A stretch of 64,000 nt of DNA from Pseudoduganella albidiflava (GTDB lineage: Bacteria > Pseudomonadota > Gammaproteobacteria > Burkholderiales > Burkholderiaceae_D). Shown piece after piece: positions 1 through 64,000 of this stretch. The stretch's first letter is position 1; the number at the start of each line of letters is the position of its first letter. The notes under the pieces were generated by a model that saw only the letters and a list, made by a program, of their open reading frames with translations, was not told the origin of the DNA and did no database searches. The DNA is taken from positions 5,456,001 to 5,520,000 of the forward strand of contig NZ_CP036401.1 of NCBI RefSeq assembly GCF_004322755.1. Direction: 5' to 3'. The translations under genes and the position numbers were made by a program.

Positions 1-1214
1 CCGATCCTGCCGCCATCGTTGTGGCCGAACTGGATCAGCACCACGTCGCCGGCCTTCAGCTGCTCCAGCACCCTGTTCCAGCGCCCTTCGGTGAAGAAGG
101 TGCGGCTGCTGCGGCCGCCGATGGCATGGTTGACGACGTTCACCTTTCCGGTGTCGAAATACGGCGCGATGCGCTCGCCCCAGCCCACATGGCCGCCCGC
201 ACCGCCGCTCTTCACGGTGGAATCGCCGACCAGGTGCAGCGTGGGCAGCGCGGTGTTCGCGGCCTGCTCGGCCTTCACGGACTTTGCATCGACGACCGGG
301 CGCTCATCCTCGCTGGCGGGGCTGGCAGGAATGGCCTTGCCCCGTTCGTTCAATGCGCCGACCAGCGGCTGCAGGCCCAGCGCCTTGATGCCACCGACGA
401 CGATCCGCGCGTTCAGGTCGGCACCGGCCCAGTTGGTGTGCACCGTTTCGTCCGGCGCCACCTGGGGGAACAGCTTCATCACTTCATCGCGGCCGATCTG
501 GTCGTAGCGGCGTGCCGCCAGTTCGTTCAGGTCGATGAAGCCGGCGTTCTCGCGGCGCGCCACTTCCTTCGCCCAGCCCGCGTAATCGCCGGCGTTGCGG
601 AGCACTTTGCCGTGGTCGTCCCAGCGCTTGCGGGGAATCAGCGACACGACGACCGGCGTCGCGCCCTTCGCGCGGATCTGGGCGATGTAGTCACCCAGGT
701 ACCAGCCGTAGCTGCGCACTGTCTCGCGCCGTTTCGTCAGCAGGTTGTCGATTTCCTCGGTCTCGTTGCCGGTGCCGCGGATCGTGCCGCGCGCGCGGCT
801 GGTGTCGTTGATGGCGCTGGCGTCGTTGTGCCCGAACTGCATCAGCACCACGTCGCCCCGCTTGACCAGCGCGAGCGTGCGCTGCCAATGGCCGCTGGTC
901 ACGTAGGTGCGGCTCGACAGGCCGCCGACGGCGCGGTTGACGACGTTGATCTTCGATGTGTCGACGTAGTTCGCGATCGGGTTGCCCCAGCCCCACTGGC
1001 CGGCCGGACCCTTGCCCTGCCCGTCGTCGTGGCCGTTGCGCACCGTGGAATCGCCGATCAGGATTAACGATGGCAAGGCGGGATTGGCCGGTTCCGGCAG
1101 CACGACTTGTGCCTTGGCCGGATCGGTATTCGCGGCTGGCGGCAGGGGCGCCTGGGCATGGACGACTGACTGGAAGAGCAGGAAAAGGAAGAGGGATTGG
1201 AGGTAGCGTTTCAT
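1..1214 (-). CDS. Rhamnogalacturonan acetylesterase-like protein with two tandem SGNH/GDSL domains (3' end outside window)
   Basis: Probable secreted esterase that removes acetyl groups from rhamnogalacturonan so that backbone hydrolases can act. The ATG at 1214 is followed by a signal peptide (MKRYLQSLFLFLLFQSVVHA, cleavage before QAP). Domain 1 shows the SGNH blocks in order: GDSTV (about residue 54), a glycine-rich VGGLSSRT block, FGHND, and a DETVH segment near residue 257. A second complete start of the same fold follows at about residue 330 (GDSTV, IGGRSSRT, FGHND) and runs off the window at residue 404. Two CE12-like domains in one chain is unusual, since most family members have one. 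It stands divergently to the PL22 gene, 121 bp away. The fold is certain; the substrate is inferred from motifs and the pectin context. Confidence 0.85.
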   Translation of the reverse strand, partial: MKRYLQSLFLFLLFQSVVHAQAPLPPAANTDPAKAQVVLPEPANPALPSLILIGDSTVRNGHDDGQGKGPAGQWGWGNPIANYVDTSKINVVNRAVGGLSSRTYVTSGHWQRTLALVKRGDVVLMQFGHNDASAINDTSRARGTIRGTGNETEEIDNLLTKRRETVRSYGWYLGDYIAQIRAKGATPVVVSLIPRKRWDDHGKVLRNAGDYAGWAKEVARRENAGFIDLNELAARRYDQIGRDEVMKLFPQVAPDETVHTNWAGADLNARIVVGGIKALGLQPLVGALNERGKAIPASPASEDERPVVDAKSVKAEQAANTALPTLHLVGDSTVKSGGAGGHVGWGERIAPYFDTGKVNVVNHAIGGRSSRTFFTEGRWNRVLEQLKAGDVVLIQFGHNDGGRI

Positions 1215-1335
1215 GGACTCATTCTACGGCAGCGGTTTTCGCGGCAGCCCGGCAGCCTTTCAAACGATCAGGAAGATGAGTAAAGCCCCGCAGCGAACAA
1301 GCGCACAATCGGCCCTTTCGATCCGGGGCACACAC

Positions 1336-2679
1336 ATGAACACCTCCTCCCTGCTGCGCGCCGCCGTGTGCGTGGCGCTCTGCTTCAGCACCGCCGCCCA
1401 TGCCGGCATCGGCCAGCGCTTTCCGTCCGAACGCAAGGTCGTCAAGGACCCGGTGACGGGGACCATGCTGACCTTCCTTACCAGCACGCCGCAGGGAGAT
1501 TCGAAGATCTATCCGACGCATCCGCAATGGACCTCGGACGGCAAGTGGCTGGTGTTCCGCTCGAACCGTGTCAAGGGCGAGGCGATGGCCGTCAACGAAA
1601 CCACCGGCGACCTGGTGCAGGTAACGGAAGGCGGCTACACGGGCATGCTGAACCTGGCGCAGAAGTCGATGAAGCTGCTCTTCATGCGGCAGGGCTCCGA
1701 CAAAGGCGTGCTGCAGATCGTGGAGGTGGACCTGGCGGCCGTGTTCCGCGACAGCGCCGCCGGCAAGATGAAGCCGGCCGCCGAGTACCAGCGCATCGCC
1801 GGCACCACTTCGGCCGAGCTGGAAGCAGGCGGCGACATGGCGCTCGACGCCGACGAGGAATGGGTGTACTTCCGCGTGGGCCGCAACGCGGCGGCGAAGC
1901 ACCTGCCGGCGGGCGCGAAGATCGAGGCTAACTTCGGCCCGCGCAATATGGGCGCAGGGCCGAACGGCATCGCACGGATGAACGTGAAGACAGGCGAAAT
2001 CCGGCACGTGGTATCGGTCGGCTTCCAGATCGGGCATATCCAGGCCAACCTGTGGAATCCGGGCGAGATCGTGTTCTGCTGGGAGACCGGGGGCAAGTCA
2101 CCGCAGCGCACCTGGACCGTCCGTTCGGACGGCACCGGCCTGCGCCCGCTGTACCCGGAAGCGCCGTACGAATGGGTGACGCACGAGGCGGTGATCAGCA
2201 AGGATGAAGTGGCGATGGCGCTGATGGGCCACCGGCCGGTGAAGGATGGCGGCGGCGGTGTCGCGGCGCCGGCGACGGGCGTCTACGGCGCGAACCCCGG
2301 GCAGGATGCCGCATGGGGCGATGCCGGCACGCGCGAAAAGCCGACCGGCCTGGCCATCGTCAACCTGCGCACCCGCGAGATGACGATCGCCGGCCAGACG
2401 CCGTCCGGCAGCGGCTTGTGGCACGTGCACGGGTCCCCCGACGGCCGCTTCGCCGTCGGCGACGATTTCTCCCGCTCGCTGTGGCTAATCGACCGCAAGA
2501 CGCGCGAGATGAAGCTGCTCACCACCGGCCACAAGGACACCGCGGCCGACCATCCCCACCCCACCTTTAATGCCGACGGCACGAAGATCCAGATCCAGTC
2601 GGCCATGCTGTCGGCCGACGGCAAGGCGATGAATATCGTGGTGGTGCCGGTGCCGGAGGATTGGCTGAAGCGGAAGTGA
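1336..2679 (+). CDS. Oligogalacturonate lyase-like protein (PL22 family)
   Basis: 447 residues with signal peptide MNTSSLLRAAVCVALCFSTA ending AHA. The mature part is a beta-propeller of the oligogalacturonate lyase family, which cleaves short (unsaturated) oligogalacturonides by beta-elimination. It opens with RFPSERKVVKDPVTG, close to the family's usual N-terminal sequence, followed by propeller motifs such as PQWTSDGKWLVF and GSPDGRFAV. The HPHP motif near residue 410 and earlier histidines (WVTHEA, LWHVHGS) could be the Mn-binding histidines of the family. The ATG at 1336 is chosen over the upstream in-frame ATG at 1213 because it starts the signal peptide. Classical PL22 enzymes are cytoplasmic, so a secreted version is somewhat unusual. 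The role in pectin breakdown is inferred from family and neighbours. Confidence 0.8.
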   Translation: MNTSSLLRAAVCVALCFSTAAHAGIGQRFPSERKVVKDPVTGTMLTFLTSTPQGDSKIYPTHPQWTSDGKWLVFRSNRVKGEAMAVNETTGDLVQVTEGGYTGMLNLAQKSMKLLFMRQGSDKGVLQIVEVDLAAVFRDSAAGKMKPAAEYQRIAGTTSAELEAGGDMALDADEEWVYFRVGRNAAAKHLPAGAKIEANFGPRNMGAGPNGIARMNVKTGEIRHVVSVGFQIGHIQANLWNPGEIVFCWETGGKSPQRTWTVRSDGTGLRPLYPEAPYEWVTHEAVISKDEVAMALMGHRPVKDGGGGVAAPATGVYGANPGQDAAWGDAGTREKPTGLAIVNLRTREMTIAGQTPSGSGLWHVHGSPDGRFAVGDDFSRSLWLIDRKTREMKLLTTGHKDTAADHPHPTFNADGTKIQIQSAMLSADGKAMNIVVVPVPEDWLKRK

Positions 2680-2695
2680 ACTTTACTGCCGAGTC

Positions 2696-2844
2696 CGTGT
2701 CAGCGTGCCTGACCCCATGACACGGGCTCGGCATTATTGTCCCGTTCAGCCCGTGTCAGCGTGCCTGACCCCGTGACACGGGCTCGGCATTATTGTCCCG
2801 TTCAGCTCGTGTCAGCGTGCCTGACCCCATGACACGGGCTCGGC
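2696..2844. repeat. Tandem repeat, 56-bp unit, 2.7 copies
   Basis: Units start at 2696, 2752 and 2808 with a constant 56-bp period; the third stops after 37 bp. Each unit contains an inverted repeat CGTGTCA ... TGACACG spaced by the motif GCGTGCCTGACCCC, followed by GGCTCGGCATTATTGTCCCG. The units differ only at single bases. The array lies between the PL22 gene and a truncated minus-strand reading frame, and could fold as a row of hairpins acting as a transcription barrier. Confidence 0.9.
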
Positions 2845-2931
2845 TGTGCTGCAGCTTCTGGCGGGTGGTTCGGCCGCGCCAGCCGGAACACACAAAGCCA
2901 GCAGTCCCGTGCACAATACCTTCTTGATCAT
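2812..2931 (-). pseudogene. 5' remnant of a secreted-protein gene truncated by the 56-bp repeat array
   Basis: A 39-codon minus-strand frame starts at ATG 2931 after a plausible GGGGAAG ribosome site and encodes a textbook signal peptide (MIKKVLCTGLLALCVPAGA, then AEPPAR). After about 29 codons it enters the 56-bp repeat array and stops within it. It is divergent to the esterase gene at 2947. The most economical reading is the first exported residues of a lost gene, possibly another pectin enzyme, whose body was replaced or deleted at the repeat. A genuine short secreted peptide cannot be excluded. Confidence 0.45.
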
Positions 2932-2946
2932 TACACTTCCCCCGTC

Positions 2947-3867
2947 ATGAAAAAATTCGTCGTTCCGATCCTGCTTGCCATGTCCATGTCGTCCGCATAC
3001 TCCGCCCCCACCGTCTTCCCCCTGTGGCCCGAAGGGGTGCCCGGCATGAAGGATATCGGCCCCGAGCAGAACGGCAAGGGCTATATCCAGAACACGTCGA
3101 ACCCCACCCTCACGCTGGTCGGCCCCGCCGTCGACCGGCCGAACGGCACGGCCATCATCGTGGCGCCGGGCGGCGGCTACGTGCGCCAGGCGGTCGACCG
3201 CGAAGGGACCCAGTATGCCAACTGGCTCAGCACCCTGGGCGTGACGACATTCGTGCTGAACTACCGGATGCAGGAATTCGGCCACCCCGCCCCGCTGCAG
3301 GACGTGCTGCGCGCGGTGCGCCTGCTCCGTTCGCGCGCGGCGGAATTCGGCATCGACCCGAACCGCATCGGCGTGATGGGCAGTTCGGCCGGCGGCCACC
3401 TCGCCGCCAGCGCCGGCACGCTGTTCGACAACCCGGCCGGCCGCACCGGCGCGGAGCTGGACAAGGTGAGCGCCCGCCCCGATTTCCTCGTGCTGATGTA
3501 TCCGGTGATCGCAATGGAAGGAGCGCCGGCCGCGCACATCGGTTCGCGCAAGGCACTGTTGGGCGCCAGTCCGTCGCCCGAGCTGTTGCAGCTGCTGTCC
3601 GTCGACCGCCAGGTCACGGCGCAAACGCCCCCTACCCTGCTGATCCACACCCAGGCCGATGCCACGGTGCCGGTCGAGAACAGTATCCTGTTCTACCAGG
3701 CGCTCACGAAGCACAAGGTGCCGGCCGAGATGTACCTGTTCGAGAAGGGTTCGCACGGCATGGGCATGCGCGACGGCCTGGGCAACGCCTCGCAATGGCC
3801 GCGCCGCGCCGAGGAATGGCTGCGCGCCCGCGGGCTGCTGACACCGGCCGCGCCGGCGGCCAAGTAA
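2947..3867 (+). CDS. Secreted alpha/beta-hydrolase, carbohydrate (acetyl)esterase-like
   Basis: 306 residues with signal peptide MKKFVVPILLAMSMSSAYS. The alpha/beta-hydrolase fold shows the oxyanion segment APGGGY (near residue 75), the nucleophile elbow GSSAGGH with Ser at about 147, an Asp in QADATVP (about 237) and the catalytic His in KGSHGMG (about 270). This arrangement is typical of the esterase/lipase family that includes bacterial acetylxylan and feruloyl esterases. Placed in a pectin island it probably deacylates pectic side groups, but the true substrate is unknown. The next gene begins about 45 bp downstream on the same strand. Confidence 0.75.
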   Translation: MKKFVVPILLAMSMSSAYSAPTVFPLWPEGVPGMKDIGPEQNGKGYIQNTSNPTLTLVGPAVDRPNGTAIIVAPGGGYVRQAVDREGTQYANWLSTLGVTTFVLNYRMQEFGHPAPLQDVLRAVRLLRSRAAEFGIDPNRIGVMGSSAGGHLAASAGTLFDNPAGRTGAELDKVSARPDFLVLMYPVIAMEGAPAAHIGSRKALLGASPSPELLQLLSVDRQVTAQTPPTLLIHTQADATVPVENSILFYQALTKHKVPAEMYLFEKGSHGMGMRDGLGNASQWPRRAEEWLRARGLLTPAAPAAK

Positions 3868-3911
3868 GCGGCCGAAGTATGCCGCCGGTGAGCCGGCGGC
3901 CAGCGGATACA

Positions 3912-4553
3912 ATGTCAGGCATGTCCAAGTCTCCCAGTGAATCCGACGCCGCCGCGCTGGTCGCCCAGCTCGACCAGATCGCCGCAGGCCTGGCGCAAAC
4001 CTTCGCGCCCTTTTGCGAAGTGGTCGTGCACGACCTGCGCGACCCGGACCACGCGATCCTCGCCATCCACAACAACCTGTCCGGCCGGGCGCCCGGCGAT
4101 CCGGCCACCGAACTGGGGCTGGCACGCATCGCGGACAGCGCGTATCCGCAGGTGGTGGCCAACTACGCCAACCGGTTCGCCGATGGCCGGCCGGCCAAGA
4201 GCACGTCGATCGGGATCAGGGATGCGCAGGGCAACTATGTCGCAGCGCTGTGCCTGAACGTGGACATGTCGCTGTTCCGCTCGATGCAGAACGCGTTGCA
4301 GCAGTTCGCCGCCACCGGTGCGGCGCCCTTCCAGGAATCGCTGGACCCGGCCAATGCCGAGGCGATCCGCCGCCGCATCGACCAGTACGCGGCCGGCCTG
4401 GCGGCGTCGCCGCAACTGCTGAAGGCCGAGGACCGGCGCGCACTGATGCGAGAGCTGAAGGCTGCCGGTTTTCTCGAAGTGCGGCGGGCGATGGAGATCG
4501 CGGCCGCGCATCTGGGGATTTCGCGGGCGACCGCCTACAACGACGTGAAGTAG
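3912..4553 (+). CDS. YheO-like PAS domain transcriptional regulator with C-terminal HTH
   Basis: Encodes 213 residues from ATG 3912 (204 from ATG 3921; neither has a clear ribosome site). The N-terminal half matches the YheO-like sensor domain (FCEVVVHDLRDPDHAI, then IHNNLSGR and a STSIGIRD region). The C-terminal 60 residues form a predicted helix-turn-helix ending AAAHLGISRATAYNDVK, as in the DNA-binding half of this family. The family acts as small-molecule-responsive regulators, mostly uncharacterised. The position beside pectin-degradation genes suggests control of the local cluster; that is inference. Transcription probably ends at the palindromic repeat just downstream. Confidence 0.8.
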   Translation: MSGMSKSPSESDAAALVAQLDQIAAGLAQTFAPFCEVVVHDLRDPDHAILAIHNNLSGRAPGDPATELGLARIADSAYPQVVANYANRFADGRPAKSTSIGIRDAQGNYVAALCLNVDMSLFRSMQNALQQFAATGAAPFQESLDPANAEAIRRRIDQYAAGLAASPQLLKAEDRRALMRELKAAGFLEVRRAMEIAAAHLGISRATAYNDVK

Positions 4554-4593
4554 GCGGCGCGAACGGCATTCATCTCGCCTGCAAGCCGACGGA

Positions 4594-4678
4594 GCATGCG
4601 TTTACCCCAACAGCGAAGGGCCGGGGTCAGACCCGTCGGGTCTGACCCCTGGTTTTGCAGTTGGGGCGAAAGCATGGG
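4594..4678. repeat. GGGGTCAG nested palindrome, copy A (short form)
   Basis: Intergenic dyad between two convergent genes. The core at 4623-4649 is a 27-bp palindrome, GGGGTCAGACCCG facing CGGGTCTGACCCC around a central T. Outer arms TTACCCCAA and TTGGGGCGAA, then GCATG on each side, form a second nested inverted repeat. It probably folds into a strong hairpin that separates the regulator and rhaM transcripts. Five further copies lie in this window. Confidence 0.9.
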
Positions 4679-4697
4679 CCAGCAATCGGCAGGCGTA

Positions 4698-5033
4698 TCA
4701 CACCGAGCGTCCCGCAAAGTGGAACAGCTGCGGCAGCGCCCACTCCTTGGGTCGATTGCCAGGTTCCACCTCCATCAACTCCGCCATGTAGTCCCACCAC
4801 CGCTTCATCACCGGCTGCAGCGGCAGCTCCGCGATCGGCGCGCCGTCGCGAACCTTCAGCACGGCGAACAGCGACAGCGTGTCCTCGTCGAGGAAGATGG
4901 AGTAATCGAAGATGCCGGCGCCATCGAGCGCCGCGGCCAGGTCGGGCCACAGTTCGTCGTGCCGGCGCTTGTACTCTTCCACGACGCCGGGTTTCAGCTG
5001 CATCTTGAAGGCTTTCGTAGTAAATCCCGTCAT
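4698..5033 (-). CDS. rhaM: L-rhamnose mutarotase
   Basis: 111-residue small ferredoxin-like-fold enzyme that interconverts the alpha and beta anomers of L-rhamnose so that the isomerase receives its preferred form. Family marks are KAFKMQLKPG at the start, EYKRRHDELWPDL, the FDYSIFLDED strand and the KRWWDYMAELM motif that contains the conserved WW pair. It is the last gene of the GH28 > GH105 > rhaM block. Its start codon lies in the third copy of a 14-bp tandem repeat whose first copy overlaps the GH105 stop codon, so translation may be coupled through two five-codon mini-ORFs. Related fucose mutarotases are the main alternative. Confidence 0.9.
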   Translation of the reverse strand: MTGFTTKAFKMQLKPGVVEEYKRRHDELWPDLAAALDGAGIFDYSIFLDEDTLSLFAVLKVRDGAPIAELPLQPVMKRWWDYMAELMEVEPGNRPKEWALPQLFHFAGRSV

Positions 5034-5064
5034 TTGAATCCTGTCATTTGAATCCCGTCATTTG
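5023..5064 (-). repeat. 3 x 14-bp tandem repeat duplicating the rhaM translation start
   Basis: Three perfect-length units (minus strand CAAATGACGGGATT, one with a single change) occupy 5023-5036, 5037-5050 and 5051-5064. Each contains an ATG: at 5061, 5047 and 5033. The first overlaps the GH105 TGA as ATGA. The first two open mini-ORFs M-T-G-F-K-stop whose TGA overlaps the next ATG. The third ATG is the rhaM start. Confidence 0.9.
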
Positions 5065-6308
5065 GTCGCCATCTTCTTCAGTTCGGCGGCAGCCTGCATG
5101 AAGCCGCCCACGCCATAGTTGTAGCTCGACGCCGGCCGGTAGTGAGCCGGCTCGGCGCCGGTCTGCTGGATGCCGCCCAGGCGCCCGTCCGCGTAGATGT
5201 GCTTCGTCACCAGCGCCGTCCACGCTTTCTCGATCACGGGGCGGTAGGTCTTCTCGTCCAGGTAGCCGTTGTTCACGCCATAGGCCATGCCGTGGATGAA
5301 CATCGCCGCACCCGACGTTTCCGCCAGCGGCCACGCCTGCGGATCGAGCAGGCCGGCATGCCATTCGCCGTTCTCGTCCTGGATGGAGGCCAGCTTGGCC
5401 GACATCTCCTGCAACTGCTGCACATAGAACTGCCGGTTCGGATCATCCTTCGGAGTCAGTTCCAGCACCTTGGCCAGGCCGGCCATCACCCAGCCTTCGC
5501 CGCGCGACCAGAAGATCTTCTTGCCGTTCGGCTCGCGCTTGTTCGGGTCCTCGTAAGCCGTGTCGCGGGCGAACAGGTGTTCTTCCTTGTCGTACAGCAG
5601 GTCGTAGGTTTTCTTCCACTGTTCATGCACGTAGTCGGCGTAGCGCTGCTCGCCGGTGGCCTGCGCCATCTTCAGCCACACGGGCGGCGCCATGAACAGC
5701 GCGTCGCACCACCACCACGGCAGGCGCGGATCGTTCGGGCGCAGCGTATCCAGGTCGATCAGCACGTCCAGGTACTTCTTCAGCGTGGCGATCTTCTCCG
5801 GGCTGGGCTCCTGCAGGTACAGCTCCAGGTACATCTGGCCGATGCTGATGTCGTCCGCGTTCGGGTACTGGCCGGCACGCAGCGACCAGTCGAAGCCCTT
5901 GGCCAGCTTCAGCATCGCATCGCGGTATTTCGGATCGCCGGTCGCCTTCGACGCATCCATGAAACCGGCATAGGTGACGCTGGCGGTCCAGATCTGGTCG
6001 GTGTATTCCATGGTGCGGCGCAGCTGCCAGTCGGCCACCTTGCGCAGCACCTTGTCGATATCCTTCTTCGTGATGGCCGGCGACAGGTCCTTGGCCAGCG
6101 GGCCGGCATCCTCCGGCGCGTCGCCGAACTTGCGGCGGATATCCTTGTCGATGATCGCCTGCATCGCGGCGGTCGGCTGCGGATAGTCGACCTTCGGCGA
6201 CTGGGCATACAGCGCGCTGCTGGCGCACAGGGTCAGAACGGCAACGGCCAGCGTGCCAAGGCGTTGCTTCATGGGTTGCTTCATGAGTCGATTCATGCGT
6301 TGTTTCAT
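5058..6308 (-). CDS. Unsaturated rhamnogalacturonyl hydrolase (GH105)
   Basis: Glycoside hydrolase family 105 hydrates the 4,5-unsaturated uronic acid left by rhamnogalacturonan or pectate lyases, releasing it from oligosaccharides. The (alpha/alpha)6-barrel signatures are present: WWWCDALFMAPP (the Asp near residue 198 is the expected catalytic acid), WSRGEGWVMAGL (about 264), EWHAGLLDP and ETSGAAMF. A signal peptide follows the start (LGTLAVAVLTLCASSALYAQ). The start region contains four in-frame ATGs 12 bp apart; the most distal overlaps the upstream GH28 stop as ATGA, implying translational coupling. Other GH105 or GH88-like substrates are possible. Confidence 0.9.
   Translation of the reverse strand: MKQRMNRLMKQPMKQRLGTLAVAVLTLCASSALYAQSPKVDYPQPTAAMQAIIDKDIRRKFGDAPEDAGPLAKDLSPAITKKDIDKVLRKVADWQLRRTMEYTDQIWTASVTYAGFMDASKATGDPKYRDAMLKLAKGFDWSLRAGQYPNADDISIGQMYLELYLQEPSPEKIATLKKYLDVLIDLDTLRPNDPRLPWWWCDALFMAPPVWLKMAQATGEQRYADYVHEQWKKTYDLLYDKEEHLFARDTAYEDPNKREPNGKKIFWSRGEGWVMAGLAKVLELTPKDDPNRQFYVQQLQEMSAKLASIQDENGEWHAGLLDPQAWPLAETSGAAMFIHGMAYGVNNGYLDEKTYRPVIEKAWTALVTKHIYADGRLGGIQQTGAEPAHYRPASSYNYGVGGFMQAAAELKKMATK
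6261..6308 (-). repeat. 4 x 12-bp tandem repeat giving four in-frame start codons of GH105
   Basis: Four exact 12-bp units, plus-strand GCGTTGCTTCAT and variants, end at 6272, 6284, 6296 and 6308. Each ends in CAT, that is, an ATG on the coding strand. The N-terminus therefore reads MKQR-MNRL-MKQP-MKQR before the hydrophobic signal core. Copy number changes would lengthen or shorten the n-region of the signal peptide without a frameshift. Confidence 0.9.
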
Positions 6309-7750
6309 GACTTGTCCTGTTCTTCAAAGCTCTTCTTGGAGGGGTCTTCCTTGATCGGGCGAGGCTGCACGACGAAGCTGCCTGCGGCGAGGCCGCGCAC
6401 GGCCCGGCCGTCTTCCAGCTCGACTGGCTTGCCCAGCGCCAGCTTCGCGTTCTCGAATGTCCAGTCGGCGATATCGTAGATGTGGCCACCCTGCTCGGCC
6501 TGGATATCCAGGTTCTTCAGCGTGAAGCGCGTGGCCGGCTTTTCCTTGTAGCTGTCCACTTCGAAGGCGGTCTTCGCACCGGTCGCCGTGATGTTCCAGA
6601 TCTGCACGTCGCGCAACTGGGTCATGCCCTGCTCCTTCGGCACCTGCGTGGCCAGCACCTTCCAGTACGGCGGCACGTCCTTCACGTCGTCAGGGATCTT
6701 CGCGTAGCTGTAGCTGGGGTTCCAGTTCATCGTCACGCGCAGCACCACGGGCGTGCCCTTCATCGTGAAGTCATGCAGGCGGATGTTCTCGCCGAAGCCG
6801 CCGCGCGTGTGGGCCGACTTGAACAGGATGCCGACCGGTACCTTGTCGAGCACCGTGATGTTGTAGGCCTCGACGTTGCGGAAGCCGCCCGAGGTCTCGC
6901 TGCCGAACGTGAAACCAGCCGCGCCGGAGCGGACGATCGAGTCGCGCACCACCACGTCTTCCGTGCGGCGCGCCACGCGCAGGCCATCCGAATCGCGGCC
7001 GGCCTTCATGCACAGGGCGTCGTCGTTGACGTCGATATCGGCGTTCTGCACCAGGATCTTCTTCGAGGAATCGATGTCGATGCCGTCGGTGGACGGGCCC
7101 AGGCCATCCTGGTTGTTGCGGATGATGACGCCGTCGACGGTCACGCCTTCCGAGTAGCAGATGTGCACGGTCCAGAAGCCGGCGCGCTTGAGCAGCAGGC
7201 CGCCGCCCAGCTTGACGTCCTTCGAGTCGAATACCTGGATCAGGCGCGGGCGCTGCGCATCGTAGTCGGAAGCCCAGCGCAGGCCGCGCGGCTCGTACTG
7301 CTTGCGCAAGGTCCAGTAGCTGTCCCAGAACACCTTGCCGTCGCCATCGATGGTGCCTTCGCCTTCGATCTTCGCGTTGGTTTGCTGGTAGACGTTGACT
7401 AGCGCCGCCGGCCATTTCATCTCGATGCCGGCGATGCGGGTGGGCAGCACCGGGTAATCCTTGATGTTTTGCGATCCCAGCAGCGTGACGCCCTTGCCGA
7501 CCTTCAGCGTGACATTGCTCTTCACGAAGATCGAGCCGGTCAGGTAGGTACCGGCGGGGAATGTGACGGTGCCGCCCTGCTTCGCCGCGGCATCGATGGC
7601 GGCCTGGATGGCCTTCGTGTTCATGGTCTTGCCGTCGGGTTTCGCGCCGTATTTGGCGACGCTGAAATCAGCGGCGTGGGTTGCATTGGACATCATGCTG
7701 AACGCGGCGGACAGCATGAGTGCTGCGAGCGCGCGTAGCCAGTGAATCAT
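6305..7750 (-). CDS. Polygalacturonase/rhamnogalacturonan hydrolase (GH28)
   Basis: 481-residue secreted parallel beta-helix hydrolase (signal peptide ending SNATHAA) that cleaves galacturonic-acid-containing backbones. GH28 active-site motifs are visible: STDGIDID near residue 218, NDDALCMKAG near 241 (catalytic Asp pair), FGSETSGG near 283 and the GILFKSAHTRGG stretch. An N-terminal pectin-lyase-fold opening (FSVAKYGAKPDGKTMNTKAIQAAID, split here for clarity by its KYGA motif) is typical. The start has a good AGGAGGAG ribosome site. It is the first gene of a coupled block with GH105 (ATGA overlap). Polygalacturonase versus rhamnogalacturonan specificity cannot be settled; the neighbours favour rhamnogalacturonan. 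Confidence 0.88.
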   Translation of the reverse strand: MIHWLRALAALMLSAAFSMMSNATHAADFSVAKYGAKPDGKTMNTKAIQAAIDAAAKQGGTVTFPAGTYLTGSIFVKSNVTLKVGKGVTLLGSQNIKDYPVLPTRIAGIEMKWPAALVNVYQQTNAKIEGEGTIDGDGKVFWDSYWTLRKQYEPRGLRWASDYDAQRPRLIQVFDSKDVKLGGGLLLKRAGFWTVHICYSEGVTVDGVIIRNNQDGLGPSTDGIDIDSSKKILVQNADIDVNDDALCMKAGRDSDGLRVARRTEDVVVRDSIVRSGAAGFTFGSETSGGFRNVEAYNITVLDKVPVGILFKSAHTRGGFGENIRLHDFTMKGTPVVLRVTMNWNPSYSYAKIPDDVKDVPPYWKVLATQVPKEQGMTQLRDVQIWNITATGAKTAFEVDSYKEKPATRFTLKNLDIQAEQGGHIYDIADWTFENAKLALGKPVELEDGRAVRGLAAGSFVVQPRPIKEDPSKKSFEEQDKS

Positions 7751-7788
7751 GGGTCTCCTCCTGTGTTTTTATGGCAAGGAGGCGGATT

Positions 7789-7871
7789 GCATGCCAGACC
7801 CAAGTGCAAAATCCGGGGTCAGACCCGGCGGGTCTGACCCCAGCCTTTCGCTTCTGGGGTGAACGCATGCG
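7789..7871. repeat. GGGGTCAG nested palindrome, copy B (short form)
   Basis: The 27-bp core at 7815-7841 is GGGGTCAGACCCG C CGGGTCTGACCCC-like with a GGC centre. On the minus strand the flanks match copies A and D (GCATGCGTTCACCCC, AGCGAAAGGC), so this copy is inverted relative to them. It sits 40 bp upstream of the GH28 start, between the gene block and the rhamnose isomerase terminator. Confidence 0.9.
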
Positions 7872-7919
7872 CTGTCGGCGCGCAGGCTCCTGGTACCGTA
7901 ATCCACCATCCGGACGTGC

Positions 7920-7952
7920 AAAAGCCCGCCCACGGCCGAAGCGTGGGCAGGC
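7920..7952 (-). terminator. Intrinsic terminator after rhamnose isomerase
   Basis: On the minus strand GCCTGCCCAC and GTGGGCGGGC form a 10-bp stem (one mismatch) around a 9-nt loop, followed by TTTTGC. It lies 15 bp after the isomerase stop codon and is correctly oriented for it. Confidence 0.8.
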
Positions 7953-7966
7953 ATGAACGTCAAGGC

Positions 7967-9283
7967 TTAAACGATCCCGCTGCTGCTGGCGCCGGCCTTG
8001 GCCGGGCGCCGCTCGGCGGCGCCGTCCCGGTAGCCGGAAGAGCGGTACGCGGCGACCGGGTCGGCGGCACCGCCGGCACGCACGCGGGCCATTGCGAGGA
8101 TCGCCGACACGTCGGTACGGTAGGCTTTCTTCAGCGTTTGCGCGGCGTTCAGCACGTCGTTCGATTCCTGGAAACCGCGCAGCGCGTTGCGGTCCACCAG
8201 CGCGGCCTGCACGAAGGCACGCTGCACTTCCACGGCGGACGACATCAGGCTTTCGATCGGATCGGTCACGTTGTGCGACTGGTCCAGCATGTAGGCCGGG
8301 TTGAAGTCCGTGGCGCCGCTCTTCGCGCGTTCCGCCGCGTCAGCCAGCTCGTTGAACACCAGGAACAGCTGGAACGGGTTGATCGAGCCGGAATCCAGGT
8401 CGTCGTCGCCGTACTTGCTGTCGTTGAAGTGGAAGCCGCCCAGTTTGCCGAACTGCGCCAGGCGCGCCACGATCATCTCGATGTTCGTGTTCGGCGCGTG
8501 GTGTCCCAGGTCGACCAGGCATTTCGCCTTCGGGCCCAGTTCCGTGGCGCAGGCGAAGCTGGTGCCCCAGTCGGCGATCACGGTGGCGTAGAACGCCGGC
8601 TCGAACAGTTTATGCTCGATGAACACGTTCCAGTCGGCCGGCAGCGCGCCGTAGATGTCGCGCATGCTGTCCAGGTAGCGCTCCAGCGAGCCGCGCAGGT
8701 TGTTCTGGCCGGGGAAGTTGGCACCGTCGCCCACCCACACGGTCAGCGCCTTCGAGCCCAGCTTCTGGCCCAGTTCGATGCAGTCGATGTTGTGCTGCAC
8801 GGCTTGCGCGCGCGCCGCACCCGATTGCGCGGACAGGCTGCCGTACTTGTAGGTGTGGTCCTGGCCCTGCTGGTCCTGGAAGGTGTTCGAATTCACGGCG
8901 TCAAAGCCCAGGCCATAGCCGTCGGCGATTTCCTTCAGCGCTGCCGGGTCGTCGGTGCGGTCCCACGGGAAGTGCAGCGACACGGCCGGCGTGGCGCGCG
9001 TCAGCTGGTTGATCACGGCGCAGTCTTCCATCTTCTCGAACACGTTGCGCGGTTCGCCGCGGCCCGGGAAGCGGGCGAAGCGGGTGCCGCCGGTACCGGC
9101 GCCCCAGCTCGGCACGGCCACGGCGAAGGTGCCGGCCAGCGCCGTCAGCTTCTCGATGTCGACGCCGCGGCGCGCCAGCATGCCGCCCAGCGCGTCGTAG
9201 TCCGCCTGCAGGTCCGCCTGCTGCTGCGCGTTGTGCTCGGCCACCATATTAGCGTCGATCACGGGATTCTTAATGTCGGTCAT
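7967..9283 (-). CDS. rhaI: L-rhamnose isomerase (Pseudomonas/RhaI type)
   Basis: Cytoplasmic, metal-dependent isomerase converting L-rhamnose to L-rhamnulose, 438 residues. It belongs to the TIM-barrel type first known from Pseudomonas stutzeri rather than the E. coli RhaA type. Conserved metal-site segments are FIEHKLFEPAF (Glu about 219), VDLGHHAPNTNIE (Asp about 254) and GFHFNDSKYGDDDLD (His about 281 with following Asp residues). ATG 9283 is preferred over ATG 9298 because AAGGAG lies 6-7 nt before it. It lies downstream of the aldolase/dehydrogenase gene, about 108 bp away on the same strand, so the two probably share a transcript ended by the terminator at 7920. Confidence 0.93.
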   Translation of the reverse strand: MTDIKNPVIDANMVAEHNAQQQADLQADYDALGGMLARRGVDIEKLTALAGTFAVAVPSWGAGTGGTRFARFPGRGEPRNVFEKMEDCAVINQLTRATPAVSLHFPWDRTDDPAALKEIADGYGLGFDAVNSNTFQDQQGQDHTYKYGSLSAQSGAARAQAVQHNIDCIELGQKLGSKALTVWVGDGANFPGQNNLRGSLERYLDSMRDIYGALPADWNVFIEHKLFEPAFYATVIADWGTSFACATELGPKAKCLVDLGHHAPNTNIEMIVARLAQFGKLGGFHFNDSKYGDDDLDSGSINPFQLFLVFNELADAAERAKSGATDFNPAYMLDQSHNVTDPIESLMSSAVEVQRAFVQAALVDRNALRGFQESNDVLNAAQTLKKAYRTDVSAILAMARVRAGGAADPVAAYRSSGYRDGAAERRPAKAGASSSGIV

Positions 9284-9391
9284 GTTCGTCTCCTTCAAGT
9301 ACCGCCGCCGCGACGGGGCGCGGCGGCTTGCGTTTGGCTATTGGTATTATCTTGCTAAATGCGTCTGCTGGATGCGTCGGCTGAACAGCGA

Positions 9392-11491
9392 TCAGCGCGT
9401 GAACGCACCGGCGTTGCCGGCATCCACGTTCAGCACGTTGCCGGTGCTCTTCGCGGCCTTGTCGCTGGACAGGAAGTACACGGCTTCGGCGATATCTTCC
9501 GGCAGCACCGAGCGCTTCAGCATGCTGCGGTCGCGGTAGAAGGCTTCCACGTCGTCCGCCTCGATCTTGTTCGACTGGGCGCGTTCCTGCTTCCACTTGC
9601 CGTCCCAGATCTTCGAGCCCTTGATCACGGCGTCCGGGTTGACCACGTTGACGCGGATGCCCAGCGGTGCGCCTTCCAGCGCCACGCAGCGCGCCAGGTG
9701 GATCTCGGCGGCTTTCGCGGTGCAGTAGGCCGATGCGCCGGCCGAGGCGACCAGGCCGTTCTTCGAGGCGACGAACACCATCGAACCGCCCAGCTTCTGC
9801 GTCTTCATCATGCGGAAGGCGGCGCGGCTGGCCAGGAAGTAGCCTTTTACCAGGATGTCCTGGTTGCGGTCCCACACTTCCAGCGTGGTGTCTTCCAGCG
9901 GTGCCGAGGAAGCGATGCCGGCGTTCGAGATCAGCAGGTCGACACCGCCGAAGCGCAGCGCCGACTCGGTGAACACGGCTTCCACCTGCTCTTCGCTGGT
10001 GATATTGCCGGTGATCGTGGCCACGTTGTCCTTGCCGGCCACCTTGGCCAGCGAGCTTTTCGCCTCTTCCAGCGCGCCGCCGTCGATGTCGGTCAGCAGC
10101 ACGCAGGCGCCTTCGGACAGCAGCTGCTTCGCCACCGCCTGGCCGATGCCGCCGGCGCCGCCGGTGACGACCGCGATGCGGCCGGCCAGCGATTTCGGCT
10201 TCGGCATGCGCTGCAGCTTTGCTTCTTCCAGCAGCCAGTATTCGATGTCGAACGCTTCCTGCTCCGGCAGGCCGACATACTTGTCGACGCCGTTCGCGCC
10301 GCGCATCACGTTGATCGCGTTGACATAGAACTCGCCGGCGATGCGCGCGGTGGCCTTGTCCTTCGCGAACGACAGCATGCCCACGCCCGGGATCAGGTAG
10401 ATGATCGGGTTGGCGTCACGCACCGCTGGCGAGTTGTCGCGCTTGCAGCGGTTGTAGTACGCGGTGTAGTCGGCGCGGTAGGCTTCCAGCGCGTCGTCCA
10501 GGCCGGCGGCCACGGCATCGAAGTCCGGCTTGGTCGGGTCGAAGTCGACCACGAACGGGCGGATCTTGGTGCGCAGGAAGTGGTCCGGGCACGAGGTGCC
10601 CAGCGCCGCCAGCGGTGCCAGGTCGGCGCTGTTGACGAATTCCAGGATCGTGTCGGAATCCTCGAAGTGGCCCAGCTTGTATTCGGTCTTGCTGATCTTG
10701 CCGCGCAGCAGGGGCATCAGTTTCGCGGCGAACGCGGCGCGCTCGGCCGGCGGCAGGGACTGGTGCTTCTGGCCGCCGAACACCGGTTGCGCGATATTCG
10801 CTTCCAGCCATTCCTCGGCGCGCTTGATGATCGCCAGCGTGGTTTCGTAGGCTTCCTTGGCGGTGTCGCCCCAGGTGAACAGGCCGTGGCCTTCCAGGAT
10901 GATGCCTTTCAGCTGCGGCTGTTCGGTCGACAGTTTTTCCAGGTCCAGGCCCAGGTCGAAGCCGGGGCGCTTCCATGGCAGCCAGCCCAGCACGCCTTCG
11001 AAGATCTTTTCCGTCAGCGCGCGGCTGTTGGCGGTCGCGGCGATCGCGATCACGGAATCCGGGTGCATGTGGTCGACATGCTTCTTGTTGATGTAGGCAT
11101 GCAGCGGCGTATCGATCGATGCGGCGCGCGGGTTCAGGTTGAACGTGGCGTGCGGCAGGTAGCCGACCATTTCATCTTCGTGCTCCAGGCCGCGGTAGCG
11201 CTTCTTCAGCGCATGCAGCTTGTCCAGGTACAGCGTCGAGAAGCCATCCAGTTTGATGCTGCCCAGGTCGCCGCCCGAGCCCTTGACCCACAGTACCTCG
11301 ACTTGTTCACCCGTCAGCGGGTCTTCCATCATCACCTTGGCCGATGTGTTGCCGCCGCCGAAGTTGGTGATGCGCAGGTCCGAGCCCAGCAAATTGGAGC
11401 GGTACAGCAGCAGCTCCGGTTCGCTCATCGTTGCGGCCTTCGCGTCATCCCACAGCGACGTGATGGGCTGTTTCTGCTTCGGTTGGTTCAT
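9392..11491 (-). CDS. rhaD: Bifunctional rhamnulose-1-phosphate aldolase/L-lactaldehyde dehydrogenase
   Basis: 699-residue fusion. Residues 1 to about 430 form a class II aldolase with zinc-binding histidines in PHATFNL, HVDHMHPDS and EGHGLFTWG; this half cleaves L-rhamnulose-1-phosphate to DHAP and L-lactaldehyde. Residues 440-699 form a short-chain dehydrogenase with the nucleotide motif TGGAGGIG, NAG and the YCTAK catalytic motif, expected to oxidise lactaldehyde to lactate. This two-domain arrangement is known from rhizobia and bacilli. ATG 11491 is chosen because GGAGA precedes it, whereas the upstream in-frame starts encode non-conserved residues. It is divergent from the regulator/transporter operon across a 316-bp control region. 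Confidence 0.93.
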   Translation of the reverse strand: MNQPKQKQPITSLWDDAKAATMSEPELLLYRSNLLGSDLRITNFGGGNTSAKVMMEDPLTGEQVEVLWVKGSGGDLGSIKLDGFSTLYLDKLHALKKRYRGLEHEDEMVGYLPHATFNLNPRAASIDTPLHAYINKKHVDHMHPDSVIAIAATANSRALTEKIFEGVLGWLPWKRPGFDLGLDLEKLSTEQPQLKGIILEGHGLFTWGDTAKEAYETTLAIIKRAEEWLEANIAQPVFGGQKHQSLPPAERAAFAAKLMPLLRGKISKTEYKLGHFEDSDTILEFVNSADLAPLAALGTSCPDHFLRTKIRPFVVDFDPTKPDFDAVAAGLDDALEAYRADYTAYYNRCKRDNSPAVRDANPIIYLIPGVGMLSFAKDKATARIAGEFYVNAINVMRGANGVDKYVGLPEQEAFDIEYWLLEEAKLQRMPKPKSLAGRIAVVTGGAGGIGQAVAKQLLSEGACVLLTDIDGGALEEAKSSLAKVAGKDNVATITGNITSEEQVEAVFTESALRFGGVDLLISNAGIASSAPLEDTTLEVWDRNQDILVKGYFLASRAAFRMMKTQKLGGSMVFVASKNGLVASAGASAYCTAKAAEIHLARCVALEGAPLGIRVNVVNPDAVIKGSKIWDGKWKQERAQSNKIEADDVEAFYRDRSMLKRSVLPEDIAEAVYFLSSDKAAKSTGNVLNVDAGNAGAFTR

Positions 11492-11569
11492 GTGGTCTCC
11501 ATCGTTGATTTGCATTCGGTTTTGCCCCCGTTTCCGCTCATTTTCCGGCCGGTCAAGCAAGCGGAGTCA

Positions 11570-11598
11570 GTAGAAATCAGAGCCCTCGGGGGTGTCAA
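11570..11598 (-). promoter_or_regulatory. Candidate sigma-70 promoter of the rhaD-rhaI transcript
   Basis: On the minus strand TTGACA (11598-11593) is followed by 17 nt and TTCTAC (11575-11570). The -35 box is perfect but the -10 is weak, which would suit an activated or derepressed promoter. It would give a leader of about 70 nt before the ATG at 11491. Confidence 0.4.
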
Positions 11599-11635
11599 TG
11601 CACAAGCGATCAACATCGTGACCAAGAATGAATTA

Positions 11636-11658
11636 ATCATTTACTTGAGCGAAATGAT
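11636..11658. promoter_or_regulatory. Candidate operator 1 of the rhamnose regulator
   Basis: Imperfect palindrome with ATCAT and ATGAT arms around TTACTTGAGCGAA. The core TTGAGCG recurs exactly 51 bp away in operator 2, so both sites would face the same side of the helix. It lies in the divergent rhaD / deoR control region. Confidence 0.55.
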
Positions 11659-11686
11659 CAGAACGTGACAAGGCATTTTGGAAAAA

Positions 11687-11711
11687 ATCATACATTTGAG
11701 CGCAGGATGAT
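11687..11711. promoter_or_regulatory. Candidate operator 2 of the rhamnose regulator
   Basis: Second copy of the ATCAT ... TTGAGCG ... ATGAT element, with arms five bases long and a spacer two bases longer than in operator 1. It ends 12 bp before the -35 box of the regulator/transporter promoter, a position suited to autoregulation. Confidence 0.55.
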
Positions 11712-11723
11712 TGACCGGTCACT

Positions 11724-11752
11724 TTGAATGGGTTTAGGCTTGCCCTTAATAA
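11724..11752 (+). promoter_or_regulatory. Candidate sigma-70 promoter of the deoR-rhaSTPQK operon
   Basis: TTGAAT (11724-11729), 17-nt spacer, TAATAA (11747-11752). The start site would fall near 11759, about 50 nt before the ATG at 11808. Confidence 0.5.
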
Positions 11753-11807
11753 ATAGACCACTCCCGGCATCCGCCGCGAAGTAGGATCACGACAAGGAGA
11801 CGGAAAC

Positions 11808-12674
11808 ATGGTGAATCACAAGCGCCGTAAACGTTTGCTCAAACTGCTCGCCGAGCACCAGAATGCCAGCGTTCCCCAGCTGGTCGAATGGCTGAGCGCT
11901 TCCCCCGCCACCGTGCGCCGCGACATCAGCTGGCTGGCCGCGCGCAACCTGCTGACCCGCACCCGCGGCGGCGCGGCGAACCTGGCGCAGAAGAAGCGCA
12001 ACCTCACGCTCACGAGCGAAACCTTCGAACACAACATCCAGTGCTTTGCCGACCGCAAGCGCGCCATTGCCCGCTACGCGGCCGGCATGTGCGAGGAAGG
12101 CGAAACCATCGTCATCAACGGCGGCACCACCACGTTCATGATGGCGGACTTCCTGGTCGACAAGCACCTGAAGATCCTCACCAACTCGTTCCTGATGGCC
12201 GAGCGCCTGCTGCTGTCGTCGGAAAACGAAGTGATCCTCCCGGGCGGCAAGGTGTACCGTGAGCAGAACGTGATTCTTTCGCCGTTCGACAACGACATCA
12301 CGCAGCACCACTACGCGGCGAAGATGTTCATGAGCGTGTATGGCCTGTCGCTGCTGGGCCTGATGGAAGCGGACCCGCTGCTGATCCAGGCCGAGAAGCG
12401 CCTGATCGGCCAGGCCGAGGAACTGATCGTGCTGGCGGACAGCTCCAAGTTCGCCAAGAAGGCCGGCCTGATCCTGTGCGGCCTCGATCGGGTGTCGTGC
12501 GTGATCACCGATACCAATGCGTCGGATGCCGCCGTCCAGCTGCTCGAGCAGTCCGGCGTGAAAGTCGTGACCGTGCAGCCGGAGCCCGTGCCGACCCAGG
12601 TGGCGTCGCTGCAGTTCTCGCACGGCTACGACTTCCCCGCATCATCGCTGTTCCATCCGGAGGCTGCACATTGA
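11808..12674 (+). CDS. DeoR-family transcriptional regulator of rhamnose use
   Basis: 288 residues. The N-terminal DeoR winged helix-turn-helix (RRKRLLKLLAEHQNASVPQL ... SPATVRRDISWL) is followed by a DeoR sugar-phosphate sensor domain with the typical GGTTT motif (INGGTTTFMM), the LTNSFLMAE strand and a LADSSKF motif. Ligands of such domains are usually phosphorylated sugars, here plausibly rhamnulose-1-phosphate or a product. ATG 11808 has a strong AAGGAG site. It is the first gene of the rhaSTPQK operon and overlaps rhaS as TTGA. Two matching palindromes upstream (11636, 11687) are its likely operators. Confidence 0.88.
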   Translation: MVNHKRRKRLLKLLAEHQNASVPQLVEWLSASPATVRRDISWLAARNLLTRTRGGAANLAQKKRNLTLTSETFEHNIQCFADRKRAIARYAAGMCEEGETIVINGGTTTFMMADFLVDKHLKILTNSFLMAERLLLSSENEVILPGGKVYREQNVILSPFDNDITQHHYAAKMFMSVYGLSLLGLMEADPLLIQAEKRLIGQAEELIVLADSSKFAKKAGLILCGLDRVSCVITDTNASDAAVQLLEQSGVKVVTVQPEPVPTQVASLQFSHGYDFPASSLFHPEAAH

Positions 12675-13714
12675 AACGCAAGACTTTTATCTACGCGGCG
12701 CTGGCCGCCGCGGTCAGCGCGGCCTGCATGACGGGCTGCGGCCAGAAGAGCGACAACGCCGCCGCCGGTGCCGGTGGCGCGAATGGTGAAAAAATCCGCA
12801 TTGCGATGGTCGTGAAAAGCCTGGGCAACGGCTTCTTCGATGCGGCCCACACGGGCGCCAAGGAAGCTGCCGGCCAGCTGAAGGACGTGGAAATCATCTA
12901 CACCGGCCCGACCACGCCGTCGGCCGAAGGGCAGATCGAAATCGTCAACTCGCTGATCAGCCAGAAGGTCGATGCGATCGTGATTTCCGCCAACGATCCG
13001 AATGCGCTGGTGCCGATCGCCAAGAAGGCCATGCAGCGCGGCATCAAGGTGGTGTCGTTCGACAGCGGCCTGGCGCAGGAAGGCCGGCTGATGCAGCTGA
13101 ATCCTTCCAACGCCGAACTGATCGCCCGCAAGCAGCTGCAGATGGCGGCCGGCTCGATTGGCGGCGCCGGCGAGATCGCGATCCTGTCCGCTTCGGCGCA
13201 GGCCACCAACCAGAATATCTGGATCGACGTGATGAAGTCGCAGTTGGCCACGCCCGAATTCTCCAAGCTCAAGCTGGTGGCCACCACCTATGGCGACGAC
13301 CAGTCCGACAAGAGCTACCGCGAGGCGATCGGCCTGCTGCGCAGCTACCCGAACCTGAAGGCGATCATCGCGCCGACCACGGTCGGTATCGTGGCGGCAT
13401 CGAAGGCCGTGGTCGACGAGAACGTGGTCGGCAAGGTGTTCGTCACGGGCCTGGGCCTGCCCTCCGAGATGGCCGGCCACGTGAAGAGCGGCGCCGTGAA
13501 GGAATTCGCGATCTGGAATCCGATCGACCTGGGCTACGCGGCCACCTATGCCGCGTATGACTTCGTCAAGGGCGCGCCCGATGCCAAGGCGGGCGGCAAG
13601 TTCGCCGCGGGCCGGATGGGCAATATCGCGATCGACGCGAAAGGCGAGGCCGCGATGGCCGAACCGTTCACGTACAACCGCGACAACGTCGACAAATTCG
13701 CCAAGATCTTCTAA
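12671..13714 (+). CDS. rhaS: Rhamnose ABC transporter, substrate-binding protein
   Basis: 347-residue periplasmic binding protein of the sugar-binding (type I, RhaS-like) family. It begins with TTG at 12671, overlapping the regulator's stop codon; GGAGG lies 7 nt upstream and supports this start. The N-terminus is a signal sequence that ends in MTGC, a possible lipobox, so it may be lipid-anchored. The mature domain shows the family motifs KIRIAMVVKSLGNGFFD, GPTTPSAEGQIEIVNSLI, VDAIVISANDPNAL and AIIAPTTVGIVAAS. In Rhizobium RhaS delivers L-rhamnose to RhaP/RhaQ. The operon context gives the substrate here. Confidence 0.9.
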   Translation: MKRKTFIYAALAAAVSAACMTGCGQKSDNAAAGAGGANGEKIRIAMVVKSLGNGFFDAAHTGAKEAAGQLKDVEIIYTGPTTPSAEGQIEIVNSLISQKVDAIVISANDPNALVPIAKKAMQRGIKVVSFDSGLAQEGRLMQLNPSNAELIARKQLQMAAGSIGGAGEIAILSASAQATNQNIWIDVMKSQLATPEFSKLKLVATTYGDDQSDKSYREAIGLLRSYPNLKAIIAPTTVGIVAASKAVVDENVVGKVFVTGLGLPSEMAGHVKSGAVKEFAIWNPIDLGYAATYAAYDFVKGAPDAKAGGKFAAGRMGNIAIDAKGEAAMAEPFTYNRDNVDKFAKIF

Positions 13715-13717
13715 GCC

Positions 13718-15268
13718 ATGCAACAGACAACGAACACACCTGCCGGGAGTGCCATCCCGGCGGGCGAGGCCGTGCTGCGCCTCGAGGGCATCTGCAAGCG
13801 CTTCGGCGGCATCACCGCGCTCAATAAAATGGCACTCACGGTGCGCGCCGGCGAAGTCATGGCCCTGCTGGGCGAGAACGGCGCGGGCAAGTCCACCCTG
13901 GTGAAGACGCTGACCGGCATCTACCAGCCGGACGAAGGCACCATCACGCTCAATGGCCAGCGCGTGCAGTTCGCCAACGCGCAGGATGCGATGCATGCCG
14001 GGATCACGGCGGTGCACCAGGAAAGCGTGATGTTCGACGAGCTGACCGTGGCCGAGAACATCTACGTGGGCCGCCAGCCGCAAAAGGGTGGCCGCATCGA
14101 CTGGGGCCGCATCGAACGCGAGGCCGAGCAGCTGTTCGCGCGGCTCGAGGTACCGCTACCTGTGCGCACGAAGGTGAAAGACCTGTCGGTGGCGCAGCGC
14201 CACTTCGTCGAGATCGCCCGCGCCCTGTCGCAGGATGCCCGCGTGGTGATCCTCGACGAGCCGACCGCCGCGCTGTCGCAGCGCGAGATCGGTGAGCTGT
14301 ACCGCATCATCAATCAGTTGAAGGCGGCCGGCACGGCCATCATCTTCATCACCCACAAGTTCGACGAGATCTACGCCGTGGCGGACCGCTACACGGTGCT
14401 GCGCGATGGCCACTACATCACCGAAGGCGTGCTGGCCGACATCACCGAAGGCGAACTGGTGTCGCTGATGGTGGGCCGCGCCGTGACGCAGGCGTATCCG
14501 AAGGCGGACGTGACGCCGGGCGCCACGCTGCTCGAAGTAAGGAATTTCTGCCATCCCACCGAATTCGACGACGTCTCCTTCTCGCTGAAGAAGGGCGAGA
14601 TCCTGGGCTTCTACGGCCTGGTGGGCGCCGGCCGCTCGGAAGTGATGCAGGCCCTGTTCGGGCTGACGAAACCATCGCGCGGCACGGTGCTCATCGACGG
14701 CAAGGAAGTCAAGATCGGCTGCGCCGCCGAGGGCATCGCGCACGGCATCGCCTACGTGCCGGAAGACCGCCAGCACCAGGGCGCGCACCTGACGATGCCG
14801 ATCCTGCACAACATCACGCTGCCGATCCTGGACAAGATGGGCTGGTTCCTGCGCGGCGGGAAAGCCAAACGCGAGTCGCTGGGGGTGGCGCGGCTGTACA
14901 GCGAGCAGCTGGAACTGAAGGCGCACCACCTGCGCCAGAACGTGTCCGAACTTTCCGGCGGCAACCAGCAGAAGGTCGTGCTGGGCAAGTGGCTGGCCAC
15001 CAATCCGAAAGTGATCATCCTCGATGAACCGACCAAGGGCATCGACATCGGCTCGAAGGCGGCGGTGCACCGCTTCGTCGGCGAACTGGTGCAGCAGGGC
15101 CTGTCGGTGATCCTCGTCTCGTCCGAACTGCCGGAAGTGCTGGGGCTGTCGGACCGCATCGTGGTGATGCACCAGGGCCGCGTCGAGCGCGTGTATGCGC
15201 GCGGCGAGGCGACACCGGAGAATGTTTGCGCGGCCGCCTCGGGCGCCGTGCTGGAGGAAGCGGCGTGA
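13718..15268 (+). CDS. rhaT: Rhamnose ABC transporter, ATP-binding protein
   Basis: 516-residue double-ABC ATPase of the carbohydrate-uptake (CUT2) type. The first cassette has Walker A GENGAGKS (residues 52-59) and Walker B VILDEPTAALS. The second has the degenerate P-loop GLVGAGRSE typical of CUT2 proteins, a signature LSGGNQQK near 413 and IILDEPTKGID. It energises RhaP/RhaQ. The gene starts 3 bp after the rhaS stop and overlaps rhaP by four bases (GTGA). Confidence 0.92.
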   Translation: MQQTTNTPAGSAIPAGEAVLRLEGICKRFGGITALNKMALTVRAGEVMALLGENGAGKSTLVKTLTGIYQPDEGTITLNGQRVQFANAQDAMHAGITAVHQESVMFDELTVAENIYVGRQPQKGGRIDWGRIEREAEQLFARLEVPLPVRTKVKDLSVAQRHFVEIARALSQDARVVILDEPTAALSQREIGELYRIINQLKAAGTAIIFITHKFDEIYAVADRYTVLRDGHYITEGVLADITEGELVSLMVGRAVTQAYPKADVTPGATLLEVRNFCHPTEFDDVSFSLKKGEILGFYGLVGAGRSEVMQALFGLTKPSRGTVLIDGKEVKIGCAAEGIAHGIAYVPEDRQHQGAHLTMPILHNITLPILDKMGWFLRGGKAKRESLGVARLYSEQLELKAHHLRQNVSELSGGNQQKVVLGKWLATNPKVIILDEPTKGIDIGSKAAVHRFVGELVQQGLSVILVSSELPEVLGLSDRIVVMHQGRVERVYARGEATPENVCAAASGAVLEEAA

Positions 15269-16272
15269 AAGCAATGAAAAGGGAAATGCTGCTGGCCGCG
15301 TCCATCGTGGTATTGATCATCGGCGTGGGCATGCGCGCACCCGTGTTCATCACCGGTGCCAGCCTGGCCAACCTGCTGACGGACAGCACGCTGCTGGTCA
15401 TGCTGGCGCTGGCGCAGATGCTGGTGATCGTCACGCGCGGCGTCGACCTGTCGGTGGCGTCGAACCTCGCCTTGTCGGGCATGGCCGCCGCCCTGCTGGC
15501 CGCCAACAATCCTGGCCTGCCGCTGCCCGTGATCGTGCTGGCCGCCGCCGCGCTCGGCCTCGTGCTGGGGCTCGTCAACGGCTACCTTATCGGCTACCTG
15601 GACTTGCCGGCCATCGTCGTCACGCTGGGTACGATGAGCGTGTACCGCGGGCTGGTGTTCGTGCTGTCCGGCGGCGCGTGGGTGTCGTCGCACCAGATGC
15701 CGGAAGCGTTCATCGCCTTCCCGCTCACGAAGTTCCTGGGCGTGACGAACCTGGTGTGGATCGCGTTCATCGTGGTGTTGGCCGCCTGGTACCTGGCCAG
15801 CCACAGCCGCTTCGGCCGCGACCTGTACGCGGTGGGTAACGCGCCGTCGTGCGCCCGCTATGTCGGCATCCCGATGGCGCAGCGGCTGCTGTGGACCTAC
15901 GGGATTTCCGGACTGGTGGCCGGCGTGTGCGGCTACCTGTGGGTGGCGCGCTACGCGGTGGCCTACACCGAGATCGCCTACGGCTTCGAATTCACCGTGA
16001 TCGCCGCGTGCGTGATCGGCGGCATCAACATCGCCGGCGGCACCGGTTCCGTGGCCGGCGCCGTGCTGGGCGCGCTGTTCCTGGCCGTGATCGGCAACGC
16101 GCTGCCGGTGGTGAAGGTATCGCCGTTCTGGCAAAGCGCGCTGACCGGCGCCGTGATCCTGGTCGCCGTGCTGATCAACGCCCGCGACCGCAAGAAGGAA
16201 GGCCGGCAGATCCTGCCGCTGCACCTCGACAATCACTCCTCGCCAACCGCACCTGTCCGGAGCGCCGCGTGA
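15265..16272 (+). CDS. rhaP: Rhamnose ABC transporter, permease
   Basis: 335-residue inner-membrane permease of the CUT2/BPD family, with about eight to ten hydrophobic segments, the VTRGVDLSVASNLALSGM loop and the IGGINIAGGTGSVAGAVLGA motif characteristic of ribose/rhamnose permeases. GTG at 15265 is preferred: GGAGG lies 7 nt upstream and the start overlaps the rhaT stop as GTGA; ATG 15274 is the alternative. A heterodimer with RhaQ is expected. Confidence 0.88.
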   Translation: MKAMKREMLLAASIVVLIIGVGMRAPVFITGASLANLLTDSTLLVMLALAQMLVIVTRGVDLSVASNLALSGMAAALLAANNPGLPLPVIVLAAAALGLVLGLVNGYLIGYLDLPAIVVTLGTMSVYRGLVFVLSGGAWVSSHQMPEAFIAFPLTKFLGVTNLVWIAFIVVLAAWYLASHSRFGRDLYAVGNAPSCARYVGIPMAQRLLWTYGISGLVAGVCGYLWVARYAVAYTEIAYGFEFTVIAACVIGGINIAGGTGSVAGAVLGALFLAVIGNALPVVKVSPFWQSALTGAVILVAVLINARDRKKEGRQILPLHLDNHSSPTAPVRSAA

Positions 16273-17312
16273 ACACCATGACCGCCACCACCAATACGAC
16301 CGAACCCGCGAACCCGCCGGCCGCCGGCAAATCCCGGTACACCATCCTCGACCAGCCGAAGCTGGGCATCAAGGGCGTGCTGGGCAAATGGGAAACCCTG
16401 CTGGCGCTGCTGTTCCTGCTGGCCTTCGTCACCAACGGCATGCTGCTGCCGCACTTCCTCGATCCGTATAACCTGGCGGACGGCACCTTCAACTTCAGCG
16501 AGAAGGCGCTGATCGCGCTGCCGATGGCGCTGCTGATCATCTGCCGCGAGATCGATATCTCGGTGGCCGGCATCCTGGCACTGTCGTCGGTGGCGATGGG
16601 GCTGGCGATGAACGCCGGCTTCCCGCCCGCCTCGCTGCTGTTCGTGGCGCTGGCCACTGGCGTGGCATGCGGCACGCTGAACGGCGTGCTGGTGACGCGC
16701 TTCGGCCTGCCGGCCATCGTCGTCACGATCGGTACCGTGTCGCTGTTCCGCGGCCTGGCATCCGTGGTGCTGGGCGATAAAGCCTTCACCGGCTACCCCC
16801 AGGTGATGACGGACTGGGGCCAGGGCTACTTCTTCGACTTCATCCCGCGCGAATTCGTGATCCTGCTGGTGTTCGCGGCGCTGTTCGCGTTCGTGCTGCA
16901 CGCCACGCGCTGGGGCCGGCGCATCTACGCGATCGGCAACAACCCGGTCGCCGCGCGCTTTTCCGGCATCGAGGTGGACCGCTACCGGATGGTGCTGTTC
17001 ATGCTCACCGGCGCGATGGCCGGCCTGGCGGCCTTCCTGCTGACGGGCCGTATCGGCAGCACGCGCCCGAACATCGCCATGGGCTGGGAGCTGGAAGTGA
17101 TCACGATGGTGATCCTGGGCGGCGTATCGATCGCCGGCGGCGCCGGCACCATCGGCGGCGTGATGCTGGCCGTGCTGACGCTGGGGACCGTGACGTATGG
17201 CCTGTCGATGGCCAATATCCCGGGCATCTACATGACGATCGTGATCGGGCTGCTGTTGCTGGTGACGATCGCGCTGCCCCGTCTCTTGCGTGGAAAGAAA
17301 GTAGCCAAATGA
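16269..17312 (+). CDS. rhaQ: Rhamnose ABC transporter, permease
   Basis: 347-residue second CUT2 permease, homologous to RhaP (ICREIDISVAGILALSSVAM loop; ILGGVSIAGGAGTIGGVM motif), with a longer hydrophilic N-terminus before the first membrane helix. GTG 16269 overlaps the rhaP stop as GTGA, the same junction type as rhaT-rhaP; ATG 16278 is the alternative start. It overlaps the kinase gene as ATGA, so the whole operon is translationally coupled. Confidence 0.88.
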   Translation: MNTMTATTNTTEPANPPAAGKSRYTILDQPKLGIKGVLGKWETLLALLFLLAFVTNGMLLPHFLDPYNLADGTFNFSEKALIALPMALLIICREIDISVAGILALSSVAMGLAMNAGFPPASLLFVALATGVACGTLNGVLVTRFGLPAIVVTIGTVSLFRGLASVVLGDKAFTGYPQVMTDWGQGYFFDFIPREFVILLVFAALFAFVLHATRWGRRIYAIGNNPVAARFSGIEVDRYRMVLFMLTGAMAGLAAFLLTGRIGSTRPNIAMGWELEVITMVILGGVSIAGGAGTIGGVMLAVLTLGTVTYGLSMANIPGIYMTIVIGLLLLVTIALPRLLRGKKVAK

Positions 17313-18691
17313 CCGTTGATCAATCAACTTCGGCAATCATCGTCCTCGATATCGGCAAGACCAACGTCAAGCTGGCGCTGATCGACGCGGCCGGCGAGCA
17401 GCTGGCCGAGCGCCGCAAGGCCAACACCGTGCTGCGCGACGGACCATATCCGCACCATGACACGGAAGGCATCTGGAACTGGATGCTCGACACGATCGCG
17501 GAGTTCGCGGCCACCGCGCCGGTGCGGGCGATCGTGCCGGTGACGCATGGCGCCACGGCGGCGCTGGTCGATGATTCCGGGCTGGTACTGCCGGTGCTCG
17601 ACTACGAGTTCGAGCCGCCGGCCGCGCAGCGTGCCGAGTACCTGGCGGCCCGCCCCGCCTACGACACGACGTATTCACCGTCGCTGCCGGCGGGCCTGAA
17701 CCTGGGCCGGCAGCTGGCGTGGCTGGCATCGGCCTTCCCTGCCGACTTCGCGCGCACGAAGCACATCCTGATGTATCCGCAGTACTGGGCATGGCGCCTT
17801 TCCGGCGTGGCCGCCGGCGAGGTGACGTCGCTCGGCTGCCATACCGACTTGTGGCAGCCTTCGCGCCAGCAGTATTCGCAGCTGGTCGAGCAGTCGGGCT
17901 GGAACCCGCTGATGCCGCCACTGCGCAATGCGTGGGATGCGCTGGGGCCCGTGCTGCCCGCGCTGCGCGAGCGCCTCGGCTTGCCGGCCGATTGCCAGGT
18001 CGTGTGCGGCATCCACGACAGCAATGCCTCGCTGCTGCGGCACCTGGATGCGACGGGCAGCCATGCGGCGCCGCCGGCCATCCTGTCGACCGGCACGTGG
18101 GTGATCGCCGCCCTGCCCGGCGGCCAGCTCGACGGCTTGCAGGAAGCCTCGGACATGCTGGCCAACTGCAGCGCGCTGGGGCAGCCGGTGCCGTGCATCC
18201 GCTTCATGGGCGGCCGCGAGTTCGGCGCGCTGGCCGGCACGGACGCGGTGCCGTGCAGCGTGGCCGACCTGCAGCAGATCATCGACCAGGGCACGTATGC
18301 CCTGCCCGCGTTCGCCGAAGCGGGCGGCCCGTTCGCCGGGCGCAAGGGCACCGTCGTCGGCCCCGCCCTGCCCACCGATGCCGAACGCACCGCGCTGGCC
18401 ACGCTGTACTGCGTGCTGATGAGCGACTGGTGCCTGACCGCGCTGGGCTCGGCGGGCGACATCGTCGTCGAAGGCAGCTTCACCAACAACCCGCACTTCG
18501 CGCCGCTGCTGGCCGCACTGCGGCGCGGCCAGCAGGTTACCGTCACCGACGATGCCAGCGGCACCACGTGCGGCGGCTGGATGCTGGCGCACTGGGGCAC
18601 CGCCCCCGCCGTGCGCTCGCACGCCGCCGATCCCATCGCGCTGCAGGGCTGGGCGCAATACCGGGAACGGTGGCTCGCGCAGCTGGGCTGA
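17309..18691 (+). CDS. rhaK: FGGY-family carbohydrate kinase, probable rhamnulokinase
   Basis: 460 residues of the FGGY kinase family. The first ATP/sugar motif is IIVLDIGKTNVKLALID; later motifs include VTHGATAALVD, QYWAWRLSG, GIHDSNASLL, LSTGTWVIA and VVEGSFTNN. It should phosphorylate L-rhamnulose to L-rhamnulose-1-phosphate, the aldolase substrate. In Rhizobium leguminosarum RhaK is also needed for rhamnose transport by RhaSTPQ, and a similar link is possible here. Last gene of the operon, starting with an ATGA overlap. The family also contains fuculo- and xylulokinases; the substrate assignment rests on the operon. Confidence 0.88.
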   Translation: MTVDQSTSAIIVLDIGKTNVKLALIDAAGEQLAERRKANTVLRDGPYPHHDTEGIWNWMLDTIAEFAATAPVRAIVPVTHGATAALVDDSGLVLPVLDYEFEPPAAQRAEYLAARPAYDTTYSPSLPAGLNLGRQLAWLASAFPADFARTKHILMYPQYWAWRLSGVAAGEVTSLGCHTDLWQPSRQQYSQLVEQSGWNPLMPPLRNAWDALGPVLPALRERLGLPADCQVVCGIHDSNASLLRHLDATGSHAAPPAILSTGTWVIAALPGGQLDGLQEASDMLANCSALGQPVPCIRFMGGREFGALAGTDAVPCSVADLQQIIDQGTYALPAFAEAGGPFAGRKGTVVGPALPTDAERTALATLYCVLMSDWCLTALGSAGDIVVEGSFTNNPHFAPLLAALRRGQQVTVTDDASGTTCGGWMLAHWGTAPAVRSHAADPIALQGWAQYRERWLAQLG

Positions 18692-18712
18692 AGATCAGGA
18701 ATGGACCGGCAT

Positions 18713-18895
18713 GCCGTTAGGTTAAGCGTCATCCGCCACATTCAATGCATGCATTCACCCCAACAGCGAAGGGCTGGGGTCAGACCCGCCGGGGTGAAGC
18801 AGGGGTTTCGCGAAGCATGCTTCGCGCCTGCGCAACGGTACTGGCCTGCAGGCCAGTACTCCTCTCTGACCCGGAATATGCACTTGGGTGGAATC
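18713..18895. repeat. GGGGTCAG nested palindrome, copy C (long form)
   Basis: The core runs from GGGGTCAGACCCG at 18776 to CTCTGACCC at about 18873, 98 bp instead of 27. The extra 71 bp contain their own dyads, TTTCGCGAAGC/GCTTCGCG and ACTGGCCTGCAGGCCAGT. Left flank CATGCATTCACCCCAACAGC and right flank TTGGGTGGAAT match the outer arms of the short form. The preceding CCGTTAGGTTAAGCGTCAT stretch resembles that of copy D. It lies just after rhaK and may end that transcript. Confidence 0.88.
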
Positions 18896-18934
18896 GGTTT
18901 TCGTGTGCGCTGACCGGGAACGCCGGGGAAAACC

Positions 18935-18985
18935 GGTGTCTGACACTATTTCCGGGTGAATCGTCCGAAAATAGTGTCAGATACC
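18935..18985. repeat. GTGTCTGACAC hairpin element overlapping the 3' end of the IS110 transposase gene
   Basis: GGTGTCTGACACTATTTCCG faces CGAAAATAGTGTCAGATACC around a short loop, giving an inverted repeat of about 20 bp per arm with few mismatches. The transposase stop codon lies inside the right arm. Related dyads occur at 25976 and 26153. Confidence 0.8.
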
Positions 18986-19990
18986 GTGTTGGAGCTCAAG
19001 CTGTTTGTTCAGATGGTTCGGATCAAATGGCTTGCCCGAGCGGACAACGCCGTACATTTGGTGCACGAGTTTGCGCATGACGGCAGCGATCACCGCCATC
19101 TTTGCCATGCCAGAAGATTCCAGCCGGTTGGCAAACTCACTTAGCAGTGGATTCTTCCTAATCGCGGTCATTGCTGGCATGTAGAGAGCCGCTCGCAGGT
19201 CTCGGCACCCCATTCGACTGATCGTAGTTCTGCCTCTGATCGAGCTGCCAGATTGCCTTTGGCGTGGCGTTACACCGATGTAGGCAGCCAATTCTTTGGC
19301 GCTTCCAAAGCGTCGTAGGTCACCCACACGACCGAGTACCTTGGCCGCGGTACCGCGGCCAAGGCCTGGAATGGATTCGATCAACTCGGCGTCGCGTTGC
19401 AGATCGGGGTGGCGATCGATGTGATCATCGATGTCGTTCTCGAGCTGCTTGATTTCCTTGTCTAGCCATTTCAAATGCGTCTTCGCATGAGCTGCGACCT
19501 CGCCTTGGTTAGCGAACTCGAGCGCTTCAATACGATTGGCCTGTTGCTGTCGAATGTCCTTCAACGACGCCAGGTGTTCGTTCCACGCTCTCAACTGCCG
19601 CTGCTCAGGCGACGGGGCCTGCCACAGCGCTGGCTGTATCGCTGCACAATAACGCGCAATAACAGCAGCATCGGCTTTGTCGTTTTTGTTCCGGATGATC
19701 AAACTCTGGCCAAATCCCTTGACGCTGGCCGGGTTGACCACGCTGACCTTCAGCCCCAAGTCTACTAGCGCTAGTGCGGCTGGCTCGCTGTACACTCCCG
19801 TCGACTCCATGCAAACATGGACCAAATCCAGCGTAACACCCTGATTCTTCAGCCATTTTCCTAGCTCTGCATAACCATCCCGGCTGTTCGGGAATACCTT
19901 GCTTTTGAGCTTTCCATTCACCAGCAATGCAATATCAAGCTTGCTTTTGCTGACATCAATTCCTACAACTGGCGTACCTACCTCATTCAT
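18977..19990 (-). CDS. IS110-family transposase (DEDD recombinase)
   Basis: 337 residues from ATG 19990 (MNEVGTPVVGIDVSKSKLD). The RuvC-like DEDD residues are visible: D12, E62 in CMESTG, D104 and D107 in KNDKADA. The C-terminal transposase domain has the ESIPGLGRGTAAKVLG helix-hairpin motif, YIGVTPRQRQSGSS with the candidate catalytic serine, and GCRDLRAALYMPAM. Full length for the family with no frameshift, so probably active. A longer upstream frame up to 20080 crosses the non-coding end and is not used. IS110 recombinases are guided by a bridge RNA encoded in that end. Confidence 0.93.
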   Translation of the reverse strand: MNEVGTPVVGIDVSKSKLDIALLVNGKLKSKVFPNSRDGYAELGKWLKNQGVTLDLVHVCMESTGVYSEPAALALVDLGLKVSVVNPASVKGFGQSLIIRNKNDKADAAVIARYCAAIQPALWQAPSPEQRQLRAWNEHLASLKDIRQQQANRIEALEFANQGEVAAHAKTHLKWLDKEIKQLENDIDDHIDRHPDLQRDAELIESIPGLGRGTAAKVLGRVGDLRRFGSAKELAAYIGVTPRQRQSGSSIRGRTTISRMGCRDLRAALYMPAMTAIRKNPLLSEFANRLESSGMAKMAVIAAVMRKLVHQMYGVVRSGKPFDPNHLNKQLELQHGI

Positions 19991-20205
19991 TTGTCGACCA
20001 CCCTCGTATGCAGGCTCGAAGCCTAAGATACCGTCCGGACTTAACAATGAAAAACAGGCAGAGGCGCCAATCTGACACACAGGCTCGGGGCCTCAGACAC
20101 CATCGACGTCACTCTGCCTGGCCGTTTCCTTCAGCGGTAATTTTGCCAAAGAATCGACAGGGACATCATACGAGACACCAGGCAAGCCGTAACGGTGCCT
20201 GTCAC
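19991..20205 (-). ncRNA. Candidate bridge RNA region of the IS110 element
   Basis: The non-coding segment upstream of the transposase is the place where IS110-group elements encode the bridge RNA. On the minus strand it contains two similar hairpins, AGGCCCCGAGCCT (20093-20081) and AGGCTTCGAGCCT (20024-20012); the first is extended by TCTGA and TCAGA arms. The paired stem-loops fit a structured RNA, but loop-target pairing cannot be tested here. Confidence 0.35.
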
Positions 20206-20212
20206 AGCCTTC

Positions 20213-21256
20213 TCAGCGCAACTTGTCCGCCACAGGCACGCCGAACTCCGGCATCCCATCCGCCTTCCAGTTGATCACCTGTGCCCGCGTGTGCCGGTCT
20301 GGGTTGCGCAGCGGGTCGCCGGCGATGTCGCGGTAGTTGCGCGCATGGTAGACGAGGATGTCGGTCTTGCCATCCGCCGTGGTGGTGAACGAGTTGTGGC
20401 CCGGGCCGTACTGGCTGTTTTCCACGCTGCTGGCGAATACGGGCCGGGGCGACTTGGTCCACGACTTGCGGTCCAGCAGGTTGGCTCCGACGGGCGCGGT
20501 CAGCATGCCCAGCGCGTAGTTGGCATCGGTGGCGGAGGCCGAATAGGTCATGAACACGCGGCCGTTCTTCACCAGCACGGCCGGCGCCTCGTTCACGTGG
20601 TGGCCCACCTGCTCCCATGCGTATTCCGGCTCGGTCAGCAGCACGGCCGGCCCGGCGATCGACAGCGGCGTGTCCATCGGCGCGATATAGATGTCGGTCT
20701 GCTTCTTGCCGCTTTCCTTCGGGCGCTGGGTCCACAGCAGGTAGCGCTTGCCGTCCAGCGCGAAGGTGGTGGCATCGAGCGCGAACGACTCCCAGCCCGT
20801 CTTCAGCTGGCCGCGTTCCTTCCATGGCCCGCGCAGCGGATCGTCCGACTCGCATTCGAGCACGTACAGGCGGATTTCCCAGATCGCTTCCGCGCGGCCG
20901 GCGGTGAAGTAGATGTACCACTTGCCGTCGATCCGGTGCATCTCGGGTGCCCAGACATGCGCGCCCATCTCTCCCTTGGCATGCTTGCGCCACACCGTAT
21001 GCACCTCGGCCTTGCCCAGTTCATCGAGCGAACGGGCGCGCCGTACTTCGATGCGGTCGTATTCCGGCACGGTGGCGGTGTAGTAGTACCAGCCGTCCGG
21101 CTGCAGGGTCACGTGCGGATCGGCGCGCTGTTTCACCAGCGGGTTGTGGAATGCCGGCACGGCGGCGGAAGCGGAAGCGGAAGCGGCGGCGGGGGCGCCG
21201 GCAAGCAGAAGCGCCGCCAGGGCGGCCGCGCCTGCGCATATGGCTTGTCTCGTCAT
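20213..21256 (-). CDS. Glycoside hydrolase family 43 (arabinofuranosidase/xylosidase-like)
   Basis: 347-residue secreted five-bladed beta-propeller hydrolase. Signal peptide from ATG 21256 (MTRQAICAGAAALAALLLAG) followed by an unusual SASASAA stretch. GH43 catalytic positions are visible: Asp base in RADPHV (D46), the pKa-modulating Asp in FALDATTF and the Glu acid in VNEAP (about 222); HVWAPEMH and GHNSF are also typical. It probably trims arabinose or related residues from pectin side chains, fitting the island. Earlier in-frame starts add a non-signal sequence and are not used. The IS110 end lies within 10-20 bp of its stop codon. Confidence 0.85.
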   Translation of the reverse strand: MTRQAICAGAAALAALLLAGAPAAASASASAAVPAFHNPLVKQRADPHVTLQPDGWYYYTATVPEYDRIEVRRARSLDELGKAEVHTVWRKHAKGEMGAHVWAPEMHRIDGKWYIYFTAGRAEAIWEIRLYVLECESDDPLRGPWKERGQLKTGWESFALDATTFALDGKRYLLWTQRPKESGKKQTDIYIAPMDTPLSIAGPAVLLTEPEYAWEQVGHHVNEAPAVLVKNGRVFMTYSASATDANYALGMLTAPVGANLLDRKSWTKSPRPVFASSVENSQYGPGHNSFTTTADGKTDILVYHARNYRDIAGDPLRNPDRHTRAQVINWKADGMPEFGVPVADKLR

Positions 21257-21361
21257 TGTGTTATCGGTGCGATGCGGTGAGCCATCGTTATACCGCCAAT
21301 GGCACGGCGCGTCCATGCATCGCTCAGCGACTTGCGCGAAGGCGCCACGGGACAGGAAAAC

Positions 21362-21404
21362 AAAAAACAAAAACCCGCCGGGCTTGCGCCACGGCGGGTT
21401 TTTT
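21362..21404 (-). terminator. Intrinsic terminator after typA
   Basis: AAACCCGCC (21371-21379) and GGCGGGTTT (21393-21401) form a 9-bp stem around a 13-nt loop. On the minus strand it is followed by GTTTTTGTTTTTT, on the plus strand by TTT, so it may work both ways. It lies 23 bp after the typA stop. Confidence 0.85.
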
Positions 21405-21426
21405 CATGTCGGCCAGGCCGGCAGGA

Positions 21427-23259
21427 TTACGCTTCGCGCGATGCCTTCTTGCGCTCGTGCTCTTTCAGGAAGCGCTTGCGCAGGCGGATCGACTTCGGCG
21501 TGATCTCGACCAGCTCGTCGTCCTCGATGAATTCCACCGCGTATTCCAGCGACATCTGGATCGGCGGCACCAGGCGCACCGCTTCGTCGGTACCGGACGA
21601 ACGCACGTTGGTCAGCTGCTTGCCCTTGATCGGGTTGACCACCAGGTCGTTGTCGCGCGAGTGGATGCCGATGATCATGCCTTCGTACACCGGGTCGTTG
21701 TGCGACACGAACATGCGGCCGCGATCCTGCAGTTTCCAGATCGCGTAGGCGACGGCGGCGCCGTCATCCTGCGAGATCAGCACGCCGTTGCGGCGGCCAG
21801 CCAGCTCGCCACGGGTGTTGTCGACCGGAGCGTAGGCATCGAACACGTGGCTCATCAGGCCGGTGCCGCGCGTCAGCGTCATGAACTCGCCCTGGAAGCC
21901 GATCAGGCCACGGGCAGGAATGCGGTACTCGAGGCGCACGCGGCCCTTGCCGTCCGATTCCATGTTCTGCAGGTCGCCACGGCGGCGGCCCAGTTCTTCC
22001 ATCACGCCACCCTGGTTGACTTCTTCCACGTCGACGGACAGGTTTTCATACGGCTCGTGGCGCACGCCATCGACCATCTTGAACACCACGCGCGGACGGG
22101 ACACGGCCAGCTCGAAGCCTTCGCGGCGCATGTTTTCGATCAGGATCGTCAGGTGCAGTTCGCCGCGGCCGGACACTTCGAAGATCGTGTCGTCGTCGGT
22201 CGGTGCCACGCGCAGTGCCACGTTGGCCTTCAGTTCCTTGTCCAGGCGGTCGCGCAGCTGGCGCGAGGTAACGAACTTGCCTTCGCGGCCGGCCAGCGGC
22301 GAGTTGTTGACCATGAAGTTCATCGTCAGGGTCGGCTCGTCGACGGTCAGCATCGGCAGCGGGTCCACGGTGTCCGGTGCGCACACGGTCGAACCGATGC
22401 CGATTTCCTCGATACCGTTGATCAGCACGATGTCGCCGGCGACGGCTTCGTCGACCAGCACGCGCTCCAGGCCCTTGAAGTTCAGCACCTGGTTGATGCG
22501 GCCCTTGATCGGGGTGGCGCCGGGGCCGTCGACCACGACGACATCCTGGCCGGCCTTGACGCGGCCACGGGAGATGCGGCCGATGCCGATCTTGCCCACG
22601 TAGGACGAGTAGTCCAGCGACGTGATCTGCATCTGCAGCGGGCCGTCCGGATTGTCGTCACGCACCGGCACGTGCTTCAGGATCGCTTCGAACAGCGGCT
22701 TCATGTCGCCGCCGCGCACGTCTTCGGTCAGGCCGGCATAGCCGTTCAGGCCCGACGCGTAAACGATCGGGAAGTCCAGCTGCTCGTCGTTGGCGCCCAG
22801 CTTGTCGAACAGTTCGAACGTGGCGTTGATCGCCCAGTCGGCGCGCGCGCCCGGACGGTCGATCTTGTTGACCACCACGATCGGCTTCAGGCCCAGCGCC
22901 AGCGCCTTGCGCGTGACGAAACGGGTCTGCGGCATCGGGCCTTCCTGGGCATCGACCAACAGCAGCACCGAGTCGACCATCGACAGCACGCGCTCCACTT
23001 CGCCGCCGAAGTCGGCGTGGCCCGGGGTGTCGACGATATTGATGTGCGTGCCTTCGTACTCAACCGCGCAGTTCTTCGACAGGATCGTGATGCCGCGTTC
23101 CTTTTCGAGGTCGTTCGAGTCCATGACGCGGGTATCGACCTGCTGGTTTTCACGGAAGGTGCCAGACTGGCGCAGCAGCTGGTCCACGAGGGTCGTCTTG
23201 CCGTGGTCGACGTGTGCGATGATGGCGATGTTGCGAATTGCGCGTTTAGTATTAGACAT
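21427..23259 (-). CDS. typA: Ribosome-associated GTPase TypA/BipA
   Basis: 610-residue translational GTPase that binds the 70S ribosome and helps 50S assembly and stress adaptation. The GTPase domain has AHVDHGKTT (P-loop), the GITI switch, [11 protein letters not shown] and NKIDRPGAR; the EF-G-like domains and the BipA C-terminal domain ([20 protein letters not shown]) follow. ATG 23259 (MSNTKR) matches the usual family start; ATG 23265 lies two codons upstream. No Shine-Dalgarno sequence is visible before either. The leader instead carries a repeat-built ORF whose stop overlaps the typA start. Confidence 0.96.
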
Positions 23260-23395
23260 GGTCATTGTGTTTGTAAAAACGGGTGGGACGCCGAAGCTGC
23301 GGTTGACTCGTCAAGTTACTCGCGAAGTTACTCGTAGAGTTACTCACGAAGCTATTCGTGAAGTTACTCGCGAAGTTACTCGTGAAGTTACTCAT
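23252..23395 (-). CDS. Possible upstream ORF built from 12-bp repeats, overlapping the typA start
   Basis: A 47-codon frame begins with ATG 23395 and reads [28 protein letters not shown] before a short unique tail, ending with TAA at 23254-23252, inside the first codons of typA. It has no clear ribosome site. Its opening MSN resembles the typA start MSN. If translated it would couple ribosome flow to typA. It may equally be a non-translated repeat in the leader. Confidence 0.3.
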
Positions 23396-23397
23396 AA
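23302..23397 (-). repeat. 8 x 12-bp minisatellite in the typA leader
   Basis: Eight contiguous 12-bp units, plus-strand consensus AGTTACTCGYGA, fill 23302-23397; the outer units are the most divergent. The array lies between the typA promoter (23451-23478) and start codon, so it is transcribed. Confidence 0.92.
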
Positions 23398-23450
23398 GCT
23401 GACGTCTGCTGAGCAGGCGCCCCGGCAAATGCGGATGCACTGAACCCACT

Positions 23451-23478
23451 AGTATAGCATGGGCTTGTGACAGCTCAA
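23451..23478 (-). promoter_or_regulatory. Probable sigma-70 promoter of typA
   Basis: Minus strand TTGAGC (23478-23473), 16-nt spacer, TATACT (23456-23451). The start site near 23444 would give a leader of about 185 nt that includes the 12-bp repeat array. Confidence 0.6.
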
Positions 23479-23560
23479 AGACAGCCGGCGTTGTGTGACC
23501 TGGCCCACCGACCGGCGGTTGCCAGACTGGCATCATGCCCAGATTCTTCCTTGGATACCG

Positions 23561-25963
23561 ATGAGCGATCGAACGCCTGATCCGGCCGCCGTGTTCGGCG
23601 CCCTGCCCGCACCCTACGTGCTGCTGACCCCCGACTTCACGATCGTGCTGGCCAGCGATGCCTTCCTGCGCGCCAATGGCTGGCAGCGCGAGCAGCTGAT
23701 CGGCCGGGACGTGTTCGCCGTGTTCGCCGCCCTTCCCACCGATCCGCAGGCCAACGCGCGCACCATGGCCAACCTGCGCGCCTCGCTGGCCAGGGTGCTC
23801 GACACCAGGGCGCCGGACGAGATGGCGGTGCAGCGCTACGACATCCCCCTGCCCGGCCAGCCGGCCCTGTTCCAGCAGAAGTACTGGAGCGCCGTCAATT
23901 CGCCGGTGCTCGACGATGCCGGCGATGTCGCGTATATCGTGCACTACGTGAAGGACGTGACGGCGCGCATGCGCGGCACGGCGCGGCGCGATGCCTTGCG
24001 CAGCCTGGCCGATGCATGGCGCGACGTACGCGCGCCGCGCGAGATCGTGCGCACGGCGCTGGAGATCCTGGGTGAAGTGCTGGGCGTGAGCCGGGTCTCC
24101 TTCGGCCGCTACAACGACGCCACCGATACACTCTACGTGGGGCCCGACTGGTGCACGCCCGGCATCCCGTCGCTGGAGGGCACAGTGCACCTGCGCGACT
24201 TCGGCTCGTTCGTGGACGAAATGCTCCGCGGCGAGGCGGTGGTGGTGCACGACGTGGCGCAGGATCCCCGCACGGCGGCGCACGCGGGGCCATTCAGGCG
24301 CCACCACGCCCAGTCGTTCGTCGACATTCCCGTGATCGAACAGGGCCGGCTGAAGAGCATCCTGGTCGTCAGCGATACGGTGCCGCGCCAGTGGGCCGGC
24401 GAAGACGTCACGCTGATGCGCGAATTCGCCGAGCGTATCCGCACGGCCAGCGAGCGGGCGCGCAGCATGGAAGCGCTGGCCACCAGCGAGGCGAAATTCC
24501 GCAGCATCACGAACGCCATGCCGCAGATGGTGTGGTCGACGCTGCCGGATGGCTGGCACGATTACTTCAACGCGCAGTGGTACGACTACACGGGCATGCC
24601 GCCCGGCTCCACCGATGGCGTGCGCTGGAACGAGATGTTCCATCCGGACGACCGCGAACGCGCCTGGGCCGCATGGCAGCACAGCCTGGACACGGGCGAT
24701 GTGTACGAGATCCAGTACCGGCTGCGGCACCGCTCCGGCGAGTACCGCTGGACGCTGGGCCGTGCACTGCCGGTGCGTGACGACACCGGCCGCATCATCC
24801 GCTGGATGGGCACCTGCACCGACATCCATTCGCAGAAGCTGGCCGAGGATGCGCTGCGCGAAGCGGCGGCGCGCAAGGACGAGTTCCTGGCCATGCTGGC
24901 GCACGAGCTGCGCAACCCGCTGGCGCCGATCGGCACCGCCGCGCAACTGCTGCAGGGCGGGCTGGCGGACGAGAAGACGCGCATCGCCGCCAGCAACATC
25001 ATCTCGCGGCAGGTGCGGCACATGGCGCACCTGGTGGACGACCTGCTCGACGTGTCGCGCGTCACGCGCGGCCTGGTCCAGCTGAACATGGCGGACCTCG
25101 ACCTGGCCGAGGTGGTGGCCAGCGCCGTCGAGCAGGCCATGCCGCTGATCGACGAACGGCGCCACGCCCTCGACCTGGACTTGCCCGACACCCCGGCAAG
25201 GGTGCACGGCGACCGCACGCGCCTGGTGCAGGTGATCGCCAACCTGCTCAACAACGCGGCCAAGTACACGCCGCACAGCGGCCGGATCGCGCTGCACCTG
25301 GACGTGGTGGACAGCCACGCCCGCGTGACGGTGCGCGACAACGGCAACGGTATCGCCCCCACGCTGCTGCCGCACATCTTCGACCTGTTCATCCAGGGTG
25401 AACGCAACCCCGACCGGGCACAGGGTGGACTGGGGCTGGGATTGACGCTGGTGAAGAGCATCACCATGCTGCATGACGGCTTCGTGACGGCGCACAGCGA
25501 TGGCCCGGGCCGGGGCAGCGAATTCGCGATTCACCTGCCACTGCTCGAAGGCGTGCCGGCGCCGGCGCCGCGCGCCCCTGCCGAGACGCGGCGGCCGGCG
25601 GCACGGGCGCTGCGGCTATTGGTCGTGGAAGACAATCCGGATGCTGCCGGCGTGCTGGCCGAACTGCTGCGCTCCGAGGGGCACGACGTGGCCGTGGCCG
25701 AGGATGCGGAAGCGGCGCTGCGCCGCGCCGACCTGGCGGCGACCGACGCCTTCATCCTCGACATCGGCCTGCCCGGCATGGATGGCTACACGCTGGCGCG
25801 GCACCTGCGCGCCGATCCCGCCACGGCCGGCGCCACGCTGATCGCGCTGACCGGCTACGGCCAGCCCAGCGACCGCGCCCAGTCGCACGCCGCCGGCTTC
25901 AACCGGCACCTCGTCAAGCCCGCCGATCCGGCCGAGCTGCTGCTGGCGTTGCAGGCCGTGTAG
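23561..25963 (+). CDS. Hybrid sensor histidine kinase (PAS-GAF-PAS-HisKA-HATPase-REC)
   Basis: 800 residues without membrane helices, so a cytoplasmic sensor. Order: PAS (about 10-130), GAF (about 150-305), second PAS with PAC motif GEYRWTLGRALPV (about 320-430), HisKA with phospho-acceptor His448 in AHELRNPLAPI, HATPase (NLLNNAAKYTPHSG, DNGNGI, GGLGLGLTLV) and a C-terminal receiver with Asp734 in FILDIGLPGMDG. The fused receiver implies a phosphorelay or self-regulation, and no partner regulator is adjacent. The signal is unknown. ATG 23561 is chosen because the PAS domain begins directly after it; an upstream in-frame ATG at 23495 adds 22 unlikely residues. Confidence 0.88.
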   Translation: MSDRTPDPAAVFGALPAPYVLLTPDFTIVLASDAFLRANGWQREQLIGRDVFAVFAALPTDPQANARTMANLRASLARVLDTRAPDEMAVQRYDIPLPGQPALFQQKYWSAVNSPVLDDAGDVAYIVHYVKDVTARMRGTARRDALRSLADAWRDVRAPREIVRTALEILGEVLGVSRVSFGRYNDATDTLYVGPDWCTPGIPSLEGTVHLRDFGSFVDEMLRGEAVVVHDVAQDPRTAAHAGPFRRHHAQSFVDIPVIEQGRLKSILVVSDTVPRQWAGEDVTLMREFAERIRTASERARSMEALATSEAKFRSITNAMPQMVWSTLPDGWHDYFNAQWYDYTGMPPGSTDGVRWNEMFHPDDRERAWAAWQHSLDTGDVYEIQYRLRHRSGEYRWTLGRALPVRDDTGRIIRWMGTCTDIHSQKLAEDALREAAARKDEFLAMLAHELRNPLAPIGTAAQLLQGGLADEKTRIAASNIISRQVRHMAHLVDDLLDVSRVTRGLVQLNMADLDLAEVVASAVEQAMPLIDERRHALDLDLPDTPARVHGDRTRLVQVIANLLNNAAKYTPHSGRIALHLDVVDSHARVTVRDNGNGIAPTLLPHIFDLFIQGERNPDRAQGGLGLGLTLVKSITMLHDGFVTAHSDGPGRGSEFAIHLPLLEGVPAPAPRAPAETRRPAARALRLLVVEDNPDAAGVLAELLRSEGHDVAVAEDAEAALRRADLAATDAFILDIGLPGMDGYTLARHLRADPATAGATLIALTGYGQPSDRAQSHAAGFNRHLVKPADPAELLLALQAV

Positions 25964-26398
25964 CCGGCGCGGCCTGGTGTCGGACATTTTTTCCGGGCGC
26001 TTTATCCGGAAAAGGTGTCGGACACTGATACCGTTACATCAAGCGTCATTCGGCACATTGAAAGCGCATGCATTCACCCCAACAGCGAAAGGCTGGGGTC
26101 AGACCCGCCGGGTCTGACCCCGGGGTCTGCTCTTGGGGTGAACTCGGAAGAAGTGTCGGACACCGGTGTTTCGTCGGGCCGTCGATGCCTCATGCGAAAA
26201 CCGGTGTTCGACACCAGCCGCCCTGGCGCCTCAGCGAGCCGGGACGGTCATGCGTTTGCAACGGTCGCTCGCCCCTCTTGTGATCATTATTATCTTTTTT
26301 GACATTCCTGTTGAGCGGCCGTCGATGATAGCGCTACATTAGTAAGCCATCACTGGCGTAACCGAGTCTTCCTCATCCACTTCCACAAGGAGCACATT
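25964..26398. repeat. Intergenic region with composite palindromes, including GGGGTCAG copy D (short form)
   Basis: Three dyads stand in a row. At 25976-26025 two GTGTCGGACA(C) boxes flank TTTTTTCCGG and TCCGGAAAA arms. At 26075-26142 lies the nested GGGGTCAG palindrome with its 27-bp core at 26095-26121 and outer arms CACCCCAA/TTGGGGTG. At 26153-26215 GTGTCGGACACCGGTGTTT faces AAAACCGGTGTTCGACACC. The remaining 180 bp, relatively AT-rich from about 26277, presumably carry the promoter of the PEP-CTERM gene; no convincing box pair was fixed. Confidence 0.85.
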
Positions 26399-27076
26399 GT
26401 GCGCAAGACGTACCGTTCAGTCACCCTCGCCGCGGCCACCGCCGCCCTGCTGATCACCGGCCCGGCAGCCCATGCCGCGCTCACCACGTACACCAGCCAG
26501 TCGGCCTACCTTGCCGCGGTCGGCGACACCGGCGTCGATACCTACGACGACCTCGACATCGAAGCCTACGCCACGCCGTTTCACCGCGAGGCCGGGGACT
26601 ATACCTATGTCGCCACCACGGGACCGACCAGCACGAACGCCTACGGCGCCAGCGACAACGACATCGACTGGTACCTGAGCACCGCGCAGCGCGAAGACAC
26701 GCTGACGTTCTCCAGCTTCGGCACGCCGATCGCCGGCGCCGGCGGCTTCTTCTTCGGCGGCGACATCGCCGGCTTCACCGTCGATGCGCCGTACATCATC
26801 GTCGCGGCGACCGACAGCACCGGCGCCACGCTCACCTACACGGTCGAGCATCCGACGCCCACGTCGTTCCTCGGCTTCGTTTCCGATGGCGTGATCGTGT
26901 CGCTGTCGGTCACGTCCGGCGGCCAGGACGGCCTGGATGGCGGTGGCATCTATGGGACGGTCAACGACCTGCACCTGTCGGTCGCCGCGCCCGTGCCGGA
27001 ACCGGCCACCTACGGCATGCTGGCCCTGGGCCTGGGGGTGATGGGAGTGATGGCGCGCCGGCGGCGCAACGGGTGA
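26399..27076 (+). CDS. PEP-CTERM sorting domain protein
   Basis: 225-residue exported protein starting with GTG 26399, with AAGGAG 6 nt upstream. Signal peptide MRKTYRSVTLAAATAALLIT ending AHA. The C-terminus is a canonical PEP-CTERM anchor: VPEPATYGMLALGLG, hydrophobic helix, then RRRRNG. The motif is recognised by an exosortase (EpsH-type) that cleaves and transfers the protein, usually in exopolysaccharide-producing Gram-negatives. The central 150 residues are acidic, rich in Gly, Asp and Thr, and of unknown function. No exosortase gene lies in the window. Confidence 0.85.
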   Translation: MRKTYRSVTLAAATAALLITGPAAHAALTTYTSQSAYLAAVGDTGVDTYDDLDIEAYATPFHREAGDYTYVATTGPTSTNAYGASDNDIDWYLSTAQREDTLTFSSFGTPIAGAGGFFFGGDIAGFTVDAPYIIVAATDSTGATLTYTVEHPTPTSFLGFVSDGVIVSLSVTSGGQDGLDGGGIYGTVNDLHLSVAAPVPEPATYGMLALGLGVMGVMARRRRNG

Positions 27077-27082
27077 CGGGAA

Positions 27083-27111
27083 CACCGGCCCGCGGCGACC
27101 GCGGGCCGGTG
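27083..27111. terminator. Strong GC hairpin between convergent genes
   Basis: CACCGGCCCGCGG and CCGCGGGCCGGTG form a perfect 13-bp stem with loop CGA. There is no T tract on either side, but the position between the PEP-CTERM gene and truB, which converge, supports a bidirectional transcription barrier. Confidence 0.6.
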
Positions 27112-27122
27112 ACGGCGCCGGC

Positions 27123-28082
27123 TCAGGCCTGCGCGGCGGCGATCAGGCGCTCGGGCTTCAGGATGGCCCACTGCTCGAACAGCCCGGTGCCGAGCAGTTT
27201 CCCTTCCGCGTACACGCGCACGCGGCCTTCGTAGGGTGCCGGCGTTTGCACTTCCGGCTCCTTGCCGAGCGGGAGCCGCTGGCCTTGCAGGAAGCGTTTC
27301 GCCAGTTCGGCGCTCAGTTCGATGCGCGGGAACGTCGACAGCAGCGCATCCACCGGTGCCAGCAGGGACAGGGGCGCGGCGTGCCCCTGCACTTCCTCCA
27401 GCGTCACCATGTTCGATGCCACCAGCGCGCCGACGCCGGTGCGCCGCAAGGCGTTCAGGTGCGCGCCGCAGCCCAGCGCCGCGCCGATGTCCTCGCCCAG
27501 CACGCGGATGTAGGTCCCCTTGCTGACCGTGGCTTCCAGGCGCAGGAACGGCGCCTCATACGACAGCAGTTCCAGCTTGTGGATGACGACGTTGCGCGCC
27601 TCGCGCTCGAGCGTGATGCCGGCGCGGGCATATTCGTACAGCGGCTTGCCGTCGCGCTTCAGGGCCGAGTACATCGGCGGCACCTGCGCGATCGGGCCAC
27701 GGAAGCGCGCCAGCACCGCCTCGATGTCCTCGGCGGTGATGGTGGCGGGATCGCGCGCCAGCGCGGGATCGGCGTCCAGCACCAGGCCCTCCGTGTCGCC
27801 CGTGTCGGTGCGCACGCCCAGGTGCACGGTCGTCACGTAGGTCTTGTCCGCTTCCAGCAGATCTTGCGAGAACTTGGTGGCCTCGCCGAAGCACAGCGGC
27901 AGCAGGCCGGTGGCGAACGGGTCGAGCGTGCCGGTGTGGCCGGCCTTCTTCGCGTTCAGCACGCGCTTGGTCTTGATCAGCGCATCGTTCGACGACAGGC
28001 CGACCGGCTTGTCGAGCAGCAGGACGCCGTCGACCAGGTCGCGTACCCGCTTCACGCGGGCAGCCTTGACTTCCTCCGTCAT
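27123..28082 (-). CDS. truB: tRNA pseudouridine(55) synthase
   Basis: 319 residues. Modifies U55 in the T-loop of tRNAs. The catalytic Asp lies in [12 protein letters not shown] near residue 52; [26 protein letters not shown] and [14 protein letters not shown] are family motifs, and a PUA-like C-terminal end ([14 protein letters not shown]) follows. The gene starts with an ATGA overlap with rbfA and is the last gene of the rimP-nusA-infB-rbfA-truB operon, a conserved bacterial order. Confidence 0.97.
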
Positions 28083-28501
28083 TCTTTTTCTTCGCCCGTA
28101 TTTTCTTTGCCGGTATCTTCTTCGTAGTCCGCCGCGCGCGAGGCGTTGGCCTTGTCGATCAGGGCCGACATCGCCATGCCGCGCGACGCCGACGTGTCGT
28201 GCACGAAGTGCAGCTGCGGCAGCGTGTGGATGTGCAGGCGCTTGCCCAGCTGGTTGCGAAGGTAGCCGGCGGCGGCCTGCAGGCCGGCCAATGTGTTCTT
28301 CACCGTGTCGGGATCGTCCTTGAGCATCGTGAAGTACACCTTCGCGTGCGCATAGTCGGGCGTGAGCTGCACTTCGGCGAGCGTGAGCATGCCCACGCGC
28401 GGGTCCTTCAGCTCGAAGGCGATCAGTTCGGAAAGGTCTTTCTGGATCTGGTCCGCCACGCGCAGGCCGCGCGCGGGGATCGATTTGCTGTGTTTAGCCA
28501 T
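28079..28501 (-). CDS. rbfA: 30S ribosome-binding factor A
   Basis: 140 residues. RbfA binds the 30S subunit and assists late maturation of the 16S rRNA 5' end. The KH-like fold is seen in [40 protein letters not shown] and [18 protein letters not shown]. The C-terminus is acidic and rich in Glu and Lys. It lies between infB and truB, overlapping truB by four bases; a hairpin with a T-rich tail precedes it. Confidence 0.96.
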
Positions 28502-28514
28502 GATGTCTTACCAA

Positions 28515-28565
28515 TAAAAATATGGCGGGTGGCGCCCGCCCCTTTCGGGACGGACGGCACCCGCC
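28515..28565 (-). terminator. Hairpin between infB and rbfA (partial terminator)
   Basis: On the minus strand GGCGGGTG and CACCCGCC form an 8-bp stem enclosing an inner CGTCC/GGGCGG structure, followed by ATATTTTTATT. In mid-operon it would reduce rather than stop transcription into rbfA-truB, or mark a processed 3' end. Confidence 0.5.
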
Positions 28566-28608
28566 TGGATACCGCGTGCTGCGCCGAGCGCTGCGCTTGG
28601 TGCTGCGA

Positions 28609-31485
28609 TTACAGCGTACGTGCCACTTCCTGAATCTCGAACACTTCCAGGGTGTCGCCAACCTGGATGTCGTTGTAGTTCTTCAGCGACAGGCCGCACT
28701 CGAGGCCGGCGCGCACTTCCTTCGCATCGTCCTTGAAGCGCTTCAGCGAGTCGATCTCGCCGGTCCACACGACGATGTTGTTGCGCAGCAGGCGTACCGA
28801 CGAGGAACGCTTGACCACGCCATCGGTGACCAGGCAGCCGGCGATGGCGCCGACCTTCGACACCAGGATGACCTGGCGGATTTCCACCTGGCCGGTGATG
28901 TGCTCGCGCTTCTCCGGTGCCAGCATGCCCGACATCGCCGCCTTCACCTCTTCGATCGCGTCGTAGATGATGTTGTAGTAGCGGATGTCCACGCCGTTGG
29001 TCTCGGCCAGCTTGCGCGCCTGGGCGTCGGCACGGGCGTTGAAGCCGATGATGACTGCCTTCGACGCGGTCGCCAGGTTGACGTCCGATTCCGTGATGCC
29101 GCCGACGGCCGCGTGCACGATCTGCACCCGCACTTCGGAGGTCGACAGTTTTTGCAGCGAGCCCACCAGCGCTTCCTGCGAACCCTGCACGTCGGTCTTG
29201 ACGATCAGCGGCACGTTCTGCACTTCGCCTTCGGCCATCTGGTCGAACAGGTTCTCCAGCTTGGCGGCCTGCTGCTTGGCCAGCTTCACGTCGCGGTATT
29301 TCCCTTGACGGAACAGGCCGATTTCGCGCGCCTTGCGCTCGTCTGCCATGACCATGACTTCCTCGCCGGCGGCCGGCACTTCGGTCAGGCCCTGGATCTC
29401 GACCGGGATCGACGGACCGGCTTCGGTCACCGACTTGCCGTTCTCGTCCAGCATCGCACGCACACGGCCGTACGACGAACCGGCCAGCACCACGTCGCCG
29501 CGCTTCAGCGTACCGGACTGCACCAGGATCGTGGCGACCGGGCCGCGGCCCTTGTCCAGGCGTGCTTCGACCACCAGGCCGCGCGCCAGGCTTTCCACCG
29601 GTGCCTTCAGTTCCAGCACTTCGGCTTGCAGCAGCACGTTTTCCAGCAGCGCATCGATGCCCTGGCCCGTCTTCGCGGACACCGGCACGAACGGCGATTC
29701 GCCGCCGTATTCTTCCGGCACCACGCCTTCGGTGATCAGTTCCTGCGTCACGCGTTCCAGGTTGCCGCCCGGCTTGTCGATCTTGTTGATCGCCACCACC
29801 AGCGGCACGCCGGCCGCTTTCGCGTGGGCGATCGCTTCCTTCGTTTGCGGCATCACGCCGTCGTCCGCCGCCACCACCAGGATGACGATGTCGGTGGCCT
29901 TGGCACCGCGGGCACGCATTGCCGTGAAGGCTTCGTGGCCCGGGGTGTCCAGGAAGGTGATCATGCCGCGCGGCGTGTCGACGTGGTAAGCGCCGATGTG
30001 CTGCGTGATGCCGCCGGCTTCGCCCGACGCGACTTTCGCGCGGCGGATGTAGTCCAGCAGCGACGTTTTACCGTGGTCGACGTGGCCCATGACGGTCACG
30101 ACCGGAGCACGCGGCTTCGCTTCGTGATGCGTCTGTTCGCCCTGGTCGGCCAGGATCGCTTCCGGATCGTCCTCGGCGGCGGCATGCGCCTTGTGGCCCA
30201 TTTCCTCGACGACGATCATCGCCGTTTCCTGGTCCAGCACCTGGTTGATCGTGCACATCTGGCCCAGCTTCATCAGCTGCTTGATCACCTCGGATGCCTT
30301 GACAGCCATCTTGTGGGCCAGTTCGGCCACGGTGATGGTTTCCGGCACGTGCACTTCCTTGACCACCGCTTCCGTCGGTGCCTGGAAGTTCGATTCGCGG
30401 TCATCGTGGTGCGAATTGCGGCCACGGCCACCGCGGCCGCCGCCGGCACGCCAGCCATCGCGGCTGGCCGGGCCGGCGCTCGTGCCACGGCCCTTGCCGC
30501 CGCCCGGTGCGCCGCGCTTCTTGGCGTCGTCCGACCAGGTCGACGACACGTTGGCCGACTTGATCGACTTGCGATCGCCCGGCTTTTTATCGTCTTTCTT
30601 GTCGGTCGTTGCCGGCGTGGTGGTGCCCGGCTTCTTGTCGGCCGGCTTGTGCAGCGTGCCAGCCGGCGCGGCCGGCTTGGCGGCCACGGGTGCCGGTTCC
30701 GGCGCCTTGATGACGCGGCGCGGCTGCGCCATCATGGCCTTGATCTGGGCCACTTCGTCGGCCACGGCCTTGCGGGCACGCTCGGTTGCCGCGGCGCGTT
30801 CGGCGGCTTCCTTGGTGGCCTGCTCGGCTTTTTTCTTCGCTTCCTCGGCGTCGGCCGCGCGTTTCTTGTCGGCGGCTTCCGTGTCGGCCTGCTTCTGCGC
30901 ATCGCGTGCACCGGCCTTGTCGGCGGCTGCCTTCTCGGCGGCCGCTTTCGCGGCTTCCTCTTCGGCACGGCGCTTGGCTTCCGCTTCTGCAGCAGCGGTG
31001 GCCTTGGCTTGCGCTTCCTTCTCGGCGTCCAGGCGCGCCAGTGCCTCCTGCTTTTCACGCAGGTCCGCTTCCTGGCGGGCGATCAGCTCGGCCTGGCGGC
31101 GTGCCTCTTCCTCGCGGCGGGCGTTCTCGGCTTCGTCGACCACCGGTGCCGCCGGGGCGGGCGTGGTGGTCGCGGGCAGGTCGTCGCGCTGCACGAAGGT
31201 ACGCTTCTTGCGCACTTCGACCTGGATCGTGCGGGTCTTGCCAGAGGCATCGGCCTGCTTGATCTCGTTGGTTTCCTTGCGCGTGACCGTGATCTTCTTC
31301 TTCTCGCTCTGACCTGCCGCGCCGTGCGTGCGGCGCAGGTGCTCCAGCAGCTTGTCCTTATCATCTTTCGACAATGGATCTGACGCCGAGCTCTTCTCGA
31401 CGCCGGCGGATCGCAGCTGCGTCAGCAGCAGGTCTGCAGGCATCTTCAGTTCGGTGGCAAATTGGGCTACGTTGTTACTCGCCAT
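28609..31485 (-). CDS. infB: Translation initiation factor IF-2
   Basis: 958 residues. IF-2 brings initiator tRNA to the 30S subunit and promotes subunit joining. After an N-terminal IF2_N domain ([20 protein letters not shown]) comes a long Ala/Glu/Lys-rich coiled segment (about 130-280), then a Gly/Arg patch. The GTPase domain starts near residue 465 with [16 protein letters not shown], and continues with [17 protein letters not shown] and [10 protein letters not shown]-terminal domains include the fMet-tRNA-binding end. GAGG precedes the ATG. The member of a conserved operon. Confidence 0.98.
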
Positions 31486-31555
31486 TCAGTCCTCTTTTCT
31501 ATGTGTCGCGTAGATGAATAATTACAAGCTTGGCTGGTTGGGGTGTCCAGGGCGC

Positions 31556-33606
<2,051 letters not shown>

Positions 33607-33727
33607 AGGAAAATCTCCAGATCGGGGCCCGTCGGCAAACTCGCCGGGAACCCGCTAAAAAACAGTTCAAATAACAGCTTGTTTTCCGCTCACCAGGCGC
33701 CGGCTGGGCGCTTACTTTTCCGTGAGC

Positions 33728-33752
33728 AAAAAAAAAATGGGCAACTGCCCAT
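33728..33752 (-). terminator. Intrinsic terminator inside the rimP-nusA leader (candidate attenuator)
   Basis: Minus strand ATGGGCA-GT-TGCCCAT hairpin followed directly by nine T residues, a textbook terminator. It lies about 100 nt downstream of the predicted operon start site and 120 nt before rimP, so it must be read through for expression. It could also terminate residual transcription from rluB. Confidence 0.8.
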
Positions 33753-33860
33753 CTTCTTGTCCTACTGGCCAGTTGAAAGCATCTTTTTGAGGAACAGGCT
33801 CTTCAAGGGAACAATCCCTTAAGGAAACTATCCTTTTGGAGAACTTTTACTAGGCCGCTT

Positions 33861-33889
33861 ATTATAACGGCATATCCATTTCGCTGCAA
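33861..33889 (-). promoter_or_regulatory. Sigma-70 promoter of rimP-nusA-infB-rbfA-truB
   Basis: Minus strand TTGCAG (33889-33884), spacer of exactly 17 nt, TATAAT (33866-33861). A perfect -10 box with optimal spacing; the start site is expected near 33854. Confidence 0.8.
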
Positions 33890-34134
33890 TGCCGCATAGG
33901 CAAAGCGGACGCCGTTACAACAGAGTCAAGGTTGGTTTTTATACCGCCGGGTGGCGGCAAACCGGAGAAACGGAGGACGCGTGGCGCTGCTCGCAACGCC
34001 ACGGACCGGCAGATGTCCTATATACGGACACTGTGCGAAATATCAAGGAGCCAATCCGAAACCCTATCCCAGTCCCGGCCTTGCAAGGCCGGGCCGTTCG
34101 CCAGGCGTGGAGCAGGCTCCACGAAACCCCTGGC

Positions 34135-36396
34135 TTACCCCTTTCTGCGCCGCGGCATGCCGTGGTCGGTCGCGCCGCCGCGAGGTTGCCCGCCGCCACG
34201 GCGCTGCGGCTGGCCGCCGAAGCCGAACGTGGTCTGCAGCGGGTCCGGCTGGCGCGGGCGCCCGCTCTTGCCCTGCTGCGGACGGCCACTGCCCTGCTCG
34301 CCCAGGCCGGCACGGCCGACGCCGCCCTGGCCACGGCCGGCACGACCGAGGCCGGAACCGGCGCCGAAGTAGCTGCCGGCACCCTGGCCGCCCGGACGGC
34401 CGCCACGTGGCGCCTGGGGGAACGGATCGGCATTCTTGTTCGAGATATCCATCCGGTTGAAGTTCGGCTCGCTGTCGCGCTCGCGGCCACGGCCACCGCC
34501 ACCACCGCGCTTTTCACCGCGCTCGCCGCCATTGCCATTGCGTTCGCCGCCATTACGCTCGCCGGCATTGCGTTCGCCACCACTGCGTTCGCCCACCGGA
34601 CCGGCCTTCTTGTCACCGGGGGCGGCCTTCTTCTCGACGCCCACGAAGGCCATCAGGTCGCGCACGGTGTTTTCTTCCATCTCTTCCCAGCGGCCGCGCT
34701 TCAGGTTCGACGGCAGCGTCAGCGCGCCGTAGCGGGTGCGGATCAGGCGCGACACGGTCAGGCCGACGGCTTCGAACATGCGGCGCACTTCGCGGTTGCG
34801 GCCTTCGCCGATCACCACGCGGTACCACTTGTTGACGCCTTCGCCGCCACCGTCAGCGATCTTGGAGAACTGCGCCAGGCCGTCTTCCAGCTCCACGCCG
34901 GCCAGCAGCTTCTGGCGCATGCCTTCTTCCAGCTCGCCGAGCGTGCGCACGGCATATTCGCGGTCGATGTTGTAACGCGGGTGCATCAGGCGGTTCGCCA
35001 GGTCGCCGGACGTGGTGAACAGCAGCAGGCCTTCGGTATTGAAGTCCAGGCGGCCCACGGCCAGCCACTTGCCGACCTTCATCTGCGGCAGGCGGTCGAA
35101 CACGGACGGACGGCCATCCGGATCGTCATGCGACACGATCTCGCCGGCCGGCTTGTGGTACACCAGCACGCGCGGCGGCTTCTTGGACACTTTCCGCTGG
35201 ATCAGCTTGCCGTTGATGCGCACCGCATCGGTCGGCAGGATGCGCTGGCCGATGTGGGCCGGCTCGCCGTTCACCGACACGCGGCCGGCGACGATCAGGT
35301 CTTCCATGTCGCGGCGCGAACCGAGGCCCGCCTCGGCCAGCACCTTGTGCAGCTTCGGCGCGTCGTCTTCGGCCGTCAGGTCGCGGCGCACCGGCTTTTG
35401 CTGGCCCTTGCCGCGGGCGCCGTCTTCCTTGTCGAACGCTTCGGAGGTGACGAACGAGAACACGGCATCGGCTTCGCTCAGCTTGCCGTTACCCTGGCGC
35501 TGGCCTTGCGCGCCCTGGCGCGGGCCCTGGCCCTTGCCGCGGGGATTCTGCGCATTCCTGTCGTTGCGGCCACCTTCTGGACGATTACCCTCGGGACGGC
35601 TGCCTTCAGTACGAGTACCTTCTGGACGAGTACCTTCAGGACGATTCCCCTCGGGACGGTTGCCTTCGGCACGGACGCCTTCGCCGCGATTGCCGTCGTT
35701 CCTGTTCCTGCCCTTGTTGCGGCCACCTTCGCGGCGCGGCGCCTCATCGCGCGCGGCGCGTTCCTGCGGCGCGGCTTCGGCCTGCACCGGAGTGCCCGCA
35801 TTCTCTGCGGACTGAGCGGCGGACTGGGCGGCCGGCTGGGCCGGCTGTTCGGCCGGCTGCGCTTCGGCCGCCGGCGCCTGCTCGGCCTTCAATGCCTCGC
35901 GCACGGCGCGCTCTTCGCGCATCTGGCGCGGACCGCGCGGCGCGCGGGGCTTTTTCGGCGCCGCTTCCGCGTGGCCTGCCGCTTCGGGAGCCGCGCTGGC
36001 GACTTCGGCGGCCGGTTGCGCTACCGCCGGGGCCGGCGCGGCCACGGTGGCGGCTTCGCTCGGGGTTTCCGCCTTCGGCTTGCGGGCCCGGGGCTTCTTC
36101 ACGGGCGCTGCGTCTTCCGCGGCCGCGGCAGGGGTGGAAGCAGCGGCCGGAGCAGCAGGGGCCGGAGCAGAAGCAACTGGCGCTTCCGCGGCGGGGGCGG
36201 CTTCGACCTTCTTGCGGGTGCGCTTCGGCTTGGCCGGCGCATCGGCCGATTCCGCCGGCGCGGCGGCTGCCACGGATTCGGCTGCCACTGGTGCGGCTGC
36301 CGCTTCGGCGGCGATCTGCGCCTTGGTGCGGCGCTTCGGCTTCACGGCCGGTTCAGCCGGCGTGCCGGTCTCGATAATGTTCTCAGTATTGTTCAT
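34135..36396 (-). CDS. rluB: 23S rRNA pseudouridine(2605) synthase with very long disordered tails
   Basis: 753 residues against about 290 in E. coli RluB. The central part has the S4 RNA-binding domain ([19 protein letters not shown], about 345-400) and the RsuA/RluB catalytic motif [13 protein letters not shown] with Asp near 447. The first 300 residues are Ala/Pro/Lys-rich and contain eight or so [10 protein letters not shown] pentapeptide repeats; the C-terminal 140 residues are Gly/Arg-rich ([23 protein letters not shown]). Such RGG-like tails may bind RNA. ATG 36396 overlaps the end of scpB by 14 bp out of frame. Fused tails are common in this family branch, but the pentapeptide array is notable. 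Confidence 0.9.
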
Positions 36397-37105
36397 GCGT
36401 GTTTTCTTGCGTGGGCTCAGCGTCAGGCGCCTGCACCGCATCGGTGGCGGATGCTTCCCCGGGCGCTACATTGTCAGTGACATCGGCGGCATGTGCCGCC
36501 TTCTCGAAATTCTCCTGCAGCGCGGCTTCGAGCATCTCGATCGAATTGGCGTTCTGCGTATCGCTGATTTGCTGCAGAGGCGGCAGCTGGGACAGCGACT
36601 GTAAGCCCAGGTCATCCAGGAACTGTTTCGTGGTGCCGAGGAGTGCCGGACGGCCCGGCACATCGCGGTGGCCAATCGTATCGACCCAGCCGCGTTCTTC
36701 CAGCATCCGGATCGTCTGCGAATTCACCGCCACGCCGCGAATCTCCTCGATATCGCCGCGTGTCACGGGCTGGCGGTAAGCGATGATCGCCAGTGTCTCG
36801 AGCGTGGCCCGCGAGTACTTCTGCGGCTTTTCCGGATTCAGGCGATCCAGGTACTGCTTCATTTCGGGCCGGCTCTGGAAGCGCCAGCCGGAAGCCAGGC
36901 TGACGACTTCGACACCCCTGCCCTGCCAGTCCTGCCGCAATTGCTCCAGCAGGGACCGTATTTCGTCGGCGCTGATACCGTCCGCCAGCGGGCGGCCTGC
37001 ATCGTCGGCGTCGACAAACAGCCGTCGCAAGCTTTGCACCGGTAACGGCTCACGCGCGCACAGCAATGCGGTTTCGAGGACTTTTTTCGCCTCAGCTGTA
37101 TCCAT
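36383..37105 (-). CDS. scpB: SMC-Scp complex subunit ScpB
   Basis: 240 residues of the ScpB family, the winged-helix kleisin-associated protein of the SMC condensin complex. Motifs: [17 protein letters not shown] at the start, [41 protein letters not shown] and [17 protein letters not shown]. An acidic Ala-rich tail follows residue 190. The gene precedes and overlaps rluB, a conserved pair. scpA is not adjacent in the window. Confidence 0.95.
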
Positions 37106-37468
37106 ATACCAACATGTGGTCGCCGCGTCCGGCTGGAAAATTCCGCTGATAATTCAATGAACACCTCAGAGGATTACCTCAGAGAATTTTCTCAGTAAAT
37201 TGTCTCAGCGGATTGCCGGAAACACCGGGGCGTAAAGCCCGGGGGCCGCCTGGGTCGGTGATCAAACCCGGGCGTCAGTTATCAAATTAGGTCAACGATG
37301 GAGCGAAGTGTTTTCAAGACCTGAAAACCTTGTCGGCCTGCCCGGAAGAGTTGCGGGATCGGGTGGCGCCGTTTCATCCAATGACGGGCATTGTACTCCA
37401 TAAAACCGCGGGAAGTGCAATTCGCGGTGTCAGGCGGATTTATGGGGTAACCGGCAAGTATAACCCGG
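37106..37468. other. Intergenic region between glk and scpB
   Basis: A 363-bp gap. It holds a 4 x 13-bp tandem repeat at 37165-37216 (each unit CTCAG plus eight mostly A/T bases) about 60 bp upstream of scpB, which probably overlaps the scpB promoter, and a weak terminator-like hairpin ACCGCG/CGCGGT with TTTTA (37402-37428) after glk. A CCCGGG-rich stretch lies at 37235-37270. No gene or RNA was recognised. Confidence 0.6.
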
Positions 37469-38476
37469 TCAGCCGGCCAGCCGCTCAGCGAGGATTGCGG
37501 AAACGCCAAGGAAGGCCGGATATTCCGCCGTGATGACGAAGGTGGGAATGCCCGACAGATACTGGCGGAAGCGGCCCTTCGCCTCGAAGCGGGCGCGGAA
37601 GCAGGAACGGTCGAAGCGCGCGCCCAGCTTGGGCACGATGCCGCCGCCGATATAGATGCCGCCCTGCGCGCCCAGCGTGACCGCCAGGTTGGCGCCGATC
37701 GTGCCCAGCATGCCGCAGAAGGTTTCGATGGCTTCGTCGCACAGCGCGCAATCGCCGGCCAGCGCACGGCGTGCGATCTCGGCCGGGGTGAGCGCCTCGG
37801 CCGGCAGCTTGCGGTGATCGGCCAGCGCACGGTAGATCAGCTCGATGCCGGCGCCCGACATCAGCCGCTCGGCCGACACGTGCTCGAATTCGCGCCAGGC
37901 GAACTGCAGGATCGCCACTTCGGTCTCGTTGACGGGCGAGAAGCTGACGTGGCCGCCTTCGGACAGCAGCGCCGTCCAGCCCGACGGGCCGGGGATCAGG
38001 CCCGACACGCCCAGGCCGGTGCCGGCGCCGATCAGGCCCAGCGGCGTATCGGCCACCGCCGCGCCGCCGCCCACCTGGCGCTTGTGTTCGCCCAGGAACG
38101 GCAGCGAACGGGCCAGCGCCGTGAAATCGTTGACGACCGCCAGCACCTCGAAGCCGCACTCCTGGCGCATTCCTTCGATCGAGAATTCCCAGTGGTGGTT
38201 GGTCATCCGCACGTAGTCGCCGGTGACGGGATTGGCGATCGCGATCGCGCCATGGCGCACCGCGGGCGCGGCGGCCGCCACGTCCGGCAGCGCCAGGTAG
38301 GCTTGCAGCGCCGCGGCCAGCGTCGGATATTCCGCGCCGGGCAGCACATGGATGTGGCTCACCTGCCCGGGCGCCGACTCCAGCGCGAAGCGGGCATTGG
38401 TGCCGCCCACGTCGGCCAGCAGCCTGGGCCCACCGGGAAATGCGGTAACGAGGATCTGCTGCGCGGGAGTCGACAT
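37469..38476 (-). CDS. glk: Glucokinase
   Basis: 335 residues of the bacterial glucokinase (non-ROK) family, phosphorylating glucose to glucose-6-phosphate. Motifs: [15 protein letters not shown] (phosphate 1), [48 protein letters not shown] and [12 protein letters not shown]. The start is uncertain: ATG 38476 (MSTPAQQ) is used; ATG 38485 and GTG 38491 are in frame, and none has a clear ribosome site. Monocistronic, with a palindromic control region upstream. Confidence 0.92.
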
Positions 38477-38568
38477 GGCGTTCATGGGCACGAGAGAGAA
38501 AAATGAACCCCAATGCTAGCGGATTTCTTGGCTAACGCGCAAGAGTTGGCTGTAGTTTGGGTACAAAC

Positions 38569-38620
38569 AGCGTGATGAGTGTGGGAACACTGCAAAATCA
38601 CGCTGGTAGTATGACTACCA
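38569..38620. promoter_or_regulatory. Palindromic operator region upstream of glk
   Basis: A perfect dyad TGGTAGT-ATG-ACTACCA at 38604-38620, of the kind bound by GntR/LacI-type sugar regulators, directly adjoins AGCGTGAT (38569-38576) and ATCACGCT (38597-38604), which enclose GTGT-GGGA-ACAC. These nested dyads lie 80-140 bp before the glk start. Confidence 0.5.
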
Positions 38621-38649
38621 AAAACGGTGACAGGCTCCGATGCCGTGAA

Positions 38650-38797
38650 GTGCAGCCCACCCCAACGGCAAATTCCGGGGTCAGACCCGGCGGGGTGAAG
38701 CGGGGGTTTCGCAAAGCCTGCTTCGCGCCTGCGCAACGGTGCTGGCATGCATGCCAGCATTCCTTCCTGACCCCAGCAGTTTGCTGTTGGGGTGGAC
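38650..38797. repeat. GGGGTCAG nested palindrome, copy E (long form)
   Basis: Core from GGGGTCAGACCCG at 38677 to CTGACCCC ending 38774, 98 bp, the same length as copy C. The interior has TTTCGCAAAGC/GCTTCGCG and GCTGGCATGCATGCCAGC dyads. Outer arms CACCCCAA (38659) and TTGGGGTG (38787) complete the nested structure. It lies between the glk control region and the end of the DedA gene. Confidence 0.88.
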
Positions 38798-38802
38798 CGA
38801 AG

Positions 38803-39768
38803 TTATCGCGGTGCATCCACCGCGGGAACCTGCTCGCCGACGACGATCGTCTCGCCGGCCCGGAAGGCGGAGTTATAGGCTTCCAGCCCGCCATGCAGCG
38901 GCCGGGCCAGCGCATAGCCCTGGTCGTGCAGCTGCTTGGCCACGCTGGCGGCGGTGACGTCGTTCGGGCAGCTGCAGTAGACCACGATATGCCGGTCGCG
39001 CGGCAACGCGCCCAGCAGGGCGGCCAGGTTGCCGTCCACCGGCAGCGCGCCGGGCACCGGCGGGTCCAGCTGGCGCGCCGTGGCGCTGCGGGCATCGACC
39101 ATCACCGGTTCGTGGCCGGCATCGAGCAGCGCGCGCAACTGTTCCACATTGATGCGCTCGGTCTGCATGGCGCGCTGGAAGCGGCGCCGCTCGACATACT
39201 TGAACAGCACGAACAGGGCCAGCAGGATGCCGAGCACGGCCAGCGCGGTGCCGCCCATCGTCGACAGGATTTCCAGCACCTCGTCGATGTTCTCGTTGAA
39301 ATACACGCCGATCAGGATGCCCGTCAGGCTCCACAGCAGGCCGCCCACCAGGCTGAACGCCAGGAACAGCGACAGGCGCGTGCCCATCGCGCCGGCCATC
39401 GGCGGCGCGATCGTGTTGAAGCCCGGGATGAACTTGGCCACCACCATCGACTTCACGCCCCATTTCCTGAAATTGTCCTCCGTCTGGGAGACGCAATAGT
39501 CGGGCGACAGGGAGATCCGGCACAGCAGCTTCAGGATGCGCTTGCCGTAGCGGCGCCCCGCACTGAACCAGAACAGGTCGGCCATCACGCAGCCGGCCAG
39601 CGCCACCGCGAGCACGCCGGGCAGCGGGGTGCCGCCATTCATGGCCAGCGCGCCGGCCACGATCAGCACGGGGTAAGCGGGAATCGGCGCGCCCATCTGC
39701 TCGACCAGGACGACGATGAAGACGATCAGTACGCCGTATTCCTGTAACAGATAGATCAAGTTCGCCAT
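38803..39768 (-). CDS. DedA-family membrane protein fused to a rhodanese domain
   Basis: 321 residues. The first 205 are a DedA/SNARE-associated integral membrane domain (EQMGAPIPAYPVLIVAGALA, FWFSAGRRYGKRIL, KFIPGFNTIAPPMAGAMG); DedA proteins are proton-coupled lipid flippases or envelope-homeostasis factors. The last 100 form a rhodanese domain (PVMVDARSATARQLDPPVPG, IVVYCSCPNDVTAASVAKQL) whose likely catalytic Cys is in YCSCPN, giving potential sulfurtransferase or thiol activity at the inner face of the membrane. The function of the fusion is not known to me. Confidence 0.85.
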   Translation of the reverse strand: MANLIYLLQEYGVLIVFIVVLVEQMGAPIPAYPVLIVAGALAMNGGTPLPGVLAVALAGCVMADLFWFSAGRRYGKRILKLLCRISLSPDYCVSQTEDNFRKWGVKSMVVAKFIPGFNTIAPPMAGAMGTRLSLFLAFSLVGGLLWSLTGILIGVYFNENIDEVLEILSTMGGTALAVLGILLALFVLFKYVERRRFQRAMQTERINVEQLRALLDAGHEPVMVDARSATARQLDPPVPGALPVDGNLAALLGALPRDRHIVVYCSCPNDVTAASVAKQLHDQGYALARPLHGGLEAYNSAFRAGETIVVGEQVPAVDAPR

Positions 39769-39780
39769 AGTCCCGCCATC

Positions 39781-41562
39781 TTACTCCACGCCACGGGGAA
39801 ACGCCGACAACAAGCTGCGCGTGTACGGATGTCGCGGATTACGGTACAGCTCGTCCGCATCGGCCGTCTCGACCACCGCCCCGCCCTGCATCACCATGAT
39901 CCGGTCGGAGATGTGCTTCACCACGGCCAGGTCGTGCGAGATGAAGATGTACGACAGGCCGAATTCATCCTGCAGGTCCTGCAGCAGATTGAGCACCTGG
40001 GCCTGCACGGACACGTCCAGCGCCGACACGGATTCGTCGCAGACGAGGATTTCCGGCCGCATCCCCAGGCAGCGGGCGATGGCGATGCGCTGGCGCTGCC
40101 CGCCGCTGAACTCGTGCGGATAGCGGTGGAGTGCCTGCGCCGGCATGCCCACGCGGTCCAGCAACTCCAGCGCCATCGCCACCCTTTGCGCGTCATCGGC
40201 GCCGATCCGGTGCAATCGCATCGGTTCGAGCAGGATCTGCCCGACCGTGAAGCGGGGATTGAGGGAGGCGTAGGGATTCTGGAAGATCACCTGGATACGC
40301 CGTTTATACGGGTGGAATTCGCGGTCCGGCAGCGCCAGCAGGTCGCGCCCGTCGAACAGCGCGCTGCCGCCGCTGGGCCGGTGCAGCCGCAGCAGGGTCA
40401 GGCCCATCGTCGTCTTGCCGGACCCGGATTCGCCCACCACGCCCAGCGTCTTCCCACGCGGCAGCTGGAACGACACATCCTTCACGGCCTGGAATTCGCG
40501 CTTGCCGAACAGCCCCTCGCGGAGGACAAAACTCTTGCGCAGGTGGCGCACGTCGAGAATGATGTCATCGTCGGGCGCGGTACCACGTGCGCGCTGCGGG
40601 ATCGCCTCTGCCCGCCGCTCGCTCTCCTCCTGCCTGCTCTCCTTCTGCCTGTTCTCCTCCTGTTCATTGCCCTCATTCCCGCCCTCCTGCCCGCCCTCCT
40701 CCACATCCTCGCCCAGATAGTCGCCGATCACCGGCAGCCGCGCCGGCCGGCCCCGCAGCGACGGCCGGCAATGCAGCAGTGCCCGCGTGTACCGGTCGCG
40801 CGGGGCGCCGAGCACCTGCGCCGCCGTGCCCGCCTCCCGGATCTCGCCATGGCGCATCACGATCACCTGGTCGGCGATCTCCCCCACCAGGCCCAGGTCG
40901 TGCGTGATGAACAGCACGGCCATGCCGCGCTCCCGCTGCAAGCGGGCGATCAGGGCCAGGATCTGCTTCTGGATCGTCACGTCCAGCGCGGTGGTCGGCT
41001 CGTCGGCGATCAGCAGCTTCGGCGCGCAGGCGATCGCCATGGCGATCATCACGCGCTGCTGCTGCCCGCCGGACAGCTGGCCCGGATAGGCATCGATCTT
41101 CACGGCCGGTTCGGGAATGCCCACCTCTTCCAGCAATTCCAGGGTGCGGGCGCGCGCCTGGCGCCGGCTCATGCCCAGGTGCCGGCGCAGCACTTCGCCG
41201 ACCTGGAAACCCACCGTGAATACGGGGTTCAGCGACGACATCGGTTCCTGGAAGATCATGGCGATGTCGCGCCCGCACAGCGCGCGCCGCTCGGCCGCCG
41301 GCAGGCGCAGCAGCTCGCGGCCATCGAAGCGGATGCTGGCCGCCGGGTCGACCAGCGTGGTATCCGGCGGCAGCAGGCCCATCACCGCCAGCGAGCTGAC
41401 CGACTTGCCGCTGCCCGATTCGCCCACCAGCGCCACCGTCGCATGGCGCGGCACGTCGAAGGAAATGCCCTTGACCGCTTCCGCCGTCGTGCGCCGGTCC
41501 ACCTTGAAGGCGATCCGCAGGTCGCGCACTTCCAGCAGGGCACCGGGCAGGCGCGCGCTCAT
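39781..41562 (-). CDS. yejF: Oligopeptide/microcin C-type ABC transporter, double ATPase
   Basis: 593 residues with two oligopeptide-type ABC cassettes. Cassette 1: [38 protein letters not shown]. Cassette 2: [38 protein letters not shown] (Ser for the usual Pro). Between them, around residues 285-330, lies a Glu/Gln/Arg-rich low-complexity linker ([17 protein letters not shown]). ATG 41562 overlaps the yejE stop as ATGA. It energises YejB/YejE uptake of peptides. Confidence 0.9.
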
Positions 41563-42635
41563 CCCTTCACCCTCGGGTCGAGCGCATCGCGCAGCGCATC
41601 GGCGAGCAGCGAGAATGCCGTCACCAGCACCGCCATCGCCGCCGCGGCGGCCGTCAACTGCCACCATTTCCCCAGCAACAGCTCGTTCTGCGCCTCGTTC
41701 AGCATCGAGCCCCACGACACCACGCCGGCCGGCACGCCGAAGCCGAGGAACGACAGGATCACCTCGGCCTTGATGAAGCCCACCACCAGGATCGAGACCT
41801 GCACCAGCGCCACGTGGCTGACGTTCGGGAAGATATGGGCGAACATCTTGCGCCATGCCGAAGCGCCGATCGCCTCCGCCGCCAGCACGTATTCACGCGC
41901 CTTGTGGCGCAGGTATTCGGCACGGATCAGCCGATAGGGCCCGGTCCAGCCGGTGAGCCCCAGGATCAGCACGATCGTGCCGACGCCCTTGGTCTGCAGC
42001 ACCGCGGCCACGGTCAGGATCATCAGGATGGCCGGGATGGCGGTGAACACGCTGTACAGCCACTCGAACAGGTCGTCGACGATGCCGCCGCAATAGCCGG
42101 CCAGCGCCCCGCACAGCGTGCCCAGCCCCACCGCGACGAACGCGGCCACGAGGCCGACGACGATGGACGTCTCGGCGCCCTTGATGGTTTTTTGCACGAT
42201 GTCGTGGCCCCACTTGTCGGCACCGAACGGCAGCGTGGCCCGCCGCCCGCCCTCTTCGCCAGCGCCAGCGCCGGCGCCGCGTGCCGGTTCCGGCGAGGCG
42301 GCCAGGCCGGCCCGCAAGGCGGCGATCTCGGCGGCGAGCGGATCGAATGGATTGGCGCGCGGGGGCTGCCCCGGCATGGCGGCCGGCGCCGCGCCCGGCG
42401 CCGGCGTGCCGAGGAACGATGGCGGCGCATAGCTGACACCCACCTCGCGCTCCCAGCCGGCGGCCACCAGCCCGGCGGCGGACAACGCCACCAGCACGAG
42501 CCAGCCGGCCACCACGGCCAGCGCCGCCATGGCCAGCCGGTCGGCGCGCAGGCGGCGCCAGGCCAGCCTCCACAGGCCGGCCGGGCTGGCGTGCATCGCC
42601 GTCGTCATGGTCGTCGTCGTCATCGTCATCGTCAT
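41559..42635 (-). CDS. yejE: Oligopeptide/microcin C-type ABC transporter, permease
   Basis: 358 residues, DppC/OppC-type permease with one N-terminal helix, a large periplasmic loop (about 60-150, Pro/Ala-rich) and five further helices; the EAA loop EAIGASAWRKMFAHIFPNV is clear. The start region holds several in-frame ATGs in an ATGACG repeat (MTMTMTTTTMTTAM). ATG 42635 is chosen, with AAGG 6 nt upstream and only 7 bp after yejB; ATG 42608 and 42596 are alternatives. Confidence 0.85.
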   Translation of the reverse strand: MTMTMTTTTMTTAMHASPAGLWRLAWRRLRADRLAMAALAVVAGWLVLVALSAAGLVAAGWEREVGVSYAPPSFLGTPAPGAAPAAMPGQPPRANPFDPLAAEIAALRAGLAASPEPARGAGAGAGEEGGRRATLPFGADKWGHDIVQKTIKGAETSIVVGLVAAFVAVGLGTLCGALAGYCGGIVDDLFEWLYSVFTAIPAILMILTVAAVLQTKGVGTIVLILGLTGWTGPYRLIRAEYLRHKAREYVLAAEAIGASAWRKMFAHIFPNVSHVALVQVSILVVGFIKAEVILSFLGFGVPAGVVSWGSMLNEAQNELLLGKWWQLTAAAAAMAVLVTAFSLLADALRDALDPRVKG

Positions 42636-42638
42636 CGT
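42601..42638 (-). repeat. ATGACG/ACG simple repeat at the yejE start
   Basis: Minus strand (ATGACG)3 followed by ACGACGACC and ATGACGACGG gives in-frame ATGs at 42635, 42629, 42623 and 42608. Unit gain or loss keeps the frame and changes the number of possible starts. Confidence 0.85.
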
Positions 42639-42642
42639 CGCC

Positions 42643-43581
42643 TTATGCCGGCTGCACCCGCGGATCGACGATGCGGTACAGCACGTCCGCCAGCAGGTTG
42701 AACACCATGGTGGCAACCGCCACGTACACGGTGATCGCCTTGATGACGGGGAAATCGCTGCGCTCGACGGCCAGGATCACTTCGCGGCCGATGCCGGGAA
42801 TGCCGAAGAAGCGCTCCAGCAGGAATGCGCCGATCAGCAGCGCCGGCAGGCTGGCCATCACGTGCGTGATGATCGGGATCGCGGCGTTGCGCAGCACGTG
42901 CACCCACATCACGCGCCGCTCCGGCAAGCCCTTGGCGCGCGCCGTGCGCACGTAATCCTGGTTCGCTTCATCGAGCATGAAGCTGCGGTACAGCCGCAGC
43001 GTGGGCGCCACCGAGACGGCCAGGCCGATCAGGATCGGCAGCGGCGCATAGCGCAGCAGGTTCTCCGCCAGGCTGTCGCCCCAGCCCTGCACCGGAAACA
43101 GCCCCAGCCGGTACGCCAGGCCGTACTGGAACGCGATGATGTAGACCAGGATCGATACCGACATGGCGGCCGTGCACGCCACCATCACGGCGCGGTCGGT
43201 CAGCGAACCGCGCACGAAGGCGATCGCCAGCGCCAGCGCGATGCACAGCGCCGTTTCCAGGATCGTCAGCGGCACCAGCACCGTCAGCGATGGCCCCAGG
43301 CGCGAGGCGATGATGTGCCCCACCGGTTCGCCGGTGGCCCAGCTCTGGCCGAAGTCGAAGGTGGCGATCTGCTGCACGAAGATCATCAGCTGCACGTGGT
43401 ACGGCTCGTCCACGCCGAGCTGGCGGCGGATGCCGGCGATGGCCTCGGCGCTCGACATCTTCCCGGCCAGCACATAGGCGGGATCGCCGCCGACCCAGTT
43501 GAACAGGATGAATACCAGCAGCACCACGCCGGCCATGGTGGGCAGCATCTGCCACAGGCGGCGCAGGACGAATGGGAGCAT
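42643..43581 (-). CDS. yejB: Oligopeptide/microcin C-type ABC transporter, permease
   Basis: 312-residue DppB/OppB-type permease with six predicted helices and the EAA loop ARAKGLPERRVMWVHVLRNA. The N-terminus MLPFVLRRLWQMLPTM is typical. First gene of yejB-yejE-yejF. The periplasmic binding protein gene yejA, usually first in the operon, is absent upstream, where a TonB receptor promoter region lies instead. Confidence 0.88.
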   Translation of the reverse strand: MLPFVLRRLWQMLPTMAGVVLLVFILFNWVGGDPAYVLAGKMSSAEAIAGIRRQLGVDEPYHVQLMIFVQQIATFDFGQSWATGEPVGHIIASRLGPSLTVLVPLTILETALCIALALAIAFVRGSLTDRAVMVACTAAMSVSILVYIIAFQYGLAYRLGLFPVQGWGDSLAENLLRYAPLPILIGLAVSVAPTLRLYRSFMLDEANQDYVRTARAKGLPERRVMWVHVLRNAAIPIITHVMASLPALLIGAFLLERFFGIPGIGREVILAVERSDFPVIKAITVYVAVATMVFNLLADVLYRIVDPRVQPA

Positions 43582-43994
43582 GGAAGGGCCAGGGAGCGAA
43601 AACGTAACGGTAACGTAAAACCCGGCGGCACGGCGGCACGCCGCCTGCGCCGAATAAAGTTGCTACATGCAAATTTTCGACAAGAAGTGTATCAATTCGT
43701 CCACAAGCGTGATCTCCCGACTATTCAACAAGGAAACCCAGAGTTGGCCGAAGATCATTACAGAAGATATCCAAGTGAGCAAAATTGTCACGCTTTGCTT
43801 GTCTTTCGATTAATAAAATGATAAGTCGCGCGCGCCGGGGAATTCACTTCGACAACTTTTTATTTGACCGTCACGAAGGCGAAATGATTACATGCAGCCT
43901 CAAGGAAGCGGAGCGCTTCCTGGACACGAGCAACGGATACGCACACAACGCCGCCTTTGTAGCTCATCAGAAATTATTTGTGGAGGTAGTACCC
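43582..43994. other. Divergent intergenic region between yejB and a TonB-dependent receptor
   Basis: A 413-bp gap, clearly more AT-rich than the genes. It contains an AACGTAACGGTAACGTAAAA direct repeat close to yejB, presumably in its control region, and an AATAAAATGATAAG stretch near 43811. Promoters for both directions are expected; none could be fixed. An in-frame extension of the receptor ORF to 43785 lacks a ribosome site and is not coding in my view. Confidence 0.5.
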
Positions 43995-46784
43995 ATGGTA
44001 GAGAAAATGATGGCCCGTTCGGTTCGCCTGTTATTCACGGGCGGCCTGATGGCCACGCTGGGCATGGCAGGCACGGCCGCGGCCCAGGACAACACGAACA
44101 TGCAGCGCGTGGAAATCACCGGTTCGAGCATCAAGCGCGCGACCGCGGAAACCGCATCGCCGGTGCAGGTGATCGGCCGCGAAGAGCTGCTGCGCTCGGG
44201 CAAGAGCACCGTTTCCGAATACCTGCAGACGCTGACCGTCGACGGCGCCGGTTCGCTGCCGACCGGCTTCGGCAACGGCTTCGCCGCCGGCTCCACCGCG
44301 ATCTCGCTGCGCGGCCTGGGCGCCACCTCCACGCTGGTGCTGCTGAACGGCCGCCGCATGGCGCCGTTCGCGCGTGCCGACGATGGCCAGAAGAGCTTCA
44401 CCGACCTGTCGACCGTGCCGATGCAGATCGTCGAGCGCATCGAGATCCTGAAGGATGGCGCTTCGTCCACCTACGGCGCCGACGCGATCGCCGGCGTGGT
44501 CAACATCATCCTGCGCAAGGACGTGCAAGGCCTGGAATTCAAGGCCGACACCGGCTGGTCGCGCTATGACGACGGCAAGCAGAACAAGGCTTCGGTCACG
44601 TTCGGCAAGGGCGACCTGGACGAAGACAAGTACAACTGGGTGGTCAACGCCGAGTACATGCAGTCCGACCGCATCAAGAACAGCGACCGCAAGGACCGCG
44701 CCTACATCGGCAGCGGCGACCTGCGTCCGTATGGCTTCCCGATCGGCACGCAGTTCGCCGGCGGCTACATCAACGGCACCAACAGCGTCAGCCCGTCGCC
44801 GACCGGCATGGTGCGCGACCCGGTCACCACGAACTACGTGAACCTGCCGGGCTGCGCCGGCATCTCGGCCACCACGAACCAGGCCGGCGCGAACGGCGGC
44901 TGCCTGTACTACCAGGATCAATGGCGCGACATGCAGCCGGAGATCGAATCCCTGAACCTGTACACCAAGGGCACGCTGCAGATCAACGAAGCGACCCAGG
45001 CCTACGTGGAACTGGGCTACTCGAAGCGTTCGACCGCCTTCACGATGACGCCGCCGTCGGTCACCCCGACCGTGGCCTTCCCGCCGAACGCGCAAACGCC
45101 ACAGGGCTTCATCAACTACGGCAACCTGAACCTGATGTCCGCGGCACACCCGCAGAATCCGTTCGGCGCCAATGCCCGCATGCGCTACATCGCCGCCGAC
45201 ATCGGCCCGTCCGAGCGTAACGCGGACAACGAATTCCGCCGCTTCGTCGTGGGCGTGAAGGGCTCGCTGGCAGGCTGGGACTACGACACCGGCTTCACGT
45301 ACTCCGATTCCCAGCTGGACCTGGAATACACGAACATGCTGAACATGAACGTGGTGACCCAGGCGCTGTCCAACCCGGCTTCGCAGTACTTCCCGTACTA
45401 CATCGGCGACCAGGCCCACCGCAACCCGGCCTCGCTGTACCAGGCCATGGTCGTGAACGCCATGTCGCACTCGAAGACCAGCCTGTCCGTGATCGACTTC
45501 AAGGCATCGCGCGAACTGCCGATCGCCCTGCCGGGCGGTAACATCGGCCTGGCAATCGGCGCCGAGCACCGCCGCGAGAAGGTCACGAACCCGTCGCTGG
45601 CCGGTTCCGAGAACGGCTCGATCAACTCGTCCTACGTGGCTGCGTTCGGCGATGCGAAAGTGTCCGCCGTCTACGCCGAGATCCTGGCACCGATCCTGAA
45701 GTCGCTGGAACTGTCCGCCGCCGTCCGCTACGACAAGTACGACAACTTCAACTCCACCACGCCGAAGGTCGGCCTGAAGTGGACGCCGATCCGCACGTTC
45801 GCCCTGCGCGGCACGTACACGGAAGGCTTCCGCGCGCCGGGCGCCGCCGAAGGCAGCTCGTCGTCGCAATCGACCGGTACCTCCACCGTGCGCGACCCGA
45901 TCCGTTGCCCGAACAACACCCCTGCCGCCGGCGGCGCTACGCAGACCGACTGCGGGATTCCGGTCGCGGCCGTCAAGGTCGGCGATGCGAACCTGCAGCC
46001 GGAAACGTCGAAGGGCGTGACGCTGGGCATGGTGTGGGATCCGTTCGAAGGCACCTCGGTGGCGCTGGACGGCTGGAAGATCAAGCGTGAAAACGAGATC
46101 AACCCGCTGCCGTACAACGAAGCGGCCGCCCTGCCGACCGCGATCCGCAACGACAACAACCTGGTGCAGAACGGCCAGGTGATCCCGAACTCGGGCACGC
46201 TGATCCTGACCCAGGCACCGTACCGCAACTCCAGCTTCACGGAGATCTCGGGCGTCGACCTGGACATCAAGCAGCGCCTGCGCCTGGGCGACTACGGCCG
46301 CGCCACGCTGGGCATGGTGATCACGCACGTGGCCTCGTGGAAGCGCCAGGAGTCCGCGACGACTGTCTACCAGTTCGCCGGCACGCACGGCAACTGCGAC
46401 ACGTCGAACTGCGCCGGCACGCCGAAGAACAAGGTCAACCTGTCCGCCACCTGGGACATCAATGCCTTCAACTTCAATGCCAACCTGAACTGGCGCGACA
46501 AGATGAAGAACATCTACTTCGAAGGCGGCCCGTGCGCGTCCACGCTGGCCAACGGCCAGCCGGGCACGAAGGATTGCGAAATCGCTTCGTTCACGACGCT
46601 GGACCTGTCGACCCGCTACAACGTGAACAAGAACTTCACGCTGTTCGCATCGGTCAACAACGTGTTCGACCGCGTCGCCCCGCTCGATCCGCTGACCTAC
46701 GGCGGCATCAGCTACAACCCGATGGATGCATCGGGCGCGATCGGCCGTTACTTCAAGATCGGCGCAAGCTACAAGTTCTTCTAA
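43995..46784 (+). CDS. TonB-dependent receptor 1
   Basis: 929-residue outer-membrane TonB-dependent transporter. GGAGG 8 nt before ATG 43995 fixes the start. Signal peptide ends GMAGTAAAQ; the mature N-terminus reads MQRVEITGSSIKRATAETAS, then the plug domain (SEYLQTLTVDG, SLRGLGATSTLVLLNGRRM, VERIEILKDGASSTYGADAIAGVVNIIL) and a 22-strand barrel ending in the terminal aromatic SYKFF. The plug motifs are those of the large receptor group common in Massilia and Xanthomonas. The substrate is unknown; several such receptors import oligosaccharides or siderophores. A terminator follows at 46809. Confidence 0.92.
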   Translation: MVEKMMARSVRLLFTGGLMATLGMAGTAAAQDNTNMQRVEITGSSIKRATAETASPVQVIGREELLRSGKSTVSEYLQTLTVDGAGSLPTGFGNGFAAGSTAISLRGLGATSTLVLLNGRRMAPFARADDGQKSFTDLSTVPMQIVERIEILKDGASSTYGADAIAGVVNIILRKDVQGLEFKADTGWSRYDDGKQNKASVTFGKGDLDEDKYNWVVNAEYMQSDRIKNSDRKDRAYIGSGDLRPYGFPIGTQFAGGYINGTNSVSPSPTGMVRDPVTTNYVNLPGCAGISATTNQAGANGGCLYYQDQWRDMQPEIESLNLYTKGTLQINEATQAYVELGYSKRSTAFTMTPPSVTPTVAFPPNAQTPQGFINYGNLNLMSAAHPQNPFGANARMRYIAADIGPSERNADNEFRRFVVGVKGSLAGWDYDTGFTYSDSQLDLEYTNMLNMNVVTQALSNPASQYFPYYIGDQAHRNPASLYQAMVVNAMSHSKTSLSVIDFKASRELPIALPGGNIGLAIGAEHRREKVTNPSLAGSENGSINSSYVAAFGDAKVSAVYAEILAPILKSLELSAAVRYDKYDNFNSTTPKVGLKWTPIRTFALRGTYTEGFRAPGAAEGSSSSQSTGTSTVRDPIRCPNNTPAAGGATQTDCGIPVAAVKVGDANLQPETSKGVTLGMVWDPFEGTSVALDGWKIKRENEINPLPYNEAAALPTAIRNDNNLVQNGQVIPNSGTLILTQAPYRNSSFTEISGVDLDIKQRLRLGDYGRATLGMVITHVASWKRQESATTVYQFAGTHGNCDTSNCAGTPKNKVNLSATWDINAFNFNANLNWRDKMKNIYFEGGPCASTLANGQPGTKDCEIASFTTLDLSTRYNVNKNFTLFASVNNVFDRVAPLDPLTYGGISYNPMDASGAIGRYFKIGASYKFF

Positions 46785-47314
46785 GCCGGCATCCGGCAAT
46801 TATGAAAGGCGCCCCGCGAGGGGCGCTTTTTTTTGCGCTGTCGCGCCCCGCGCCCTCCAGGGCACCGCATCCGGTCCCGCCGGGATACTTCATGCAGACG
46901 TTTCCCGACGCCCCAGCCGAAGGACCGCCGCGCACGGTGGCTATTTTTTGTGGCGATGACACAACATCACGGCCGGACTTCGTGCCGCCGCGAGTCTTCC
47001 GCAAGAGTCGCCGGCGGGCCAATGTACATTCGTGAACAATCCACTTTCATAGCTACCAGCCTGGTCATGCCGCTTGCTGACCATTTGCCAAAACTTGGCA
47101 GCGCGCCGTCACTTTTACTTACATCCGCCGAACAAAAATTGACAACAGGCACGTTTAGATGGTTTGATATGCCCCCCGTGATTATTTGTGAGAATCACCG
47201 GGGCTAGTGGTTACTGCAAAACAGTTACTTCCAGTTGCAGCATGGGCTGCGCCGGCCTCCGCCTTATCCGGGCGGCGGCCGCTTTGTCGTTCGCAATAAC
47301 CTGAAAGAAGTTTC
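46785..47314. other. Intergenic region between TonB receptors 1 and 2
   Basis: A 530-bp gap. It opens with the terminator of receptor 1. A TTGACA box at 47139 could be the -35 of receptor 2. At 47174-47203 CCCCGTGATT faces AATCACCGGGG (one bulged base) around a 9-nt loop; this dyad may be an operator or RNA hairpin for receptor 2. No gene was recognised. Confidence 0.5.
46809..46834 (+). terminator. Intrinsic terminator after TonB receptor 1
   Basis: GCGCCCC and GGGGCGC form a 7-bp stem with loop GCGA, followed by eight T residues, 25 bp after the stop codon. Confidence 0.92.
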
Positions 47315-50104
47315 ATGATTGAGAAAGTATTGTCTCGCTCCCTGCGCGTAATGTTCGCGGGCAGCCTGGCGATGGGCATGCATGCCGCGACCGCGCAGGA
47401 AGCCGCCGAGCAGCCCATGCAGCGTATCGAAATTACCGGCTCGTCCATCAAGCGCATCGCCGCCGAAGCGTCGCTGCCGGTGCAGTCCTTCAACCAGAAG
47501 GACATCAAGAAGACCGGCGTCACCACGGTGACCGACTTCATCCAGCAGATCCCGGCAATGCAGGGCTTCACCGCGGCGGCCGCATCGGTCGGCGGCGGTG
47601 GCGGCGGCGTCACCACGGCTTCCATCCACGACATCGGCGAGCAGTACACGCTGGTGCTGCTGAACGGCCGCCGGATCGCCCCGTCCAACTCCGGCACCAC
47701 GATCGACCTGAATTCGATCCCGCTGTCGGCCGTGGAGCGCGTGGAAGTGCTGACCGACGGCGCCTCGGCGCTGTACGGTGCCGACGCCATCGCCGGCGTC
47801 GTCAACTTCATCCTGAAGAAGGGTGCGTCCGAGTGGCAGATCGATGCCAAGTACAACAACCCGGAACGCTCCGGTGGCGCATCGAACTCGGTCTCGATCT
47901 CGAAGGGCTTCGGCGACATCGACGAAGACGGCTACAGCGTGTTCTTCTCCGCCAGCCACGACGTGCAGAAGTCGCTGAAGGCTTCGCAGCGCAGCTTCGC
48001 CAACAGCGGCTTCATCAACTTCACCGATCCGGCCACCGGCAAGGCACTGCAATTCGCGACCGGCTCGAGCCGCGCGCTGCCGGCCAACGCCACGGTGCGC
48101 TACACGGCCGCCGACGGCTCGGTGAACTCGCTGAACCTGAACCCGTACGCCCTGTCGCACAACGGCGCATGCGCGCCGATGAACGCCGATATCTACGGCG
48201 ACGGCAGCTGCTACTTCGATTCCTCGTCGACCATCGAGATCAACCCGGAAACCAAGCGCGACGCCGTGTTCAGCTCGGGCGAACTGAAGCTGGGCAATAC
48301 CGGCTTCCGCGCGTTCTACGACCTGGCCTTCACGAAGGCCGGCATGCGTTCGGCGATCGCCCCGGTGCCGGCGCAGTTCTCGATCGCCCAGGGTTCGTCG
48401 CTGTACAACCGCTACATCCTGCCGTACCTGACCGCCGAGCAGGCGGCCGGCGTGACGAGCGTGAACGCGAACTACCGCCTGATGGAAATGGGCAACCGCA
48501 CGTATGACTACGGCACCAAGGCCACCCATATCGTGGCCGGCGTGGACGGCAATGCCTTCGGCTGGGACCTGAACTCCGCGTTCACCTGGTCGCGCAACCG
48601 CCAGACGCAGGATTACGTCAGCGGCTTCCCGCTGGCGAACAAGTTCAGCGCGGCGGTGGATGCCGGCCTGATCGATCCATTCAGCTACGGCCTGGGCGAG
48701 ATGCCGGCGTCGATGCGCAACACGCTGCTGGGCACCGGTGTCTCGGGCAAGAGCCAGACGCAGACCGTGATCATGAAGAGCTGGGATGCGCGCGGTTCGC
48801 GTGAAGCGTTCAAGCTGCCGGGTGGCGCGGCCATGCTGGGCGTGGGTGTCGACTACCGCGACACCAACTACCACATGGACTACGAGCCGATCTCGGAGAA
48901 CGCCGAGGTCCTCACGGAAAGCGGCGGCGTCGACAGCGGCTACCACCGCGCCAACAGCGGTGCCTATGCCGAGCTGATGATGCCATTGACGAAGGCCCTG
49001 GAAATGACCGCCTCGGCGCGTTACGACCGGATCGGCGCCGTCAAGGACAACGTCGGCGGCAAGACCTACGGCGATACCGAAAGCGCCAACACCTGGAAAG
49101 TGTCGGCCAAGTACTCGGCCACGAAGAACCTGATGTTCCGCGCCGCGGCCGGCACCGGCTTCCGTGTGGCGAACATGCAGGAAATCGCCGGCGTGCAGGA
49201 AGACTGGGGCGTCACCGAAGGCACGTACCAGTGCCCGCTGACCGGCACCGGCCATCCGCTGGCATCGTACTGCAACGGCGTCGGCCGCACGCAGTTCGAG
49301 GCATTCCGCTCGGGTAACGCGAACCTGAAGCCGGAAAAGTCGAAGCAGTGGTCGATCGGTACCGTGTGGGAACCGACCGGCAACCTGTCGCTGGCGCTGG
49401 ACCTGTGGAACGTGGAAATGCGCGACCAGGTCGACGAAGTGTCCGAATCGCTGATCTTCGCCGATCCGATGAAGTACTCGTACCTGTACACGACGAAGCA
49501 CATCAACGCCACCGGCGCCGACCAGCTGGCCGTGATCTTCGCACCGATCAACATCGGCAAGCGCGAAAACCGCGGCATCGACTACGACCTGACGCACAAG
49601 CAGAACATCTGGGGCGGCCGCCTGACCAGCCGCCTGGCCGGTACCTACTTGCTGCGCTCGCGCTTCACGGTGCCGGGCACCAGCGACGACTGGACCAGCA
49701 GCCTGAACCGCTATGGCATCGACAACAAGGTCAGCTTCCGCCACGTGATCCGCGCCTCGACGTCGTTCGAGACCAAGCAGCTCACGCACACGCTGACCGC
49801 CAGCTACCGCAACGGCTACGCCGACAAGGAATGGACCGTGGATGACTGCACCGTGATCGTCGCCGGTTCGCCGGGCGAATGCCACGCCGCCGCGCTGGAC
49901 GTGCCGAGCTACACCACCTTCGACTACCAGGTGGCTTACCGCCCGCTGTCGAACGTGGAAATCTCGGCCGGCGTGCTGAACCTGTTCGACCGCAATCCGC
50001 CGCTGTCGCTGCGTAACGCCGGTTCGCACCAGATGGGCTACAACCCTGCCTACTCCAGCGCGCTGGGCCGGCAGCTGTACCTGTCCGGTTCCTACCGGTT
50101 CTGA
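47315..50104 (+). CDS. TonB-dependent receptor 2
   Basis: 929 residues; signal peptide MIEKVLSRSLRVMFAGSLAM ending ATAQ, then MQRIEITGSSIKRIAAEASL. Plug motifs: TDFIQQIPAMQGF, TLVLLNGRRIAPSNSG, VERVEVLTDGASALYGADAI. The barrel ends with YLSGSYRF. It lacks the SLRGLG segment of receptors 1 and 3, having a Gly/Val-rich GGGGGGVTTASIHDIG instead, so it is a different subgroup. A GAAAGAAG ribosome site precedes the ATG. Substrate unknown. Terminator at 50143. Confidence 0.92.
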   Translation: MIEKVLSRSLRVMFAGSLAMGMHAATAQEAAEQPMQRIEITGSSIKRIAAEASLPVQSFNQKDIKKTGVTTVTDFIQQIPAMQGFTAAAASVGGGGGGVTTASIHDIGEQYTLVLLNGRRIAPSNSGTTIDLNSIPLSAVERVEVLTDGASALYGADAIAGVVNFILKKGASEWQIDAKYNNPERSGGASNSVSISKGFGDIDEDGYSVFFSASHDVQKSLKASQRSFANSGFINFTDPATGKALQFATGSSRALPANATVRYTAADGSVNSLNLNPYALSHNGACAPMNADIYGDGSCYFDSSSTIEINPETKRDAVFSSGELKLGNTGFRAFYDLAFTKAGMRSAIAPVPAQFSIAQGSSLYNRYILPYLTAEQAAGVTSVNANYRLMEMGNRTYDYGTKATHIVAGVDGNAFGWDLNSAFTWSRNRQTQDYVSGFPLANKFSAAVDAGLIDPFSYGLGEMPASMRNTLLGTGVSGKSQTQTVIMKSWDARGSREAFKLPGGAAMLGVGVDYRDTNYHMDYEPISENAEVLTESGGVDSGYHRANSGAYAELMMPLTKALEMTASARYDRIGAVKDNVGGKTYGDTESANTWKVSAKYSATKNLMFRAAAGTGFRVANMQEIAGVQEDWGVTEGTYQCPLTGTGHPLASYCNGVGRTQFEAFRSGNANLKPEKSKQWSIGTVWEPTGNLSLALDLWNVEMRDQVDEVSESLIFADPMKYSYLYTTKHINATGADQLAVIFAPINIGKRENRGIDYDLTHKQNIWGGRLTSRLAGTYLLRSRFTVPGTSDDWTSSLNRYGIDNKVSFRHVIRASTSFETKQLTHTLTASYRNGYADKEWTVDDCTVIVAGSPGECHAAALDVPSYTTFDYQVAYRPLSNVEISAGVLNLFDRNPPLSLRNAGSHQMGYNPAYSSALGRQLYLSGSYRF

Positions 50105-50142
50105 TGGACCCCGGGCCTCGCGGCCCGGTGGCCAATTAAAAA

Positions 50143-50168
50143 GCGGCGCCTCGTGCGCCGCTTTTTTT
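50143..50168 (+). terminator. Intrinsic terminator after TonB receptor 2
   Basis: GCGGCGC and GCGCCGC pair around CTCGT, followed by seven T residues. Confidence 0.92.
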
Positions 50169-50172
50169 GTTG

Positions 50173-50261
50173 GGAAATGTTTCCTAAAAACGGGGACAGT
50201 CCCCTTTTTGAGGAAATGTTTCCTGAAAACGGGAACAGTCCCTCCGGGCGGGACAGTCCCC
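50173..50261. repeat. GGAAATGTTTCC / GGGACAGTCCC repeat cluster
   Basis: Two 31-bp direct copies, GGAAATGTTTCCTAAAAACG plus GGGACAGTCCC, start at 50173 and 50212, and a third GGGACAGTCCCC stands at 50250. Both halves are themselves palindromic. The cluster lies between receptor 2 and the 3' end of aroG, which converge, and is distinct in sequence from the GGGGTCAG family. Confidence 0.85.
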
Positions 50262-50286
50262 ATAGTTTTAACAACACTTTCGAGGT

Positions 50287-51345
50287 TTATTCGCCCTTCA
50301 GGCGGCGCTGGCGGACGGCGTCGGCGAGCTGGGCGAGCACTTGCTCGCTGGCTTCCCAGTCGATGCAGCCGTCGGTGACGGATTGGCCGTACGTCAGCTC
50401 CTTGCCCGGCACCAGGTCCTGGCGGCCGGCGACCAGGTGCGATTCCACCATCACGCCGACGATGCGCGTGTCGCCGCCAGCCACCTGGCCGGCGATGTCG
50501 GCGCACACGGGCACCTGGTTTTCCGGTTTCTTCGAGCTGTTGGCGTGGGAGGCGTCGATCATCAGGCGCGCGGCCAGGCCGTAGCCGGCGATGGCCTTGC
50601 TGGTTTCTTCGACGCTGGCGGCATCGTAGTTCGGCGCCTTGCCGCCGCGCAAGATGACGTGGCAATCCTCGTTGCCGCTGGTCGACACGATCGCCGAGTG
50701 GCCGCCCTTGGTGACCGACAGGAAGTGGTGCGGCTGCGAGGCGGCCTTGATCGCTTCGACGGCGATCTTGATGTTGCCATCGGTGCCGTTCTTGAAGCCC
50801 ACCGGGCACGACAGCCCCGACGCCAGCTCGCGGTGCACCTGCGATTCGGTGGTGCGGGCACCGATCGCGCCCCAGGCGATCAGGTCGGCGATGTACTGCG
50901 GACTGATCACGTCGAGGAATTCGGTACCGGCCGGCAAGCCCAGTTCGTTGATGTCGCGCAGCAGTTCGCGCGCCATGCGCAGGCCGTCGTTGATGCGGAA
51001 GCTGTTGTCCATGTACGGGTCGTTGATCATGCCCTTCCAGCCCACCGTCGTGCGCGGCTTCTCGAAATACACGCGCATCACGATTTCCAGGTCATCCTTC
51101 AACGCCTCGCGCACCTTGACCAGCCGCCGCGCATATTCCATCGCCGCCTTCGGATCGTGGATCGAGCACGGGCCGATGACGACCATCAGGCGGTCATCCT
51201 GGCCATGCAGGATGCGGTGCAGGGCCACCCGCGCGCCGGACGCCGTGGCGGATGCGGCTTCGGTACAGGGGAATTCGCGGATCAGGTGCGAGGGAGGAGT
51301 CAGTTCCTTCATCTCGCGGATGCGCAGGTCGTCGGTGCGTTGCAT
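50287..51345 (-). CDS. aroG: 3-deoxy-7-phosphoheptulonate synthase (DAHP synthase, AroG type)
   Basis: 352 residues, class I alpha-beta DAHP synthase that joins phosphoenolpyruvate and erythrose-4-phosphate in the first step of the shikimate pathway. Motifs: VVIGPCSIHDPKAAMEYA, MRVYFEKPRTTVGWKG, GLPAGTEFLDVISPQY, IGARTTESQVHRELASG, PVGFKNGTDGN, HFLSVTKGGHSAIV and IDASHANSSKKPE. AGGAGAG precedes the ATG. The gene has a promoter, a Phe-rich leader peptide and a terminator upstream (51418-51617), so its transcription is probably attenuated by phenylalanyl-tRNA supply. It lies among TonB receptors, apart from other aromatic genes. Confidence 0.97.
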   Translation of the reverse strand: MQRTDDLRIREMKELTPPSHLIREFPCTEAASATASGARVALHRILHGQDDRLMVVIGPCSIHDPKAAMEYARRLVKVREALKDDLEIVMRVYFEKPRTTVGWKGMINDPYMDNSFRINDGLRMARELLRDINELGLPAGTEFLDVISPQYIADLIAWGAIGARTTESQVHRELASGLSCPVGFKNGTDGNIKIAVEAIKAASQPHHFLSVTKGGHSAIVSTSGNEDCHVILRGGKAPNYDAASVEETSKAIAGYGLAARLMIDASHANSSKKPENQVPVCADIAGQVAGGDTRIVGVMVESHLVAGRQDLVPGKELTYGQSVTDGCIDWEASEQVLAQLADAVRQRRLKGE

Positions 51346-51417
51346 GGTGCTCTCCTGGAAAAATGCGGCTCGAATGGCTTGAAAATTCGGTCTGGAAGTT
51401 CGGGTAGAAGTACGGCT

Positions 51418-51445
51418 AAAAAAAAACCGCCATCGCTGGCGGTTT
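51418..51445 (-). terminator. Attenuator terminator upstream of aroG
   Basis: Minus strand AAACCGCCA and TGGCGGTTT form a 9-bp stem with loop GCGA, then a run of T residues (eight to nine counting the stem overlap). It lies 33 nt after the leader-peptide stop codon and 70 nt before the aroG start. Its 5' arm AACCGCC can pair instead with GGCGGTT inside the leader reading frame (51506-51500), forming an antiterminator. Confidence 0.9.
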
Positions 51446-51477
51446 CTTCGTATCTGCTGGTCTCGCTTGCTTCTCGC

Positions 51478-51561
51478 TTACGTGCACCGGCCTTTACTCA
51501 ACCGCCTTGGGGCAGGGAGCCAAAAGTAAAAAAAGCCGGTAAAGAAAACAAAGCGGTGCAT
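51478..51561 (-). CDS. Phenylalanine-rich leader peptide of the aroG attenuator
   Basis: A 27-codon frame starting with ATG 51561 and ending with TAA 51480-51478. The peptide begins MHRFVFFTGFFYFW: six Phe, one Tyr and one Trp within residues 4-14, the hallmark of aromatic-amino-acid leader peptides such as that of E. coli pheA. AAGGA lies 9 nt upstream. The antiterminator strand GGCGGTT sits at codons 19-21, just ahead of a ribosome stalled at the last Phe codon, and is covered when the ribosome reaches the stop. The peptide itself need have no function. Confidence 0.88.
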   Translation of the reverse strand: MHRFVFFTGFFYFWLPAPRRLSKGRCT

Positions 51562-51587
51562 GGGATCGAGTCCTTTGAGTGAAGTTC

Positions 51588-51617
51588 ACTATAACAACAA
51601 GCTTCGAGTTTTGGCAA
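51588..51617 (-). promoter_or_regulatory. Sigma-70 promoter of the aroG leader
   Basis: Minus strand TTGCCA (51617-51612), 18-nt spacer, TATAGT (51593-51588). The start site near 51581 leaves a 20-nt untranslated region before the leader peptide. Confidence 0.75.
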
Positions 51618-52375
51618 GGAATTGTTTGACGGAGCAGCTTGCACGCTTTCGCCAGGCGCCCTCATGGCCCAGTCATGTCATGCACCGTGCCCGCGCGTGC
51701 CTGCCGTATCGCCACCGTGGACAAAAGACGCCGGTCGACACTCGCCATCCGCCCCCCGATTGCCGGATCGCTCCATCCCGGCACACGCCGGCGCGGCCAT
51801 TCATCGCCTCGCCCGGCAGTCCGGTGACCTGCGAGATTGCGCTATCAGAATAAATGCCGCTCCGCTCGATAATGCAGGAGGCCCGGCAAATAACATTCCC
51901 CGATCGACCAAATATTGGTTTCTCGATGGTATCGATTTGATAGTCGGTGAGCCGTTCTTATTTAAGGCAGATTTAAGTCTTCTTAAGCCCGGGCATTTGG
52001 AGGAGATAGGGACCGGGCCGCCGATGGGTGATCTGGATGTTCCGGAACTGCCCTGATCATGGGCCGATTTGCCAGGAATCGCCGCGCTACGCCACATCCA
52101 TCACGCGGCATCTTACTGCAAAACAAACCAACTTCGATTAATAACAGTCTATCTTCCGCTAAAGATGGGCGTTAGCGAAAGACGTGGGCGAATCTCCCTA
52201 TATATTTCACCAGAGAATATGATTTTGATATGGGGATATACCACAGCTTATGTCAAAGCCCGTTTACCGTTGCATCTGTTGCGCACAGGAGACATCCGAG
52301 TTCCATATGACCCTTAACTCCTATATAACGTTCATTCTCACGAATACAAATGGATACATTTCCGGAGAGTTGAAG
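51618..52375. other. Intergenic region upstream of TonB receptor 3
   Basis: About 760 bp between the aroG promoter and receptor 3. From about 51840 the composition turns AT-rich. A plus-strand frame ending at 52056 encodes STKYWFLDGIDLIVGEPFLF and a further 30 plausible residues (LLKPGHLEEIGTGPP), which may be the C-terminal relic of a lost gene; no start, ribosome site or family was recognised. The last 200 bp (TATATATTTC, TATAACG) presumably carry the receptor's promoter. Confidence 0.45.
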
Positions 52376-55237
52376 ATGAAACGAATGAAAATACGCCCAA
52401 TTCCGGGTGTAGTACGGCGGGCCTTCCCCATCGCGGCACCGCTGTTGATGACGATGCTGACGGCACAGGCGCAGAACGCCCCTGCCACGACCACCGCGCA
52501 ACCGATCCAGCGCGTTGAAATCACCGGCTCGAACATTCGCCGCGCGCAGGCCGAAACGGCATCCCCGGTCCAGACCGTGAACCGCGCCGATATCGAAAAA
52601 TCGGGCAAGACCACCGTTGCCGAACTGCTGCAGACGCTGGCGGTCGACAACCAGGGCTCCGTGCCGACCACCTTCGGCAACGGCTTCGCCTCCGGCGCGT
52701 CCGGCATCTCGCTGCGTGGCCTGGGCGCCGCGTCCACGCTGGTGCTGCTGAACGGCCGCCGCATCGCGCCGTACGGCCTGGCGGACGACGGCCAGAAAGT
52801 CTTCGCCGACCTGAACATCATTCCCGCGGAAGCCGTGGAACGCGTCGAGATCCTGAAGGACGGCGCCTCCGCCATCTACGGTTCCGACGCCATCGCCGGT
52901 GTGGTCAACGTCATCCTGCGCAAGGACTACGTGGGCACCACCGTGCGCCTGTCGCAGGGCCTGTCGAACGAAAGCGACGGCGGCGACACCCGCCTGGCTG
53001 TCACGCACGGCGTGGGCGACCTGGAAACGGACCGCTACAACTTCCTGTTCTCGGCCGAATACGGCAAGAAGCGCGAAGTGTGGAACCGCGACCGTGCCGG
53101 CCGCGGCGCCGTGGGCCGCGCCGACTTGCGCGAGTTCGGTTTCTCGGCACAGGAAGCGCTGGGCGGCACCGGTGCCATCGTTGCCCGCAACAGCGCCGGC
53201 AGCTCGGTCGTTGGCAACGTGCGCAACCCGCTCACCAACGATTACTACAGCCGCGGCAACCCGGCCGGCGTGGGCTTTACCCGCACCTTCCCGGGCGCGG
53301 CCTGCTCGAACTTCACCAACCACCCGCAGGGCGATCCGGGCGGCGGCTGCCTGACCGATGCTACGCAGATGTACAACCAGATCCAGCCGCGCCAGGAAAC
53401 GCTGAACCTGTTCGGCCGCGCGACCTTCCAGCTGAACAACGACTGGCAGGCCTACGTGGAACTGAACGGCTACCACAGCGATTCGGAATCGTGGTCCACG
53501 CCATCGGGCATCAGCGGCAGCGTCGGATACCCCGGCGGCCCGGTCAACAATGCGGACGTGTCGCTGGGCGCGGATCACCCGGACAACCCGTACTTCGGCA
53601 GCCGGGCGCGCCTGCGCTACATCGCCTGGGACGTGGGCCCACGCACCAGCGCCATCGAAACGAACTTCGTGCGCGCCGTCGCCGGCCTGAAGGGCTCGGT
53701 AGCAGGCTGGGATATCGACAGCGCCCTGCTGTTCTCGCAAAGCAAGACGAATCGTGACCAGAACGGCTACCTGCAACGCGACGCGACCTTCGCCCTGCTG
53801 GACCCGAGCGCAGCAAACATCGCCGCCGCCAATGCCGGCAGCGCCGCCTACCGCGGCCTGCCAGCCGGCAGTTTCTGGCGCATCGGCGAAAACGCCGGGC
53901 TGAACTCGCAAGCCATCTACGACGCGATATCGCCGACGATCTCCAACGATGCCACCACCAGCATCGCCGTGGCCGACGTGAAAGCGTCGCGTGAATTCGG
54001 CCAGCTGCCGGGCGGCGCGATGGGCGTGGCCGTCGGCGCGGAATTCCGCCACGACGAGACCGAGCTGCAGCCGACCTCCGGCACCGAGCGCGGCAACATC
54101 ATCGGCCTGGGCTATTCGGCCTACGAAGGCCAGCGCAATTCGGCGGCACTGTACGCCGAATTCGTGGCACCGGTGCACTCCACGCTGGAACTGTCCGCCG
54201 CGCTGCGCTACGACCACTTCAACGACGTGGGCAATTCGTACACGCCGAAAGCGGGCTTCAAGTGGACGCCGGTGCGCAGCTTTGCCCTGCGCGGCACGTT
54301 CGCCCGCGGCTTCCGTGCGCCGAGCGCGGCGGAAAATGGTCGCGGCGGCCTGGCGGCGTTCTCCACGTCGGACGATCCGGTCCGCTGCGCACTGGGCGTC
54401 GCGGCAGCCTGCGCCTCGTCGTCCGTTGCCGTGATCACGTCGCCGAACCCGGACCTGTCGCCGGAAAAATCGAAGAGCTTCTCGGTTGGCGCCGTGTGGG
54501 ATCCGCTGCCGCGCACCAGCATCTCGCTGGACGCCTGGCAGATCGAGCGCAAGAACGAGATCAACCAGGAAACCACCTCGGCTGCGATTGCCGCGGGTAA
54601 CCTGGTTCGCGATCCGGGCAGCTCGCAGTTCGCCGGCGACCCAGGCGCCATCGTGGCCGTGCTGACCAACTACATCAACTCGAACTCGACCAAGGTCAAC
54701 GGTATCGACCTCGATGCGCGCACCACGTTCCAGATGGGCGACGCCGGTTCGCTGACGGCCGACATCAAGTGGACGCACATGTTCAAGTTCGAGCGTACCG
54801 ACCTGGAAGGCAACACGGTCGACTACGCCGGCACGCACGGCAACTGCGATGCGACCAACTGCATGGGCACGCCGGATAACCGCATCAACCTGGGCCTGTC
54901 CTGGGACCGTGGCCCGCTGCGCCTGTCCGGCGTGATCAACCACCGCGGCAAGTTCGACAACACGCTGTTCAAGGACGATCCGGACGGCTGCGCCTTCCAC
55001 TTCGCCAACGGCGACGATTCGCCGAATGGTTGCAAGATCAGCTCGTTCACGACGCTGGACCTGACGGCCAAGTACCGCTTTACCAGCAAGGCCGAACTGT
55101 TCGCCACGATCCAGAACGTGCTCGACAAGGAGCCGCCGCTGGATCCGCTGACCTACGGTGCCGCCGGCTACAACCCGCTGGACTACAGCGGCGCACTGGG
55201 CCGTTACTTCCAGGTGGGCATGCGCTACACGTTCTAA
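52376..55237 (+). CDS. TonB-dependent receptor 3
   Basis: 953 residues; GGAGAG 7 nt before ATG 52376. Signal peptide with an RR pair (VVRRAFPIAAPLLMTMLTAQ ending AQAQ), then IQRVEITGSNIRRAQAETAS. Plug motifs ELLQTLAVDNQGSVPTTFGN, SLRGLGAASTLVLLNGRRIA and VERVEILKDGASAIYGSDAIAG are nearly the same as in receptor 1, and the barrel also matches along its length, including YAGTHGNCDATNCMGTP near the end. The two are clearly paralogues. The barrel ends VGMRYTF. Substrate unknown. Confidence 0.92.
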   Translation: MKRMKIRPIPGVVRRAFPIAAPLLMTMLTAQAQNAPATTTAQPIQRVEITGSNIRRAQAETASPVQTVNRADIEKSGKTTVAELLQTLAVDNQGSVPTTFGNGFASGASGISLRGLGAASTLVLLNGRRIAPYGLADDGQKVFADLNIIPAEAVERVEILKDGASAIYGSDAIAGVVNVILRKDYVGTTVRLSQGLSNESDGGDTRLAVTHGVGDLETDRYNFLFSAEYGKKREVWNRDRAGRGAVGRADLREFGFSAQEALGGTGAIVARNSAGSSVVGNVRNPLTNDYYSRGNPAGVGFTRTFPGAACSNFTNHPQGDPGGGCLTDATQMYNQIQPRQETLNLFGRATFQLNNDWQAYVELNGYHSDSESWSTPSGISGSVGYPGGPVNNADVSLGADHPDNPYFGSRARLRYIAWDVGPRTSAIETNFVRAVAGLKGSVAGWDIDSALLFSQSKTNRDQNGYLQRDATFALLDPSAANIAAANAGSAAYRGLPAGSFWRIGENAGLNSQAIYDAISPTISNDATTSIAVADVKASREFGQLPGGAMGVAVGAEFRHDETELQPTSGTERGNIIGLGYSAYEGQRNSAALYAEFVAPVHSTLELSAALRYDHFNDVGNSYTPKAGFKWTPVRSFALRGTFARGFRAPSAAENGRGGLAAFSTSDDPVRCALGVAAACASSSVAVITSPNPDLSPEKSKSFSVGAVWDPLPRTSISLDAWQIERKNEINQETTSAAIAAGNLVRDPGSSQFAGDPGAIVAVLTNYINSNSTKVNGIDLDARTTFQMGDAGSLTADIKWTHMFKFERTDLEGNTVDYAGTHGNCDATNCMGTPDNRINLGLSWDRGPLRLSGVINHRGKFDNTLFKDDPDGCAFHFANGDDSPNGCKISSFTTLDLTAKYRFTSKAELFATIQNVLDKEPPLDPLTYGAAGYNPLDYSGALGRYFQVGMRYTF

Positions 55238-55253
55238 GCTACATTGCTACAAC

Positions 55254-55281
55254 AAAAATGGGCCTTCGGGCCCATTTTTTT
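55254..55281 (+). terminator. Intrinsic terminator after TonB receptor 3
   Basis: AAAAATGGGCC and GGCCCATTTTT around TTCG, followed by further T residues; 17 bp after the stop. Confidence 0.92.
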
Positions 55282-55405
55282 CACCTGCGATTTGTTGACG
55301 ATCAATATCGTGTCAAAGTGTTATTGCGAGCTGATGCACACAAGTGAAAACATCGGCTACTTCTGAGCAGTTCCATGAAAACTACTTGAGGAAGAACCCC
55401 CATCC

Positions 55406-58078
55406 ATGAAGACCACCCGTCCGCGCCATCCCCGCTTCAACCTCCGCCTCGCCACCCTGCCCCTCGCCCTTGCTTCCCTTGCCACCGCTGCCGCGCCGGC
55501 TTATGCCCAGCAGGCCGAGGAAGGCCAGATGGCGCGCGTGGAAATCACCGGCTCGTCGATCAAGCGCATCCAGTCCGAAACGGCCACGCCGCTGACCGTG
55601 TTCCGGGCCGAGGAATTCGTCAAGCAGGGCCTGACGACGGCACAGGAAGTACTGGACCGGATCCCGTCGAACCAGAGCAGCTTCGGCGCGGCCAACGCGG
55701 TGGGCGGCAATGCCAGCGGCTTGCCGACGGGCGGCCAGGCCACGGCCGACCTGCGCGGGCTGGGCGGCGACAAAACGCTGGTGCTGCTCAATGGCCGCCG
55801 CCTCGCCACCCACCCGTACGACGGCGCCAGCGTGGACCTGAACCTGATCCCGGTGGCGGCGCTGGAACGCGTGGAAGTGCTGCGCGATGGCGCCTCGGCG
55901 ATCTACGGTACCGATGCGATCGGCGGCGTGATCAACTTCATCACCAAGCGCGGCGTCGACCGCGCCACCATCGCGCTGGAAGCCACCTTCCCCGAGGAGA
56001 CGGGCGGGCGCGAACGGCGCGCCAACCTGACCGCCGGCGGCGGCGACCTGGACCGCGACCGCTGGACCGTGCTGGGCGTGTTCGACTACCACAAGCAGGA
56101 CGTGATGACGTCGCAGCAGCGGCCGTTCTCGGCCACCGGCGTGATTCCCTCGCGCGGGCTGAACGAAACCTCGGGCACGCCCTTCCCGGGCAACTACTTC
56201 GATCCCGTCAGCGAAGTGGCCGGCAACCCCTATTTCGCCACCGGTTGCGACGCGCCGCTGTCCATCCCGCGCGCCAGCGACGGCACCTGCCGCCAGGACT
56301 ACACGCGCCTGATCGACAACATCCCGGAACAGGAGCACGTCACCGCGTACGGCAAGGCCAGCATGAAGGTGGGCGCCGACCATACCGCGTCCGTCGAGCT
56401 GCTGTATTCGGTCAACAACGTCATGTCGCGCACGGCGCCGCCGCCGCAGACCGGCCTGATCCTGCCGGCCAGCAGCCGCTGGTATCCGGGCAACGCGGGT
56501 GGCGTGCCGGCGCAGCCGGGGCTGTCCGGCGAACCGCTCAATGTGAGCTGGCGGCCGACCGAGGCGGGGCAGCGCCAGATCCAGTCGAAAGGCCGCGGCA
56601 CGCGCCTGGTCGGCTCGCTGGAAGGCCTCGTCGCCGGCTGGGATTACCAGGGTGGCCTGAGCTTTTCGGTCAGCCGGTCCGAGGAATTGTTCACGGGCGG
56701 GTATGTGCAGGACGCCGGCTTCGCCGCGGGTGTGCTGAACGGTATCCTGAACCCGTTCGGCCTGCAGGATGAAGCGGGCCGCGCCTATCTGGCCACCACG
56801 GCGCTGCGCGGCCGTGTGCAGGATGCCAAGAACCAGCAGACGGCCTTCGACTTCAAGGCCAGCCGCGAACTGTTCGACATGGCCGGCGGCAAGTTCGCCG
56901 TGGCGCTGGGCACCGAACTGCGCCACGAGAAAGCCGACTTCAACGTGAACCGCGACATCGCCGGCCAGGCCGCCAGCTCGGGTCTGTCGGGCTCGCTGTC
57001 GAAGGATGGCAGCCGCACCATCCAGGCTGTGTTCGGCGAAGTCGTCGCGCCGTTCATGAAGAACCTGGAAGCGTCGCTGGCCGCCCGCTACGACCACTAC
57101 AGCGATGCCGGCAGCACATGGAATCCCAAGGCCTCGCTGCGCTTCCAGCCGCACCAGGCGCTGGTGCTGCGCGGCTCGGCCAGTACCGGGTTCCGGGCAC
57201 CCACGCTGTTCGAGAAGAACGCCCCGCTGTCGCGCAACGATACCAGCAACAGCTATGACGATCCGATCCTGTGCCCGGGCGGCGTGCCGCAGCCGGGCGC
57301 CAATCCGCTGCGCGACTGCGACCTGCAGCAGTTCAAGCTGCAAGGCGGCAATCCCGACCTGAAACCGGAAAAGTCGCGCACCTTCTCGGTCGGCGCCGTG
57401 TTCGAGCCGGTGCCCGCCCTCACGCTGGCGGTCGACTACTGGGACATCCACCTGCGCGACAAGATCGGTGCGCTGCCGGAACAGACCATCTTCGGCAACT
57501 TCGACCGGTACCGCGACCGCTTCCTGCGCTTCCCGGACGGCTCGCCGAACGCGATCCTGGACTTGAACGAAAACCTGGGGAAAGTGGAAACCGACGGTAT
57601 CGACGTGAGCCTGACGGCGCGCACGCCGAACCAGAGCTGGGGCGGCCTGTCGTTCACGCTGGACGGCACCTGGGTGCACAGCTACCAGTACCAGAACGAG
57701 CGCGACGGCGAATTCATCGAGAACGTGGGCCGTTATGCGGACAACTACGTGGTGTTCCGCTGGCGGCACAACATGGCCGTGACCTGGCGCTCCGGCCCGT
57801 GGAGCGCCACCGTCGCCCACAACTTCAAGACGCGCTACGACGACCAGAACCTGGTCGATCCGGAGTTCGTCAACCGGGTGTCGTCGTACAGCCTGGTGAA
57901 CCTGTCGGGCACGTACACGGGCTTCAAGGACATCACGCTGACGGCCGGCGTGAAGAACCTGTTCGACAAGGACCCGCCATTCTCGAACCAGGGCACGGTG
58001 TTCCAGAAGGGCTACGACCCGCGCTATACGGACCCGATCGGGCGGGCGCTGTATCTGCGGGGTTCGTACACGTTCTGA
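55406..58078 (+). CDS. TonB-dependent receptor 4
   Basis: 890 residues; signal peptide ending APAYAQ, then MARVEITGSSIKRIQSETAT. Plug motifs EVLDRIPSNQSSFGAANAVG, ADLRGLGGDKTLVLLNGRRL and VERVEVLRDGASAIYGTDAIGG; the barrel ends YLRGSYTF. The interior differs from receptors 1 and 3, and it lacks the cysteine-bearing THGNCD loop, so a different substrate is likely. A GAGGAAG ribosome site lies about 9 nt upstream. Transcription ends at the bidirectional terminator at 58238, beyond a GGGGTCAG repeat copy. Confidence 0.92.
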   Translation: MKTTRPRHPRFNLRLATLPLALASLATAAAPAYAQQAEEGQMARVEITGSSIKRIQSETATPLTVFRAEEFVKQGLTTAQEVLDRIPSNQSSFGAANAVGGNASGLPTGGQATADLRGLGGDKTLVLLNGRRLATHPYDGASVDLNLIPVAALERVEVLRDGASAIYGTDAIGGVINFITKRGVDRATIALEATFPEETGGRERRANLTAGGGDLDRDRWTVLGVFDYHKQDVMTSQQRPFSATGVIPSRGLNETSGTPFPGNYFDPVSEVAGNPYFATGCDAPLSIPRASDGTCRQDYTRLIDNIPEQEHVTAYGKASMKVGADHTASVELLYSVNNVMSRTAPPPQTGLILPASSRWYPGNAGGVPAQPGLSGEPLNVSWRPTEAGQRQIQSKGRGTRLVGSLEGLVAGWDYQGGLSFSVSRSEELFTGGYVQDAGFAAGVLNGILNPFGLQDEAGRAYLATTALRGRVQDAKNQQTAFDFKASRELFDMAGGKFAVALGTELRHEKADFNVNRDIAGQAASSGLSGSLSKDGSRTIQAVFGEVVAPFMKNLEASLAARYDHYSDAGSTWNPKASLRFQPHQALVLRGSASTGFRAPTLFEKNAPLSRNDTSNSYDDPILCPGGVPQPGANPLRDCDLQQFKLQGGNPDLKPEKSRTFSVGAVFEPVPALTLAVDYWDIHLRDKIGALPEQTIFGNFDRYRDRFLRFPDGSPNAILDLNENLGKVETDGIDVSLTARTPNQSWGGLSFTLDGTWVHSYQYQNERDGEFIENVGRYADNYVVFRWRHNMAVTWRSGPWSATVAHNFKTRYDDQNLVDPEFVNRVSSYSLVNLSGTYTGFKDITLTAGVKNLFDKDPPFSNQGTVFQKGYDPRYTDPIGRALYLRGSYTF

Positions 58079-58094
58079 CCGGACCCTGGCGCTT

Positions 58095-58172
58095 CATACC
58101 CCAACGGCAGAAGCCGGGGTCGGACCCGCCGGGTCTGACCCCAGGGGTTGCTTCGGGGGTACCTGCATGCAT
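58095..58172. repeat. GGGGTCAG nested palindrome, copy F (short form)
   Basis: 27-bp core at 58116-58142 (GGGGTCGGACCCG, CGGGTCTGACCCC, one mismatch), left arm ATACCCCAACGGC, right arm CTTCGGGGGTAC then CATGCATGC. It lies between receptor 4 and the terminator shared with tldD. Confidence 0.88.
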
Positions 58173-58237
58173 GCCGGGTCGCGGGCGAAGTCAAGAACCA
58201 GGAACCCAAAAATAGGGACTCTTCCGCATCCAACAAC

Positions 58238-58265
58238 AAAAAAGGCGCCGGGAGGCGCCTTTTTT
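58238..58265. terminator. Bidirectional terminator between TonB receptor 4 and tldD
   Basis: AAAAAAGGCGCC and GGCGCCTTTTTT around GGGA: a T tract follows the stem on both strands, fitting the two convergent genes. Confidence 0.93.
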
Positions 58266-58283
58266 GTGTGGAGCGAAACGCGC

Positions 58284-59744
58284 TTACGCGGTACCGCCGA
58301 CGGTGACGCCGTCGAGCCGCAGGGTCGGCTGGCCGACGCCCACCGGCACGCTCTGCCCTTCCTTGCCGCACACGCCCACGCCGGGGTCGAGCTTCATGTC
58401 GTTACCGATCATCGATACGCGGTTCAGCACGTCGGGGCCGTTGCCGATCAGCGTGGCGCCCTTCACCGGGTAGGTGATCTTGCCGTCTTCGATCATGTAG
58501 GCTTCGCTGGCCGAGAACACGAACTTGCCGTTCGTGATGTCGACCTGGCCGCCGCCGAAGTTCACCGCGTACAGGCCGTTCTTCACCGAAGCGAGGATTT
58601 CCGCGGGGTCCTTGTCGCCGGCCAGCATGTAGGTGTTCGTCATGCGCGGCATCGGCAGGTGCGCGAACGATTCGCGGCGGGCATTGCCCGTCACCGGCAT
58701 CTTCATCAGCCGCGCGTTCAGCGTGTCCTGGATATAGCCGCGCAGGATGCCGTCCTCGATCAGCGTGGTGCACTGGGTGGGATTGCCCTCGTCGTCGATG
58801 TTCAGCGAACCGCGGCGGTCCTGCAGCGTGCCGTCGTCGACCACCGTGACGCCCTTGGCCGCGACGCGCTCGCCGATGCGGCCGGAGAAGGTGGACGAAC
58901 CCTTGCGGTTGAAGTCGCCTTCCAGGCCGTGGCCGATCGCTTCGTGCAGCAGGATGCCGGGCCAGCCCGGGCCCAGCACCACGGTCATCGGGCCGGCCGG
59001 TGCCGGGCGCGAATCCAGGTTCACCAGCGCGCCTTTCACGGCATCTTCCGCATATTGCGTGAGCAGCTCGTCGGTGAAGTAGCCGTAGTCGTAGCGGCCG
59101 CCGCCACCGGACGAGCCCATCTCGCGCCGGCCATTCTGCTCGACGATGACGGTGACCGACACGCGCACCAGCGGGCGGATGTCCGCGGCCAGCACGCCGT
59201 CGCTGCGCACCACCAGCACCACGTCGTATTCACCGGCCAGGCCGGCCATCACCTGCACCACGCGGGGATCCTTGGCGCGGGCGATTTTTTCCACCCGCTC
59301 GAGCAGCTTCACCTTGGCGGCGGCGTCGAGCGACGCCAGCGGGTCGTTCGGCAGGTACAGCGAACGGCCGCCCTGCTGGGCCAGGCTGCCGGCCACCTTG
59401 ATCTTGCCGGCGCCGACGCGCGCGATGGTGCGCGTGGCGGCCGCCGCGTCGAGCAGCGCCGCTTCGGAAATCTCGTCGGAGTACGAAAACGCCGTCTTCT
59501 CGCCGGACACGGCGCGCACGCCGACGCCCTGGTCGATCGAGAAGCTGCCGGTCTTGACGATGCCTTCTTCCAGGCTCCAGCCTTCGTTCTTGGTGAACTG
59601 GAAGTACAGGTCGGCGTAGTCGACCTTGTGCGTGAACATGGTGCCGAGCGTCTTGATCAGCTTGGCTTCGTCCAGGCCGAACGGGGTCAGCAGGACGTCG
59701 CGCGCGACGGCCAGCGAAGAAAGGTTCGGTTCGAATGGTTTCAT
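58284..59744 (-). CDS. tldD: Metalloprotease TldD
   Basis: 486 residues, catalytic subunit of the TldD/TldE zinc protease that processes modified peptides such as microcins and degrades unfolded peptides. The metal site is [16 protein letters not shown] (HExxxH) near residue 265. Other family motifs are [48 protein letters not shown] and the C-terminal [17 protein letters not shown]. tldE is not in the window. Together with YejBEF it would form a peptide import-and-processing pair, but the genes are far apart here and this is only suggestive. Confidence 0.96.
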
Positions 59745-59845
59745 GTTGAATTTCCCGAGCTATGACTGGCTGTCATTGTAGTGGATTCGTGGCACGGCCG
59801 CCGCCACCCCGCCCCCGCATGGTGTGCGCTTTACCTGCATGCGCC

Positions 59846-60655
59846 TTACATCGTCCTGTGCCGCAGCGCCGGCAGCTTCTGCCGCACGCTGTCGATCAGC
59901 TCGCGGTCGACCAGCCCGCCGACGACACCCTCGCCTTCCTCGATGATCGCGCGCACCTCGCCCCAGGGGTCGATCAGCTGGCTGCGGCCCCAGGTGCGGC
60001 GGCCGTTGACGTGAGTGCCGCCCTGCGCCGCCGCCAGCACGTAGCACTGGTTCTCGATGGCGCGGGCGCGCAGCAGCGTGTCCCAATGGGCCGCGCCGGT
60101 GGTGTAGGTGAACGCGGCGGGCACCACGATCAGGTCCACCGGCCCCATCGCGCGGAACAGTTCCGGGAAACGCAGGTCGTAGCAGATCGCCATGCCCACC
60201 TTGCCGGCGCCCGTCTCGACCGTGCCGACATGCTTGCCCGGCACGATGGTGCGCGCCTCGTCGTACGATTCGCTGTCGTTGGCAAAGCCGAACAGGTGGA
60301 TCTTGTCGTAGCGCGACACCTGCTCGCCGGCGGGATCGAACACGAGCGTGGTGTTGAGCACCTTGCCGGCCTCGCCGCTGACGAGCGGCAGCGTGCCGCC
60401 GAACAGCCAGACGCCGTGCGTGCGCGCCAGGTCGGCCATGGTCTGCTGGATGATCCCGCTGCCGAGCTGTTCGGCCACGGCCACCTTGTCGGTATCGGTC
60501 ATGCCCATGATCGGCCAGTACTCGGGCAGCACGACGAGCCCGGCTTCGTTCCCGGCGGCCTGCGCGACCAGGCGGCGGGCGGTGGCGATGTTTTCTTCCA
60601 CGTCGGGCGTGGAAACCATCTGGACGGCGGCAACGAAGTTGGCAACGGAAGTCAT
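59846..60655 (-). CDS. Carbon-nitrogen hydrolase (nitrilase family, probable omega-amidase/deaminated glutathione amidase)
   Basis: 269 residues of the nitrilase superfamily, Nit1/Nit2-like branch. The catalytic triad is Glu45 in VVLPEYW, Lys in RYDKIHLFGF (about 119) and Cys in MAICYDLRFPELFR (about 153); AHWDTLLRARAIENQCYVLA is also typical. Members hydrolyse deaminated glutathione or alpha-keto amides. ATG 60655 is chosen over ATG 60658 for its better spacing to GAGG. It starts 8 bp after the yhdP stop, so the two are co-transcribed. Confidence 0.88.
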   Translation of the reverse strand: MTSVANFVAAVQMVSTPDVEENIATARRLVAQAAGNEAGLVVLPEYWPIMGMTDTDKVAVAEQLGSGIIQQTMADLARTHGVWLFGGTLPLVSGEAGKVLNTTLVFDPAGEQVSRYDKIHLFGFANDSESYDEARTIVPGKHVGTVETGAGKVGMAICYDLRFPELFRAMGPVDLIVVPAAFTYTTGAAHWDTLLRARAIENQCYVLAAAQGGTHVNGRRTWGRSQLIDPWGEVRAIIEEGEGVVGGLVDRELIDSVRQKLPALRHRTM

Positions 60656-60662
60656 CATGTCC

Positions 60663-63600
60663 TCACTGGGTTCGGGTGGTGGCCGGCAGGTCCGGCGTGG
60701 CGAGCTTGCTGGGATCGAGCTTGTCGGGGTCGAGCTTGTCAGGTTCAAGCTTGTTGCTGTCGAGCTTGGTGATGACGGGCGCCTTCCACGGCCCCGTCAC
60801 CTGCATCTGGTAGGTCAGCGCCTTCATCATCGGCTGCGACAGGAACAGCTGGGCCAGGTAACTGCCCAGCCCGATCACGGGATTGACGGCCAGCGCATAG
60901 ACCAGCGGCGCGGTGCCGAAGTTCAGCTCCGGGATCACCACCACGTGCAGGTTGGTCGATTCGTTGGCGATGTCGGCCGTGCCCGCCATCAGCACGGTGG
61001 CCTGCACGCCGTGCATCTTCAGGTTGTCCGTCTTCACGATGCCGCGGTCGATCTGGGCGCCGGCCGTGAGCCCGTCGAATTGCAGCCCCTGCGAAAACAC
61101 GTCGTTGAAATCGAATTTCAGGAGCCGCGGCAGGGCCTGCAGGCTCAGCACGCCCAGCAGTTTCGCCGCCCCCGGGTCCTGCTTCAGGAACTGGCCCTTT
61201 TCCACGTTCAGGTCCAGCTTGCCGGACAGAGTGGGAATGTCCAGCGAGTACGGCAGCCCCTTCCACGCGATATCGCCGGACAGCTTGCCCTTGCCGCCCT
61301 TCACCGTGTCGGCGAAGCCGAAGCGTTCCAGCAGCTTGCCCGCGTCATGGATCTCCAGGTTGAAATTGAGCGCCGTGTTGTGCCGCTCGTCGTTCCTGCT
61401 GTCGTTCCTGCTGTCGTTCCTGTTCTCCTGGCGGGCGCCGCGGCTGACCCAGCGGCCGGTGCCGTGCAGCGCGCCGTCGGCATTGACCAGCGCCAGCTTC
61501 GACACGCGCCATTCGCGCGACGAGGTGATCAGCGCATTATAGGCTTGCAGTTCCAGGCTTCCCAGCGGCCGGTTGAACAGCTCGAAACGCTCGGCCACGA
61601 TGTCGAGCGCCGGGATCGCCGGCGACGTGGCCGAGCGTTCCAGCATGTCCTTCACGTCGCCCGCCGCCGATTCAGGAATGATGAGGCTGGACAGGCGGGC
61701 CGTCACCTTGCCCAGACCGCGGCCGGTGGGCGATTCGGCCCACGTGATGTAGCCGTTGGCCTGCTTCGAATCGATGTTGGCCTGCCAGGTGCCGCCACGG
61801 TGCGTGGCGCCCAGCACCACGCCGTCGAGCTTGCGGCTGGCCAGGATCAGTTCATCGGCGCGCGCCGCCATCGTTTCCGGCACGATGTACTGCGTGAGGT
61901 TGATGCCTTCGCCACCGGTACCGGCACCGCCGCTGTTACCGCTGCTGTTACCGCTACTCTCGCCGGTGCCGCCCGCGCCGGCGATATCGGTGCCCAGCGC
62001 CAGCCATTCATCCACGTTCAGCGATTTCATGCTGACATTCAGCGCCATGCCGCTGTCCGGCTCCGGCGCGGGCGTGTGCACGCCGATGCCGCCGCGTACC
62101 AGCTGCCAGGTGCCGCGTTCTTGCCCGCGGTTTTGCCGCTGGCGCTGGTAGTAGGCCGCCACCGTGTTGCCGAGCGAAATGCGAATCTCGTCGCGCGCCA
62201 GCCCGGATTCATCCGTGGCGGCGCCGTTCAGCACGAAGTGCACCGGCAGCGCATCCGCCGCATTCTTCGCCAGCGGCGCCGGGAAATCCAGCGCGACGCC
62301 GGTCAGCAGCGATTCGACCACGACCTGGTACTGGTGGTTGTGCGCCGTGATCAGGCCGTTATAGCGGGTACTGCCGTCGATGTGCCGGGCCAGCCGCTGC
62401 ATCGCCGGCGATGGCCAGGTGCGGCGCAGGCCCTCGGCCGTGACGTTGCCGCCGATGCGCACGGCGATCGTGCCGTCGCGCTGGGTACCGCCGCCGACCG
62501 CCAGCTGGCCGCCCAGCAGCGTGCCGTTCAGGCCGTTCAGGTTGACACCGTGTTCGTTGAACTCGATCTTGCCGGTGGCCAGCAGCACGGGCGGCATGTC
62601 GTGCCACAGGGTCACGTCGTTGCCCTGCAATTGCAGCGTGCCGTTGACCTTGCTCTCGCGCAGCCGGTTCAGGGGCAGGTTCAGCTTGAGGGCCAGCTTC
62701 GCATTGCCGGTGGCCGTGGTCTGGTCGGTGAAGTGGCCGATCCATGCCAGCACCGGGCTGTTGGCCACGTAGCGCAGGTAGTCGCTCATGGCGCCGGCCG
62801 CGTTGCCGTCGATTTCCAGCACGCTGTCGTGGTGGATCAGGTCGGCGATGACGGCCTTCACGTTGGCCAGGTTGACATTGCCCGTCTTCGCGGTATCGCC
62901 ACGGATCTCCATGCGCGCCCGCTCGAACACGAAGCTGCCCTGGATCTGCTCGGCCTGCGGCCACAGCGGCGACTTGCCGTCCGGCGCGAAGTGCGAGGGC
63001 TCGTAGTTCAGCTTGCCATCGCGGATGCGCCCGGCGATGCGGAATTCGCCCTTGCCGAAATCCGGCGTGTCGGCCGCGAACGGAAAATGCGCGAGGTCGC
63101 CGCCCAGCCGCACGGACACGTCGTGCGCGCTGCCCCCTTCCAGCGCGCCGGTGAGCCAGGTCTTCAGGTGCGGCGGCGTGGCGATCGGCAGGTAGCGGCC
63201 GATGCGGTTGATCGTGAAGCCATCGAGCTTGCCCCGGATGTCGGCGATGCCGGGGCCGGCCAGCTTGCCATCCTTCCCGGCCGGCACGCGGTGGTTGCCG
63301 GACAGCGCGCCCGTCAGGCCGTCCTGGTCGAATTCCAGCTGGCCCAGGTCGACACGCAGGCCGTCCGCATCGCGCGCCCACGACGCGTCCAGCAACAGCT
63401 TCTTGAACGGCATCCGGGCGGTCTCGAACCAGGCCGGCATGTCGAGCACCAGCCCCGGCGCATCGAGCACGACGCTGCCGCCATCGGCGCGGGCATCGAT
63501 CGTGCCGGACAGCTTGTCGAATCCAGGCAGGGCCGGGATGGCCGGCAGCGCCGGGGCCTTGCTGCTTGCCGCGACGGCCGCGCGTGCGGCCAGCGGCGCG

Positions 63601-64000
63601 ATGCCGAGCTCGCGCAAGTCCGCCTTGACACGCCATGCGGCCGGCGCCGACAACGGCCCCTGCCATTCGGCGCGCAGGTTCTCCACCCGCCCGCGCGGCG
63701 CCAGGTCGGCCAGCAAGCCGCGCTGCGCGGCCGGCAGCGGCAGCCGCGTGGCCAGCGAAGCCAGCGCCTGCAGGTCCAGCGCCGGCGCCGTGACCTCGGT
63801 GCGCGCCGGGCGCTTTTTCGTGGCCGGCGTGGTGCGCTCGGCCACCGTGGTGGGCGCCAGCGCGGCACCGTCGCGGGTGCGCAGCGTGAGGCCGGTGACG
63901 CTGGCGCGGTGGCCATAGGCGCCGAACGGCGCGTTGCGGTCGGCGCCGCGCGGCGCCTTGTCCTCGCTGAATTCGATCCGTCCGGCCAGGGCGGCCACGT
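60663..64000 (-). CDS. yhdP: YhdP-family AsmA-like protein (TIGR02099), N-terminal part outside window
   Basis: At least 1112 C-terminal codons; the start lies beyond the right edge. YhdP is a long envelope-spanning beta-groove protein implicated in phospholipid transfer to the outer membrane in E. coli. Family signs are LRADLRELGIAPL-type repeats, KLDGFTINRIGRYLPIATPP, GNVNLANVKAVIADLIHHDS, KGKLSGDIAWKGLPYSLDIP and the conserved C-terminal GVLSLQALPRLLKFDFNDVF, GTADIANESTNLHVVVIPEL. Low-complexity inserts occur: GESSGNSSGNSGG, NDSRNDSRNDE and a DKLDPDKLDPSKL tail. Followed directly by the nitrilase gene. Confidence 0.9.
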   Translation of the reverse strand, partial: VAALAGRIEFSEDKAPRGADRNAPFGAYGHRASVTGLTLRTRDGAALAPTTVAERTTPATKKRPARTEVTAPALDLQALASLATRLPLPAAQRGLLADLAPRGRVENLRAEWQGPLSAPAAWRVKADLRELGIAPLAARAAVAASSKAPALPAIPALPGFDKLSGTIDARADGGSVVLDAPGLVLDMPAWFETARMPFKKLLLDASWARDADGLRVDLGQLEFDQDGLTGALSGNHRVPAGKDGKLAGPGIADIRGKLDGFTINRIGRYLPIATPPHLKTWLTGALEGGSAHDVSVRLGGDLAHFPFAADTPDFGKGEFRIAGRIRDGKLNYEPSHFAPDGKSPLWPQAEQIQGSFVFERARMEIRGDTAKTGNVNLANVKAVIADLIHHDSVLEIDGNAAGAMSDYLRYVANSPVLAWIGHFTDQTTATGNAKLALKLNLPLNRLRESKVNGTLQLQGNDVTLWHDMPPVLLATGKIEFNEHGVNLNGLNGTLLGGQLAVGGGTQRDGTIAVRIGGNVTAEGLRRTWPSPAMQRLARHIDGSTRYNGLITAHNHQYQVVVESLLTGVALDFPAPLAKNAADALPVHFVLNGAATDESGLARDEIRISLGNTVAAYYQRQRQNRGQERGTWQLVRGGIGVHTPAPEPDSGMALNVSMKSLNVDEWLALGTDIAGAGGTGESSGNSSGNSGGAGTGGEGINLTQYIVPETMAARADELILASRKLDGVVLGATHRGGTWQANIDSKQANGYITWAESPTGRGLGKVTARLSSLIIPESAAGDVKDMLERSATSPAIPALDIVAERFELFNRPLGSLELQAYNALITSSREWRVSKLALVNADGALHGTGRWVSRGARQENRNDSRNDSRNDERHNTALNFNLEIHDAGKLLERFGFADTVKGGKGKLSGDIAWKGLPYSLDIPTLSGKLDLNVEKGQFLKQDPGAAKLLGVLSLQALPRLLKFDFNDVFSQGLQFDGLTAGAQIDRGIVKTDNLKMHGVQATVLMAGTADIANESTNLHVVVIPELNFGTAPLVYALAVNPVIGLGSYLAQLFLSQPMMKALTYQMQVTGPWKAPVITKLDSNKLEPDKLDPDKLDPSKLATPDLPATTRTQ

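Follow-up and report, generated by a model that had tools for sequence, protein, structure and literature searches.

Textbook control of Escherichia coli aroG is exerted by TyrR, a DNA-binding repressor. The locus described here, in which a promoter, a short reading frame crowded with aromatic codons and a terminator precede aroG, raises the question of whether the decision at the first step of the shikimate pathway can be made instead by a translating ribosome, as it appears to be. The stretch analyzed (the window) comprises 64,000 nt of Pseudoduganella albidiflava (assembly GCF_004322755.1, contig NZ_CP036401.1, positions 5,456,001-5,520,000 of the forward strand), whose genome is G000 in our sample of the genus and family. 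An initial annotation of this DNA had proposed a phenylalanine attenuator. According to the analyses presented below, the element is very probably a ribosome-mediated transcription attenuator of aroG, which on the best reading would sense phenylalanine and tyrosine, perhaps also tryptophan. The case rests on the parts of the element, their conservation, their co-variation and the geometry of a folding model, from which we infer translation, stalling, termination and the response to amino acids.

Organization of the aroG Leader Region

On the minus strand, the promoter is followed by the leader ORF, the terminator and aroG, in that order (Table 1). The product of the last gene is AroG, as the initial annotation had it, with a score of 598 bits against a cut-off of 568 for the NCBIfam equivalog model. 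The remaining parts listed there were found as well: the promoter, a 27-residue leader with six Phe, one Tyr and one Trp in the eleven codons of residues 4-14, a terminator with stem and T-run that is conserved in the family, and a 7-nt alternative pairing, the GGCGGTT of the leader frame being the exact complement of AACCGCC in the terminator 5' arm. Transcription probably starts near 51581.

Table 1. Features of the aroG leader region and their positions in the window.
Feature	Position	Strand	Basis
Sigma-70-type promoter, TTGCCA-18-TATAGT	51588..51617	-	Sequence match and conservation in relatives
AAAGGA, likely ribosome-binding site of the leader	51571..51576	-	Read from the sequence; putative function
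Leader ORF, 27 codons, MHRFVFFTGFFYFWLPAPRRLSKGRCT	51478..51561	-	ORF list, conservation, coding signature in relatives
Regulatory codons F4 to W14 (6 Phe, 1 Tyr, 1 Trp)	51520..51552	-	Model-permissive A-site positions
Segment 2, GGCGGTT, antiterminator 5' core	51500..51506	-	Complementarity; kept in three reading frames in relatives
Segment 3, AACCGCC, common to antiterminator and terminator	51438..51444	-	Complementarity, alignment, co-variation
Intrinsic terminator (segments 3 and 4, then T-run)	51418..51445	-	Sequence, folding, family alignment
aroG, class I 3-deoxy-7-phosphoheptulonate synthase	50287..51345	-	NF006723 above cut-off

A single promoter match was counted, which equals the expectation from shuffled sequence (mean 0.7); the TATAGT hexamer is retained in all 70 genus rows and TTGCCA in 123 of 143 family rows. 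Between the terminator and aroG, where the initial annotation would have taken a transcription start site as refutation, no good promoter was found in the window (best match 6 of 12); of the 49 relatives with enough space there for the comparison, 2 have a match of at least 9. The folded leader has a z-score of -2.77. A search of the whole window with Rfam at gathering scores returned no match to any curated leader family, and the element thus defines, within that search, an RNA outside any Rfam family. A simple terminator scan did not list the leader terminator, probably owing to the way its stem continues into the T-run. The gene itself is flanked by TonB-dependent receptor genes (plus-strand ORFs 47315-50104, 52250-55237 and 55406-58078), all three of which match the Pfam receptor barrel and plug domains.

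Conservation in the Genus and Family

The window's aroG was found in 73 of 74 genomes of the genus, with only a paralogue in G054, and an aromatic-rich leader was present in 69 of the 70 upstream regions examined, starting 159 to 219 nt upstream of the last base of that codon with which aroG begins and commonly of the type M..FFFTGYFYFSNSNPKAVE. At the family level, a close AroG was detected in 123 of 145 genomes; outside the genus, 77 of the 82 upstream regions read pass the leader screen, and leader and terminator together were parsed in 144 of 153 regions of the family, genus included. Six of the nine unparsed regions show the same layout by eye, below the thresholds (G115 weakly); the other three are G056, which is truncated ahead of the aromatic codons, and the pair G082 and G086, which are without an attenuator. 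In these last two an apparent other coding sequence extends close to aroG, and Undibacterium sp. TS12 (L293) is likewise without an attenuator. In the draft contig G056:C21, upstream of 25369, the leader is replaced at AAGGCGGTGGAGTAG by the apparent end of another coding sequence, with segment 2 and the terminator still present, which looks like either an assembly join or a real rearrangement. As the initial annotation had supposed, the kinship is with Oxalobacteraceae: by AroG the nearest named relatives are Rugamonas rubra and other members of this family, at 89 to 90% (best 80 of 588 loci), in a search that may leave out records very near the window.

Codons and RNA in the Leader

Over all pairs of 140 family leaders, the aromatic core shows 7793 synonymous against 5095 non-synonymous single-base codon differences in frame, compared with 2975 against 16867 and 4538 against 16044 in the other two frames. 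GGCGG is retained whichever of the three frames reads it (124, 15 and 5 leaders), and its distance to the stop codon ranges from 5 to 38 nt across the family without the RNA segment ever being lost. Given the synonymous bias in the core and the persistence of GGCGG while the frame changes, the leader looks preserved at the codon level in its first half and at the RNA level in its second. The frame that reads segment 2 has shifted repeatedly, with three frames in one genus. The stop codon follows GGCGG by 5 nt in 70 of the 144 family regions and by 21 nt in the window, whose clade reads the segment as PRRLSKGRCT where many relatives read PKAVE and then stop; in this clade the stop codon is displaced downstream by a frameshift.

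With respect to amino acid content, the family leaders contain on average 5.0 Phe, 2.1 Tyr and 0.3 Trp, with Tyr in 144 of 144 and Trp in 42, and those of three other families 4.8 Phe, 2.0 Tyr and 0.6 Trp, with Tyr in 71 of 73 and Trp in 37, in leaders that were selected for aromatic content and not for Tyr. Since every family leader carries a Tyr codon, the annotated phenylalanine attenuator stands as an attenuator but probably not as one of phenylalanine alone; the codons suggest a Phe/Tyr(/Trp) switch, whose main signals are expected to be Phe and Tyr, with Trp as a variable third.

Pairing Evidence for the Antiterminator and Terminator

Five of the six pairs of the core antiterminator are invariant in 32 sequences and are therefore uninformative on co-variation, and the terminator helix has 99% paired cells in 32 sequences, with two-sided changes at two pairs (3 cells). 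With the core left out, the 22 nt after GGCGG paired with the 30 nt before CCGCC at -12.0 within a genome against -9.8 (sd 0.28) between genera (75 loci, one per genus); none of 20000 permutations was as good, nor any of 20000 permuted within families. By family, the same test gave 0 of 20000 (p 0.00) for the window's family and p values of 0.20, 0.08 and 0.05 for the others, after 9 of the 77 loci outside the window's family had been excluded because a GGYGG core, a parsed terminator or a leader was missing. The 3' part of the leader against the terminator 5' arm scored -16.3 against -15.1 (sd 0.15), with 0 of 10000 permutations as good, also when stratified; this comparison comprised 133 loci in nine groups (thinned to a single locus per genus for the window's family and the named orders, and to one per genome for the remainder; 3 of 254 loci dropped) and, like the flank test, removes shared ancestry only in part. 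A protector pairing 1:2 is predicted by folding, its flanks showing no co-variation, and the protector hairpin was rejected as a co-varying element, being unsupported by the flank test.

The antiterminator is longer than the 7-nt pairing, which forms its core: in stalled-ribosome structures of 8 family and 12 other members, the core helix is extended by more blocks in several, as in G170 (GGAGA with TTTCT, CGGT with ACCG). In another family, GGGAA follows CTGGTGG and TTCCC precedes CCGCCAG. The initial annotation had looked to conservation of leader and stems in close relatives, with compensatory changes in both stems, for support. Conservation extends far beyond close relatives, and compensatory changes were found in the flanks and the terminator, not in the near-invariant core.

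Ribosome Position and the Folding Model

In a nascent-RNA model, in which the RNA ends just before segment 4 and a stalled ribosome occludes all RNA up to the last aromatic codon, the mean probability of the 2:3 pairing over 143 leaders was 0.09 in free RNA, 0.94 with the ribosome stalled and 0.14 with the ribosome at the stop codon; the stalled value exceeded the free one in 139 leaders and the one at the stop in 136. For the window the corresponding values were 0.00001, 0.9995 and 0.10. These results agree with the earlier proposal that a stall on the aromatic codons frees GGCGGTT. A codon-by-codon scan of the ribosome footprint over 98 of the 144 leaders (genus rows thinned) placed the permissive A-site range at about -45 to -15 from GGCGG (footprint-only means 0.70 to 0.78, and 0.72 to 0.78 from -42 to -15). 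The aromatic codons cluster between -42 and -15: at -30 to -21 they account for 82 to 100% of all codons, and at -12 to +9, where the mean 2:3 probability is at most 0.03, for 0 to 8%; at +24 to +33 the pairing returns (0.33 to 0.61) among the 7 to 30 leaders that are that long. By a looser measure, the window gave 0.77 to 0.82 on F4 to W14, 0.17 free and 0.59 at its displaced stop codon, and E. coli pheL, taken as a control, 0.84 on six of its seven Phe codons against 0.12 in free RNA and 0.13 with the ribosome at the stop.

In this model, codon placement lets a stalled ribosome free the antiterminator, and three other features of an attenuator are present: an aromatic leader ORF, a terminator before the gene and, from the model and co-variation, an antiterminator that uses the terminator 5' arm. 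With the full terminator, the antiterminator of the window has a probability of 0.000 at equilibrium even when the ribosome is stalled; since the terminator always wins at equilibrium once segment 4 is present, the switch must be kinetic. One detail of the initial annotation has to be given up for the window, namely that a ribosome at the stop codon covers GGCGGTT: from 51480-51478 it fails to reach the segment at 51506-51500, which lies at least 20 nt upstream, and the proposal is a better fit to the commonest form of the leader, with its shorter distance to the stop.

We hypothesize that the leader is translated behind RNA polymerase after a start near the position given above. When charged tRNA-Phe and tRNA-Tyr are ample, the ribosome would clear the aromatic codons; with segment 2 then hidden, either under a ribosome or by pairing with leader RNA further upstream, segments 3 and 4 would form the terminator ahead of aroG. 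A shortage of Phe or Tyr (perhaps Trp) would stall the ribosome on F4 to W14, where it would cover the upstream partner, so that segment 2, left free, could pair with segment 3 while segment 4 is still to be transcribed, and the polymerase would continue into aroG. In the window's clade, ribosome release and RNA refolding would replace the block by a terminating ribosome, because of the displacement of its stop codon.

Distribution beyond the Family

Of 26 loci read outside the family in an order-wide sample, 9 combine the leader with a CCGCC..GGCGG terminator; this is a minimum, as two families that showed no attenuator in that sample later yielded positive members. In three other families the leader is present at 26 of 29, 22 of 29 and 25 of 28 loci, denominators that include 2, 5 and 2 loci with too little flank. 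There, a strict perfect-stem rule found hairpins for only 27, 17 and 12; over the pooled leader loci, a looser stem pattern found a terminator in 251 of 254. Among named AroG loci nearest the window (best 80 of 588), 43 of 80 pass the leader and terminator screen: Burkholderiales 24 of 26, Lysobacterales 7 of 7, Hyphomicrobiales 9 of 12, unplaced Betaproteobacteria 1 of 4 and unclassified records 2 of 4. In the same 80, neither Enterobacterales (0 of 10), Rhodocyclales (0 of 5) and Neisseriales (0 of 2) nor any of ten further loci of other groups pass it. Examples of leaders are MNANRSFYFWYYGFPMPLAEEGVRSP in Xanthomonas and MITVATSYFWYFSYDSSLAAGGSRSI in Bradyrhizobium, and Cupriavidus lacunae also has one. 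Among the members of the three large orders concerned are bacteria of soil, associates of plants and symbionts.

A covariance model of the family element matched 43 of 250 order genomes, with one match each, a lower bound since known positives such as G221 were missed; at least one of its seven family matches, the window's own, was in the training set. In 41 of the 43 the match lies before aroG (22 by coordinates and 19 of 21 read), and the other two are plain terminators elsewhere. Mapped on the AroG tree, the presence of the attenuator requires 9 changes; shuffled labels required 27 on average and in none of 500 shuffles so few, so that the attenuator follows the gene; the deep forks of this tree are weakly supported and no number of origins is claimed. 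In Devosia, Bradyrhizobium, Mesorhizobium and a Rhizobium tropici record (L304, L306, L308, L315, L316, L317, L329, L332 and L346), the attenuator precedes an AroG 67-69% identical to the window's, and these attenuator-bearing AroGs sit beside the Xanthomonas group in the tree. Transfer of gene and switch together is possible for these loci. A broader reading, which we offer tentatively and rate as rather less than probable, is that a single ancestral module, tied to one AroG clade and integrating Phe, Tyr and Trp supply at the entry to the shikimate pathway, substitutes for TyrR control in Burkholderiales, Lysobacterales and Rhizobiales and moved with aroG between orders. An assignment of group g144 to Ralstonia is at most tentative: its 16S is 96.5% identical to that of Cupriavidus, with no Ralstonia among 25 of 528 records listed. 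Plasmid records with aroG likewise included no Ralstonia among 40 of 425 listed.

Alternative Explanations

Short ORFs are common, 95 of at least 20 residues overlapping the 8 kb around the leader, and one might suppose that a chance ORF stands here beside a terminator belonging to the upstream gene. Nevertheless, only one ORF in the whole window that is between 12 and 45 residues long reaches 7 F/Y/W in 12, namely the leader, which is followed by a terminator, and 60 random sequences of the same length (first-order Markov) held none; together with conservation across three orders, which already refutes it, this makes coincidence practically negligible.

The coding signature of this hydrophobic aromatic peptide would also suit a small membrane protein with a function and a terminator of its own, aroG being expressed by leftover read-through. 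That is very improbable, since the C-terminus varies in frame and length, the leader and terminator sides co-vary, and nearly all covariance-model matches precede aroG, as described above. Somewhat less remote, though still improbable, is an arrest peptide, whose nascent chain would sense free Phe or another ligand and whose stall would drive the RNA switch; TnaC is an arrest peptide that stalls in response to Trp. Residues beside the aromatics are indeed conserved in the genus (TG, NSNPKAVE) and similar across the family (SYSSP.AVEKR), but they differ in other families (PLADREG, PLAEEG, CRRDESGARS), and even within the genus the frame that reads the C-terminal part varies. Moreover, Phe lowers expression in Ralstonia mutants (PMC6379268), the direction expected of attenuation by tRNA charging.

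Relation to Known Systems

Attenuation by a translating ribosome remains our preferred reading, and its closest classical likeness is pheL-pheA of E. coli, which has a Phe-rich leader, a terminator and an antiterminator, and in the same model a similar antiterminator profile against ribosome position. Unlike the element described here, pheL lacks a Tyr codon, its stem sequences are different by eye, and it acts on the Phe branch rather than on the step at the head of the common pathway. The kind of attenuator is thus classical, and attenuation before DAHP synthase or shikimate genes has already been proposed in other lineages (PMC8632094; PMC6429828). In Acholeplasma, the uORFC-13-1 motif ahead of aroF, represented by 24 sequences from this genus and from environmental DNA, is likewise described as a candidate Phe-codon uORF near a terminator before a DAHP synthase gene, but with at least one Phe codon and in an unrelated lineage (PMC8632094). 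Shikimate genes are also preceded by two candidate uORFs that carry F and Y codons and share with our element the Phe/Tyr-codon leader, and the study's five genomes are given as including HIMB5, T. lienii, B. cicadellinicola, C. novyi and Arcobacter (PMC6429828, Fig. 6b legend). As far as our searches show, what is new is the aroG element, its mix of Phe and Tyr, and its spread over three orders. To our knowledge, none of the genomes of the study of those two uORFs belongs to Burkholderiales, Lysobacterales or Hyphomicrobiales.

A literature search of the titles and abstract openings listed, with subscription papers and supplementary tables outside its scope, found no leader-peptide attenuator of aroG for these orders, and an earlier listing is quite possible. 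Vitreschak and others reportedly surveyed proteobacterial attenuators in 2004. In addition, a database of predicted attenuators is cited in PMC1173090, and the supplementary material of PMC5688073 reportedly includes a short 5'UTR list.

TyrR control of E. coli aroG resembles the proposed switch in that it concerns the same gene and that aromatic amino acids lower DAHP synthase expression (PMC5343134). The upstream region of E. coli aroG has no such leader. A search of the window's genome for the TyrR-type HTH (TIGR04381) found none, with E. coli positive as control. In the approximately 900 nt upstream of the prephenate dehydratase domain, part of which is probably pheA itself, no ORF reaches 4 F/Y/W in 12.

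Physiological data come from Ralstonia solanacearum, in which aroG1- and aroG2-lacZ fusions rose 10- to 20-fold when the other gene was deleted and 1 mM Phe lowered the derepressed fusions 2- to 3-fold (702 to 316 and 1072 to 353 Miller units), with a small effect in the wild type (47 to 40 units) (PMC6379268). The stems "attenuat" and "leader" are absent from the main text of that article. By analogy, these data would be consistent with what an attenuator predicts, in a genus whose leader is not among the loci read, and the element offers a possible mechanism for this published, mechanistically unexplained repression by Phe. It might also serve as a natural Phe/Tyr sensor for the engineering of aromatic production.

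A second AroG, 54% identical to the window's, is encoded in the same genome (G000:C1:626477-627508, L002). Upstream of it there is no comparable leader: only overlapping starts of one ORF reach 4 F/Y/W in 12, with no run of Phe. Both aroG copies of Ralstonia respond to Phe (PMC6379268), whereas only one of the two copies here has the leader. Two AroG matches were found in 72 of the 74 genus genomes, and one AroG copy may escape attenuator control.
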